DNA of 44,929 bases from Candidatus Gastranaerophilales bacterium (GTDB lineage: Bacteria; Cyanobacteriota; Vampirovibrionia; Gastranaerophilales; Gastranaerophilaceae): positions 1 through 44,929 of the forward strand of contig CALUTG010000009.1 in the NCBI GenBank assembly GCA_944323615.1, in the 5' to 3' direction. The notes beneath the pieces were generated by a model. That model did no database searches. It worked only from the letters and a program-made list of their open reading frames with translations, and was not told the DNA's origin. How positions within the stretch are numbered: the first letter of the stretch is position 1; each line of letters opens with the position of its first letter. Made by a program: the position numbers and the translations under genes. This document shows positions 1-44,929 of the stretch, piece by piece.

Positions 1-65
1 TTTAGCCTGTTTTTGAAAATTTTGGGTTTTATTCTTTTTTGTCGCCAATACTGTAAACATACATA

Positions 66-86
66 AAAAGAGCCTTTAGGGCTCTA
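66..86 (-). terminator. Intrinsic terminator, minus strand
   Basis: On the minus strand a 6-bp stem (AGAGCC/GGCTCT) with a 5-nt loop is followed by a short T run. It would end transcripts coming from the tRNA-Lys side. It is the second terminator after the tRNA, so the stretch between the two may be transcribed only by read-through. Confidence 0.6.
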
Positions 87-99
87 ATTTAGAAAAAAT

Positions 100-252
100 G
101 GGTGTGGTGGGACTCTCTTGCTCGTTCGCGTTGAACGGCAATTCCGTATTTTGCTTTTGTGTTTTCAACACAACGCAAAATAACTCCAGCCTCCGCTCAC
201 TCGCGCTCGAACCCTTCTAAATGCTCCGCATTGGGGTTCTCGTCCCTTCCAC
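100..252. repeat. Structured repeat carrying a copy of the tRNA-Lys 3' end
   Basis: Bases 100-115 repeat exactly the last 16 bases of the tRNA-Lys gene (292-307). The stretch closes on itself: GTGG 104-107 and GGGAC 109-113 pair with GTCCC 242-246 and CCAC 249-252. Nested inside are smaller inverted repeats, such as GGGTT/AACCC and an A/T-rich arm near 150-185. Read on the minus strand, GGGTTCGAG (206-214) and the acceptor end (100-115) look like one tRNA 3' end split by about 90 bp. It could be a degenerate tRNA copy with a palindromic insertion, or one side of an attachment site. It does not fold as an intact tRNA. Confidence 0.5.
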
Positions 253-261
253 TTATAAAAA

Positions 262-286
262 AGGCTCACATTCGTGAGCCTTTTTT
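262..286. terminator. Bidirectional terminator after tRNA-Lys
   Basis: A perfect 8-bp stem (AGGCTCAC/GTGAGCCT, loop ATTC) is flanked by an A run on the left and a T run on the right. It can therefore terminate in either direction. For the minus strand it lies just after the tRNA gene. Confidence 0.75.
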
Positions 287-291
287 ATTTT

Positions 292-363
292 GGGTGTGGT
301 GGGACTCGAACCCACGACCAATTGATTAAGAGTCAACTGCGCTACCAACTGCGCCACGCACCC
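292..363 (-). tRNA. tRNA-Lys (anticodon CTT)
   Basis: The 72-base reverse complement folds as a cloverleaf: acceptor GGGTGCG/CACACCC, D stem GCGC/GCGC, anticodon stem GTTGA/TCAAT with loop CTCTTAA, a 5-nt variable loop, T stem GTGGG/CCCAC and T loop TTCGAGT. The anticodon is CTT, which reads AAG. CCA is not encoded. One oddity is a C6-A67 mismatch in the acceptor stem. A terminator follows at once, so the gene is probably transcribed alone. Confidence 0.95.
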
Positions 364-445
364 GTTTGATAAATCTACTCTATCATAAAAAATTTTATTT
401 TTAAACACCTGTTAAAAAAAATTTTTACGTGTTTTAATATACCAT

Positions 446-850
446 ATGAACATTAATAAAATACAACCTGATATAAATTTTTACAGCTCTCAAGCAGCGC
501 AGACGGAGCCTAAAAAGAAACACGAATTTATAGACTCCCTTGCGGAAGCCGTACGAAATCCGAGGGATGTAAATGACTGTGTTGCAATCCCGCGCGGAAT
601 CTTTAAAGCATATATATACCTTATGCTTGGTTCAGGTCTTATCTCAATCGCAAACTTTCTGCCTAAAAATTGGAAATATCCTAAGCTTGCAATGAATGTC
701 CTCGGCTGTATTTCAAATATTATAAGCGCAGTCTATTTTGCAAAACCTTTTGCGGTAAAAGGGCTTTCTCCTACAATCTCCAAAGGTGACTGCGATAAAC
801 CTAAGCAACAGACTCAGAACCCTGAGCCGAAACCGCAATCCCTTCCATAA
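446..850 (+). CDS. Small predicted membrane protein of unknown function
   Basis: The product is 134 aa and is not recognised. Residues 1-45 are polar. Residues 50-67 and about 82-103 are hydrophobic and look like two membrane segments. The C-terminus is rich in Lys, Pro and Gln. The Asn- and aromatic-rich start (MNINKIQ...NFY) is a style common to small proteins of this lineage, which is an impression and not a search result. No Shine-Dalgarno sequence is visible before the ATG. Its last 50 bases overlap the end of the convergent gene at 801-1142, which is unusual and lowers confidence. No function is proposed. Confidence 0.55.
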   Translation: MNINKIQPDINFYSSQAAQTEPKKKHEFIDSLAEAVRNPRDVNDCVAIPRGIFKAYIYLMLGSGLISIANFLPKNWKYPKLAMNVLGCISNIISAVYFAKPFAVKGLSPTISKGDCDKPKQQTQNPEPKPQSLP

Positions 851-1142
851 TAGTGTAAAAATCTTCTCTCGGAAGTGTGGACATTGTTTTCAGAGCGTAC
901 GATAAAACGCTGACCTTATCATACCATCTGCGGGAATTAGAAAGTTTATACAGCCCAAGAACCCTGTCAATACCGATACTTACATCAGACTCTTCGTCTT
1001 CCTCATGGAGTTCTTTTATCTGCTTAACAACAGTAGTCAAATCTCTTGACAAAGCTCTTCTTTGATTTTCATCCATATCTTTCAATATTTCAAATGCTCT
1101 GTTAGTATATTCATGTGAATCATACCAGCGTCTGTTGTTCAT
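801..1142 (-). CDS. 113-aa soluble protein with an internal RRWYD duplication
   Basis: Family not recognised. The motif RRWYD occurs at residues 4-8 and again at 71-75. After each copy the helical pattern is similar, with an Ala 12 residues after the first Arg in both, suggesting two related helical units of about 30 residues. An acidic, charged helix (about 40-55) joins them. There is no signal peptide or membrane segment. The start is supported by a purine-rich GGGGAGAGG about 5 bases upstream. It lies downstream of rnc on the same strand, 67 bases away, and may be co-transcribed with it. Its 3' end overlaps the convergent gene at 446-850. Confidence 0.7.
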   Translation of the reverse strand: MNNRRWYDSHEYTNRAFEILKDMDENQRRALSRDLTTVVKQIKELHEEDEESDVSIGIDRVLGLYKLSNSRRWYDKVSVLSYALKTMSTLPREDFYTIMEGIAVSAQGSESVA

Positions 1143-1209
1143 TTAAAACCTCTCCCCGAACAAAAAACTATCTCCTCACAAATTAATTATATTTCACATA
1201 CGTTTTTTA

Positions 1210-1905
1210 TCAATCATCCGTTTGGTCGAAGTTAACCACTCCAAGCTTTTTGCAGGCTTCATATGCACAATTCTGCTGAGCCTCTTTCTTTGTGTGCCCG
1301 TATTGTCTTGCAAGGATTTCGCCCCGCCACTCAACTTCTACCTCAAAAATCGGCTTGTGAGCAGGCCCGCTCATTCCGATTGTCCTGTATACAGGTAATG
1401 TTTTATCTACGCCCTGAGTATATTGCTGCAGCAAATCCTTCGCATTATACTTTTCAAAATGTTCATCTATATCCTGAGCGTATTTAAAAAGATATTTTTT
1501 TATAAATTCTTCTATCTCGTCTATACAGCCGTTTAAATAATATGCGCCAAGAACAGCTTCCAGAGAACAGGCTAAATTTGATTCCCGTTTTCTACCGCCC
1601 TGCTTCTCTTCCGAAGGTCCAAGCTTAATTATTTTATCCAAACCTATCTCAAAAGCCGCCTTAGCAAGAATATTATCCGAAACAAGTATAGACCTTATCT
1701 TTGATAAATCCCCTTCCGGATATTCAGAAAAAGTTTCATACAAAAGTTTTGAAGTAAATAGTTTTAATACAGAATCGCCGAAAAACTCCAATCTTTCGTA
1801 GTTTAAAAGCGAGTCTAAATTATTTTCAACAGTGTATGAAGGATGCGTAAGAGCTTTCTCTACCAGACTTTCATCCTTTGCCTTTCCGAATATATCATCA
1901 AGCAT
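1210..1905 (-). CDS. rnc: Ribonuclease III
   Basis: This double-strand RNA endonuclease processes rRNA precursors and structured RNAs in the cytoplasm. At 231 aa it has the normal length. The signature ERLEFFGDSVL lies at residues 37-47. A double-stranded RNA-binding domain covers about 157-225, ending in the usual KKEAQQ-A-A helix. The second metal-binding motif, normally A-D-x-x-E-A, here reads LACSLEA (111-117), so the usual Asp is Cys113 while Glu116 is kept. The codon is TGT, two base changes from an Asp codon. The start codon shares one base with the cdsA stop (TAATG), which indicates coupled translation. It is the last essential gene of the pyrH-frr-cdsA-rnc run. Confidence 0.93.
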   Translation of the reverse strand: MLDDIFGKAKDESLVEKALTHPSYTVENNLDSLLNYERLEFFGDSVLKLFTSKLLYETFSEYPEGDLSKIRSILVSDNILAKAAFEIGLDKIIKLGPSEEKQGGRKRESNLACSLEAVLGAYYLNGCIDEIEEFIKKYLFKYAQDIDEHFEKYNAKDLLQQYTQGVDKTLPVYRTIGMSGPAHKPIFEVEVEWRGEILARQYGHTKKEAQQNCAYEACKKLGVVNFDQTDD

Positions 1906-2753
1906 TAAAATAACCCTTTAAATAAGTCCATAAAAATATTTGATTCAACAAAATATTGAATATAATAATAAACAACAGGAATGGTTAAAATATAGCTGTC
2001 AGTTCTATCCAAAAATCCGCCATGCCCCGGTAAAACATTACTTGAATCTTTCACCCCGGCATCTCTTTTTATTAAAGATTCACACAAATCACCAATCTGC
2101 GCAAATGCCGCAATTAAAAGACCCAAAATAAGCGCATGGTACCACGGAAGCCCGATTGCAAGTCCGATTACCATTGAAAATATCAAACACATAACTGTTC
2201 CGCCTATAGCACCCTCTATTGATTTATTAGGGCTTATAACAGGCGCAAGTTTATGCTTGCCGAATTTGCTTCCTGCAAAGTAGCAAAACGTATCAGTAAC
2301 AAGTACCGCAAACAAAAGTAATACAGCGTATCCGGCTCCGGCAGGATATGCACAGGACGTACAATCTTCGCCGATACTTCTTAAAAAGATTAAATGCAGA
2401 GGAAACCACCCGCAATAGACAAACCCTAAAAGCGTAGTTGCCACATTAGCTATATAAGGCTGGCGCCCTCTGAAAAGAACCCACATAAACGCCATTAAAG
2501 CAGATAATGTAAAAGCAAGAGGTATCAAATCAAACCTGCCGAAATATGCAAGAGCAGCAAAAATCAAACTTGATGCAAGAATAATTTTTAAACTCGGTAA
2601 AAATCCCTTGTGCCTTAAAATTGCCGTATATTCTTTTGAGGCATAAAAAACTATTACAAGAACTAAGAATGTAAGCCAAACACCTCCGGCAAGTATCGCA
2701 AATAAAGCGATAAAGCCAATAATCAGGCCGGTTAGAAACCTCTTTGAATCCAT
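1905..2753 (-). CDS. cdsA: Phosphatidate cytidylyltransferase (CDP-diglyceride synthase)
   Basis: This enzyme converts phosphatidic acid and CTP to CDP-diacylglycerol, the branch point for membrane phospholipids. The 282-aa protein is almost wholly hydrophobic, with about seven or eight membrane segments. The family signature lies at 226-252: SLIKR, then KD, then LPGHGG and DRTD. Both ends share one base with a neighbour (frr stop upstream, rnc start downstream), so translation is probably coupled along the cluster. No uppS gene sits between frr and cdsA, which is a common alternative arrangement. Confidence 0.95.
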   Translation of the reverse strand: MDSKRFLTGLIIGFIALFAILAGGVWLTFLVLVIVFYASKEYTAILRHKGFLPSLKIILASSLIFAALAYFGRFDLIPLAFTLSALMAFMWVLFRGRQPYIANVATTLLGFVYCGWFPLHLIFLRSIGEDCTSCAYPAGAGYAVLLLFAVLVTDTFCYFAGSKFGKHKLAPVISPNKSIEGAIGGTVMCLIFSMVIGLAIGLPWYHALILGLLIAAFAQIGDLCESLIKRDAGVKDSSNVLPGHGGFLDRTDSYILTIPVVYYYIQYFVESNIFMDLFKGLF

Positions 2754-3319
2754 TATACCGTTAAAACCTCTTTTTCTTTTTCTGCAACCAGAGAATCAAT
2801 AATACCTACATATTTATCTGTAGTTTTTTGGATTTGATCCTGATTATCTTTTACCATATCCTCAGGCATATTTTCAGCCTTTTCAATTTTCTTAAGTTCA
2901 TCAACCATTTCACGGCGAACATTTCTTACGGCTACTTTTGCATCTTCACCGTATTTTTTAACATCTTTAGCGGTTTCTTTTCTTCTTTCTTCAGTTAAAG
3001 GCGGGAAATTAAGTCTTATACATATACCGTCACTATTCGGTGCAACGCCGATTTCAGCCTTAATAATAGCTTTTTCAATTTCTTTTAAAATAGTTTTGTC
3101 ATAAGGAGTTATAACGAGAGTTGTACCCTCACTAACAGTAACCTGAGACATTTGTCTTAGCTGAGTCGGAACTCCATAGTAATCAACCAAAACTTTATCC
3201 AAAATAGCCGGATTAGCACGACCCGTACGAACAGATGCAAAATCTCTCTTCATCTGATTGATTGCCTTTTCCATTTTCTCTTCGCCGAGTAAAAACATTT
3301 CATCAAGAGCTTCTGACAT
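2753..3319 (-). CDS. frr: Ribosome recycling factor
   Basis: With EF-G, this factor splits post-termination ribosomes. The 188-aa length is close to the usual 185. Typical segments are visible: FASVRTGRANPAIL near 27-40, VDYYG and LRQMSQVTV in the middle, and LNFPPLTEERRKE in the second half of domain II. The start is preceded by AGGAG about 7 bases upstream. The gene lies 21 bases after pyrH and overlaps cdsA by one base, as expected for the conserved pyrH-frr-cdsA order. Confidence 0.96.
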   Translation of the reverse strand: MSEALDEMFLLGEEKMEKAINQMKRDFASVRTGRANPAILDKVLVDYYGVPTQLRQMSQVTVSEGTTLVITPYDKTILKEIEKAIIKAEIGVAPNSDGICIRLNFPPLTEERRKETAKDVKKYGEDAKVAVRNVRREMVDELKKIEKAENMPEDMVKDNQDQIQKTTDKYVGIIDSLVAEKEKEVLTV

Positions 3320-3340
3320 AATTTTCTCCTTTATAACAAA

Positions 3341-4060
3341 CTAACTTATATACGTTCCTACAGACTCACCGTCCATAATTTTACACAAACTGCCGGATGC
3401 TTTAAAATCAAATACAATAATCGGTATATTATTTTGTTTACAAAGAGCACACGCAGATGTATCCATAACCTTCAAATCTTTTTTTATAATTTCCGCATAG
3501 GTAATTTTATCAATCTTCTTAGCATTAGGATTCTTTTTAGGATCGTCATCATAAACCCCGTCAACGCCGTTTTTAGCCATAAGCATAACTTCAGCATTAA
3601 TTTCGGAAGCTCTCAGAGCAGATGCTGTATCCGTTGTAAAGAACGGGTTTCCTGTTCCTGCCGCAAAAATAACAACTCTTCCTTTTTCAAGGTGTCTTAT
3701 GGCTCTGTGTCTTACATAAGGTTCCGCTATCTGATTCATAGAAATAGCTGTCTGTACCCTGCATTCAACTTCAATCTTTTTCAGAGCGCACTGTAAAACT
3801 ACAGCATTCATAACTGTTGCAAGCATTCCGACATAATCACCGGAAGCCTGATCCATTCCGAGAGCCGCACTATTTTTCACTCCGCGGAAAATATTCCCTC
3901 CACCGACAACAACAGCAATTTCTACTCCACGCTCATAAATTGAACGGATTTCATCGGCAATCATTTCAACCGGTTTAGGGTCAATACCAAACTGTTGATC
4001 ACCTAGAAGCGCCTCACCACTTATCTTTAATAACACGCGTTTATATTTATTATCAACCAT
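3341..4060 (-). CDS. pyrH: Uridylate (UMP) kinase
   Basis: This enzyme phosphorylates UMP to UDP in pyrimidine nucleotide synthesis and belongs to the amino acid kinase fold, not the P-loop kinases. Visible motifs are the N-terminal KISGEAL, the glycine-rich [11 protein letters not shown] and the [12 protein letters not shown] segment. Start choice: an ATG at 4069 would directly abut the Shine-Dalgarno GAGGA with no spacing. The ATG at 4060 lies 9 bases after it and is preferred, giving 239 aa, close to the family length. It is the first gene of pyrH-frr-cdsA-rnc and has its own promoter at 4085-4113. Confidence 0.95.
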
Positions 4061-4084
4061 TAGCACCATTCCTCGTTTCTTTAT

Positions 4085-4113
4085 ATAGTATTAAAAACCA
4101 GCCGGATTGTAAA
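4085..4113 (-). promoter_or_regulatory. Sigma-70-type promoter of pyrH
   Basis: On the minus strand TTTACA (4108-4113) and TACTAT (4085-4090) are separated by exactly 17 bases, a few dozen bases ahead of the pyrH start. No repressor site is evident. Confidence 0.6.
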
Positions 4114-4209
4114 GAGGGTAATATAGATTGGACAACTATAAAAACCTTTATTATCACTTGAATACCCTGTACCTTGCAACCGCTGATTTATAAAATTATC
4201 AAAAGCTTT

Positions 4210-4827
4210 TTATCTATTAAACCATTTAGTAATTATTATATACAAATTAACCAGCATAAATCCAAGGAAAAATCCTGCTATAACATCTGTCAAATAATGC
4301 ACTCCGAGCCATAATCTTGAAAGTGCGACTAAAAATATCCATATAGAGAATACAATAACTAAAAGATATCTCCAGAATTCATTTCTTACATAATGTAGAG
4401 TTAAATATATTAATATGCCGAGAAAACAGGTTGTAGTTGAAGTGTGTCCGGACGGGAAGCTGAACTCAGGGTATATACACGGTCTTTCTCTGCATATAAA
4501 ATTTTTCATCACACTGGTTAAAAAGAACGCTCCTTGAGTAAAAAATACAAGCAGGAAGGCTTTTAAGTATTTTCCGTGAGACACAAGAACCGAACAAGCA
4601 GCAATTTGCGGCCACAAAAGCTGGTTTGCCCTGCCGAATTCTGTTACAAATGCAGGAATGTATGAAGGAAACGGCGAAAGTGCAAGTCTTATGGATCTTA
4701 AAACAGTTCTGTCAAATTCATCCAGTCCCGGCATATACAATACCATGACACTTAATACAGCAAGAATAACTATGGAGATTGCTACATAATTCCAATTTGC
4801 AACAACTCCTGAACCTTTATCTTTCAT
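4210..4827 (-). CDS. PAP2-family membrane phosphatase
   Basis: This is a membrane-bound lipid phosphatase of the PAP2 superfamily, the group that includes phosphatidic acid and undecaprenyl-pyrophosphate phosphatases. All three catalytic motifs are present: K108-x6-R115-P116, PSGH at 125-128, and SR at 170-171 followed by H177 and D181. Five or six hydrophobic segments are spread over 205 aa. Substrate cannot be told from the sequence; undecaprenyl-PP or phosphatidic acid are the likely choices. A GGAAGG Shine-Dalgarno lies a few bases before the ATG. It is the third gene of a run with ftsH and a small membrane protein, 22 bases after the latter. Confidence 0.88.
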   Translation of the reverse strand: MKDKGSGVVANWNYVAISIVILAVLSVMVLYMPGLDEFDRTVLRSIRLALSPFPSYIPAFVTEFGRANQLLWPQIAACSVLVSHGKYLKAFLLVFFTQGAFFLTSVMKNFICRERPCIYPEFSFPSGHTSTTTCFLGILIYLTLHYVRNEFWRYLLVIVFSIWIFLVALSRLWLGVHYLTDVIAGFFLGFMLVNLYIIITKWFNR

Positions 4828-4849
4828 CTTTTTCCTTCCAACTCAATTA

Positions 4850-5350
4850 TTATATACCGCATTTAGCAATGCCCAAAAGGCTTAAAACTTTGCTGAATAT
4901 TTTTGCTATAAGAGGTGATATTTCGCTTACAAATACCGCAAAAAAGAATAATGCACCTAAAACAGCAATAAATTTTTGAATATCAGAAAACATAAATACT
5001 TTTTTGTTTCTGAATTCTTCAATTCCTTTATATTCATCGGTGAATGGTTTTACCGGAAATTTTTCTTCAATTCTTTCTATAACATTTGCAAATTTGATTT
5101 TAATTAAAGTGTTATAAGAATCGACATTCATCCACCAGAGTGCGCAGAAAGACATACCTATTATTGAAAATACCAGCGTTGCAGTTAATCTTTCCATAAA
5201 AACTACATTTCCTGTATAAATCATAGCAAACAGAATTACAATAATTGATACCATATAAAATCTGTTCGTATTAAAGTTTCTGTCTATAAAATTATCTTTT
5301 TGTTCAGTGTAGAGTTTATACTCTTGAAAAATCAGCTCATCTCTATCCAT
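4850..5350 (-). CDS. Small membrane protein (RipA-like appearance)
   Basis: The product is 166 aa. A charged N-terminal helix (1-30) precedes two membrane segments (about 33-52 and 58-78). A polar linker (80-125) with the pattern K-F-x-x-V-I-E-R-I-E-E-K-F-P-V-x-P follows, then a third membrane segment (128-150). This arrangement resembles the small integral membrane proteins grouped as RipA-like, but that is a resemblance by eye. It lies 15 bases after ftsH and 22 before the PAP2 gene, with GGAG upstream of its ATG, so it is almost certainly co-transcribed with both. A link to membrane protein turnover is possible but unproven. Confidence 0.7.
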   Translation of the reverse strand: MDRDELIFQEYKLYTEQKDNFIDRNFNTNRFYMVSIIVILFAMIYTGNVVFMERLTATLVFSIIGMSFCALWWMNVDSYNTLIKIKFANVIERIEEKFPVKPFTDEYKGIEEFRNKKVFMFSDIQKFIAVLGALFFFAVFVSEISPLIAKIFSKVLSLLGIAKCGI

Positions 5351-5365
5351 TTTAGGCTCCTATAA

Positions 5366-7246
5366 TTAATTCCAGTTATCAAAAGACCGTTTGCTTTTTA
5401 CTTCATTCATAAGTTCTTCAAACTCTTTTTCATCAAGAGTTTCTTTTTCAAGTAAAGTTTTTGCAATAAATTCAAGCATGTCTTTATTTTCGTTTAAAAG
5501 TTCTTTTGCTTGTTCATATTGTGTATCCACAATCTTTTTCACTTCCTTATCAATATCTGCGGCAATCTCTTCCGAGAAGTCTCTTGTATTACCGAAGTTT
5601 CTTCCCATAAACACGTGTTCTTGTTCTTTTCCGTAAGCAAGATTACCCATTTTTTCGCTCATACCATATGTTGTAACCATACTTCTTGCAAGAGCGGAAA
5701 CTTTTTCCAAATCGTTTGAAGCACCGGTCGTAACATTATCTTTACCGTAGATTAATTCTTCCGCAACACGACCGCCGAGAATCATTGTTATTCTGTCTAA
5801 TAACTGCTGCTTTCTCATTGTAAGGTGGTCTTTTTCAGGCAGTGTAAGCGTTATACCCAGTGCCATCCCTCTCGGAATAATTGATACTTTATGGAGCGGA
5901 TCACAGTTTTTAAGCAATTTTGCCAGAAGAGCGTGACCGACTTCATGGTATGCCGTATTTTCCTTTTCTTCATCGGAAATAATTCTGCTTTTCTTTTCAG
6001 GTCCTGCCATAACTTTATCAATAGCTTCTTCCAGGTCAGGCATTTCAATTTCCGATTTATTATGTCTTGCAGCAAGAAGCGCCGCTTCATTAAGCAGGTT
6101 CTGTAAATCTGCGCCGGTAAATCCCGGAGTGCGTTTTGCAAGAGTTTTAAGATCAACTTCTTTTGCAAGCGGCTTATTTTTAGCATGGACATTCAATATT
6201 TGCTCTCTTCCGAGAACATCAGGCTTATTAATGACAATCTGTCTGTCGAACCTTCCCGGTCTTAAAAGCGCATTATCAAGGATATCAGGCCTGTTTGTAG
6301 CAGCCAGAATAATTATATTAGTATTTTCATCAAAACCGTCCATTTCTACAAGAAGCTGGTTAAGTGTTTGTTCTCTTTCATCGTGCCCCCCGCCTAAGCC
6401 TGCACCTCTCTGGCGGCCTACAGCATCAATTTCATCAATAAATACAATACAAGGCTGATGCTTTTTAGCCTGTTCAAAAAGGTCTCTTACACGTGATGCA
6501 CCTACGCCGACAAACATTTCTACGAAATCAGAGCCGCTGATAGAAAAAAACGGAACTCCGGCTTCTCCGGCAACAGCTTTTGCCATAAGAGTTTTACCTG
6601 TACCCGGCGAACCTACAAGGAGAACCCCTTTCGGAATCTTAGCTCCGAGTTTTACGTATTTATCAGAATGTTTTAGGAAATCAACAATTTCTTCAAGTTC
6701 TTTTTTCTCTTCATCAATACCGGCAACGTCGGCAAATGTTGTTTTAACTTTATTATCCATAAGCATCTTAGCTCTGCTTTTTCCAAAAGACATTGCCTGA
6801 GCGCCGCCTGCCTGAATTGATTTTATAATCAGCATAATAAAACCGAGTACAAGGAGAATTGTTATCAGAGATGAACCCAGACCAAACATTGAGTTGGAAT
6901 CACTGGCTTTTTTGACGTTAATTTCAACTCCGTTTTCCTGTAATACCGGTAAAATGTCGGAATTTTCAGGATAAGCCACTTTGTACTGAAGTTTTGGAGG
7001 TCTTACATCGCCATAAATCGGATTCGCATTTGTTTTATTAGCTTCCGGCTGCTTTATCGGAAGGGCAATTAAAACATCCTTCCCCATATCAACGCTTTTA
7101 ATCTCTTTGTTTTCAACTTTTTGCAGAAATGAAGTGTATGAAATTTCTTCCGTGCTTGAAGTCGGACCTGAAAAAAGCATTGAAATAAATGCCAGAATCA
7201 TAATGCCAAGGATTACGTACATTCCGATTGATTGATTTTTATTCAT
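5366..7246 (-). CDS. ftsH: ATP-dependent zinc metalloprotease FtsH
   Basis: This membrane-anchored AAA+ protease degrades misfolded and regulatory proteins. Its 626 aa show, in order, a membrane segment at 8-25, an extracytoplasmic domain, and a second membrane segment at 124-144. Then come Walker A GSPGTGKT (212-219), Walker B with FIDE (269-272), the second region of homology near 318-337 with both arginines, and the zinc motif HEVGH (434-438). The whole family pattern is intact. Cyanobacteria usually have several FtsH copies; only one is seen here. It leads a three-gene run with a small membrane protein and a PAP2 phosphatase. Confidence 0.97.
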
Positions 7247-7275
7247 AATTCTCCCTTTTCTTACTCTGCTAAATT

Positions 7276-7284
7276 ATTATACCA
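7276..7284 (-). promoter_or_regulatory. Extended -10 promoter of ftsH
   Basis: On the minus strand TGGTATAAT lies about 30 bases before the ftsH ATG. This is an extended -10 with a perfect TATAAT. No good -35 is visible at the normal spacing. Confidence 0.5.
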
Positions 7285-7360
7285 GAAAATTACACCTTGT
7301 GTGTAGCACATGAGCTAGTTAGTTTATCAATTAATAAATCTTTACAATCATGGCAATTTT

Positions 7361-7389
7361 TTGAGAAAAACAAACTTTATATATATGTA
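7361..7389 (+). promoter_or_regulatory. Possible promoter of the muramidase-like gene
   Basis: TTGAGA (7361-7366) and TATGTA (7384-7389) are 17 bases apart. They lie just before the ribosome binding site AGGGGAA and the ATG at 7411, implying a very short leader. The area is A/T-rich, so chance matches are likely. Confidence 0.35.
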
Positions 7390-7410
7390 TTATATGAACA
7401 CAGGGGAATT

Positions 7411-8250
7411 ATGTCTTTAGGGAACGCATTTTTACATGGAATGATGCATGGTGCATTTGATAGAATGTTTTTTGGCGGAACTCCTTTCTGGAGCTGCGCA
7501 CCATTTTGGGGATGCAGCACTTATACATTTTTCTCCCCGGTGTGTATGAATTTTACACCTTACTTTTCTATATTTGATAGTATGCCTCCTCTACCGCAGG
7601 GTCAGGCGGATTTTGATTTTGATACCGAAAAAATCTGGGATGAATTCAGTAAACAACAAAAACAAAACAGTCAAATGCAAGAATATTTTAGCAGTATGAT
7701 AAGCCAAGGAGAAACAACGGCAGAAACCGATGAAAACGAAGCACCTGAAGAACCGGCGGCGGAAAGTTTATCTGTAGAAAATGATGATGAAGCATTCAAT
7801 AAAATGCTAAATTTCGTTCTGGAATCAGAAGGCGGGTATAATCCTAATGACTGCGGTCAAGCAGGGAATATGGGAATACTGCAGTCAACTTACAATACTT
7901 ACAGAACAAATAAGGGATTAGCTACGCAGGATGTAAAATTATTAACCCGCGAAGAAGCAAAAGATATTTACTATAACATGTATTACAAAGCAAGCGGTGC
8001 TGATAAGATTCAGGATCCAAAGCTTGCATTTCAAGTATTTGATACAGCTGTAAATATGGGTGTTAGTGCCGCAAAATCTCTTCTCGAAAAGAGCGGAAAT
8101 GATCCTGATAAATTTGAAGAATTGAGACTCGCCAGATATGAAAGTATAGCTCAGGCAAACCCAAGCAAGGCTAAATACCTGACAGGCTGGCAAAATCGTG
8201 TAGATAATTTAAGCGACTATTCTGACCGCAACTTTACGGCAATTGCATAG
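7411..8250 (+). CDS. Muramidase-like protein (glycosyl hydrolase 108 type) with novel N-terminus
   Basis: Residues 127-270 match the pattern of GH108 N-acetylmuramidases, which cut peptidoglycan. The catalytic-type EGGY lies at 140-143, then NMGILQSTY, a LTREEAKDIYY stretch, a FDTAVNMG segment (210-217) and a C-terminal GWQNRV. Residues 1-60 are rich in Phe, Met, Trp, Cys and Pro and have no classical signal peptide. Residues 44-52 contain PVCMNFTPYF, a motif also found near the start of the protein at 31504. Residues 100-127 form an acidic linker. The ATG at 7411 is chosen because AGGGGAA lies directly upstream; an upstream in-frame start at 7297 has no such site. The product is 279 aa. It could act on the cell's own wall or on other bacteria. 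Confidence 0.8.
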   Translation: MSLGNAFLHGMMHGAFDRMFFGGTPFWSCAPFWGCSTYTFFSPVCMNFTPYFSIFDSMPPLPQGQADFDFDTEKIWDEFSKQQKQNSQMQEYFSSMISQGETTAETDENEAPEEPAAESLSVENDDEAFNKMLNFVLESEGGYNPNDCGQAGNMGILQSTYNTYRTNKGLATQDVKLLTREEAKDIYYNMYYKASGADKIQDPKLAFQVFDTAVNMGVSAAKSLLEKSGNDPDKFEELRLARYESIAQANPSKAKYLTGWQNRVDNLSDYSDRNFTAIA

Positions 8251-8472
8251 TATGCATCAGCTTAAGCCTTTTGCAAAAGGAACTGTGAGTTGCTTTTTGT
8301 TTTAGCTTGCCCTTTTGTCCCTTTGCCCCTTTACCCCTCTGCCGACCAAATATCTACGTGCGTAGCACTGCTCCTGTGGAATCAAAGATTCCTACGTCGC
8401 AAACGTAGTGTTCCGCGCCCTGTTCGTATCGCTCACGCGACACGATACCGGCGCTTCACACCGGCTTGTGCA

Positions 8473-8503
8473 CAAAAAAAAGCCGTTTCTAATGAGAACG
8501 GCT
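8473..8503 (-). terminator. Orphan intrinsic terminator, minus strand
   Basis: On the minus strand a 7-bp stem (AGCCGTT/AACGGCT, loop of 9) is followed by eight T. No protein gene on this strand runs into it from the right, since rplI is on the other strand. It therefore implies a short untranslated transcript. Confidence 0.65.
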
Positions 8504-8548
8504 ACCAGACTTGGGGAGGAGGTATGAAAAACCATTTGGTTTTCCATA
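8473..8548 (-). ncRNA. Candidate small RNA A with C-rich linker
   Basis: Read on the minus strand, the order is a hairpin with 12-base arms and one mismatch (8522-8549), an unpaired C-rich linker (8504-8521) containing CTCCTCCCC, and a terminator hairpin with eight T. TATAAA at 8552-8557 could be the -10 element and places the start near the first hairpin; no good -35 is seen. The layout of hairpin, CU-rich linker and terminator resembles the cyanobacterial small RNA Yfr1, though the sequence is not the Yfr1 core. The linker is complementary to GGAGG-type ribosome binding sites. The 5' end is a guess. Confidence 0.4.
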
Positions 8549-8653
8549 CTCTTTATAACGGCAGATAAAAGCAAAACTTTAGACACTTGTGAATAATATC
8601 CTACATTTGTACTAGAAAGGTTAAAATATTTTAAGCTGTTATTTGCCATGTAC

Positions 8654-8682
8654 TCGACAATTATTCTTTTTTTAGTTATGAT
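8654..8682 (+). promoter_or_regulatory. Promoter of rplI
   Basis: TCGACA (8654-8659) and TATGAT (8677-8682) are exactly 17 bases apart, about 44 bases before the rplI ATG. Each differs from the sigma-70 consensus by one base. Confidence 0.6.
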
Positions 8683-8725
8683 TAGACTAACATTAGCCTG
8701 AAATAGATTAAAAGGAGAAAAAGAA

Positions 8726-9229
8726 ATGCAAGTAATATTGAAAAAAGATGTGCAGAATATCGGTGAAGCAGGTGATTTAGTAAACGTTAAAGACGGTTAT
8801 GCAAGAAATTTCCTTATCCCGAAAAATTATGCAGAAATTGCAACCGAAGGTGCTTTGAAAAACAGAGAACAAAATATTGCAAGAATCAAAGCTAAACAAG
8901 AAAAATTACATCAGGAAGCTTTAGCAAAAGCTGCTGAAATTGAAAAGCTCGGTACAATTGAACTTTCTGCTAAAGCAGGCGAAAGCGGCAAGCTCTTCGG
9001 TACAATTACTACTAAGAGATTATGTGAAGAACTTAAAGCTAAATCCGATATTGAAGTTGACAGAAAAACAGTTTCTCTCAACGCTCCGATTAATAAAATC
9101 GGTGAGTATACTATGCTTATTAAATTAACATCTAAAGTAAAAACTGAACTCAAAGTTATTGTTACTGCTTCAGAAGTTGTTAAAGAATCAATTGAAGAAG
9201 AAGTAACAGAAGAAACAGTTGAAGCATAG
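8726..9229 (+). CDS. rplI: Ribosomal protein L9
   Basis: L9 binds 23S rRNA near the L1 stalk of the large subunit. The N-terminal domain is typical: MQVILKKDV, a G-x-x-G-D-L-V-N-V-K-D-G-Y-A-R-N-F-L-I-P signature at about 13-32, then a long connecting helix (40-75) and the C-terminal domain. The protein is 167 aa against about 149 in E. coli, because of an acidic tail (residues 152-167, rich in Glu and Thr). AAAGGAG lies about 8 bases before the ATG. It is flanked by its own promoter and a strong terminator, so it is a single-gene unit here, away from rpsF and rpsR. Confidence 0.96.
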   Translation: MQVILKKDVQNIGEAGDLVNVKDGYARNFLIPKNYAEIATEGALKNREQNIARIKAKQEKLHQEALAKAAEIEKLGTIELSAKAGESGKLFGTITTKRLCEELKAKSDIEVDRKTVSLNAPINKIGEYTMLIKLTSKVKTELKVIVTASEVVKESIEEEVTEETVEA

Positions 9230-9250
9230 TTTTAACAAAGTCCGTTATAA

Positions 9251-9286
9251 AGACGTGCCAGCTTGTAAATCAGGCACGTCTTTTTT
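9251..9286 (+). terminator. Intrinsic terminator after rplI
   Basis: A perfect 9-bp stem (AGACGTGCC/GGCACGTCT) with a 12-base loop is followed by T6. It lies 21 bases after the rplI stop. Confidence 0.85.
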
Positions 9287-9304
9287 AAAAAAAAGAGAAT
9301 AGTT

Positions 9305-10351
9305 ATGAAGCTTAAAACAAGGTGTTTTCCTTTAGGGGCATTGCCTTACGAAACAATTCAAACAGCGACGAAAATGGTTGCAAAATTTTTTGACCAGATG
9401 CCGTTCCTTGCTGCATTACCTAATATTTCTTCTGAAGATACCATCATGAAACGAACTCTGGGAAATATACCGGGAATTACAATCCAAGATACACGAATAT
9501 CACTAAATTTTAGTGATGCTTCATACAAACAAGGCATGTTAAATTTAGATAAAGCTTTTAATAATCCAACACCTGATAATCTTGATCCTTATAAAATAGA
9601 TACTCCTTTTCTCGAAAAATATCTTCAAATTATCAAAAAATTCCAATCTGCAAATGCTGTTATTAACCTCATGGGTCCTTTTACAATATCACAGCTTCTT
9701 ACGGTTGCAGCGGATGAACACATGCTTGTTGATAAGAATTTTAGAAAACTTTTTACGCAATCTGTCTGCGTAAAAGCACTTTGGATGATTAATAAAATCA
9801 AAGAATACTGTCCTGCCACAGTACCTATTATTGTTCTTGAAGAACCTCTCTTCGGACAATTAGGAAATATTAAACGTGAGAATGAAGATATTACAGTTGA
9901 ATTAGTCACAAATTTCTTTGCAAAAGTCATAGAAAAAATCAAAGCCGCAGGAGGATTAGTTGCCGTTCAATGTATGGATAAATGTGACTGGAAGATCCCA
10001 ATTAATGCAGGAGTAGATATAATTTCATTTGATGCATATAACAATTTCAATAATTTATCCATAATTCCAGAGAAGTTAATTGAATTTATTTCTCGAGGGG
10101 GAAAATTAAACTGGGGAATTGTTCCGGTTATGACAGAAACCAGAGTCAGAACCTTAAATATAGATTATCTTACAAAGAGACTTTTTAATTCTTTTGAAAG
10201 TATCATACTGTCAGGTGTGCCTGAAAGATTTATTTATAATTCCGCTCTTGTATCAATTCAAGGTAATGTAGATAAGCTTCCTGTTCTTTTTGCGGAAAAA
10301 GCTATTATTTTATCCTTCCAGCTTTCAAAAAGAATCCCCTTTAAATCATAG
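9305..10351 (+). CDS. Stand-alone MetE/UROD-like barrel protein
   Basis: The 348-aa protein has the fold pattern of the UROD/MetE-like superfamily, which includes the C-terminal half of cobalamin-independent methionine synthase. Visible features are GPFT (124-127), EEP (179-181), QCMDKCDW (222-229), SFDAY (241-245) and RGGKLNWGIVP (264-274). MetE binds zinc with a His-x-Cys pair plus a distant Cys. Here the matching place reads Q-C-M-D-K-C, so the His is missing and two nearby Cys are present. No N-terminal MetE half is fused to it. Methyl transfer is plausible, but the substrate is unknown. The ribosome binding site is weak. Its end overlaps the convergent gene at 10346 by six bases. Confidence 0.7.
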   Translation: MKLKTRCFPLGALPYETIQTATKMVAKFFDQMPFLAALPNISSEDTIMKRTLGNIPGITIQDTRISLNFSDASYKQGMLNLDKAFNNPTPDNLDPYKIDTPFLEKYLQIIKKFQSANAVINLMGPFTISQLLTVAADEHMLVDKNFRKLFTQSVCVKALWMINKIKEYCPATVPIIVLEEPLFGQLGNIKRENEDITVELVTNFFAKVIEKIKAAGGLVAVQCMDKCDWKIPINAGVDIISFDAYNNFNNLSIIPEKLIEFISRGGKLNWGIVPVMTETRVRTLNIDYLTKRLFNSFESIILSGVPERFIYNSALVSIQGNVDKLPVLFAEKAIILSFQLSKRIPFKS

Positions 10352-11470
10352 ATTCAAACTGGCATTATTATCTATAATAATTGTATTCCTTATAAAAGAA
10401 TGCGCCATTAGAAGCAAATACGGATTCATCTCATTTGTGGCAGAAAGATTAACCTTGGTTTCATGAGCATCATTTGTTTCTTCTTTTTGAGGGACAACTT
10501 CTTCAATATCAATATTCGTATTCATTGCATGAGAAGAACTTTCATCCATTAGACTCTTTTGAAGTATTTTTTTAGGGAAATTTTCCGTACAAGTTATAAG
10601 GACATCAACCGAATTTGAAGTTGTGAGAGTAAATTCGCCTTTAATGTTCCCAAAGTTTTTTGTTTGAATAAGAACTGTTAGTTTTGAATCGTTAGAATCC
10701 TGCTCTCCGTCATCAGGTGTTATTTCAAGATCAAAACCAACTCCTTCATTCAACGGAAGCCACGGAAGATAAAGCATCATTAAGCTTTTAAGATTCTGTG
10801 ACGGGTTGCTGGATTCAGCCATTGCGATGCATGAATTTATTATGCTTAAAGTTTCCTGAATTTGTTCGTTACTTAAACCTTGTTTGGAAGCAGATGCCAT
10901 GGCGATAATAAGGCTGGCTACTGCCTGTTTGCTGTTTTGCAGAATTATTTTTGAGACTTCGCTCAAGCTTACCATACCACTAAAGAGCAGCGCAATAGTA
11001 TCTTTTTGGACATTTTGCTGAAGATTGGCAAGGGTTATGGGATCCGGATTTATTATCGGGGTTTTTGCGGCAGGTGTTGTATCGCTAAACAATGCTGCAA
11101 TAGTTTTCTGATTTTGTAAAAGCTCTTGATTAATGTTTGTTAAACCAAGCGTTCCACCCATAAGGGGATTATTTTTATTCTGGGCAGACATTAGAAGCTG
11201 CCACATATTTTCCGGTAGCCCAAGCAGGTTCTTAATAAATATTGCAAGATCAAGACCTGCAATATAATTCATCTGCAAACTTTGTGTCATGTTTTGCAAA
11301 TTCATCAGTACATTTTGCGCAGCCTGCTGTTTTAGATTAGCAAGAGAGGAATTCACCTCCGGAGCAAATCCGCCTATCTTATTATTGTTTTCTATATTCT
11401 GCAGCTTTTTTAATAATAACTCCGGATTTTGAAGCCCGAGAATTATCCTGCTTACGCTAAAACCGTCCAT
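10346..11470 (-). CDS. 374-aa Asn/Gln-rich protein of unknown function
   Basis: Not recognised. The N-terminal 200 residues are helical, rich in Leu, Asn, Gln and Met (residues 1-130 contain many N-L-Q-x motifs), with no signal peptide. Residues about 235-310 form a beta-rich part after a PWLPL segment. This loosely recalls the C-terminal domain of FliK-type hook-length proteins, but the similarity is weak and no flagellar gene is nearby. Residues 310-345 are an acidic linker and the final 30 residues form a hydrophobic amphipathic helix. It stands alone between the MetE-like gene and gatA, which is divergent from it. Confidence 0.6.
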   Translation of the reverse strand: MDGFSVSRIILGLQNPELLLKKLQNIENNNKIGGFAPEVNSSLANLKQQAAQNVLMNLQNMTQSLQMNYIAGLDLAIFIKNLLGLPENMWQLLMSAQNKNNPLMGGTLGLTNINQELLQNQKTIAALFSDTTPAAKTPIINPDPITLANLQQNVQKDTIALLFSGMVSLSEVSKIILQNSKQAVASLIIAMASASKQGLSNEQIQETLSIINSCIAMAESSNPSQNLKSLMMLYLPWLPLNEGVGFDLEITPDDGEQDSNDSKLTVLIQTKNFGNIKGEFTLTTSNSVDVLITCTENFPKKILQKSLMDESSSHAMNTNIDIEEVVPQKEETNDAHETKVNLSATNEMNPYLLLMAHSFIRNTIIIDNNASLNL

Positions 11471-11556
11471 AAAATTATTATAACAGCATTTTAAGATAAG
11501 TCTATTTTTCTATGTTAACCCGAAATTTTAAATACATCATCTATTTTCATGTTTTT

Positions 11557-11564
11557 GTTATAAT
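11557..11564 (+). promoter_or_regulatory. Extended -10 promoter of gatA
   Basis: TGT followed directly by TATAAT (11559-11564) forms an extended -10, about 24 bases before the gatA ATG. No matching -35 is present. Confidence 0.55.
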
Positions 11565-11587
11565 GAAGTAAACAAGGGAGAAAAGAA

Positions 11588-13051
11588 ATGCAAGAACTAT
11601 TGAAAAAGAGTGCAATGGAGCAAAGCAAAGCTCTTAAGAATAAAGAAGTTTCAGCTGTAGAACTTACAACAGCCGCTTTAAACAGAATTAAATCAATTGA
11701 TGAAAAACTTGGCGCATTCAACTCATTAACAGAAGATACGGCGCTTGAAACAGCAAAAAAAGTTGACGAAAAAATCTCAAAAGGAGAAGAACTTCCGCTT
11801 CTTGCCGGTGTTCCTCTTGCCCTGAAAGATAACATGAACCTTATCGGCTCAAGAACAACCGCTTCAAGCAAAATTCTGGAAAATTTTGTTTCTCCGTATA
11901 ATGCAACTGTTACACAGAAACTTTTGGAAAATTTAGTACCGATTGTCGGAAAAGCAAATCTGGATGAGTTTGCAATGGGTTCATCAAATGAAAACTCAGC
12001 ATTCAAAAAAGTTCACAATCCTTGGAATCTTAATAAAGTACCGGGAGGCTCATCCGGCGGTTCAGCAGCATCGGTTGCCGCTTGTGAAACAACACTTGCT
12101 CTCGGTTCAGATACCGGAGGAAGTATTCGTCTTCCGGCAAGTTTCTGCGGTATTGTAGGTATGAAACCTACTTATGGTAAAGTTTCAAGATATGGACTTA
12201 TTGCGTTTGCATCTTCTCTTGACCAAATTGGTCCGTTTGCAAGAACGGTTGAAGATGCAGCAGCTCTTTTAGAAGTTATCTCAGGACACGATCCTCACGA
12301 TTCAACATCTTTAAATCTGCCGGTTGAAAATTACAGAAGTTCTCTTAACAACGACTTAAAGGGTAAAAAAATCGGTGTAGTAAAAGAACTAGTATCAGAA
12401 GGTCTTGCACCTGATGTAGAAAAAGCAATAAAAGATGCTGTTGAGACATATAAAAAACTCGGTGCGGAAGTTGTTGAAATCTCTCTTCCTAACCTTAAGC
12501 ATTCAATTGGTATTTATTATATTCTTGCAACGGCAGAATGCAGTTCTAACCTTGCAAGATTTGACGGTGTAAGATACGGTTATAGAACACCGGATGCCCA
12601 GAATCTGCTTGAAATGTATTGCAAAACAAGAGCAGAAGGGTTCGGTCCAGAAGTTAAACGCCGTATAATGCTCGGAACATACGCACTTTCTTCAGGATAT
12701 TATGATGCTTATTATAAAAAAGCCCAGCAGATGAGAAGGGTTGTAACAGAAGATTTTATTAAAGCATTTTCTCAGGTTGATGCATTAATTTCTCCAACCT
12801 GCCCGAATACAGCTTTTGACCTTGGCGCAAGAACTGAAGACCCGCTTGCAATGTATTTAACAGATATTGCAACTATTTCTGCAAACCTTGCAGGTATCCC
12901 TGCTATATCAATTCCAGCAGGTTTTGACCGTGACGGTATGCCAATCGGGCTGCAAATTATGACCCCGCAATTAAGCGAAGCTAAATTATTCAACTTTGCA
13001 TATAAATTTGAACAAGAACACAATTATTATAAACAATTAGCAAACATTTAA
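11588..13051 (+). CDS. gatA: Asp-tRNA(Asn)/Glu-tRNA(Gln) amidotransferase subunit A
   Basis: GatA is the amidase of the GatCAB complex, which converts Glu-tRNA(Gln) (and Asp-tRNA(Asn)) to the amide form by releasing ammonia from glutamine. The 487-aa length is standard. The amidase triad is visible: Lys80 in LALKDN, the cis-Ser Ser155 in GGSSGGS, and Ser179 in GSDTGGS. The start has GGGAG about 9 bases upstream. gatC and gatB are not adjacent, so the genes are dispersed, as is common in cyanobacteria. It is a single-gene unit with its own promoter and terminator. Confidence 0.97.
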   Translation: MQELLKKSAMEQSKALKNKEVSAVELTTAALNRIKSIDEKLGAFNSLTEDTALETAKKVDEKISKGEELPLLAGVPLALKDNMNLIGSRTTASSKILENFVSPYNATVTQKLLENLVPIVGKANLDEFAMGSSNENSAFKKVHNPWNLNKVPGGSSGGSAASVAACETTLALGSDTGGSIRLPASFCGIVGMKPTYGKVSRYGLIAFASSLDQIGPFARTVEDAAALLEVISGHDPHDSTSLNLPVENYRSSLNNDLKGKKIGVVKELVSEGLAPDVEKAIKDAVETYKKLGAEVVEISLPNLKHSIGIYYILATAECSSNLARFDGVRYGYRTPDAQNLLEMYCKTRAEGFGPEVKRRIMLGTYALSSGYYDAYYKKAQQMRRVVTEDFIKAFSQVDALISPTCPNTAFDLGARTEDPLAMYLTDIATISANLAGIPAISIPAGFDRDGMPIGLQIMTPQLSEAKLFNFAYKFEQEHNYYKQLANI

Positions 13052-13058
13052 TAAAAAA

Positions 13059-13087
13059 GGGGGGATTTTTAATCTCCCCCTTTTTTT
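13059..13087. terminator. Bidirectional terminator between gatA and the minus-strand gene
   Basis: A stem of seven to eight G:C-rich pairs (GGGGGAT/ATCTCCCC) is flanked by A6 on the left and T7 on the right. It serves both convergent genes. Confidence 0.85.
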
Positions 13088-13093
13088 AAATTA

Positions 13094-13807
13094 TTAATTA
13101 GTTTTACCTGCTCTGTAACCGCAATATGCGTAAATAAACGGCAACGCCTTTTCTAAATGAAGCTTGTCTACAAAAGGTACTTTAGCTAAAATCAGGACGC
13201 CAAACAAATCGTCAACGTTAGCAATTGTGTCTTTTAATGTCAATTTTCTATCAGGATTCTTATCATGCGGATCACATATAAGATTGGAAACTTCTGCAGC
13301 ACCCATCATGCCGACTAAGATAGCACCGGCAGTAGATAAAATTTTAGCCCAGGCATTATTAAATTTCTGACTTGATTCACAAAGCTTCAATCCTGCAGCG
13401 GCAAGCCAGGTCGGAATTGCAGCATTACAGAATTGGAAAACACCTTCTTCTGCTTTTCTGCGGTTTGTTTTACAATCATTACCCGGCATAGCGGCAAGAA
13501 CGGAGCCTATAACAGTAGTTGCAGAAACGAGTACCATTTCGGAAAGTCCGTATTTGACTTTAAGCGGATTTTTAACCCCCTGCTTCTTCATCATATACAC
13601 TATAGGGAATGCAGCACCCGCCAGAGCACCTATTGCAGCTTTGACTTTATCAGGAACTGATGGTTTATGATGTGTTCTGCTTCTTCTTAAAAGATAGTTT
13701 TGTGCATCAGCTTTAACCTTTTCCTCACGATAATCGGGGGTTACATCGACTTTTTCCAGATACACATATTTTACATTACTATTTCTAAAACTAGGGATAC
13801 TATTCAT
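13094..13807 (-). CDS. Predicted membrane protein of unknown function (237 aa)
   Basis: Not recognised. A basic N-terminal 55 residues precedes Gly/Ala-rich hydrophobic stretches at about 57-74, 90-107, 126-145 and 156-176, then a polar segment and a C-terminal hydrophobic end. Several Cys are present. The N-terminus contains VDVT-PDYR-x-x-KV, which recalls the start of the divergent neighbour at 13994 (VDVT, then D-P-R-Y-x-KV). No clear Shine-Dalgarno is seen. The two genes may share the 186-base region between them and may work together, but that is inference. Confidence 0.65.
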   Translation of the reverse strand: MNSIPSFRNSNVKYVYLEKVDVTPDYREEKVKADAQNYLLRRSRTHHKPSVPDKVKAAIGALAGAAFPIVYMMKKQGVKNPLKVKYGLSEMVLVSATTVIGSVLAAMPGNDCKTNRRKAEEGVFQFCNAAIPTWLAAAGLKLCESSQKFNNAWAKILSTAGAILVGMMGAAEVSNLICDPHDKNPDRKLTLKDTIANVDDLFGVLILAKVPFVDKLHLEKALPFIYAYCGYRAGKTN

Positions 13808-13993
13808 AATTTCGAAACTATCTTATTTCTTAAAAATTATATCGTATATACAAACTTCATACAAGATACAATAGCTAAAAAACTTAAAATAAATTTTTTT
13901 GATATATAATTTACTATCATTTAGTAAATTTTTGTAACATAAAACGCAATTATTCATCTTCATTTGTTTTATCATAATCAAAGGAGTGTAAAT

Positions 13994-14398
13994 ATGGCTG
14001 TAAGTGCAAATGTAACCAGAAAACTGGATAACAACTATGTACAGGTTGATGTAACTTCTAAAAAAACAGACCCGAGATATTATAAAGTGCCTGAATCTAA
14101 AGCAGATCAATTTTGCAAAGATTTTACTAAAACAGATAAACGCATGTCAATTATATCAGATACTTCTTTTGTCGTTTCAACACTTATTGGTTGTGCTATA
14201 CTTAGTTTGGTTACAAGAAAACTAAGCGGAATTGCCCGAATTGTATTAGGAATTCTTGGAGGTCTTTCCCTTGGATTTGCAAGCGAAATGATTTCTGCAA
14301 ACACTATGGTAAAAAAATACCAACAGCTTTTAAAAACATATCAGGCAGAAGAAATTAAATTTGAAGACAAACAAAAACAGCTTAATGAAATACTTTAA
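13994..14398 (+). CDS. Small predicted membrane protein of unknown function (134 aa)
   Basis: Not recognised. Residues 1-45 are polar and contain VDVTSKKTDPRY. Two hydrophobic segments follow (about 47-65 and 72-92, the second Gly/Leu-rich), separated by a basic turn (TRKLSG). A C-terminal charged helix (100-134) looks like a coiled coil. The ATG at 13994 is preferred over an upstream ATG at 13964 because AAAGGAG lies about 8 bases before it. It converges with the atp operon end, only 18 bases away, with no terminator visible between them. Confidence 0.75.
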   Translation: MAVSANVTRKLDNNYVQVDVTSKKTDPRYYKVPESKADQFCKDFTKTDKRMSIISDTSFVVSTLIGCAILSLVTRKLSGIARIVLGILGGLSLGFASEMISANTMVKKYQQLLKTYQAEEIKFEDKQKQLNEIL

Positions 14399-14416
14399 AA
14401 CAGTATCCGATTAAAC

Positions 14417-15331
14417 CTAGCCTCCCTGTACACCCTGTGCACCGGATACAATTTCTACAAGTTCCTGAGTAATAGCTGCCTGACGAGCTTTGTTATAATC
14501 AACAGTAAGAGTCGTGATCATCTCTTCTGCGTTATTAGATGCTGCCGACATTGCAGTCATTCGTGAAGCGAGTTCACTCGCATTAGCTTCCAGAAGCGCA
14601 TGATAAATTGAGTTCGTAATATACATAGGAACAAGCTGCTGCAAAACGCTATGAGCGGAAGGCTCAAAAATCATTATCGGATCAAGTTCATGTGATTCAG
14701 CTTTTTCTACTTCTACAGGAAGGATTTCGTAATCCATGACCTTGTAAGACATCATGTTATTAAATCTTGTGGTAATAATATCAATTCTGTCAATTTTTCC
14801 GGAAACAAAATCTTCTGCAATATCTTCCGCAATAATATTTGCACCAGTAGCAGTAGGATTATTGGCAATACTCAAATAAGTCTTAACAACCTCATAATCT
14901 CCGGATTTATGCTTAAGACCTGAAATGCCCTTTTGTCCTACAACATATATATAGGTTTTAATACCTTTTTCCGTATTTTCTTTAACTCTGTGAAGTGCTG
15001 CCTTAAGAATATTAGCATTATAAGCACCAGCAAGACCTTTATTTGAAGTAATAACCAAAAGACCTTCTGCCTTCACTTCCCTTCTTGTAAGAAGTTCCGG
15101 ATAGTTATCAAGCCCTCTTTCAACCTTCAAACCGGAAACAGAAAGCTCATCCACTGTGCCAAGCATCTGGCGGAAAATGGTTATAAGTTCTTCTGCAAAC
15201 GGTCTGCCAGCTTTAACAGTACTCTCTGCACGTTTTACTTTAGCCGCAGCAACCATTTTCATCGCTTTGGTTATCTTCTTTGTGTTCTGTACACTGCTTA
15301 TTCTGCTTTTAATATCCTTTAAATTTGGCAT
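14417..15331 (-). CDS. atpG: ATP synthase gamma subunit
   Basis: Gamma is the central shaft that couples proton flow to catalysis. The N-terminus (IKSRISSVQNTKKITKAM) and the C-terminal helix (SELASRMTAMSAASNNAEEM) are highly typical. At 304 aa it is longer than E. coli gamma (286) but lacks the roughly 35-residue regulatory insertion of photosynthetic cyanobacteria: the chain runs straight from the MSYKVMDYEILP region to MIFEPSA. It has instead a slightly longer segment near residues 60-85. It is the last gene of the operon, 12 bases after atpA. Beta and epsilon are not found downstream. Confidence 0.96.
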   Translation of the reverse strand: MPNLKDIKSRISSVQNTKKITKAMKMVAAAKVKRAESTVKAGRPFAEELITIFRQMLGTVDELSVSGLKVERGLDNYPELLTRREVKAEGLLVITSNKGLAGAYNANILKAALHRVKENTEKGIKTYIYVVGQKGISGLKHKSGDYEVVKTYLSIANNPTATGANIIAEDIAEDFVSGKIDRIDIITTRFNNMMSYKVMDYEILPVEVEKAESHELDPIMIFEPSAHSVLQQLVPMYITNSIYHALLEANASELASRMTAMSAASNNAEEMITTLTVDYNKARQAAITQELVEIVSGAQGVQGG

Positions 15332-15343
15332 AAAACACCTTTA

Positions 15344-16855
15344 CTATAAAGTTTTAATATAAGATTCGAGACTAGATCTCAAAGACTGCTGATCTTCATC
15401 AGACAATTTTTCACCTGCATTAAGTCTTGTATTTAATTCAGGCATATTTGCTTCAAAGTATTCAAACCAGCCGGTTTTGAAATCAGAAATCTTTTTGTTA
15501 TCAATCTCGTCAAGGAAACCTTCGTTAGCCGCGAAAAGGATTGTAACCTGCTGTGCAACACTCAAAGGTCTGTATTGAGGCTGTTTGAGAACCTCTGTTA
15601 ATTTCTGACCTCTAAGAAGCTGTTTCTTAGTAGCTGCATCCAAATCTGATGCAAACTGAGCAAATGCTTCTAATTCTCTAAATTGAGCAAGGTCAAGACG
15701 AAGCTTACCTGCAACTTGCTTAATACCTTTAGTCTGAGCAGCACCGCCGACACGTGAAACTGAAATACCGGCGTTAATTGCAGGTCTTACGCCTGAGTTA
15801 AACAGAGCTGTTTCAAGGAATATTTGACCGTCTGTAATAGAAATTACGTTAGTCGGAATATATGCAGAAACGTCTCCTGCTTGGGTTTCAATAATAGGCA
15901 GTGCAGTAATACTTCCGCCGCCCAACTCGTCAGACAATTTAACCGCTCTTTCAAGAAGTCTTGAGTGGAGGTAGAATACATCGCCAGGATAAGCTTCACG
16001 TCCAGGCGGTCTTCTCAAAAGCAAGCTCATTGCACGATAAGCCTGAGCGTGTTTAGTCAAATCATCATATACAATTAAAACGTGTTTACCTTGTTCCAAA
16101 AACTCTTCTGCCATAGCAACACCGGCAAAAGGTGCAATATATTGAAGAGGTGCAGGCTCATTAGCGTTAGCGGAAACAATGATTGAATAATCCATTGCAC
16201 CATGTTTCTCAAGAGTTTTTGCTAACTGAGCAACAGTAGATGCTTTTTGTCCGATTGCAACATAGATACAAATTACGTCGCCGCCTTTTTGGTTAATAAT
16301 AGTATCAATAGCAATAGCGGTTTTACCGGTCTGTCTGTCACCGATAATCAACTCACGCTGACCTCTTCCGATAGGAGTTAAAGCGTCAATCGCAGTTAAA
16401 CCTGTTTGAAGAGGCTGGTGAACAGATCTTCTAGCAACAATGCCCGGTGCAACTCTTTCAATAGGTCTTGTTCTGTCAGTAATAATTTCACCCTTGCCGT
16501 CAATCGGTCTCCCTGTCGGGTTAACAATACGTCCGATAAGAGCGTCGCCGACAGGAACAGAAGCAATTCTGCCTGTAGTTTTAACAGTCATACCTTCTTT
16601 AATATGTGTATATTCGCCCAAGATAACAACGCCGACATTATCTTCTTCAAGGTTAAGTGTTATACCTAAAGTTCCTCTGCCGTCTTCAAACTCAACAAGT
16701 TCGTTTGACATTACGTTTCTTAAGCCGTAAATTCTTGCGATACCGTCCCCAACTTCAAGAACGCTTCCGATATTAGAAACTTCTGCTTTCGCTTCGTAAT
16801 TTCGGATATTCTCTTTTAATATGGAACTGATTTCATCCGGGTTTATTACTGCCAT
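15344..16855 (-). CDS. atpA: ATP synthase alpha subunit
   Basis: Alpha is the non-catalytic nucleotide-binding subunit of F1. The 503-aa length is standard. Walker A GDRQTGKT is at 172-179. The arginine-finger region is visible as [14 protein letters not shown] in the last third, and [20 protein letters not shown] is intact. A GAGGTG ribosome binding site precedes the start. It lies between atpH (13 bases upstream) and atpG. Confidence 0.98.
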
Positions 16856-16868
16856 ATTTTCACCTCGT

Positions 16869-17435
16869 TTATTCCTTAATTATATGTTTACTCAAATCTT
16901 CTAACTTATGACGAACGCTGTTATCAATAATAAGTTCGTCAATATCAAAAATTAATCCCCCGATTATGCTGTTATCTACTTTCCAGTCAGGAACAACATT
17001 TTTATTAATTTTTTGGGAAATCTTATTTTTTATATCTTCTTTTCTGCCCTCATCCAATTCTATTGCTGAAGTTATAGAAACATGAGCGACATTATTAATA
17101 TCATCAAGCTCTTTAGAGAACTCATCAGCAATCTGGGAGATAATATTAACCCTTTTTTTAAGGTTTAGGGCAATTAAAAAATTATATACAACCGGCATCA
17201 GGTTTGTCTGAAACAATTTGCACAATACAATCTGCTTTTCCTCTGTAGAAATAGCAGGGTTATTAATTACATCCGAAAGTTCCGATGACGAATTAATCAC
17301 GTCAGAAACCTGTCTCAAATCATCCAGGACCTCTTCCTTAGAAATGTGACCGTCTTCCTGAACAAGCTCCAAAAGAGCTTTTGCCCATCTTTTTGCTATA
17401 AGTTCACAGTTATTACCTTTAACTGAAGCCGTCAT
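16869..17435 (-). CDS. atpH: ATP synthase delta subunit
   Basis: Delta joins F1 to the peripheral stalk. The 188-aa protein has the usual helical N-terminal domain ([15 protein letters not shown], 14-28), the LCKLFQ and [10 protein letters not shown] segments, and the C-terminal [16 protein letters not shown] end with a family-typical [15 protein letters not shown]. Its start overlaps the atpF stop by four bases (ATGA), so the two are translationally coupled. Confidence 0.94.
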
Positions 17436-17941
17436 TTCAGTTCAACCCCTTCTATAGCTTCAATGCTCTCATCAATTAACTTCTGGTGTAAATCATAGTT
17501 GTTATTAAGTTCATTAATAATATGATTCTTAGCAACTTCAATTGATGCGGTTGAAGCTCTTTTAATTAAATCATTACGGAGAACAGTTCTTTTATTTTCA
17601 ACAGTTTTTTCCGTATTTTCTTTTATACCGGAAACTGTTTTTCCGGCATCTTCAAGAATCTTTCCGCCGACAAGTTTTGCATTATCTTCGGATTTTTTAA
17701 TAATACCGTCAATTTCATCTGCAATATGCGAAAGGGATTCTTCTATTTTCTTTAAAGCATCTTCGGATTCCGCCTTAGCTGTTTTTGAATCCTCAATAGA
17801 AGTCACAACCCCTTCTTTTGCCTGCTCAATTTTATCCGTAACTTTGATTTTTCTGTACAGATAAATAATGATTGCGGCAAAAATTATAAAGTTAAAAAGG
17901 TTTGTTCTTCCTATGTAATTCAGTATTTCAGTAAAATCCAT
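17432..17941 (-). CDS. atpF: ATP synthase b subunit
   Basis: This is the peripheral stalk. A single membrane segment at about 13-30 (NLFNFIIFAAIIIYLYRKI) is followed by a long charged coiled coil to residue 169. It differs strongly from the neighbouring b' subunit, so these are two distinct stalk genes and not a recent duplication. This fits the b/b' heterodimer of cyanobacteria and their relatives. It overlaps atpH by four bases. Confidence 0.92.
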   Translation of the reverse strand: MDFTEILNYIGRTNLFNFIIFAAIIIYLYRKIKVTDKIEQAKEGVVTSIEDSKTAKAESEDALKKIEESLSHIADEIDGIIKKSEDNAKLVGGKILEDAGKTVSGIKENTEKTVENKRTVLRNDLIKRASTASIEVAKNHIINELNNNYDLHQKLIDESIEAIEGVELK

Positions 17942-17957
17942 GCTTTAACCTTTCAGA

Positions 17958-18428
17958 TTAATGATACAGAACCCTGTTTACGGTATCATTATCAAAGCCG
18001 TTGATATCGCTTCTGTAGCCCAGAATCTTTTCTGAGATATCAGCGGCAAGTTCGCTCATCCGATTCTTCAAACCCTCTTTAACTTCATTTGAAAGATTAT
18101 CTAAATCACTTTGAGCTTTATTAAGTTCATCTTGTGCGGAATTTTGGGCTTCGCGGATAACATCGGATTTCTTATTCTTAAACTCATCAAGAATAGAAAC
18201 ATATTTACCGCGTGCATCATCTTTAGCTTCGACAAGTTTCTCTTCCTTTTCCCTGCCGAGTTCTTCCGTTCTGGCATTATTTTCCTGAGCATTTTTGTAG
18301 TTTGTATCTACAAAATTTTTCCTTTTCTCCATAATATCCAGAACCGGAGCATACAAAATTTTGTTCATCAAAAAGACAAACACAATAAATGTAATAATTG
18401 TAGCTAAAAATGTTCCATTAAATTCCAT
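17958..18428 (-). CDS. atpF': ATP synthase b' subunit
   Basis: This is the second stalk subunit, called atpG in cyanobacteria. An N-terminal membrane segment (about 5-23, FLATIITFIVFVFLMNKIL) is followed by APVLDIMEKRKNFVD, a conserved start of the soluble part in b-type subunits, and a long coiled coil. It is 156 aa. Its position between c and b is the cyanobacterial arrangement and a key sign of lineage. It is six bases after atpE and 16 before atpF. Confidence 0.93.
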   Translation of the reverse strand: MEFNGTFLATIITFIVFVFLMNKILYAPVLDIMEKRKNFVDTNYKNAQENNARTEELGREKEEKLVEAKDDARGKYVSILDEFKNKKSDVIREAQNSAQDELNKAQSDLDNLSNEVKEGLKNRMSELAADISEKILGYRSDINGFDNDTVNRVLYH

Positions 18429-18434
18429 TTTCTA

Positions 18435-18680
18435 TTAACCCATCATACCGCAAAGTTTCATAGCAATAACTAAAGCGTAAATAGCACAAGCTTCTGCAAG
18501 AGCAGCACCAACGAGGAAGAAACCAACTGCTTTACCTGCGATTTCAGGCTGTCTTGAGATAGCATCCATCAAACCTTTAGTAGCGAAACCGATACCTAAC
18601 CCTGCACCGATTGCACCGAAGCCCATTGCAATACCTGCACCTAATTGTGCTAAATCAGAAATTGTTTTTACTTCTTCCAT
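18435..18680 (-). CDS. atpE: ATP synthase c subunit
   Basis: This is the rotor-ring subunit: 81 aa, two membrane helices, a polar loop RQPE (43-46) and the ion-binding Glu63 in helix 2. Sodium-type rings carry a Gln in helix 1 and a Ser or Thr after the Glu. Here helix 1 reads GAGLGIGFATKG and the Glu is followed by Ala, so proton binding is expected. The Gln seen in photosynthetic cyanobacteria (GIGQG) is also absent. It lies 27 bases after atpB, with its own GGAG. Confidence 0.95.
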   Translation of the reverse strand: MEEVKTISDLAQLGAGIAMGFGAIGAGLGIGFATKGLMDAISRQPEIAGKAVGFFLVGAALAEACAIYALVIAMKLCGMMG

Positions 18681-18707
18681 TTTTTTCTCCTTCTTTTATT
18701 TAATTAA

Positions 18708-19403
18708 CTAATGTTCTTCATTAACTGCTGTTGCAATATAGACAGTAGTCAGCATTGTAAATACCAGCGCCTGAACACAGGCAACCAATACTTCAAAAAA
18801 CATAATCGGCAAAGGCAACCCCCAGGCACATAATCCTAACAGCGCCGTTATAAGAATTTCACCGGCAAGTATGTTGCCAAAAAGTCGCAGTGCAAGAGTT
18901 AACGGTCTTGTCACAAATTCCAGCAATTCAACCAGCATTGATATTATTCCGACAAAAGAAAATTCATGAAGCAGGAAATGCCCTTTTTTCTTTATAAAAC
19001 CGGCTGTAACATAATAAACCAAAACTATTATTGCCAGCCCTGCCGTAAGGTTTATATCATTAGTAGGAGAGGCAAATTCCCCTGTTTTAAGTTCTATCAT
19101 CTTTAGCGGCAGCTGCCCCATAAGGTTTGCGGTAATAATAAATAAAAATAATGATGCTATGAGAGGAAAATGTTTTCTGCCCTCTTTTGACATCATATTC
19201 CCAACCAAATCATTGAAATACCCCAAAATTCCTTCAAATACAAGCTGTAATTTTGTCGGAAAGATAGAAAGTTTTCTCGTAGCTATAAAAGATACAATAA
19301 GCAAGAAAGCCATCGCAGCCCACATGGTAATAAGGGTATCCATGTTAAATGCCATGCTGTGCCCCATAATAACTTTATTGACTACCCAATGTCCTTCACT
19401 CAT
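18708..19403 (-). CDS. atpB: ATP synthase a subunit
   Basis: This is the proton-channel subunit: 231 aa with five or six membrane helices. The essential Arg is R173 in the segment RPLTLALRLFGN (166-177), followed by ILAGE. MGQLPLKM and TNDINLTAGL mark the middle helices. It is the first gene of the operon. No atpI lies upstream, where photosynthetic cyanobacteria usually have one; the next gene is the divergent ychF. GAGAAGAGG lies about 9 bases before the start. Confidence 0.96.
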   Translation of the reverse strand: MSEGHWVVNKVIMGHSMAFNMDTLITMWAAMAFLLIVSFIATRKLSIFPTKLQLVFEGILGYFNDLVGNMMSKEGRKHFPLIASLFLFIITANLMGQLPLKMIELKTGEFASPTNDINLTAGLAIIVLVYYVTAGFIKKKGHFLLHEFSFVGIISMLVELLEFVTRPLTLALRLFGNILAGEILITALLGLCAWGLPLPIMFFEVLVACVQALVFTMLTTVYIATAVNEEH

Positions 19404-19444
19404 TGAATGACCTCTTCTCTTCTAAAGATTAAATCTCCGGCTAA

Positions 19445-19473
19445 ATATTAACATAAAGAAGAAGGTTTTGCAA
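19445..19473 (-). promoter_or_regulatory. Promoter of the atp operon
   Basis: On the minus strand TTGCAA (19468-19473) and TAATAT (19445-19450) are 17 bases apart. They lie about 42 bases before atpB, in the intergenic region shared with ychF. Confidence 0.55.
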
Positions 19474-19537
19474 CGGGTTAAAAGTTTTTCTTTGTGTTAA
19501 GATTTTAGTAAGCTAAGAGAAAATGAAAGGAATTATT

Positions 19538-20635
19538 ATGCTGAGAGCCGGAATTGTCGGACTTCCAAATGTTGGAAAATCAACTTTATTTAATGCGCTT
19601 ACCGCAACAAAGAACGCGCAGAGCGCAAACTACCCGTTCTGCACAATTGAACCTAACGTCGGGGTTGTAACTGTTCCGGATGAAAGGCTTAAAATCCTTG
19701 CAGACCTTTGTAAATCAAAAGAAATTATACCTACTGTTATAGAATTCGTTGATATCGCGGGTTTGGTTAAGGGTGCCAGCAAAGGGGAAGGGCTTGGGAA
19801 CCAGTTTTTACACAATATTAGAGAAGTGGATGCCATAATTCAGGTTGTAAGATGTTTTGATGATGAAAATACAATTCATGTAGCAGGAAAGGTTGACCCG
19901 ATAAGCGATATAGAAATTATTAATACCGAACTTGCGCTGGCAGACTTAGCTTCCGTGGAAAGAAGAGCTCAAAGAATCTCAAAACAGGTTAAATCAGGAG
20001 ATAAAGAAGCTGTTATTGAAGACGTAGCACTTAAAAAACTGACAGAACTTTTATCTGCCGGAACATTCATTAACCTGAAAGAACACTTTACAGAAGATGA
20101 AATCCTTGCAATTAAACCTCTTAATCTAATGTCAGTAAAACCGGTTATTTATTGTGCCAACGTCTCAGAATTTGATCTAAAAGAAGGAAACAATTACACA
20201 AAACAGGTTGAAGAGTACGCAAAAACACACGGCGCACAGACAGTAATCATCTGTGCCCGCATAGAAGAAGAGCTTGTCGAACTAGGTGAAGAAGGAGCCA
20301 AAGAGTATCTTGAAGAACTCGGAGTTACAGACAGCGGTATTGATAAAATGATTAAATCAGTTTACAGTCTTCTTAACCTTATAACTTTTATAACAGCAGG
20401 AGAAAAAGAAGTTCATGCCTGGACAATTATAGAAGGAACCAGAGCCCCTCAAGCAGCAGGCGTAATTCATACGGATTTTGAAAAAGGATTTATCCGCGCA
20501 GAAGTCACTGCATATAAAGATTTTGTTGAATGCGGATCATATACCGCCTGCAAAGATAAGGGTGTTACAAGACTTGAAGGCAAAGATTACATAATGCAAG
20601 ACGGAGATATTGTTCACTTTAGATTTGCAACTTAG
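19538..20635 (+). CDS. ychF: Ribosome-binding ATPase YchF (OBG family)
   Basis: YchF is a universally conserved P-loop protein that prefers ATP over GTP and binds ribosomes. The G1 motif GLPNVGKST is at residues 8-16, then DIAGLVKGASKGEGLGN (G3 region). The G4 motif is N-V-S-E in place of the GTPase NKxD, as expected for this ATP-specific group. A C-terminal TGS domain (AWTIIEGTRAPQAAGVIHTDF) follows. The start at 19538 (MLRAGIVG) is preferred over an ATG at 19523 because AAAGGA lies about 7 bases upstream and the family starts there; this gives 365 aa. It is divergent from the atp operon. Confidence 0.95.
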   Translation: MLRAGIVGLPNVGKSTLFNALTATKNAQSANYPFCTIEPNVGVVTVPDERLKILADLCKSKEIIPTVIEFVDIAGLVKGASKGEGLGNQFLHNIREVDAIIQVVRCFDDENTIHVAGKVDPISDIEIINTELALADLASVERRAQRISKQVKSGDKEAVIEDVALKKLTELLSAGTFINLKEHFTEDEILAIKPLNLMSVKPVIYCANVSEFDLKEGNNYTKQVEEYAKTHGAQTVIICARIEEELVELGEEGAKEYLEELGVTDSGIDKMIKSVYSLLNLITFITAGEKEVHAWTIIEGTRAPQAAGVIHTDFEKGFIRAEVTAYKDFVECGSYTACKDKGVTRLEGKDYIMQDGDIVHFRFAT

Positions 20636-20656
20636 ATAAGAATCTGGTTTTCTTGT

Positions 20657-20763
20657 GATTCGTGAATTGTGAGCCGAAGTCTTGAAATTTCAAAAAATAA
20701 GCAGTGTTTATTAAAATATTTTATAACCCCGATTCACGACTCACTGCTTACGATTCACGAAAA
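20657..20763. repeat. Nested inverted-repeat element after ychF
   Basis: TTCGTGAA (20659-20666) pairs with TTCACGAA (20754-20761). Inside it, AAGCAGTG (20699-20706) pairs with CACTGCTT (20742-20749). The flanking sequence near 20780-20800 (cactcaatcacttagtcac) recurs in other gaps of the window, at about 34835 and 35210 and inverted at about 30220 and 30375. This is a small dispersed palindromic element with no coding capacity. Confidence 0.6.
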
Positions 20764-20810
20764 GAAGGAGTTCCTTAATCACTCAATCACTTAGTCACTC
20801 CCCCACCGAC

Positions 20811-21113
20811 TCACTGTCCTTCACGCCTTACAGCATTAACTACCCAGCCGTCTGAACGGAAATGGGCATAGTGGTTTTTATTCAGGTATTTTTCAGACCC
20901 TTTCCCTCCATGTCTCAGCCATTTTTCTAAAATCTCAAGTGCTTTTCTGATAAACTCATATCCGTACTTTTCAACCAGAGACCCGTATTGGTCAGGAGTT
21001 AAGATAACAAGATTTATATCAGGTATCTCAACTCTTATACTACAGTTACTCTTAGGACGTCCGCCTTTTTGACCGTTATATTTACATATAAGCTTCCTGT
21101 CTCTTATAATCAT
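20811..21113 (-). CDS. Small phage-type protein (100 aa)
   Basis: The sequence GRPKSN near the N-terminus, then LTPDQYGSLVEKYG, a helical FIRKALEILEKWL, and the C-terminal KNHYAHFRSDGWVVNAV follow a pattern I associate with small proteins of phage and mobile elements, often beside replication or helix-turn-helix genes. No biochemical role is known to me. Three ATGs compete. The one at 21113 is best placed, 8 bases after AAGGAG; those at 21119 and 21137 are too close to or ahead of it. It overlaps the upstream gene (21082-21318) by 32 bases in another frame, suggesting translational coupling. Confidence 0.7.
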   Translation of the reverse strand: MIIRDRKLICKYNGQKGGRPKSNCSIRVEIPDINLVILTPDQYGSLVEKYGYEFIRKALEILEKWLRHGGKGSEKYLNKNHYAHFRSDGWVVNAVRREGQ

Positions 21114-21318
21114 CCTCATCTCTCCTTGGTGCGCCATATCTTCTTACTAGTTCTATTACAGTCTCCTTCATTTTGCAGTGAAAATTGGTATTCATAAAAT
21201 AAATCTTATATAAATTACAGCGGCTGCAGGAACATCCGATAAAATAACAATCCATTGCTGCTGGTGTCCAATTTTTAGAAATTGTTTCACTACATGATAC
21301 ATTATATTTATACCTCAT
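21082..21318 (-). CDS. Small Cys-rich protein opposite the repressor (78 aa)
   Basis: Not recognised. Six Cys lie at positions 9, 24, 29, 31, 34 and 48. The cluster C-x4-C-x-C-x2-C (24-34) could bind zinc. The C-terminal 30 residues (KETVIELVRRYGAPRRDEDDYKRQ) are charged and helical. GGAG lies about 10 bases before the ATG. It is the first gene leftward from a minus-strand promoter at 21437-21465 that overlaps a palindromic operator, so the repressor at 21493 probably controls it. An antirepressor, excisionase-like or Cro-like role is possible from position only. Confidence 0.6.
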   Translation of the reverse strand: MRYKYNVSCSETISKNWTPAAMDCYFIGCSCSRCNLYKIYFMNTNFHCKMKETVIELVRRYGAPRRDEDDYKRQEAYM

Positions 21319-21378
21319 TTAATTTAACTCCAACCCCTTAATAATACAAAATAAACAAACTTTTAGAGAATTAATCAA

Positions 21379-21465
21379 TTGACAGATGTACCAATATATG
21401 TTTAAATATCATATATAACATTACATCTTGTACATCATTGTAAGATATTATTTGACATATGTCAA
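21379..21465. promoter_or_regulatory. Switch region: two facing promoters with palindromic operators
   Basis: Plus strand: TTGACA (21379-21384), 17 bases, then TTAAAT (21402-21407) with a TG extension, reading toward the repressor. Minus strand: TTGACA (21460-21465), 17 bases, then TACAAT (21437-21442), reading toward the two small genes. A perfect 14-base palindrome TTGACATATGTCAA (21452-21465) covers the minus -35. Related sites are TTGACAGATGTACCAA (21379-21394), an imperfect ATCTT/AAGAT repeat near 21426-21446, and a half site TTGACAT at 21474. The promoters face each other, as in the coliphage 186 switch, so transcription from one crosses the other. Confidence 0.5.
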
Positions 21466-21492
21466 GCATATATTTGACATAACGAGAAATTT

Positions 21493-22113
21493 ATGAAATT
21501 AGAAGAACTCTTGATAATAATTCCTAAAAAAACAGGAAAATATATAAATCAGTCCACTCTTGCCGAAAGCCTTGGAATAACAAGACAGACTGTAAGTAAC
21601 CGCATTAAAAATGAAAGTCAGGTTACTATAAGCGAGTTAAAAAAAATTGAAAATTTTTTTAATATAACTCTTTTTAATGACACATCCGAATCAGAAGAAA
21701 ATGTTATTTATATTGATTACTACACAGATGTTTTTGCAAGCTGCGGAAGCGGAAATATTGTTTTTTCAGAAGAAAAAATAAAACTCCCTATCCCTGAAAT
21801 ATTAATTGACGGTTTCTCTAGACTAAAAAATTATTCAATGATTAATGCTACAGGAAACAGCATGGCGCCTACAATTGATAACGGTGACAAATTAATCGTT
21901 GAACACTGGCGCGGCGAACAAATTCAGGATAATAAAATCTATGTTTTTTGTTTTAATAATGAAATTTTTGTAAAACGTTTATCCAAAAATCTTGATGAAA
22001 TTATTATTAAATCTGATAATCCGGAATATAGAATCCGTACAATAAACGGAAATACTATCAATGACCTTATTTTAATTGGAAAAATTGCAGGTGTTATTAA
22101 GAATCTGGGATAA
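21493..22113 (+). CDS. Self-cleaving LexA/CI-type repressor (S24 peptidase)
   Basis: An N-terminal helix-turn-helix (about 20-55, with LAESLGITRQTVSNRI) is joined to a C-terminal S24 peptidase domain. Ser123 (GNSMAPT) and Lys161 (FVKRL) form the expected catalytic dyad, and Cys84-Gly85 (ASCGSG) is a likely self-cleavage site, as in UmuD- and CI-like proteins. At 206 aa it fits phage-type repressors. The HTH is of the XRE type and not the winged helix of true LexA, so it is probably a phage or mobile-element repressor released on DNA damage. It lies opposite two small genes and 45 bases ahead of trkA. The ribosome binding site is weak (GAGAAA). Confidence 0.88.
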   Translation: MKLEELLIIIPKKTGKYINQSTLAESLGITRQTVSNRIKNESQVTISELKKIENFFNITLFNDTSESEENVIYIDYYTDVFASCGSGNIVFSEEKIKLPIPEILIDGFSRLKNYSMINATGNSMAPTIDNGDKLIVEHWRGEQIQDNKIYVFCFNNEIFVKRLSKNLDEIIIKSDNPEYRIRTINGNTINDLILIGKIAGVIKNLG

Positions 22114-22158
22114 TTTGTGAAATTGACTTTATAGGTATTTTGAAGTTAAATATTATCT

Positions 22159-23499
22159 ATGAAAATGATACTTTTTGGTGCAAACGAAGTCGGATCAATG
22201 ATAGCTTCCGAGTTTTACACCGATAATGATATAACAGTAATAGACAGTGAAGAATATAAATGCGATGCTTTCAATAAACTTGATGTAAGTTTTGTAGACG
22301 GCAACGCATCTAATATTGAAATTTTAAAACAGGCAAATGTAAAAGATGCCGACGTTTTTATTGCCTGCACGGATTCCGATGAATTAAACATTGTAGCGTG
22401 TCTTACTGTAAAAAAAATGAGTAAAGCATGTACGATGTGTTTTGTCAGAAAAGAAGAATATAGGTCTTCTTTGGGCATTACCAAAGACGCAGAATATAAT
22501 TTTGGATTTTACGTAGACTATGTAATTTGGCCGGAAGAACTCCTGACTCAAGAAATATTCCGTATCATAACAGTAGCAAAGGCTCTGGATGTTGAACACT
22601 TTGCTGACGGTAAAGCAAGGCTGTTAGAATATAAAATCGCCCCAAATTCAGTATTAGTCAATAGTATGATTAAAAATTGCGAGTTTCCAAAAGATACCTT
22701 AATTGTCGGTGTAACCAGAAACGGAGAATTATTTATTCCGAGCGGTGAAACCGTTCTTCATCAGGATGATAAAGTAATTTTTATGGGTCTTTCAAATTCT
22801 CTCGATATTCTTGCGGGAAGATTTTTCCACGAAAAAGAATTTGTTAAAAAAGTTGCAATCATTGGTGGCGGTAATGTCGGTCTAAAGCTCGCTAAAAATC
22901 TTGAAAAACTTAAACTTAATATTAAAATTATTGAAAAAGACGAAAAGAGGTGCGAACTCCTTTCAGAAGAACTTGAAACCTCTCTTGTTATTAATGGAGA
23001 CGGAACAGATTTAGAACTTTTGAATGAAGAAGATATAAGTTCATCAGATGTTGTAGTTAGTGTAACGAACAATGACGAAAAGAACCTCCTATGCTCTCTG
23101 CTTGTCAAACAGCTTGGAGTAAAAAGGGTTATATCAAGAGTAAGCAAGAGTGCCAATGTGTCTTTATTTGAAAAAGTCGGAATTGATATCGCCATTTCTA
23201 CTAAAACAGCATCTTTAAACGAAATTAAAAATAACCTTTGTGATACTAATATTGGTATATTAGCAACAGTTGAACAAGGCATGGGTGAAGTTATGGAAAT
23301 TGAACTCCCCGAAAATTATCAAACAATTAAAATTATGGAGCTAAAACTTCCCGCTAAAGCTATTGTAGGGGTTATTCAGCGAAGAAACAGAATAATTATT
23401 CCGAACGGAACAACCCAGATTATGAGCGGCGATAATCTTATAATTTTTACTACAAGTGCAAATGCTCCGGTAATCAGGAAATACTTTAAGGTGGATTAA
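22159..23499 (+). CDS. trkA: Trk potassium uptake regulatory subunit TrkA
   Basis: TrkA is a peripheral membrane regulator that binds NAD(H)/nucleotides and gates TrkH. The 446 aa contain two tandem units of RCK_N and RCK_C domains. The first dinucleotide motif reads FGANEVG (7-13), lacking one usual Gly; the second reads GGGNVG (about 237-242). Each is followed by IDxDE- or IEKDE-like ends of the second strand. Its stop shares one base with the trkH start (TAATG). There is no strong ribosome binding site, and a second ATG six bases on is possible. Confidence 0.93.
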   Translation: MKMILFGANEVGSMIASEFYTDNDITVIDSEEYKCDAFNKLDVSFVDGNASNIEILKQANVKDADVFIACTDSDELNIVACLTVKKMSKACTMCFVRKEEYRSSLGITKDAEYNFGFYVDYVIWPEELLTQEIFRIITVAKALDVEHFADGKARLLEYKIAPNSVLVNSMIKNCEFPKDTLIVGVTRNGELFIPSGETVLHQDDKVIFMGLSNSLDILAGRFFHEKEFVKKVAIIGGGNVGLKLAKNLEKLKLNIKIIEKDEKRCELLSEELETSLVINGDGTDLELLNEEDISSSDVVVSVTNNDEKNLLCSLLVKQLGVKRVISRVSKSANVSLFEKVGIDIAISTKTASLNEIKNNLCDTNIGILATVEQGMGEVMEIELPENYQTIKIMELKLPAKAIVGVIQRRNRIIIPNGTTQIMSGDNLIIFTTSANAPVIRKYFKVD

Positions 23500-24956
23500 T
23501 GAGACTCAGTTATCTTGCATATACTTTTAGTCTTTCAATGATGTATTTCAGTGTACTGCTTCTTGCACCGATATTAATTGCATTTTATTATCACGAAACA
23601 TCTGCAATTTTCCCGTTCTTTTTTGCAGCCATAGTTGCATTTATAATAGGAGTAACATTAAGAAAAATTGTTCCGGGTGCTTCTACTGTTAAAAATGTTA
23701 ATGATATAAAAAAAGCAGAAGGACTTTGTTCTGTTACTTTTTGCTGGCTTTTTGCCGGACTTCTGGCAGCAATACCCTACATGTTTTTTGGAATCTCATT
23801 TATTGATGCACTTTTTGAAGCCACATCCGGAATTACAACAACCGGGTCAACTATATTTACACATTATGACTATCCTAAAGCATTATTTTTTTGGAGAGCT
23901 TTTACACAATGGATAGGCGGTATGGGGATTATCGTATTATTTGTAGCTATTCTTCCGCAATTTGCTATTGCCGGAAGGCAGTTATTCTTTGCAGAAGCTC
24001 CGGGACCGACCGAGGATAAATTTACCCCGAGAGTGCGAAATACCGCATCTGCTTTGTGGAAAGTATATATCGGGATGACTATACTTGAAATAGCTCTTTT
24101 AAGAATAAACGGAATGAGCGGATTTAATGCAGTATGCCATTCCTTTTCATCCGTCTCGGGAGGCGGACTTTCTCCAAATTCATACTGCCTTGTAGGTTCA
24201 ACAAATATTATTCTATGGATTGTCGCAGTTTTCACTTTCTTCGGAGGCGCCAGCTATAACCTGCAATATAAAGCCTGGACAAAATTTAACCCGCTTGTGC
24301 TATTTAAAAGTGAAGAATTCAGGGTTTATTTCTGGATTACTGTTGGGATAAGCCTGTTTTTGGCACTTTCATTACAACTCCATGAAGGATATGGAATCTT
24401 TAATAGTATAACTCATGCATTCTTTAATGTATGTTCGGTAATATCCTCATCAGGATTTTGCAGTGTAGATTTTGCAAAATGGGATTATGTGAGCAAAATA
24501 CTTTTATTTATCGCTATGGCGACAGGCAGCTGCGCAAGTTCAGCAGGCGGCGGAATTAAAATCATGAGATGGCTTTTGATTTTTAAAATTATGAAAACCG
24601 AGCTTACAAAAGTTCTTCATCCTAAAGCCGTTTTTAACATAAAAGTAGAGAATTGCACCGTCCCAAAAGAAATCTTATACCAGACACTTATGTTTGTATC
24701 ATTTTATTTTGCAATCCTTATTTGTTCAACTCTGATTGTAGCAATGATAGAAAAAAGTACGGTAATCGGGATTACAGGTACAGTAAGCTCCCTTGGAAAT
24801 ATCGGTCCAGGCTTGGGAGAAATAGGACCTCTGGGAAGTTATCAAGGGTTAAATATTTGGTCTAAAATAATCTTCATATTAGATATGTTCATCGGACGTC
24901 TTGAACTTATTCCGTTCTTGGTTCTTTTCCAGAAAGATTTATGGAGTTTTAAATAA
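23499..24956 (+). CDS. trkH: Trk potassium uptake channel subunit TrkH
   Basis: This is the K+-translocating membrane subunit. At 485 aa it has about ten to twelve membrane segments and four pore-loop repeats. The selectivity-type segments are visible: ATSGITTTGST near 110-120, SVSGGGLSPN near 217-227, SSSGFCSVDF in the third repeat and SSLGNIGPGLGEIG in the fourth. RxxxQWIGGMGIIV marks the first repeat. It works with TrkA, which overlaps it by one base. Confidence 0.95.
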   Translation: MRLSYLAYTFSLSMMYFSVLLLAPILIAFYYHETSAIFPFFFAAIVAFIIGVTLRKIVPGASTVKNVNDIKKAEGLCSVTFCWLFAGLLAAIPYMFFGISFIDALFEATSGITTTGSTIFTHYDYPKALFFWRAFTQWIGGMGIIVLFVAILPQFAIAGRQLFFAEAPGPTEDKFTPRVRNTASALWKVYIGMTILEIALLRINGMSGFNAVCHSFSSVSGGGLSPNSYCLVGSTNIILWIVAVFTFFGGASYNLQYKAWTKFNPLVLFKSEEFRVYFWITVGISLFLALSLQLHEGYGIFNSITHAFFNVCSVISSSGFCSVDFAKWDYVSKILLFIAMATGSCASSAGGGIKIMRWLLIFKIMKTELTKVLHPKAVFNIKVENCTVPKEILYQTLMFVSFYFAILICSTLIVAMIEKSTVIGITGTVSSLGNIGPGLGEIGPLGSYQGLNIWSKIIFILDMFIGRLELIPFLVLFQKDLWSFK

Positions 24957-24965
24957 AGCTTTATT
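24952..24965. repeat. Perfect palindrome at the trkH stop
   Basis: AATAAAGCTTTATT is a 14-base perfect palindrome that includes the trkH stop codon. It is too short and A/T-rich to be a strong terminator. It may be a protein binding site upstream of def, or chance. Confidence 0.3.
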
Positions 24966-24996
24966 CATGCTAAAATAGAATAAAGGGGAAAAGATT

Positions 24997-25599
24997 ATGT
25001 CAATAAGAAAAGTTGTAAAATACGGAGAATCATCCCTTAGACAGCCGTCTAAAGAGGTTCATAAAGTTTCTCAGAAAATAAAAAATCTTGTAGAAGATTT
25101 GTTAGATACTATGTATGCCCAAAACGGTGTCGGGCTTGCCGCACCGCAAATCGGAGAAAATTACAGGGTTTTTGTTATTGATGTTTCTACAGGAAATGAA
25201 CCGCTGAACCCTATAGTATTTATTAATCCCAAAATCATTAAAAAATCAGGAGCTGTAATCAGCCACGAAGGATGTTTGAGTTTTCCGGAAGCTTTTACGG
25301 ATGTTAAAAGATATGCCAATGTTATGATAAAAGCTCAAGATTCCAACGGAAGGTCGTTTATTCTGGAAGCAAAAGACGGAAGCCTCCTTGCAAGAGCTAT
25401 TCAGCATGAGTTTGATCATCTTGACGGAATCTTATTTATTGATCACGTTATTAATCGTTTTGAAGCTGAAAAAGTTCTTCAAGAACATGATCTTCCGCCG
25501 ATTGAAGTGGATAAAATCCTTGATGAGCCGGAACTTACCGCTCAGATAGAAGAAATTAAAGCAAAACAGGTAGAAAAAGAAACAAAAGAGAATGCTTAA
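24997..25599 (+). CDS. def: Peptide deformylase
   Basis: This enzyme removes the formyl group from new N-terminal Met. All three metal/active-site motifs are present: GVGLAAPQIG (44-53), EGCLSFP (91-97) and H137-EFDH141. The 200 aa are longer than E. coli Def (169) because of a charged C-terminal tail (about 165-200, with EELKAKQVEKETKE-like composition). AAAGGGG precedes the ATG. Its end overlaps fmt by eight bases, a classical functional pairing, since Fmt adds the formyl group and Def removes it. Confidence 0.96.
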   Translation: MSIRKVVKYGESSLRQPSKEVHKVSQKIKNLVEDLLDTMYAQNGVGLAAPQIGENYRVFVIDVSTGNEPLNPIVFINPKIIKKSGAVISHEGCLSFPEAFTDVKRYANVMIKAQDSNGRSFILEAKDGSLLARAIQHEFDHLDGILFIDHVINRFEAEKVLQEHDLPPIEVDKILDEPELTAQIEEIKAKQVEKETKENA

Positions 25600-26512
25600 T
25601 ATAGTTTTTTTCGGAACCCCTGATATAGGGCTAAAATCACTGGAATATCTTTATAACTCAGATAAGTTCAATGTTCAGGCTGTTGTAACCAATCCGGACA
25701 GACCTTCCGGCAGAGGGCATAAGCTTATGCCAAGTCCTATTAAAGTGTTTGCACTTGAACATAATATTCCGGTTTTTCAGCCAAAATCAATAAGAAAAGA
25801 GCCGGAAATTATTAATGCATTAAAAGAATTAAAGCCGGATTTTTTTGTAACATTTGCTTTTGGGCAGATTCTATCGCAGGAAGTACTTGATATTCCAAAA
25901 TATGAAACAGTTAATCTTCATGTGTCGCTGCTTCCGAAATACAGAGGTGCAAATCCGATTCAGCGTGCAATTATGAACGGAGAAACAGAAACCGGAATCT
26001 GTACAATGATTACGGAACTGGGGCTTGATACAGGTGCAATTTGCCTGACTCACCCGATTGAAATAAATAACGATATGAATTGCGTTGAACTTTTTGAAAT
26101 CTGCTCTTCCGAATCGCCAAAACTGTTAGAAAGAACCCTCCTCGGCATAGCAGAAGGTACTCTAACTCCTACTGCACAATGCGAAAACGGAGTTTGTTAC
26201 GCAGAAAAACTTAAAAAAGAAGAATGCCAAATTGATTGGAATAAGTCTGCAGCAGAGATTCATAATCTTGTAAGAGGGGTTTATAAGTGTCCGGGCGCAT
26301 TTTTTGAGCATAATGGCAAAATCATTAAAGTTATGGAAACAGAAGTTGTCGATAAAACTCAGGAAGGACATGCCGGAGACTTTATCAGTATCACAAACTC
26401 CGGAATTGACGTTCAGACAGGAAAAGGTGTCTTGCGTTTATTAAGAGTCAAGCCGGAAGGCAAAGGCGAAATGTCAGCCCGTGACTGGTCAAACGGTCTT
26501 CATATAACGTAA
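25592..26512 (+). CDS. fmt: Methionyl-tRNA formyltransferase
   Basis: Fmt formylates Met on the initiator tRNA using 10-formyl-tetrahydrofolate. The 306-aa length is standard. The catalytic Asn108, His110 and Asp146 sit in NLHVSLLPKYRG and LGLDTG. PSGRG (38-42) and the C-terminal beta-domain with VRGVYKCPGAFF and LLRVKPEGKGEM are typical. It starts inside the end of def (eight-base overlap), so translation is coupled. Confidence 0.96.
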   Translation: MLNIVFFGTPDIGLKSLEYLYNSDKFNVQAVVTNPDRPSGRGHKLMPSPIKVFALEHNIPVFQPKSIRKEPEIINALKELKPDFFVTFAFGQILSQEVLDIPKYETVNLHVSLLPKYRGANPIQRAIMNGETETGICTMITELGLDTGAICLTHPIEINNDMNCVELFEICSSESPKLLERTLLGIAEGTLTPTAQCENGVCYAEKLKKEECQIDWNKSAAEIHNLVRGVYKCPGAFFEHNGKIIKVMETEVVDKTQEGHAGDFISITNSGIDVQTGKGVLRLLRVKPEGKGEMSARDWSNGLHIT

Positions 26513-27043
26513 CCTTATTTTGTCATGCTGAACTCGTTTCCACTGCTGTCCCGAATAATTTAACAAAAATTATTCATATAACAATATATGATTGTAATAG
26601 ATGGTATTACTAAAATGTTGAGACAATAAATAATCGAAGGTTATGCACCCCGAAAATGCGCCTGTATTCCTTTAGCAGTCAGCGGTAAATGAATTGTGTT
26701 AAAGATCTCCTTCCCTGGTTAGGGAAGGTTGGGATGGGTATTGGTCCTTTCTATATAATCAGCACCCACCTCTTATCCTCCCTCAAAAAGGGAGGAAGAT
26801 TATCAATGATGATTTTATCATGGACAACATTGGAACTCGTTTCAGCATCTTACCAACTTGGCGTTATACTTGTTTTTGGGCAAGATTCTGAAAGGGGTAA
26901 ATAAAGCTGGTAGTCTAAACGTTAAGCTGCTCCGCCTGATGTAAAAAGTTCGGGATGACATTTTAGTTTATTGTCTATACCCAATTTCTTTCAACAATAA
27001 TGCCTGTCGTTACTCCTTTCGATAGTTTTCTACATAAAATTAT
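26513..27043. other. Repeat-rich gap between fmt and dusB
   Basis: No gene is supported in these 531 bases. The right part holds one copy of a 148-bp dispersed repeat (26833-26980). The left part holds scrambled pieces of the same family: tgtcatgctgaactcgtttc near 26520 and a tcctccctc/gggaggaag hairpin near 26777-26800. A short reading frame at 26689-26904 runs through the repeats, has no ribosome binding site and is not conserved in the second copy. Confidence 0.65.
26833..26980 (+). repeat. Dispersed 148-bp repeat, copy 1
   Basis: It aligns without gaps to 30613-30760 with 14 differences by my count (about 90% identity). The last 75 bases are the best conserved, and weaker similarity continues to about 27043. 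It contains a gaactcgtttcagcatct hairpin arm. No open frame is kept between copies. Confidence 0.85.
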
Positions 27044-28015
27044 TCAATTCAGGACGGCAGTACCTCTGCGCGCTAAAATCCTATCCAAAAGAGAATTAAT
27101 TTCTTTTAAATTATCCATCAAAACCAGTTCACCCCTGCATTTTGAAGCCCCCGGAAAACCGTTTACATAATACGGATAAAACTTTCTTACAAACTTAATT
27201 CCGACATCTTCCCCTCGAAATTCCACCTCTTTCATCAAATGTTTTTTCATTCCGTCAATTTTTTCTTCCAGTGAAGGCGGAGGTAAATATTCTCCCGTTT
27301 GAAGATATTTTTCGATTCTGGAAATTAAAGTTACATCCCCCAAAACTCCTCGCCCTATTGCAACCCCGTCCGCTTGAGATTCTTCAAGACATTGTATGGC
27401 AGTTTCTACAGACACAACATCCCCGTTTGCAAAAACCGGAATATCAACATTTCTCTTAAGCTCCGCAATCTTCTTCCAATCAGCTTTCCCGCCATACATC
27501 TGCGAACGGGTTCTGCCATGAATTGTTATAAAATCAGCACCCGCCTCCTGCATTTTTTCACCGAATTCAACAAAGTTAAGCTCGTCCATTGTATATCCCA
27601 GACGAAATTTCACAGACACAGGAATAGAAATTTGAGACTTAACCGTTTTTACAATCTCCTGCGCTAGCTCAACATTTCTCATAAGAGCGCAGCCGTCAGT
27701 ACCTTTAACAACCTTATTCACCGGACAGCCCATATTTATATCAATCATATCCGCAAATTTTTCCAAATACTTAGCACCATCAGCCATCATTTGAGGCTTA
27801 TGCCCGCTAAGCTGATAGGATATAGGAGAATGATCCTCGCCCCTTGCCACTATATCAACATCTTTAACCTGATTCAGAGCTTCCGAACTAATCATCTCTG
27901 TCGTTAAAAGACAAGTCTTAGAATGCTCTCTTATAAGCGAGCGTAAAACATAATCCGTTATTCCAGCCATCGGAGCAAGTGACACCCTGCTCGAAATCAT
28001 TTCCTTAACCTGCAT
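27044..28015 (-). CDS. dusB: tRNA-dihydrouridine synthase
   Basis: This FMN enzyme reduces specific uridines in tRNA. Of 323 aa, VSLAPMAGITDYVLR (about 11-25) is the FMN-binding start, DINMGCPVNKV (91-101) the family signature, then KFRLGYT, the HGRTRSQMY segment, and FANGDV and VAIGRGVLG near the phosphate-binding loop. The DusB subgroup is likely from length and order but not certain. Its start overlaps the end of the upstream TPR gene by 11 bases; a second ATG (MISSRV) lies five codons in. Its stop lies at the edge of a dispersed repeat. Confidence 0.9.
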   Translation of the reverse strand: MQVKEMISSRVSLAPMAGITDYVLRSLIREHSKTCLLTTEMISSEALNQVKDVDIVARGEDHSPISYQLSGHKPQMMADGAKYLEKFADMIDINMGCPVNKVVKGTDGCALMRNVELAQEIVKTVKSQISIPVSVKFRLGYTMDELNFVEFGEKMQEAGADFITIHGRTRSQMYGGKADWKKIAELKRNVDIPVFANGDVVSVETAIQCLEESQADGVAIGRGVLGDVTLISRIEKYLQTGEYLPPPSLEEKIDGMKKHLMKEVEFRGEDVGIKFVRKFYPYYVNGFPGASKCRGELVLMDNLKEINSLLDRILARRGTAVLN

Positions 28016-30137
28016 ACGGCTTCAATTCTTCCACCCTTGATTTTGCGTATTTTAGATATTCATCATCGGTTGTGTAGCTTGAAATAAAGATATTATAGTA
28101 TTTGTAAGCCTCTTTATACTTTTCTAAAGTATCATAATCAACCGCAAGCATATAATTTGCAATAGGAAGCTCGTTTGAATACTTCAACGCATTTAAATAC
28201 TCGTTAATGGCAAGCTGTCTTTTGTTCTGCTCATCATAGATTAAGCCTCTATAATAATAAGCATAGGCATTATTTGCCTCTTTTTTAATAACTTCATTAA
28301 ACTTATTCAAAGCTGATTGAAAATCATTCTTCTCAAAAAGGTTTATACCATCGTTAAGTGAAGCCAAAGAATAATTCTGCAACACATAAGTAAGCAAATT
28401 TTTTGCTTCTGATTCAGGATTTAAGCTGACAGCTTTTTTAAGATAAGTTTCCGCTTCCATCCATTTTTGCTGTTCAGAATACAGATAACCGATGTAGTAA
28501 GGTATTTCTGCATTCTTAGGGTTAATTTGTTCTGCTTTTCTATAATACTCAATAGCCTTGTCGTAATTCTCCATAGCCTGATAAGACGCTGCAACACCTA
28601 TCATAGAATCTTCCGTTGCCGGAGATATCGCCAAGTACTGTTGCACAGCTCTGTTATAATCTTTGTTTTCATAGCTTTGAGAAGCTGCTGCAAGAGCGGT
28701 AGATGCAGAATCCTTCTGAACATCCTGCAATGTTTTTAAAACAAGATTATTTGCAGGGAATTTAGCCTTTGCATTATTTAAAACAGCTACAGCGTTATTA
28801 TAATCATTCTTAGCCGCATAACAAATAGCTAAGTTCACGTAAGCATCGACATTTGTACTGCCTGAAGAAATAACCGCCCGATAAGCTTTGATTGCAGAAT
28901 CAATATTGTTTTCTTTATGAAGTTTGTAAGCATAGTCATAAAGCATATTCTGCATAGATTTATCGGAAGAATTTTTCGCTAAATAATCAATATACTCCTC
29001 CGGAGACATTGCCGCCTGCATAACTCCGGCGATTTCGGCTTTTGCGGTAACGTTAGCCGGATCAAGCGAAAGGACTTTGTTATACAAAGCAAGCGCACCC
29101 TTTTTATCCCCCATTTCAGAAAGAGCCTGAGCTTTATATAAGTTAGCCTGAACGTTGTCAGGATACAGAGTTAAAACAGAGTCATAAGACTTGATTGCTT
29201 TTTGATAATCTTTGCGCTGCTGGAAAAGTGTTCCGACATTTAACCTTGTATTAACATTGCTCGGATTAATCTGTTCTGCTTTTCCGTAATAGCTTAAAGC
29301 AGTCTCAAAATCTCCCTGCGCCTGCTTAATAGCACCGAGGTTTGCATTCAATTCCGCATCAGAAGGTGTCTGAGCAAGTTTTTTCAAATAAATCCGCTCA
29401 AGCGCATACAATATTTCCATATCACCCTTGCTGTTTGCAAGAGCATAATTATACTGTTCTACGGCCTCATCGAATCTTCCGAGTTTATCAAGAGTTCTGG
29501 CATATTTCATCCTCAAAGCACCGTTTGTCGGAGCTAAATCTAGAGCCGTTTTATAATAATCCGCCGATCTCGGCTCGTTAGCTAAAAGCTTCATTAAATC
29601 AGCAATCTGCTCATTTGCCTGTGCTGCAAGTTTTTCACTTTGAGCTGACTGAGAGAATTCATACGCAGCTGCAGAAAAATTTCCTACGGCACGAAGTTCT
29701 TCCGCAGTTTTATAACGTGCAGATGCCGTTTTATCAAAACTCATAACATTCAGACATTGATTCAAATTTTCATTGGCCGAAGCAATCATGGCGGCAGAAT
29801 TTTGAACTGTCTGATCTTTTGTCGGGTACATTCTTAAATAAAATAAGGCACTTCTAAAATCATTAGCCGCTTTATTGTAATTCTTTTCCTGATTGGCATA
29901 ATAAGTTGCTCTTGCAAGATAAGAATTAATCAAGCCAATTCTTGCGGAGTTATCAAGATAATTGATTCTCAAAGCTTTTCTAAACTCCACAATAGAAGAA
30001 GAGTACTGTCCCTGCGCCAAATAGCTCTGACCTGCATTGTAATGCTGTGCAAACATGCCGGTTGAAGCACTGAAAACCGGCGCTGAAGGCGATAACAAGA
30101 CTAAAACACAGACTGTCCCTAACAATGTTTTTTTCAT
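28005..30137 (-). CDS. Secreted or periplasmic TPR-repeat protein
   Basis: A signal peptide at 1-23 (MKKTLLG, then a Val/Leu-rich core and PVFSA) is followed by about 14-16 tetratricopeptide repeats filling the remaining 680 residues. Typical units are visible, for instance A-E-Q-I-N-P-S-N-V-N-T-R-L-N-V-G-T and A-E-Q-I-N-P-K-N-A-E-I-P-Y-Y-I-G. No catalytic domain is fused. It is probably a scaffold in the periplasm or at the outer membrane. There is no Cys at the cleavage site for a lipoprotein. It shares an 11-base overlap with dusB, though the functions seem unrelated. Confidence 0.85.
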   Translation of the reverse strand: MKKTLLGTVCVLVLLSPSAPVFSASTGMFAQHYNAGQSYLAQGQYSSSIVEFRKALRINYLDNSARIGLINSYLARATYYANQEKNYNKAANDFRSALFYLRMYPTKDQTVQNSAAMIASANENLNQCLNVMSFDKTASARYKTAEELRAVGNFSAAAYEFSQSAQSEKLAAQANEQIADLMKLLANEPRSADYYKTALDLAPTNGALRMKYARTLDKLGRFDEAVEQYNYALANSKGDMEILYALERIYLKKLAQTPSDAELNANLGAIKQAQGDFETALSYYGKAEQINPSNVNTRLNVGTLFQQRKDYQKAIKSYDSVLTLYPDNVQANLYKAQALSEMGDKKGALALYNKVLSLDPANVTAKAEIAGVMQAAMSPEEYIDYLAKNSSDKSMQNMLYDYAYKLHKENNIDSAIKAYRAVISSGSTNVDAYVNLAICYAAKNDYNNAVAVLNNAKAKFPANNLVLKTLQDVQKDSASTALAAASQSYENKDYNRAVQQYLAISPATEDSMIGVAASYQAMENYDKAIEYYRKAEQINPKNAEIPYYIGYLYSEQQKWMEAETYLKKAVSLNPESEAKNLLTYVLQNYSLASLNDGINLFEKNDFQSALNKFNEVIKKEANNAYAYYYRGLIYDEQNKRQLAINEYLNALKYSNELPIANYMLAVDYDTLEKYKEAYKYYNIFISSYTTDDEYLKYAKSRVEELKPYAG

Positions 30138-30344
30138 AACAACATTTTACTACAAGATAAAAAAAATACATACTCTGTAAGGGGGTAAATGGGGTAGTTT
30201 ATATATCGCGAATTGTAAATCTGCGATTGAGTGACTAAGCGTGAGCTATGAATCGTGAATTGACCCATGTCCTCCCCTTGAGGGAGGACCGAAATCTTTG
30301 ATTTCGAGGAGGGGGGGGGAAGCATCATAAACGCCTAGCATACC

Positions 30345-30379
30345 GTCATCCTGAACTTGTTTCAGGATCTTTTAAGTGA
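30345..30379 (-). repeat. Palindromic tcaggatgac element, inverted copy
   Basis: The reverse complement matches the identical pair at 34842-34876 and 35095-35129 with two differences in 35 bases. The core is an inverted repeat (cctgaa/ttcagg). Confidence 0.8.
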
Positions 30380-30397
30380 CTGAGTAATTAAGACCAA

Positions 30398-30431
30398 CCC
30401 CTCACCCCAGCCCTCTCCCTAAGGGAGAGGG
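30398..30431 (+). repeat. Ctcacccc-ccctctcc hairpin repeat, diverged copy
   Basis: The stem ccctctccct/agggagaggg is nearly perfect. It corresponds to the two identical 34-base copies at 34790-34823 and 35163-35196. Confidence 0.75.
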
Positions 30432-30612
30432 AGAATATCAGGCATTTTTCTATCGAAAAATGCAGCGGCACGTGCTTTCTTTTTCTTTGTTTCGCAAATA
30501 AAGAAAAAGAAAAGTACAAACTATATTTATTATAATTTATATAACCAGCACCCACCTCAATCCTCCCTCACAAGGCTACTGCTGTCCAAGATAATTTGTT
30601 TTGTCATGCTGA

Positions 30613-30760
30613 ACTCGTTTCAGCATCTCACCCATTTGGCGTGACACTTGCTTTTCGGTAAGATCCCGATAGGGGTAAATAAAGCTGGTAATCTAAACGT
30701 TAAGCTGCTCCGCCTGATGTAAAAAGTTCGGGATGATATTTTAGTTTATTGTCTCTACAA
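30613..30760 (+). repeat. Dispersed 148-bp repeat, copy 2
   Basis: This is the partner of 26833-26980, same strand and same length, with 14 differences. Similarity fades over the next 60 bases. The flanks also share the modules cagcacccacctc and tcctccctca upstream. Confidence 0.85.
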
Positions 30761-30866
30761 GATTTCTTTTGTGTATAATACCTATTTTTACTCATATTAT
30801 TAGCTTTCTATATGAATTTATCATGGACAGTAGTGCTCACAAGGGAGGAAGATTGTCCATGATTCA

Positions 30867-30897
30867 TAAAAAAAACTGACTCATTACGAAGCCAGTC
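30867..30897 (-). terminator. Orphan intrinsic terminator, minus strand
   Basis: On the minus strand an 8-pair stem with two G-T pairs (30875-30896) and a 6-base loop is followed by eight T. The nearest gene upstream on this strand is the ribbon-helix-helix gene, which stops 193 bases earlier. It thus ends either a long 3' tail or a separate small RNA. Confidence 0.6.
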
Positions 30898-30990
30898 TAA
30901 GTATTTTCTCTAATAATTTTGGGAGGAGATTTGGGGATAGTTGATACATGGCATGCTACTATAAATTTTGTAATCATGGTACATGCCTGA
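30868..30990 (-). ncRNA. Candidate small RNA B with C-rich linker
   Basis: On the minus strand a hairpin closed by GGCATG/CATGCC (30950-30987), with internal complementarity in its loop, comes first. A mostly unpaired stretch follows with CTCCTCCC (30921-30928). Then comes an intrinsic terminator with eight T. The order matches candidate A at 8473-8548 and both carry the same 8-base C-rich core. No clear promoter is seen; an AAGTTTT/AAAACTT inverted repeat with T5 lies just upstream (near 30995-31015), so it could also be cut from the RHH transcript. The 5' end is uncertain. Confidence 0.35.
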
Positions 30991-31089
30991 CAAAAAGTTT
31001 TACAAAACTTAATACTTATTATTCAAATATAAACGCAGGGTAAAATAATCCATATGTTGATGTTACAAAATGGCACACAAAAAGACACT

Positions 31090-31278
31090 CTAACCCAAGA
31101 GTTCAGTCAATAAAGTAGCATTTTCTTCAGCTTTAAGGTTATTAGAAATTTTATTACGTTTAATATATACTCTCAAAGCTTCTCGAATCAATTCGCTTCT
31201 GGTTCTTTGTTCAGAATTAGCTATATTATCTACTTTAGTTAGAAAGTCGTTAGACATAGAAATCAATACACGTGCCAT
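31090..31278 (-). CDS. Ribbon-helix-helix (CopG/Arc type) DNA-binding protein
   Basis: The 62-aa protein begins with the beta strand ARVLISMS, followed by NDFLTKVDNIA and the second helix TRSELIREALRVYIK, the standard RHH layout. The ATG at 31278 is used because GGAGGGA lies about 5 bases upstream. An upstream start at 31365 would add a tail with no such site and would run through the promoter. No toxin gene is next to it, so it is either a lone regulator or an orphan antitoxin. An ATAAA/TTTAT inverted repeat in its own promoter suggests self-control. Confidence 0.85.
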   Translation of the reverse strand: MARVLISMSNDFLTKVDNIANSEQRTRSELIREALRVYIKRNKISNNLKAEENATLLTELLG

Positions 31279-31300
31279 ATTCCCTCCGTAATCACACCCT

Positions 31301-31328
31301 ATTATATCATATAAATAGTTTATTACAA
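31301..31328 (-). promoter_or_regulatory. Promoter and possible operator of the RHH gene
   Basis: On the minus strand TTGTAA (31323-31328) and TATAAT (31301-31306) are 16 bases apart. The inverted repeat ATAAATAGTTTAT (31311-31323) lies between them and is a candidate site for the RHH protein itself. Confidence 0.5.
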
Positions 31329-31503
31329 GAGTATATCTGTAATATATTAATAAATTGTTACGCAATTAAATCATGCCCAAACCCTGAAATCACATGTATT
31401 TCCATGATGTTAAGTTTTGTAAACATGTGTTTTTAAAAAGTCAATTCATGAAAACATAAATACTTTATATATATAACGAGAACTATTAAGAGGATAAAAG
31501 AGT

Positions 31504-33720
31504 ATGACGTTTCCATTTATGACAACAGGATTTACAGGATGGCAGCCATCATTCATTAACTTCCAGATGTGCAGCACTAATCCTATGAATTCAATGAACA
31601 TACTTTGGAACCAGCTTAATATGAAAAGTATAGCAGACAGCATGGTTTATAATTATCCTGTTTTTAGTATGAGTAATTTTACACCATTCTTTGGTGACAC
31701 AAATTATAATACATTACTTGATCCAAGCTTAGCTGTAATGCAAACTTGGTGGAAAAGTAATAACCCTAACAACGGCTGGAGCGGATTTAATAATACCGCA
31801 TTTGGCAATATGGACTTCAGCAATTTGTGGGGTAATTACAACAACGGCGGCGGAAACAACAACACTCTTGGTGATGACAGAACCAAAACTGAAGAACAAA
31901 TAAGCTATCAAAGAAAATATAACAAACTGCTTTCATTAATGAAACAGTTAAAAGAATCTGATAAACTTTCTCAAGCAGAAAAAGATGCTATTAATGCAGC
32001 AATTATTGCAGATAACGAAAACTCCAGAGGAGAGTGGAAGGACAAATTTAACGCATTAAAGAAAGTTTATGATGAAAAAATTGATGATACACACATCAAA
32101 AAACATATCATTAACAGCATGACAATGGGTACCGAAGAATCACCTGATGCTGATGAAGTATTCAAAGTCAGATTGACAGATGCAGGTTTTGAATACAGGG
32201 CAGATAGCATTGATGCCAGCCTTTATGCACTTAAGACGGCTATTGATGAACTCAGCGACAGCAATCCGTCTATTACTAACGGATTAATCGGAGCGCTTGA
32301 TTATGAAAGCACTGATACAAACATTCTTGATTTAATCAGCAGCTGGAACAGTGAAAAAGGAAGCCTCAATGTAGACAACAAACGTATTATGGCTTACATT
32401 GCAGATAAATACAACGACAGCAAGATTAAAGATGAATCCAGAGAAGAAATAAAAACAAGTCTTGTTAAACCGCTTTATCTCTCATTAATAAATAAAGCAA
32501 AAGACTTAGCTAACCAGCTTGAAGGAGAAGAAATCGACAATCTTACTAATGCAATCACAGCATTAACTACTGAATATGATAAACTTGATAAGAATATGTC
32601 AACATCATTTGTTCAAGCATTTGATAACTTGTATATAGCAACAAGATGGGCTGCAATAAAAGTTATAGCTAAAGATGCTGATGAATACTACGGCGATATT
32701 GACAGCATGTTCAACAGAGAACTCTTTGACGAAGACACTAAGAAAGACTTAAAATCAGAAGGTTTTTCTGATACGGAAATCTCTGCTCAAATAGTTAACT
32801 ATCAGGCTATAGAACACGATAATGCCGATCAAGGTAACAATAACGGCAGCGGTACTTTAGGAAATACTCCGGAAGAACAAGCAGCAGCATTGCAGCAGCA
32901 GGGTTATATTGCAGTTTTGCAAGGTAAGACCTATGCAGATGGAGAAGCTGTTTATGAAGAAATAGAAGGCACCAACTCAGACGGAACAAAAAAACTATTT
33001 ATAATTAAAGACGGAAAATGGCAGGAACTCAAAAATCCAACATTGGATGCTAACGGCAAATATACAGCAGACAGCTTACAAGAAATTACTGCAGAAAAGA
33101 TTAAAGAATACAAAGAAGATAAATTAGCTGCAGAAGAAGCTGAAAAACTGGCAGAGGAAGAAGCTAAAACAATTCAGAAGTCTCAAGGGGCTGCATTTCG
33201 GGCAGGCAAAGAAGCGAAAGAATTTCTTTGCCGTTGGACAAAAAAGGATCAGCGAAACGACGTAGATAAACGTCTAAATATAGTAAATAAAGATAATGTT
33301 CTTGAGTTCTTAAAAGGAGTCTATCAAAATACTGCCGTTGATGGAGGCAGCGGAAGATTTTCTGTGGAAGGATTTATAGAAAAACTCGTTGATGATGCAA
33401 AAACAGATACAGATACTATTGTAAAATTCCTGGAGGCAGTACTGGCAAAAGCTAAAGAGTTAGGTCTAGAACCTTCTGATGACTCTTCTAATGAATATAC
33501 CGTTCTTAAAATTATACTTGAGTATATAAAAGACCATCCTGATTTGAATAGCAGAATCGGAAGAACTAATGTTATAAATTGGAACGGTGAGCTTGGTGAA
33601 AAAGCCATAAACGGTAAACTCTTTGGTAATAAAATAACCGAAGCTATAGACCCTATTCTTGAAAGACTCTATAAGAAAATGCTTGCCGCTGAAAACCCTC
33701 AGGTACAAGCGCAAGAATAG
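31504..33720 (+). CDS. 738-aa protein of unknown function with NFTPFF N-terminal motif
   Basis: Not recognised. Residues 1-130 are rich in Asn, Met, Phe, Trp and Gly with no classical signal peptide. Residues 52-63 read PVFSMSNFTPFF, matching PVCMNFTPYF in the muramidase-like protein at 7411. Residues 135-440 are charged and helical (K-L-L-S-L-M-K-Q-L-K-E-S type). A Gly/Asn linker (about 440-455), a small beta region (about 465-535) and a Lys/Glu/Ala-rich helix (540-565) follow, then a C-terminal helical domain with CRWTKK and LEFLKGVYQN. GAGGAT lies about 9 bases before the ATG. It is probably exported or structural, by inference only. Confidence 0.8.
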   Translation: MTFPFMTTGFTGWQPSFINFQMCSTNPMNSMNILWNQLNMKSIADSMVYNYPVFSMSNFTPFFGDTNYNTLLDPSLAVMQTWWKSNNPNNGWSGFNNTAFGNMDFSNLWGNYNNGGGNNNTLGDDRTKTEEQISYQRKYNKLLSLMKQLKESDKLSQAEKDAINAAIIADNENSRGEWKDKFNALKKVYDEKIDDTHIKKHIINSMTMGTEESPDADEVFKVRLTDAGFEYRADSIDASLYALKTAIDELSDSNPSITNGLIGALDYESTDTNILDLISSWNSEKGSLNVDNKRIMAYIADKYNDSKIKDESREEIKTSLVKPLYLSLINKAKDLANQLEGEEIDNLTNAITALTTEYDKLDKNMSTSFVQAFDNLYIATRWAAIKVIAKDADEYYGDIDSMFNRELFDEDTKKDLKSEGFSDTEISAQIVNYQAIEHDNADQGNNNGSGTLGNTPEEQAAALQQQGYIAVLQGKTYADGEAVYEEIEGTNSDGTKKLFIIKDGKWQELKNPTLDANGKYTADSLQEITAEKIKEYKEDKLAAEEAEKLAEEEAKTIQKSQGAAFRAGKEAKEFLCRWTKKDQRNDVDKRLNIVNKDNVLEFLKGVYQNTAVDGGSGRFSVEGFIEKLVDDAKTDTDTIVKFLEAVLAKAKELGLEPSDDSSNEYTVLKIILEYIKDHPDLNSRIGRTNVINWNGELGEKAINGKLFGNKITEAIDPILERLYKKMLAAENPQVQAQE

Positions 33721-33731
33721 AAGTACATAAT

Positions 33732-33764
33732 AAACGAAAGTCCGGCTTTGCCGGACTTTCGTTT
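33732..33764. terminator. Terminator hairpin shared by two convergent genes
   Basis: A perfect 15-bp stem (AAACGAAAGTCCGGC and its complement) with loop TTT is followed by ATTTATTT. The stop codon of the minus-strand gene overlaps its right end. The T tracts are weak on both sides, but the stem is strong. Confidence 0.75.
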
Positions 33765-34659
33765 ATTTATAAAATGTATATTTATCTCTTGCACTTTCCA
33801 ATAAATCGTCTTTATTTCGAATATAAAAAGGTTTGTAACTGCCACCAGAATAACAAGTACTATAATCATCATAATCCGGTCTAATAGCTTTGCAAATATT
33901 TCTGAAATCTCTCATCACTCCGCTGTCATGTACAATGCCGGTTTTGTCCAAATACTTTCTAAAAGCAATACTATCAGCAGTATACTGACCCAGAACATTT
34001 CCGTAATATGGCATATGGTTGTCCCTATTAACTTCTTCCATATTTTTTATAAACCTCTGATATTCCTTAGTCGTCATATTTTCTTTCAGATAATTCAATT
34101 TTTTATCTAATAGTCTTTGTTTGTTAGTATGATGAAAATGCTCAGTCAAGATAGGAAAAATTTTTTCATCATACTTATAAGAATTCTCTATTCTATCTGC
34201 AGCTTCTTTATAGCCATGATCTTTCAGTATATCAGAAAAAGCCCGGCGATCTAGTTTTCTTTGATCCCCCTCTGCTTGCACTTCCATCATAGTTGCATTT
34301 CTGAACGCATAATCATAATAATCAAAAGCAAAACTCTCTGCCGCTCTCTCAGTATAATCTCTATACTCTGCATAAGCCCGCATACGTGCTTCCAGCGGGG
34401 CATCGTAAGTCCTTGGTTTGGACAATATTGCGCCCGCTGTGATTGCGCCTGCCGCACCCAGAGCTGCCGCAATACGTACTGCCCATTTTTTGAATTTAGG
34501 TGATTTCATACCGGTTTTTACAAACTCATCCGCCCCCTGTGCTGCCTGTGCAGCAGCCTTTGCTTCCGCTGCCGCAGCTTTCGCCGCTTGTTTTTGCGCC
34601 TTACTTATTTTTGCTAATCTAATTAAAACATTCTGATGTCTCACGGGTTTTACGTTCAT
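33763..34659 (-). CDS. 298-aa protein of unknown function with Ala/Lys-rich N-terminus
   Basis: Not recognised. Residues 1-60 are basic and Ala-rich and probably form a helix (KAQKQAAKAAAAEAKAAAQAAQ pattern). A hydrophobic segment at about 61-80 (AVRIAAALGAAGAITAGAIL) could span the membrane. The rest is polar, rich in Tyr, Asp and Arg. The ATG at 34659 lies 8 bases after AAGGAG and is preferred over a GTG at 34668. It converges with the 738-aa gene through a shared terminator hairpin. Confidence 0.7.
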   Translation of the reverse strand: MNVKPVRHQNVLIRLAKISKAQKQAAKAAAAEAKAAAQAAQGADEFVKTGMKSPKFKKWAVRIAAALGAAGAITAGAILSKPRTYDAPLEARMRAYAEYRDYTERAAESFAFDYYDYAFRNATMMEVQAEGDQRKLDRRAFSDILKDHGYKEAADRIENSYKYDEKIFPILTEHFHHTNKQRLLDKKLNYLKENMTTKEYQRFIKNMEEVNRDNHMPYYGNVLGQYTADSIAFRKYLDKTGIVHDSGVMRDFRNICKAIRPDYDDYSTCYSGGSYKPFYIRNKDDLLESARDKYTFYK

Positions 34660-34789
34660 ATAATACACTCCTTAATAATTTGTTGGTTTATTTATTAATG
34701 TTCTTATTAAAAGACATAAACACTTTTTTTGCCAATATATTTGACAAAAATTTACAAAAGTTAAAGAAAATAGGGCAAATAGGGGGGGG

Positions 34790-34823
34790 CACCTCACCCC
34801 ATCCCTCTCCTTACAGGAGAGGG
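34790..34823 (+). repeat. Hairpin repeat (cctctcc/ggagagg), copy 1
   Basis: These 34 bases are identical to 35163-35196. The core is ccctctcct/aggagaggg. Confidence 0.85.
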
Positions 34824-34841
34824 AGTATTACTATCACTCAA

Positions 34842-34876
34842 TCACTTGAAAGATCCTGAATCAAGTTCAGGATGAC
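34842..34876 (+). repeat. Palindromic tcaggatgac element, copy 1
   Basis: These 35 bases are identical to 35095-35129, with an inverted, slightly changed copy at 30345-30379. The core is tcctgaa/ttcagga. Confidence 0.85.
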
Positions 34877-34943
34877 GCGGCACTTTGCGTTTTGTATTCC
34901 GTTTTTCGTCATTCCGAGTTTGACCCGGAATCTATGTAAGCTT

Positions 34944-34990
34944 GTACATTTCTTTTTCTTTATTTGCGAAGCAAAGAAAAAGAAATGTAC
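34944..34990. repeat. Long perfect palindrome with 18-bp arms
   Basis: GTACATTTCTTTTTCTTT (34944-34961) and its exact complement (34973-34990) flank an 11-base loop. A shorter relative with the same loop sequence inverted lies at 30475-30515. Confidence 0.85.
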
Positions 34991-35094
34991 CTAAAGAAAA
35001 AGAAAACACGCTATTGCTGCATTTTTCTGACAAAAAATGCCTGAGATACCCCCTCTCCATAAGAAGAGGAGATAATACCCCCCCTATTCACTAG

Positions 35095-35129
35095 TCACTT
35101 GAAAGATCCTGAATCAAGTTCAGGATGAC
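35095..35129 (+). repeat. Palindromic tcaggatgac element, copy 2
   Basis: Identical to 34842-34876. Exact identity 250 bases apart suggests recent copying or gene conversion. Confidence 0.85.
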
Positions 35130-35162
35130 AGTTGATTTGACGATTCAAAATTCACGGGTTAT

Positions 35163-35196
35163 CACCTCACCCCATCCCTCTCCTTACAGGAGAGGG
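35163..35196 (+). repeat. Hairpin repeat (cctctcc/ggagagg), copy 2
   Basis: Identical over 34 bases to 34790-34823. Confidence 0.85.
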
Positions 35197-35247
35197 GGCT
35201 TATTAATTACTTAGTCACTTTCTTCGATTCACAACTCACAGCCCCTC

Positions 35248-35793
35248 TTACCCCAGCAAAATTTTTTCCAAATCTGCCAGAGCTTGCGCTATGCTGTCAT
35301 TTACAATCTTGTAATCAAATTTTTCGGAATTTTTTATCTCAAGTTTGGTTGACTCAAGCCGTTTTTTAATAGCCTCTTCCGACTCGGTTTTTCTGCCTCT
35401 GAGTCTTGACTCAAGCTCCTCCATTGACGGCGGAAGTATAAAAATCAGTTTAGCCTCAGGCATAAGAGATTTTACATTCAAAGCACCTTTTGTATCAATC
35501 TCTAATATCAAATTGTGCCCGGAATTAAGAGTTTTTTCAACATAATCCTTTCCGGTTCCATACATATTTCCGGAAAACTCCGCCCACTCAAGAAAGTCTC
35601 CGTTCTCAACACGTTTAATAAACTCCGGTTTAGAAAGGAAAAAATAATTTACTCCGTCAACCTCACCCTCTCTGGGCGCGCGGGTTGTACAGGACACAGA
35701 GAGTTTGAACTCCGGATGTTTATTTAAAAATTCCTTGATTACAGTACCTTTTCCGACACCCGAAGAGCCGGAGATTACAAATAATTTTCCCAT
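35248..35793 (-). CDS. gmk: Guanylate kinase
   Basis: This enzyme phosphorylates GMP to GDP. The 181 aa begin with the P-loop SGSSGVGKGT (8-17). The GMP-binding region has SCTTRAPREGEVDGVNYFF, then NGDFLEWAEF and YGT. A lid region with E-S-R-L-R-G-R follows. Its ATG comes directly after the pdc stop with no spacing, so its ribosome binding site (AAAGGAATT) lies inside the pdc coding end. Pairing a nucleotide kinase with a fermentation gene is unusual and probably reflects only shared transcription. Confidence 0.95.
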   Translation of the reverse strand: MGKLFVISGSSGVGKGTVIKEFLNKHPEFKLSVSCTTRAPREGEVDGVNYFFLSKPEFIKRVENGDFLEWAEFSGNMYGTGKDYVEKTLNSGHNLILEIDTKGALNVKSLMPEAKLIFILPPSMEELESRLRGRKTESEEAIKKRLESTKLEIKNSEKFDYKIVNDSIAQALADLEKILLG

Positions 35794-37539
35794 CTATTCT
35801 TTAAATTCCTTTAAACTTTGGTGTACGTGTGTTTCAAAATTCAAATCAGAACTGAGCTTTTCCGGTTCTTTTTTTACTTCGCAATAAGTTTCCGGAATTG
35901 TTACGGAAGATTTTTCCGCTCTTGATTTAGAATCTCCAAAAACTTCTCTGGTAAGTTCCGGCATATCCATTTTATCCGTACAAATCTCAATATAACAGAG
36001 TTTATTCATAATCTGTGTAACTTTCAACGCTTTATCAAAGTCATCTTCCGTTGTAACCCTTGTTGCCCAGACCTCACCCTCAAATACACGCGCAAATTTC
36101 GCATAATTCATCTGCATAATTTCATTAAACTTGTCATCAGGGCTGTCGGAAAGAATTCTCTCAATCGTGTATCCACCGTTATTTAAAACGATAATAACAG
36201 GTTTAATTCCGCGTCTTAACATATTTCCGATTTCCATTGCGGTAAGCTGATGCGAGCCTTCTCCGGTGATTAAAATAACTCTTGAATTAGGGTTAGCCGT
36301 ACAAACCCCGAGAGTCGCCGGCGTTGCCCAACCGATTGAGCCCCACAGAGTCTGGGTGTGCATCTCCACATTCTTCGGAAATTTTATCTGGCACATGCCG
36401 TGCGGAATAATTCCTGTTTCTGCAACAACAATATCATTATCCGTAATAAATTCCTGCAGACGGGGATAAATATATTCCGACGTTAATTTGCCATTCGGTA
36501 TTTTTGTTTTTTCATAGCCGATAACCGGTTTTTCAAACTCATAATCCTTGTGTTCAATCTTAGCACTCAAGCCTTCCAGAACGTCGGACATTTTTACATT
36601 TTCATACTTAATCCCGTTTACGTAAGTATAAGTTCCGTAAATTGCGGCATGAGAATTTATCTTGTAAGGAAGATTAAATCCAAAAGAGTTCAAATCCCCG
36701 TATATCGGTCCTACCGCAATCAAGCAGTCCGTTTCCTCAAGATATTTTTGCGCGACAGGATTACGATACTTATGATAATACATTCCGAGATATTTTTCGT
36801 AATCGGAATCAATAAGATTATTTCCCATTAAAAAGTTTGTTACCGGAATCCCTGATTTTTCCACAAATTCTCTAAATTCAAGTCTTGCGTCAAACCTTTT
36901 AATAAGAGAATCCCCGAGAATTACCGGTTTTTCTGATTTTTCTATTTTATCCAAAATTTTATTTACAACAGTATCAAGAGTATCCTTATCGCTTGTCCAG
37001 CTGTAATCGACATCTCTTGAAGAGATTTCCATTGTTGCAATATCCAGAGGAATAGCAAGATAAACCGGTCTGCGTTCTTTGACAAAAACTTTCAAAACCC
37101 TGTCTATTTCAAGCTTTGCATTATCCCTGTTTAAAAAAGCCGTCGCAGCGGTTACATGTTTATGTGCTTCTTCAAAAGCATAAGGTCTCGGGTCATAAAA
37201 GTTATGATGCACAGGAGTTTTGTTCTCAATACATTTTGTCGCAGGAGCTCCGACTATTGTAATTACGGGAATATTTTCCGCATAACTTCCTGCAATTGCA
37301 TTAATTGCACTGAGTTCACCGACTCCGTAGGTCGTAATTATAGCCCCGAACCCTCGCTGCCTCGCGTAACCGTCTGCCGCATATCCTGCATTAAGTTCAT
37401 TTGTACAGCCTATCCAGTTTGTATTCGGATTGTTTTCAACCGCATACAAAAGATTAAAATTGTAATCCCCCGGAAGCCCAAAGAAATCATTAATGCCAAT
37501 TTCTTCCAGCTTTTTTATTAAATATTCGGCAGTATTCAT
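35794..37539 (-). CDS. pdc: Thiamine-diphosphate 2-keto acid decarboxylase (pyruvate decarboxylase type)
   Basis: It removes CO2 from pyruvate (or indolepyruvate) to give an aldehyde. The 581 aa show Asp25, Glu48, the paired His111-His112 and Glu460, which match the catalytic residues D27, E50, H113, H114 and E473 of the Zymomonas enzyme. The ThDP motif starts with GEGSHQ (426-431) and ends with NN (453-454). The His pair and Glu separate it from acetolactate synthase. Indolepyruvate or phenylpyruvate decarboxylase cannot be excluded. The upstream neighbour is an iron alcohol dehydrogenase (51 bases), so acetaldehyde to ethanol is the likely route. Confidence 0.88.
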   Translation of the reverse strand: MNTAEYLIKKLEEIGINDFFGLPGDYNFNLLYAVENNPNTNWIGCTNELNAGYAADGYARQRGFGAIITTYGVGELSAINAIAGSYAENIPVITIVGAPATKCIENKTPVHHNFYDPRPYAFEEAHKHVTAATAFLNRDNAKLEIDRVLKVFVKERRPVYLAIPLDIATMEISSRDVDYSWTSDKDTLDTVVNKILDKIEKSEKPVILGDSLIKRFDARLEFREFVEKSGIPVTNFLMGNNLIDSDYEKYLGMYYHKYRNPVAQKYLEETDCLIAVGPIYGDLNSFGFNLPYKINSHAAIYGTYTYVNGIKYENVKMSDVLEGLSAKIEHKDYEFEKPVIGYEKTKIPNGKLTSEYIYPRLQEFITDNDIVVAETGIIPHGMCQIKFPKNVEMHTQTLWGSIGWATPATLGVCTANPNSRVILITGEGSHQLTAMEIGNMLRRGIKPVIIVLNNGGYTIERILSDSPDDKFNEIMQMNYAKFARVFEGEVWATRVTTEDDFDKALKVTQIMNKLCYIEICTDKMDMPELTREVFGDSKSRAEKSSVTIPETYCEVKKEPEKLSSDLNFETHVHQSLKEFKE

Positions 37540-37590
37540 AATTAAAACCCTCTAGTCTGTTAAATAAATAGTACCAGAAAGATATTACGA

Positions 37591-38748
37591 TTACAAAGCC
37601 AATTTTAAAATTTCTTCAACATCCTTTTTAGTTAATAAATCAGTATTACCAAGAAGTTTCATTGTTTGAGATGCCAGAAATTCAATATCCGGATTTGTTA
37701 TCCCCGCTTCCGAAAGTGTAACCGGTACGCCAAGCCTGCTGAACAAAACTTTAAATTGGATAATCGTTTTATCAGCAAGACTCTTTTCCTCATCTCCCGT
37801 AAGTCCAAAAACATTTTTACCAAACATCGCCAGACGTTTTTGATATTTTTCTTTGTAATAAGTCATTGAAGCCGGAATCAAAATCGCAAGCCCGTTTGCA
37901 TGGGTAATATCATAAACAGCGCTTAAAGGATGTTCAATTACGTGATTAACAATTACATGCGGCCCTGCTCCGCAGTTTACAAGACCGTTCCAGGCAAGTG
38001 TTGCAGTCCACATAATATTCGCTCTGGCTTCTAAATCCTTAGGATTCTTAACCAATCTTTCCAAGGCCTCTAAGTCAGATTTTACAAGAGCTTCAACAAA
38101 CCTATCCAGAATAAAAGAATCGTTATCCGTCTTAGAAAAATAGGCTTCCATTGAATGAGTCATAATATCAATTGCCGCAGCAATAGTATACTCGACAGGA
38201 ATAGACAACGTTGTTTCCGGATCCAAAATCGAAAAGACCGGATAGTTTAAAGAAGTCCTAAATCCCCACTTATCTTTGGTTTCTTCATTAGTAATAACAC
38301 CGTTAGGATTCATCTCTGAACCGGTAGCAGGTACTGTTAAAATTACATATAGAGGAATTGATTTTTTAGGAACAGCCTTATGGCAATAAAAATCCCATAA
38401 ATCGCCTTTATAGCAAGCACCGATTGCAATAGCCTTACTTTCATCAACTACACTTCCGCCCCCAAGCGCCAGAATACCGTCCACTTTCTCTTCTCTTGCC
38501 AAGGCAGCACCCGCCTGTGCATGTTTTAAGGTTGGGTTAGGTTTTATACCGGAATACTCAACATACTCAATCCCGTGTTCTTTCAAGGATTTTACAACTG
38601 TATCAAAGATGCCGTTCTTTTTAACACTGCCTTTTCCGGTAGTTAAAAGAACTTTTTTGGCTTTTCCTTCAAGCAAACTCCCGATTTCTTTAATTCTTCC
38701 GTTTCCGAAAATAATTTCCGTAGGGTTTTTGTAATTAAAACTTTTCAT
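37591..38748 (-). CDS. Iron-containing alcohol dehydrogenase (butanol dehydrogenase/YqhD type)
   Basis: It is an NAD(P)H-dependent aldehyde reductase/alcohol dehydrogenase of 385 aa. The cofactor motif GGGSVVDESK lies at 96-105. Metal ligands are Asp194, His198, His273 and His283, all present. The N-terminus NPTEIIFGNGRI is typical of the BDH/YqhD subgroup. It lies 23 bases before rsmG's end and 51 bases ahead of pdc on the same strand, so the two probably make ethanol and recycle NAD(P)+ from glycolysis. A subgroup preference for NADPH is known for YqhD but is not decided here. Confidence 0.92.
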   Translation of the reverse strand: MKSFNYKNPTEIIFGNGRIKEIGSLLEGKAKKVLLTTGKGSVKKNGIFDTVVKSLKEHGIEYVEYSGIKPNPTLKHAQAGAALAREEKVDGILALGGGSVVDESKAIAIGACYKGDLWDFYCHKAVPKKSIPLYVILTVPATGSEMNPNGVITNEETKDKWGFRTSLNYPVFSILDPETTLSIPVEYTIAAAIDIMTHSMEAYFSKTDNDSFILDRFVEALVKSDLEALERLVKNPKDLEARANIMWTATLAWNGLVNCGAGPHVIVNHVIEHPLSAVYDITHANGLAILIPASMTYYKEKYQKRLAMFGKNVFGLTGDEEKSLADKTIIQFKVLFSRLGVPVTLSEAGITNPDIEFLASQTMKLLGNTDLLTKKDVEEILKLAL

Positions 38749-38771
38749 CCTGACCGCCCCCTTTTTTAAAG

Positions 38772-39371
38772 TTAATTCCTGATAACTACTAAATATCTTT
38801 CATAAACCTCCTCTGTCGGAAGAGAGTATTCTATAATATCAACTACACCTGCATTATAACGCTTTAATACATCTTTTGCATTTTCAATTTCTTCAGATGC
38901 TTTTTTAGATTTATAAGCAACAAAATATCCGCCTTTTTTAAGCAGAGGAAGGGCATATCCGGAAATCTTTTCCAGATCTCCGACAGCACGGCTTAATACA
39001 ACATCGAACTTTTGTCCCGACAGGTTTTCCGCTCTATCACATATAAGGTCTAAATTTTTGAGCCCTAATTTCTCTTTTATTGAGATAACCGAATTAATTT
39101 TTTTTCTTATGCTGTCTATTCCGACTATCTTCAAATCAGGATATTCCATCGCTACAGGAACACACGGAAAACCGCCTCCGCACCCGATATCCAGAATTTT
39201 CCCTCCGGAAATTCCGTATTTCTCAAAGAAAAGTTTTACACCGAGAGAATCATAGAAATGCTTTTCGTACAAAAACTTTTCATCATTTTTAGAAATTAAA
39301 TTGTGCTTGGAATTTTCTTCCAAAAACACCTTTTTAAATTCTTCAAAATCTTTAGTAATACTAATTTTCAT
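38772..39371 (-). CDS. rsmG: 16S rRNA m7G527 methyltransferase
   Basis: RsmG (GidB) methylates G527 of 16S rRNA. The SAM site ILDIGCGGGFPCVPVA is visible, followed by VGIDSIRKK, and VLSRAVGDLEKI is typical. The start is uncertain. The ATG at 39371 (MKISI) gives 199 aa and an 11-base overlap with the upstream gene. An ATG at 39389 or a GTG at 39404 would give 205 or 210 aa; all have weak ribosome binding sites. It sits between the ATPase/TPR gene and adh and is not next to gidA/mnmG. Confidence 0.93.
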   Translation of the reverse strand: MKISITKDFEEFKKVFLEENSKHNLISKNDEKFLYEKHFYDSLGVKLFFEKYGISGGKILDIGCGGGFPCVPVAMEYPDLKIVGIDSIRKKINSVISIKEKLGLKNLDLICDRAENLSGQKFDVVLSRAVGDLEKISGYALPLLKKGGYFVAYKSKKASEEIENAKDVLKRYNAGVVDIIEYSLPTEEVYERYLVVIRN

Positions 39372-41598
39372 ACTTCTTTGCAATCTCATTAAATTCTTCT
39401 GCACTCATTCTCAAGCGCATATCGTTGATTCTTGTCTCTATTTTATTAATATCAACCGTTCCGGCAAGATTCTCCGCTGTCTTTTTGGCTTTGAAATATT
39501 CCCGCAAAGCTTCTTTATGCTTATTCGGCTCATTATAATAATAGTCTCCGAGCGCAAGAGTTGATTCCAGAATATAAAAATCTTCATTAATAAATTCTGC
39601 ACTCTTCTTAGCCTCTATTAAATATTCAAGCTGCTTTTTCTTATCCAGCTTCGCCAGATGAGAAGCATTATAATAAATTCCGTCATAATTATTGCTTGAT
39701 TTATCCAAATTGTAAGCGTGCAGAAAGCAATCCAGAGCTTCGTCATAAGTGCCGTTCTCATAATAACAAGAAGCTAAGTTTGAATATGCAAGCGATTTAT
39801 ACGGGTTTTCAACAGGAATCGCAATACATTTATTATAATACCCATACGCCTGTTCCATTTCACCCCTGTCATCACAGGAAAGCGCATATTTAAAATAAAG
39901 TTCTGCCAGAGTTTGATCCTCTACATTGTCATCTAAAGATTCTAACGCTTTTTTATAATAAGTATAAGCATCATCAGGATTATTCATGCTTGAATATATA
40001 TTTCCCAGAAGGGTGCAGGAGCTTACCATAAGTGATTGAGGAGTATCAACAGAATAAATAACTTTTTTTGCAGTCTCAATCGCTCTTTCATTTTTGTACA
40101 TTTTGAAATACAAATCAGTCATTTCATAGTAAAGATAGTTTAAGTTAATAAACTCATTATGCTGCTTATAATATGTTTCAACAAGTTCATAAAAATGGCT
40201 TGCCATATAATAATCAGCGACTTCTTTATAAAGCCTTGCCAGATGAAGCCTGATATCCACAACAGTAATCAAGTCAATCCCCTCTGAATCAAGAATTTTT
40301 TTATAACTTTCAATAGCTTCCGTAAACTTTTTGTCCGCTTCCAACTCTTCAGCAGCTTTTAATCTGTCAGAAATAGTCTGCCCGCCGGATGCCGGTTCAT
40401 CCTTTTGTTCTGAAACTTTTTCAGGCAGCGGATTTTTATTATCTTCCCTTACACCGTTTTCAATTTCAAAAATACATTTATTATGATATTCTATCTCAGC
40501 CCTCAATGCTTGCCGTGAAATCAGCATTGCCCGCTGTTTCAAAGGCTGTTTTAACTGGCTTTCATAAATATTTATAATATATTTATGCAGCTTTATCTCT
40601 ATTTTATCCGGAATCGCAATATCTATTTTTTGCAAAAAATAATCCTGAACATATATCATCTCGCCTGATTGAAATATCATTAAATTAGATTTTAAATACT
40701 CAATCGAAAATTCATCATAAAGTTCAAAAATTGCAAGCGCATTGAGAGATATACCATGTCTTATCGTACGCAGAAACCAGAAAAAATTCCTTATTACATT
40801 AGGAATAAGATTAATATATGTCATGCCAAGATATGAATCAAAAGACATTCCGGACATGGTAAATTTTTGAAGAAAATCATTTAAAGTTGTTTTCATTGCC
40901 TGAACAATTTTGACTGACAAGGCCGTATAATAATAATATCCCCTTGTATATTTATAGAAATCTTCTATTGTTGTATCTGTTGCCTGAATTAAATTTGAAG
41001 TTAAAAATTCTTTAAAAATTTCTTTTGTAAAAGCTTTAAGAAAGAGTTTCCTATCCTCCTGAATACCTGAAAGCAAATTTTGTTTCATCGCTCTAGTAGA
41101 AACAATCAGCCTGACATTTGGCTCACTAAGAACTTGAGAAAGCATGTCCGAAATAAGCGTCATATTTTCTTCCAGTACATCATCCAAAGAATGAAGTATA
41201 ATTACAAAAGGTTTTTTGATAGAAGAAATATGCTGATGAAATTTTACCCCTAGGGTGGTAATCTTAGCATTTAAACTGACAGCTTTAGATATTGCAAGAT
41301 TTTCAATAGTATCAATGAAAGAAAGCAATATATCATCACACACTGTTGCTTCTTTACAATAATACTCAAGTTTTATAACATCATTTGCCAAAAATTCGGT
41401 TATGTAATTTATAAACTGCCGCTTTCCTGTACCTAAAAATCCATGGATATATAAAAACTTTTCCTCAGAGCCAAGAAAATCTACAGCTTTAATAATTTCT
41501 GCATAATTATTTTTCAACAAAAAAGGATTAATTTTATCAGAATCAGGTAAAATTATGTTCTCTCTGTCAATTGAGCTGTTTAAAAATTCATAATCCAT
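39361..41598 (-). CDS. P-loop ATPase fused to TPR repeats (STAND-like)
   Basis: The 745-aa protein has an N-terminal NTPase domain. The P-loop-like GFLGTGKR is at 53-60, with Arg where Ser or Thr is normal. A Walker B-like strand PFVIILHSLDD (131-141) follows, then an R-L-I-V-S-T-R sensor-like strand near 158-164 and a winged-helix-like part (about 260-340). An acidic, Gln/Pro-rich linker (about 355-395) leads to eight or so TPR repeats (about 400-720). This order is that of STAND signalling ATPases. The altered P-loop raises the question of whether it hydrolyses ATP. It heads the five-gene run ending in gmk and overlaps rsmG. Confidence 0.75.
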   Translation of the reverse strand: MDYEFLNSSIDRENIILPDSDKINPFLLKNNYAEIIKAVDFLGSEEKFLYIHGFLGTGKRQFINYITEFLANDVIKLEYYCKEATVCDDILLSFIDTIENLAISKAVSLNAKITTLGVKFHQHISSIKKPFVIILHSLDDVLEENMTLISDMLSQVLSEPNVRLIVSTRAMKQNLLSGIQEDRKLFLKAFTKEIFKEFLTSNLIQATDTTIEDFYKYTRGYYYYTALSVKIVQAMKTTLNDFLQKFTMSGMSFDSYLGMTYINLIPNVIRNFFWFLRTIRHGISLNALAIFELYDEFSIEYLKSNLMIFQSGEMIYVQDYFLQKIDIAIPDKIEIKLHKYIINIYESQLKQPLKQRAMLISRQALRAEIEYHNKCIFEIENGVREDNKNPLPEKVSEQKDEPASGGQTISDRLKAAEELEADKKFTEAIESYKKILDSEGIDLITVVDIRLHLARLYKEVADYYMASHFYELVETYYKQHNEFINLNYLYYEMTDLYFKMYKNERAIETAKKVIYSVDTPQSLMVSSCTLLGNIYSSMNNPDDAYTYYKKALESLDDNVEDQTLAELYFKYALSCDDRGEMEQAYGYYNKCIAIPVENPYKSLAYSNLASCYYENGTYDEALDCFLHAYNLDKSSNNYDGIYYNASHLAKLDKKKQLEYLIEAKKSAEFINEDFYILESTLALGDYYYNEPNKHKEALREYFKAKKTAENLAGTVDINKIETRINDMRLRMSAEEFNEIAKKYEN

Positions 41599-41638
41599 AC
41601 AACGATTTTAAATGATATTAATTGTTTTTGCAAATATT

Positions 41639-41647
41639 TGGTATAAT
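41639..41647 (+). promoter_or_regulatory. Extended -10 promoter of plsY
   Basis: TGG followed by TATAAT (41642-41647) lies about 22 bases before the plsY start. A TTGTTT at 41622 is too close for a normal -35. Confidence 0.5.
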
Positions 41648-41668
41648 AATTACTAAAAAGGAGGAAGT

Positions 41669-42277
41669 ATGATAAGTGCAATATTTGATTTAGTACTAAC
41701 AGTTGTAATAGCCTATATTATAGGTTCAATCCCGACAGGCTATCTTATAGTAAAAGCAAAGACCGGTCAGGATATAAGAACCGTCGGTTCAGGTTCAACA
41801 GGAGCCACTAATGTGAAAAGAGTTCTCGGGAAAAAGTGGTTCTTTACAGTCATGCTCCTTGATGCCCTCAAAGGTGCAATACCGGTTGTATTAGCTAAAT
41901 ATTTTGTAAATGCCGGAACATCTTTAGGCATTGCCCCTGTTGCAGCAGCAATAGCCGTTATAATAGGACACAGCAAACCTTGTTTTCTGCAATTTAAAGG
42001 AGGAAAATCCGTTGCCTCAGGCGTCGGAACTATTCTTGCACTTAATTTTACAGCCGGACTTATAATCGCAGCCGTATGGGGGGTAGTAACTTACTTTACA
42101 AAATATGTTTCTGCAGGTTCAATAACAGCCCTTCTGCTTTCTCCAATTATAATGTTTCTTTGCGGAACCCCGATTGCTTATTCTCTATATTGTCTTTTAG
42201 GTGCAATCTATATCGTATATCTCCACAGAGAAAATATTAAACGTTTAATAAACGGTACAGAAAATAAGGTTAGATAA
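41669..42277 (+). CDS. plsY: Acyl-phosphate:glycerol-3-phosphate acyltransferase
   Basis: This enzyme makes lysophosphatidic acid, the first step of phospholipid synthesis in most bacteria. It has 202 aa and about five membrane segments. The three PlsY motifs are visible: GSIPTGYLI with DIRTVGSGSTGATNV, then GHSKPCFLQFKGGKSVASG, and the C-terminal H-R-E-N-I-K-R-L segment. AAAGGAGG precedes the ATG by about 5 bases. It is monocistronic, with a strong terminator behind it. It feeds the same pathway as cdsA at 1905. Confidence 0.95.
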   Translation: MISAIFDLVLTVVIAYIIGSIPTGYLIVKAKTGQDIRTVGSGSTGATNVKRVLGKKWFFTVMLLDALKGAIPVVLAKYFVNAGTSLGIAPVAAAIAVIIGHSKPCFLQFKGGKSVASGVGTILALNFTAGLIIAAVWGVVTYFTKYVSAGSITALLLSPIIMFLCGTPIAYSLYCLLGAIYIVYLHRENIKRLINGTENKVR

Positions 42278-42289
42278 TATATAAATAAA

Positions 42290-42330
42290 ACAGAGGGGGC
42301 GGATACAATGTATCCGCCCCCTCTGTTATT
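42290..42330. terminator. Bidirectional terminator between plsY and the phosphorylase-like gene
   Basis: A perfect 17-bp G+C-rich stem (42290-42306 with 42310-42326, loop AAT) is followed by TATTTCT. On the other side an A-rich tract gives T's for the minus strand. It serves both convergent genes. Confidence 0.9.
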
Positions 42331-42344
42331 TCTCACTTTAAGTG

Positions 42345-44036
42345 TTATTTGATATTAGAGTATGTCCAAGCATCGAAAGTAGGAGTTTCTGTAATATTCA
42401 TCTCTTTTCTCTTTTCGCCTGCTGAAACATCATCATGAGCAATAGGAGCATACAATCTGTTATAGTATTCTATAACCATTCTGTCTGAGTTAAAGTAAGC
42501 TTCAGAAGTTCTGATTGCCTGTCTCATCAATCTTGCCCATTCCTGCTTATTGTTGTAGTAAGTAGGAATAATTTGATTTTCAATAATATCCATTAAGCAT
42601 TCATGATCTTTCCAATGTCTTTCTTCCCAAGGCATTTCATCATCAAGACCAGGATATTCAACAGTATATCCGTTAATACCGTTAAATGTACCTTCAACAG
42701 CCCATCCGTCGTAGATAGAAAGGTGAATGGCACCGTTAGCATTAGCTGACATACCTGAAGTACCTGATGCTTCAAACGGTCTCAACGGAGTATTTAACCA
42801 TACATCTGTACCGCGTTTGAGCATACCTGATAACTGCAATTCATAACCAGGAAGAACAACAACATTCTTCAATGTGTGTGAACGGTTAAGAAGTTTGTTA
42901 AACATTTCCTTACCCATTACATCATCCGGATGGAATTTACCTGCGAAGATAATTTGAACTTTATTTTCTTCAAGCAGTTTGTTAATTCTGTCTTTATCCA
43001 TCAAAATTAACCAAGCACGTTTGTAGTCAGCAAATCTTCTTGCCCAGGTGATAGTTAATACATCCGGGTCAAATCTTTTACCGGCAACATTAGCAACATA
43101 CTTGAATAATTCTTCTTTCATTTCTCTTTTTGCAGCTAGCAGCTGATCAAGAGTTTTGTCTCCATGCATTCTTTGGTCTTGCCAGTAATGAAGATTAACA
43201 GCATTGGTAATAGCTCTTATAGGGCATCTTCCATCAACCCATTCCCACATCTTGTTAGCAACAAGACCATGAAGCTGAGATACAGCATTTGCAATTCTTG
43301 ACATTCTAAGAGCTGCAACGGTTAATGAGAAGTTTTCACCGCCAAGCTGAATAGCTGTGTCACGAGAAGCGCCTGCAAAGAAACCTCCTTCAAGAAGCGT
43401 ATCAACCCAGTGAACTTCATTACCTGCTGCAACAGGGGTGTGAGTTGTAAACACTGTTCTTTTCTTAACTTCTTCCAGGTTGCCGTTGTATTGTCTTAAC
43501 AGCTCAAATGCAGCAGGAAGAGCATGACCTTCGTTCATATGAACAACGTCAAAATTGTATCCTGCAGCCTGCAAGACTCTAACACCCGCAACACCGAGAA
43601 CAGTTTCCTGAGCTATTCTGATTTTTTCATTTCCGTCATAAAGCTTATGGGAAATGCTCTTAGCCCAATCACTGTTTCCGTCAATATCAGTTGTTAAAAG
43701 ATATACAGGGCATGTACCGAAAAGTTCCGGTTCAACTCTGTAAGCTTTAACTTTAACCTTCTCGCCGAAAGTATCAACATCAACTACGATACCGGTATCA
43801 GTTAAGTAATCATAATATTTTCTGATGTAAGCTACTTCAACGTTTCCTGAATGGTCGATTCTCTGGTCATAATAACCATAAGACCATAACATGGTCACAC
43901 CAACCATAGGCATTTGTAAATAACCGGCTGACAGCATGTGTGAACCTGCTAAAAAGCCTAAACCTCCTGAGTATGTGCTCAGAGATTGATCCATTGCTAT
44001 TTCCATTGAGAAATAGGCTACATTTGGTAATGTCAT
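42345..44036 (-). CDS. GT35 alpha-glucan phosphorylase-like protein lacking the PLP lysine
   Basis: Phosphorylases of this family release glucose-1-phosphate from glycogen-like glucans using pyridoxal phosphate. The 563-aa protein is of the short type. NVAYFSMEIAM (5-15), STYSGGLG (20-27), HMNEGHA (166-172), TTHTPVAAGNE (198-208), ITWARRFADYKR (329-340) and RPFEASGTSGM (419-429) are all typical. The residue after GM, normally the PLP-binding Lys, is Ser430 (codon TCA), followed by ANANG. It may therefore be inactive as a phosphorylase, use another residue, or belong to a divergent subfamily. It is monocistronic, with a terminator behind it. Confidence 0.85.
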   Translation of the reverse strand: MTLPNVAYFSMEIAMDQSLSTYSGGLGFLAGSHMLSAGYLQMPMVGVTMLWSYGYYDQRIDHSGNVEVAYIRKYYDYLTDTGIVVDVDTFGEKVKVKAYRVEPELFGTCPVYLLTTDIDGNSDWAKSISHKLYDGNEKIRIAQETVLGVAGVRVLQAAGYNFDVVHMNEGHALPAAFELLRQYNGNLEEVKKRTVFTTHTPVAAGNEVHWVDTLLEGGFFAGASRDTAIQLGGENFSLTVAALRMSRIANAVSQLHGLVANKMWEWVDGRCPIRAITNAVNLHYWQDQRMHGDKTLDQLLAAKREMKEELFKYVANVAGKRFDPDVLTITWARRFADYKRAWLILMDKDRINKLLEENKVQIIFAGKFHPDDVMGKEMFNKLLNRSHTLKNVVVLPGYELQLSGMLKRGTDVWLNTPLRPFEASGTSGMSANANGAIHLSIYDGWAVEGTFNGINGYTVEYPGLDDEMPWEERHWKDHECLMDIIENQIIPTYYNNKQEWARLMRQAIRTSEAYFNSDRMVIEYYNRLYAPIAHDDVSAGEKRKEMNITETPTFDAWTYSNIK

Positions 44037-44312
44037 AATTCTAACCTTTTTTTATGTGTACTACTAAAGGACTATAAAGCCCCCATTAACTTATATCAAT
44101 AAAATAACATATAATCAATCTTTTTGTAAAAAAAGTCATCCTGCAATACAAATAAAATAGCTGTAAGCCTGATATATTCAAATTTTTAAAAATGTAAAGA
44201 AATATTAAGAAATAATACTTTAGGATTAGTCCGATTTGGTTATTTAATTTATCCATGAAAAAACTTCTACACTTTCTTCTTATGTTACAATTATAAAAAA
44301 GGAGAAAGATTT
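44037..44312. other. Divergent promoter region
   Basis: This A/T-rich 276-base gap between two divergent genes must hold both promoters. I see no confident -35/-10 pair. TTACAAT near 44285 is a possible -10 for the downstream gene. No repeats of the dispersed families are present. Confidence 0.4.
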
Positions 44313-44929
44313 ATGCTATCAGGACCGTTTTTAGACAGAAATTGGATGGGACAGAACAATGATTACGAAAGCTCTAAAATCGTTATGCTGGGTCTGCCGT
44401 TTGATGGGACAGTTTCGTATAGACCAGGCTCCCGTTTTGCACCTGAACAAATACGATTAGCCAGCTGGGGACTTGAAGAATACTCTCCTTATTTTGATAA
44501 ACATCTTGAAGATTGTAATTTTCATGATGCCGGTGACTTGGAATTTCCCCTCGGGAATACTGTTAAATCGCTGGACTTAATAGAAAAAAACGTAAGAGAA
44601 ATATACAAAGACGGTAAAAAAGTTTTCGGAATCGGCGGGGAGCACCTGGTTACATTACCTGAAATCAAAGCGGTTTCGGAATTCTACAAAGATTTGGCTA
44701 TAGTACATTTCGATGCTCATACTGATCTAAGAGAAGAATACCTTGGAGAGCCGCTTTCACATTCCGCAGTGATAAGGCATGCCGGCAAAATTGTAGGGTT
44801 TGAAAACATTAAACAAATCGGAATCCGCTCCGGAATGAAAGAAGAATTTGATTTAATGAAAAAATATAATACTCAAATTTATGATTACAGCGAGCTTGAC
44901 TGCTTTAAGAAGAAAAATATTTTTATAAC
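44313..44929 (+). CDS. speB: Agmatinase/arginase-family ureohydrolase (partial)
   Basis: The gene runs off the right edge; 205 codons are visible. The manganese-ligand motifs are present: GIGGEH (about 107-112) and HFDAHTDLR (about 130-138), with the His/Asp spacing of ureohydrolases. The N-terminal LGLPFDGTVSYRPGSRFAP matches agmatinases better than arginases. The expected reaction is agmatine to putrescine and urea. AAAGGAG lies about 8 bases before the ATG. The third motif (D-x-D near the C-terminus) lies outside the window. Confidence 0.88.
   Translation, partial: MLSGPFLDRNWMGQNNDYESSKIVMLGLPFDGTVSYRPGSRFAPEQIRLASWGLEEYSPYFDKHLEDCNFHDAGDLEFPLGNTVKSLDLIEKNVREIYKDGKKVFGIGGEHLVTLPEIKAVSEFYKDLAIVHFDAHTDLREEYLGEPLSHSAVIRHAGKIVGFENIKQIGIRSGMKEEFDLMKKYNTQIYDYSELDCFKKKNIFI

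Follow-up and report, generated by a model that had tools for sequence, protein, structure and literature searches.

A locus on a chromosome of the order Gastranaerophilales, a gut lineage related to cyanobacteria but non-photosynthetic, is likely to be a domesticated phage lysogeny switch, in which a RecA-triggered response to DNA damage would release a small protein, p108, predicted to restrain the initiation of replication. The window, i.e. the whole stretch of 44,929 nucleotides which was analysed, corresponds to contig C9 in the 1.93-Mb assembly of a Candidatus Gastranaerophilales bacterium. Between positions 20811 and 22113, a repressor gene (CI) lies opposite the small genes p78 and p108, with facing promoters in between. 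An earlier note, made from the letters of this DNA, had already described a repressor opposite a Cys-rich gene and a 100-aa gene; this arrangement was confirmed, and both small genes are real. The genes are the following:

20811..21137, minus strand: p108, a predicted stand-alone initiator C-terminal domain (phrog_13246; alignment to ~200-aa initiators)
21082..21318, minus strand: p78, a small Cys-rich protein (53-member A2 alignment; omega; relatives in 17 viral contigs)
21493..22113, plus strand: CI, 206 aa, a predicted self-cleaving repressor of the S24 family with an HTH N-terminus (Pfam, PHROGs)

CI displays the architecture of an autocleaving S24 repressor, with an HTH domain (HTH_3, E=8e-9) followed by an S24 domain (Peptidase_S24, E=8.5e-19; both Pfam), a Ser-Lys dyad and a cleavage site of the Ala/Cys-Gly kind, and in PHROGs it matches a transcriptional repressor (8.6e-34). 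The residues to which the earlier note had pointed, namely Ser123, Lys161 and the Cys84-Gly85 site, are invariant in 53-54 of the 54 loci compared, and the recognition region TRQT.SNRIKN is nearly invariant across loci. RecA-stimulated self-cleavage is plausible, given this conservation and the established biology of S24 repressors. CI is the only S24 repressor found in the genome of the window. In another genome of the genus, G011, the locus L110 (G011:C24:16000-27038) contains genes which read as terminase- and portal-like, together with an S24 repressor featuring a CI-like peptidase part (46% overall) and a different HTH.

The region between the divergent genes holds the predicted promoters and candidate operators:

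21379..21407, plus strand: rightward CI promoter, TTGACA (21379-21384), 17 nt, TTAAAT (21402-21407), with TGn (extended -10)
21437..21465, minus strand: leftward p78-p108 promoter, TTGACA (21465-21460), 17 nt, TACAAT (21442-21437), 11/12 match
21379-21392: O1, operator-like site TTGACAGATGTACC, within the rightward promoter
21421..21434: O2, candidate middle operator TTACATCTTGTACA, proposed from the alignment of 30 relatives, near both predicted start points
21452..21465: O3, perfect palindrome TTGACATATGTCAA, over the leftward -35

The face-to-face TTGACA promoters with 17-base spacing stood up to comparison: the rightward pattern, TTGACA-17-T[TA][TA]AAT, occurs in 51 of the 54 loci and the leftward one, TTGACA-17-TACAAT, in 50, against 0 in shuffled sequences for both. 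The perfect 14-bp palindrome reported over the leftward -35 does exist, and has no other exact copy in the genome, but as a conserved operator it was ruled out, since TTGACA-NN-TGTCAA is perfect in only 2 of the 54 loci (0 in shuffles). Its outer arms are not conserved, while the core ACA-NN-TGTC is (49/54 loci, 0.4 in shuffles). Alignment of 30 intergenic regions revealed an invariant rightward TTGACA, a TATG-N-TTAAAT block, a TTACAT/TGACAT half-site and a block ATTGTAAGAT-N-ATATGATACAAATGTCAAG; in O2, the TTACAT half is conserved and the remainder variable. From these sequences, we infer ACA-WW-TGT as the operator core. The -10 elements of the facing promoters are about 30 bp apart, and the two polymerases would therefore be mutually exclusive, resulting in a sharp switch.

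When the window was read ORF by ORF from end to end, the locus proved to be flanked on either side by genes which are housekeeping or unassigned, including gatA, the atp operon, ychF, trkA/trkH, def, fmt and dus (mostly named by this reading). Phage structural genes were not recognised in the window, as had been stated before, nor were an integrase or a MOR/Cro gene at the locus; the structural, integrase and lysis genes of an active prophage are thus missing from its surroundings on ORF reading. No Rfam family matched around the locus. The spacer between ychF and p108 (20640-20815) contains GATTCACGA/CACTCACT-like repeats, which recur at G000:C28:15900 (~100 bp, 82% identity) and in about ten shorter stretches; this is a dispersed intergenic repeat. 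Further along the window, the minus strand at 31090-31365 encodes a protein of the CopG family (RHH_1), beside which no toxin partner is obvious. Large predicted proteins with no function assigned are encoded at 31504-33720 and, elsewhere in the same genome, at L003:2117-3166.

The suggestion that relatives carry the same trio was checked with a positive outcome, and the locus shows no decay. CI and p108 are present throughout the genus, in 34 of 34 genomes. In 30 of these, p78 lies beside them, and it is absent in G014, G017, G028 and G033; in G024 there is only a short p78 match, and the gene is shortened in some loci. A p108 scan of genome contigs returned 58 loci, the relatives being Gastranaerophilales/Melainabacteria MAGs. 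Among them, the 53 loci L202-L254, a set chosen by p108 and overlapping the 34 genomes of the genus, all combine CI with p108, and 47 also have p78. A search of 23 genomes outside the genus gave no p108 at E<=0.001. In eight close pairs, dN/dS was 0.01-0.06 for CI; for p78 it was 0.10-0.19 in five pairs and near 0 in two, and for p108 0.01-0.14 in six, the exceptions being L238/L239 (1.4, where the synonymous distance is just 0.01) and the window with L202, where synonymous sites are saturated. Most of these pairs indicate purifying selection on each of the three genes. Moreover, CI seems to be vertically inherited, as its distances track those of trkA (r=0.79; 0/2000 permutations; 28 loci). 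A mobile island is disfavoured, as ychF and/or trkA are neighbours in most loci; the trio is found elsewhere in some genomes.

The smaller genes can be traced to phages. No Pfam, PHROG or NCBIfam family was matched by p78, and its AlphaFold model, a small helical protein (pLDDT 75), had no usable match in a PDB fold search. It contains six Cys residues, and the alignment of 53 members (A2) defines the core WTxxAxxCYxxGCxCxxC...CxMKxxVxELVRxxGxP. Sub-alignments were used for the collection scan, the full alignment being too diverse. By these comparisons, p78 belongs, as subfamily A, to an undescribed family of Cys-rich proteins which spans the order and also occurs in phages. Most genomes of the order have two or three members (A, B, C), with A at the window locus, B, in the window genome, between genes read as murF-like and hpf-like, and C at other sites; the paralogues in the window genome, at L002:1465-1680 (G000:C4) and L003:1498-1749 (G000:C42), are present across the order. 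In viral contigs, relatives were found at 17 loci, two of which were already known from earlier searches.

For p108, the best start is probably 21113, with AAGGAG eight bases upstream in the sequence as read, giving a product of 100 aa. The 100-aa gene of the earlier note fits this start, and most of it falls outside the interval 21082-22113 in which that note had placed the switch. The only profile match was phrog_13246 'replisome organizer' (E=1.4e-4); a fold search gave no usable match, and a sequence search of the PDB only chance matches. However, p108 aligns with the C-termini of ~200-aa initiators in the IMG/VR contigs L179, L180 and L181, each with a p78-like gene directly before the initiator, and in the chromosomal loci L255-L259; the N-terminal PF14297 domain of Lin1244_N-type initiators is absent from p108, while both the C-terminal homology and the adjoining p78-like gene are found. 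The ORFs of L180 and L181 are identical, so these look like one phage and the three contigs represent two distinct phages. In L179, the initiator matches Lin1244_N (E=1e-10) and the next gene encodes a primase/helicase (phrog_239, E=9e-92); the gene at this position in L180 and L181 has ~547 aa and a similar sequence, and L179 and L180 have an ORF read as an S24-like repressor divergent from the early genes. In two more viral contigs, L281 and L285, the gene immediately after a p78-like one reads as a Lin1244_N-type initiator (among viral contigs, the comparison with p108 covered L179-L181), which brings this gene order to five viral contigs from four distinct phages. Since the p78-like gene of phages precedes an initiator whose C-terminus corresponds to p108, p78-p108 is, on gene order and alignment, the stump of a phage replication operon, i.e. 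a truncated descendant of its p78-initiator pair.

A second chromosomal form retains the longer protein. The CI of L255-L259 has 53-55% identity, and opposite it lie a gene of 70 aa and one for a full-length initiator, of ~200 aa, with the p108-type C-terminus. The flanks, named by reading, are the same in five genomes, with a zinc-ribbon protein and a DUF167-like gene on one side and a folC-like gene on the other, beyond which a histidine-kinase-like gene is found where the contig reaches; no phage genes were found around these loci. The recognition helix of this CI is nearly the same, and several ACA-NN-TGT sites lie between the divergent genes.

These data are consistent with the following course. 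The ancestral temperate phage would have had an S24 repressor facing an early operon, in which a p78-like gene was accompanied by those for a replication initiator and a primase/helicase. The host lineage would have retained the repressor and p78, but of the initiator just the C-terminal domain. In undamaged cells, CI would sit on ACA-NN-TGT-type operators over the leftward promoter and keep p78-p108 off, probably binding over its own promoter as well. Upon DNA damage, RecA filaments would stimulate CI to cut itself at Cys84-Gly85, the leftward promoter would fire, and p78 and p108 would be made. Lacking the N-terminal domain, p108 would most likely contact the helicase or its loader and restrain replication initiation until CI reaccumulates. 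We infer the operator binding, the RecA trigger and an action on replication, in which p108 and p78 probably take part, and with less confidence that p108 acts on helicase, loader or initiator. The contact with helicase or loader is a guess, because it is based on the role of the C-termini of phage initiators, and no solved fold could be recognised for p108 or p78. Tentatively, with the odds rather against it, the freed domain, controlled by the domesticated repressor, may be the effector of a replication checkpoint for DNA damage in a LexA-less lineage, occupying the host helicase or loader with the assistance of p78.

A somewhat unlikely alternative is that the trio works against phages, CI conferring superinfection immunity to phages with like operators, and p108 and p78, made once damage or a phage antirepressor inactivates CI, acting as dominant-negative proteins which jam the initiator of the incoming phage. 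Homology to two adjacent early proteins of phages is a classic basis for interference, and the amino-acid sequences of p108 and p78 have diverged more rapidly than those of CI and the flank (p108 72-80% versus 96-97% for trkA); S24 prophages are, in addition, present in the genus (G011). Nevertheless, phages gave no near-identical match to CI or p108, the best being at 43% and about 42% identity, respectively, and p108 was not found in the INPHARED phages. Most omega values are well below 1, with no sign of diversifying selection, and in most genomes the position is stable and not island-like.

The lack of LexA raises another explanation, namely that CI is simply its substitute, a core SOS regulator reaching repair genes via degenerate operators that were missed, with p78-p108 as a minor part. 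No match over the TIGR00498 cut-off was obtained in 22 genomes of the genus, nor in the five genomes of L255-L259, as judged with one profile on MAGs which are 80-99% complete; the profile matched 9 of 14 known control genomes, Synechococcus among them, and some other families of the order do carry LexA. In the window genome, the sole match was CI itself, with 27 bits against a cut-off of 111 and over its C-terminal part only, so that the whole protein is not LexA by this profile; G001 and G011 each have a second match below the cut-off. RecA and a Y-family polymerase are present. Regulon scans, carried out genome-wide as pattern searches, did not support broad control. The palindrome with up to two mismatches occurred 9 times, versus 15 for the reversed control, and TTNACAWWTGTNWA sites numbered 10/11 versus 6/6, mostly inside genes or before non-repair genes; a 17-mer pattern of the leftward promoter recovered the CI locus and scattered matches. 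A recurring match to ATTGACAATTGTATCAT was ruled out as a regulon target, being the start of a speH-like coding sequence. The operators at recA and repair genes which are expected of a LexA were not found; in particular, no CI operator was seen upstream of recA or dinB, and the locus therefore does not command a broad SOS regulon. As these pattern searches revealed no further CI targets, with genome sites near background, the best reading is a self-contained regulon, and a mere stand-in for LexA is quite improbable.

A metabolic or redox switch, with p78 as a Cys-rich sensor of the metal or Fe-S type and a CI that responds to a signal other than RecA, would account for the near-invariant Cys residues of the p78 family. 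It would also suit the family f6 (L106:6089-6577, L107:5349-5810 and L108:5207-5671, at other chromosomal sites of three genomes), in which the S24 repressor (39-42% identity with CI) lies opposite two genes, one of ~100 aa and one for a ~155-aa protein whose p78-like core is fused behind a MerR-type HTH. The autocleavage site of CI is, however, intact, and the phage members of the family adjoin replication genes, making this reading improbable too. Finally, a non-adaptive prophage relic on its way to loss, to which the truncated initiator and a p78 missing in some genomes and shortened in others might point, is hardly credible in view of CI and p108 in all 34 genomes, the purifying selection in most pairs, promoters base-conserved in nearly all loci and two chromosomal settings. 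The earlier choice between a remnant and a domesticated switch thus resolves mainly to the latter, favoured by genus-wide conservation, purifying selection, vertical inheritance, invariant catalytic residues, a nearly invariant recognition helix and conserved promoters; the locus is also a remnant in the sense that p108 is the C-terminal part of an initiator whose N-terminal domain is gone.

Compared with Lin1244/Lin1753-type initiators (PF14297), p108 matches the C-terminal domain (phrog_13246) and the phage p78-initiator order is the same, but the N-terminal domain is missing and no helicase gene follows. Facing promoters are also known from the genetic switches of the phages P2 and 186. CI/MOR of TP901-1 combines a repressor and an early gene with two promoters in less than 1 kb and several operators (PMC7250872); the window locus differs from switches of this type in being chromosomal and in its output, p78 and an initiator fragment. 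The prophage protein YfdR is reported to bind DnaA (PMC4776307), so prophage proteins can restrain host initiation. Both YfdR and p108 are prophage-derived small genes, the restraint by p108 being proposed and the likeness one of role, not of homology. The UmuDAb-DdrR system of Acinetobacter (PMC11332147) resembles CI in that a LexA-less genus has an S24-type repressor divergent from a small genus-specific protein; there, UmuDAb is a UmuD derivative which controls error-prone polymerases, with DdrR as corepressor.

The closest parallel, by mode and not by homology, is FddR of Francisella (PNAS Nexus 2026, PMC13148647), a phage repressor turned chromosomal damage switch where LexA is missing. 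Both cases share a genus-wide chromosomal S24 phage repressor, a divergent gene and no LexA. The FddR operator is GTG-N11-CAC, as opposed to ACA-NN-TGT at the window locus, its cleavage site is Ala-Gly instead of Cys-Gly, and its damage induction has been demonstrated (PMC13148647), whereas that of CI is predicted. Furthermore, phylum and phage source differ, and for the window locus the origin of the divergent genes has been followed back to a phage replication operon. If correct, our reading would add a further independent phage-repressor damage switch after FddR, again with LexA missing and in a different phylum, and the first case known to us with divergent genes traceable to a defined phage operon. 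It suggests a checkpoint for which a phage replication initiator supplied a part, and turns the rebuilding of SOS after the loss of LexA into a testable question.
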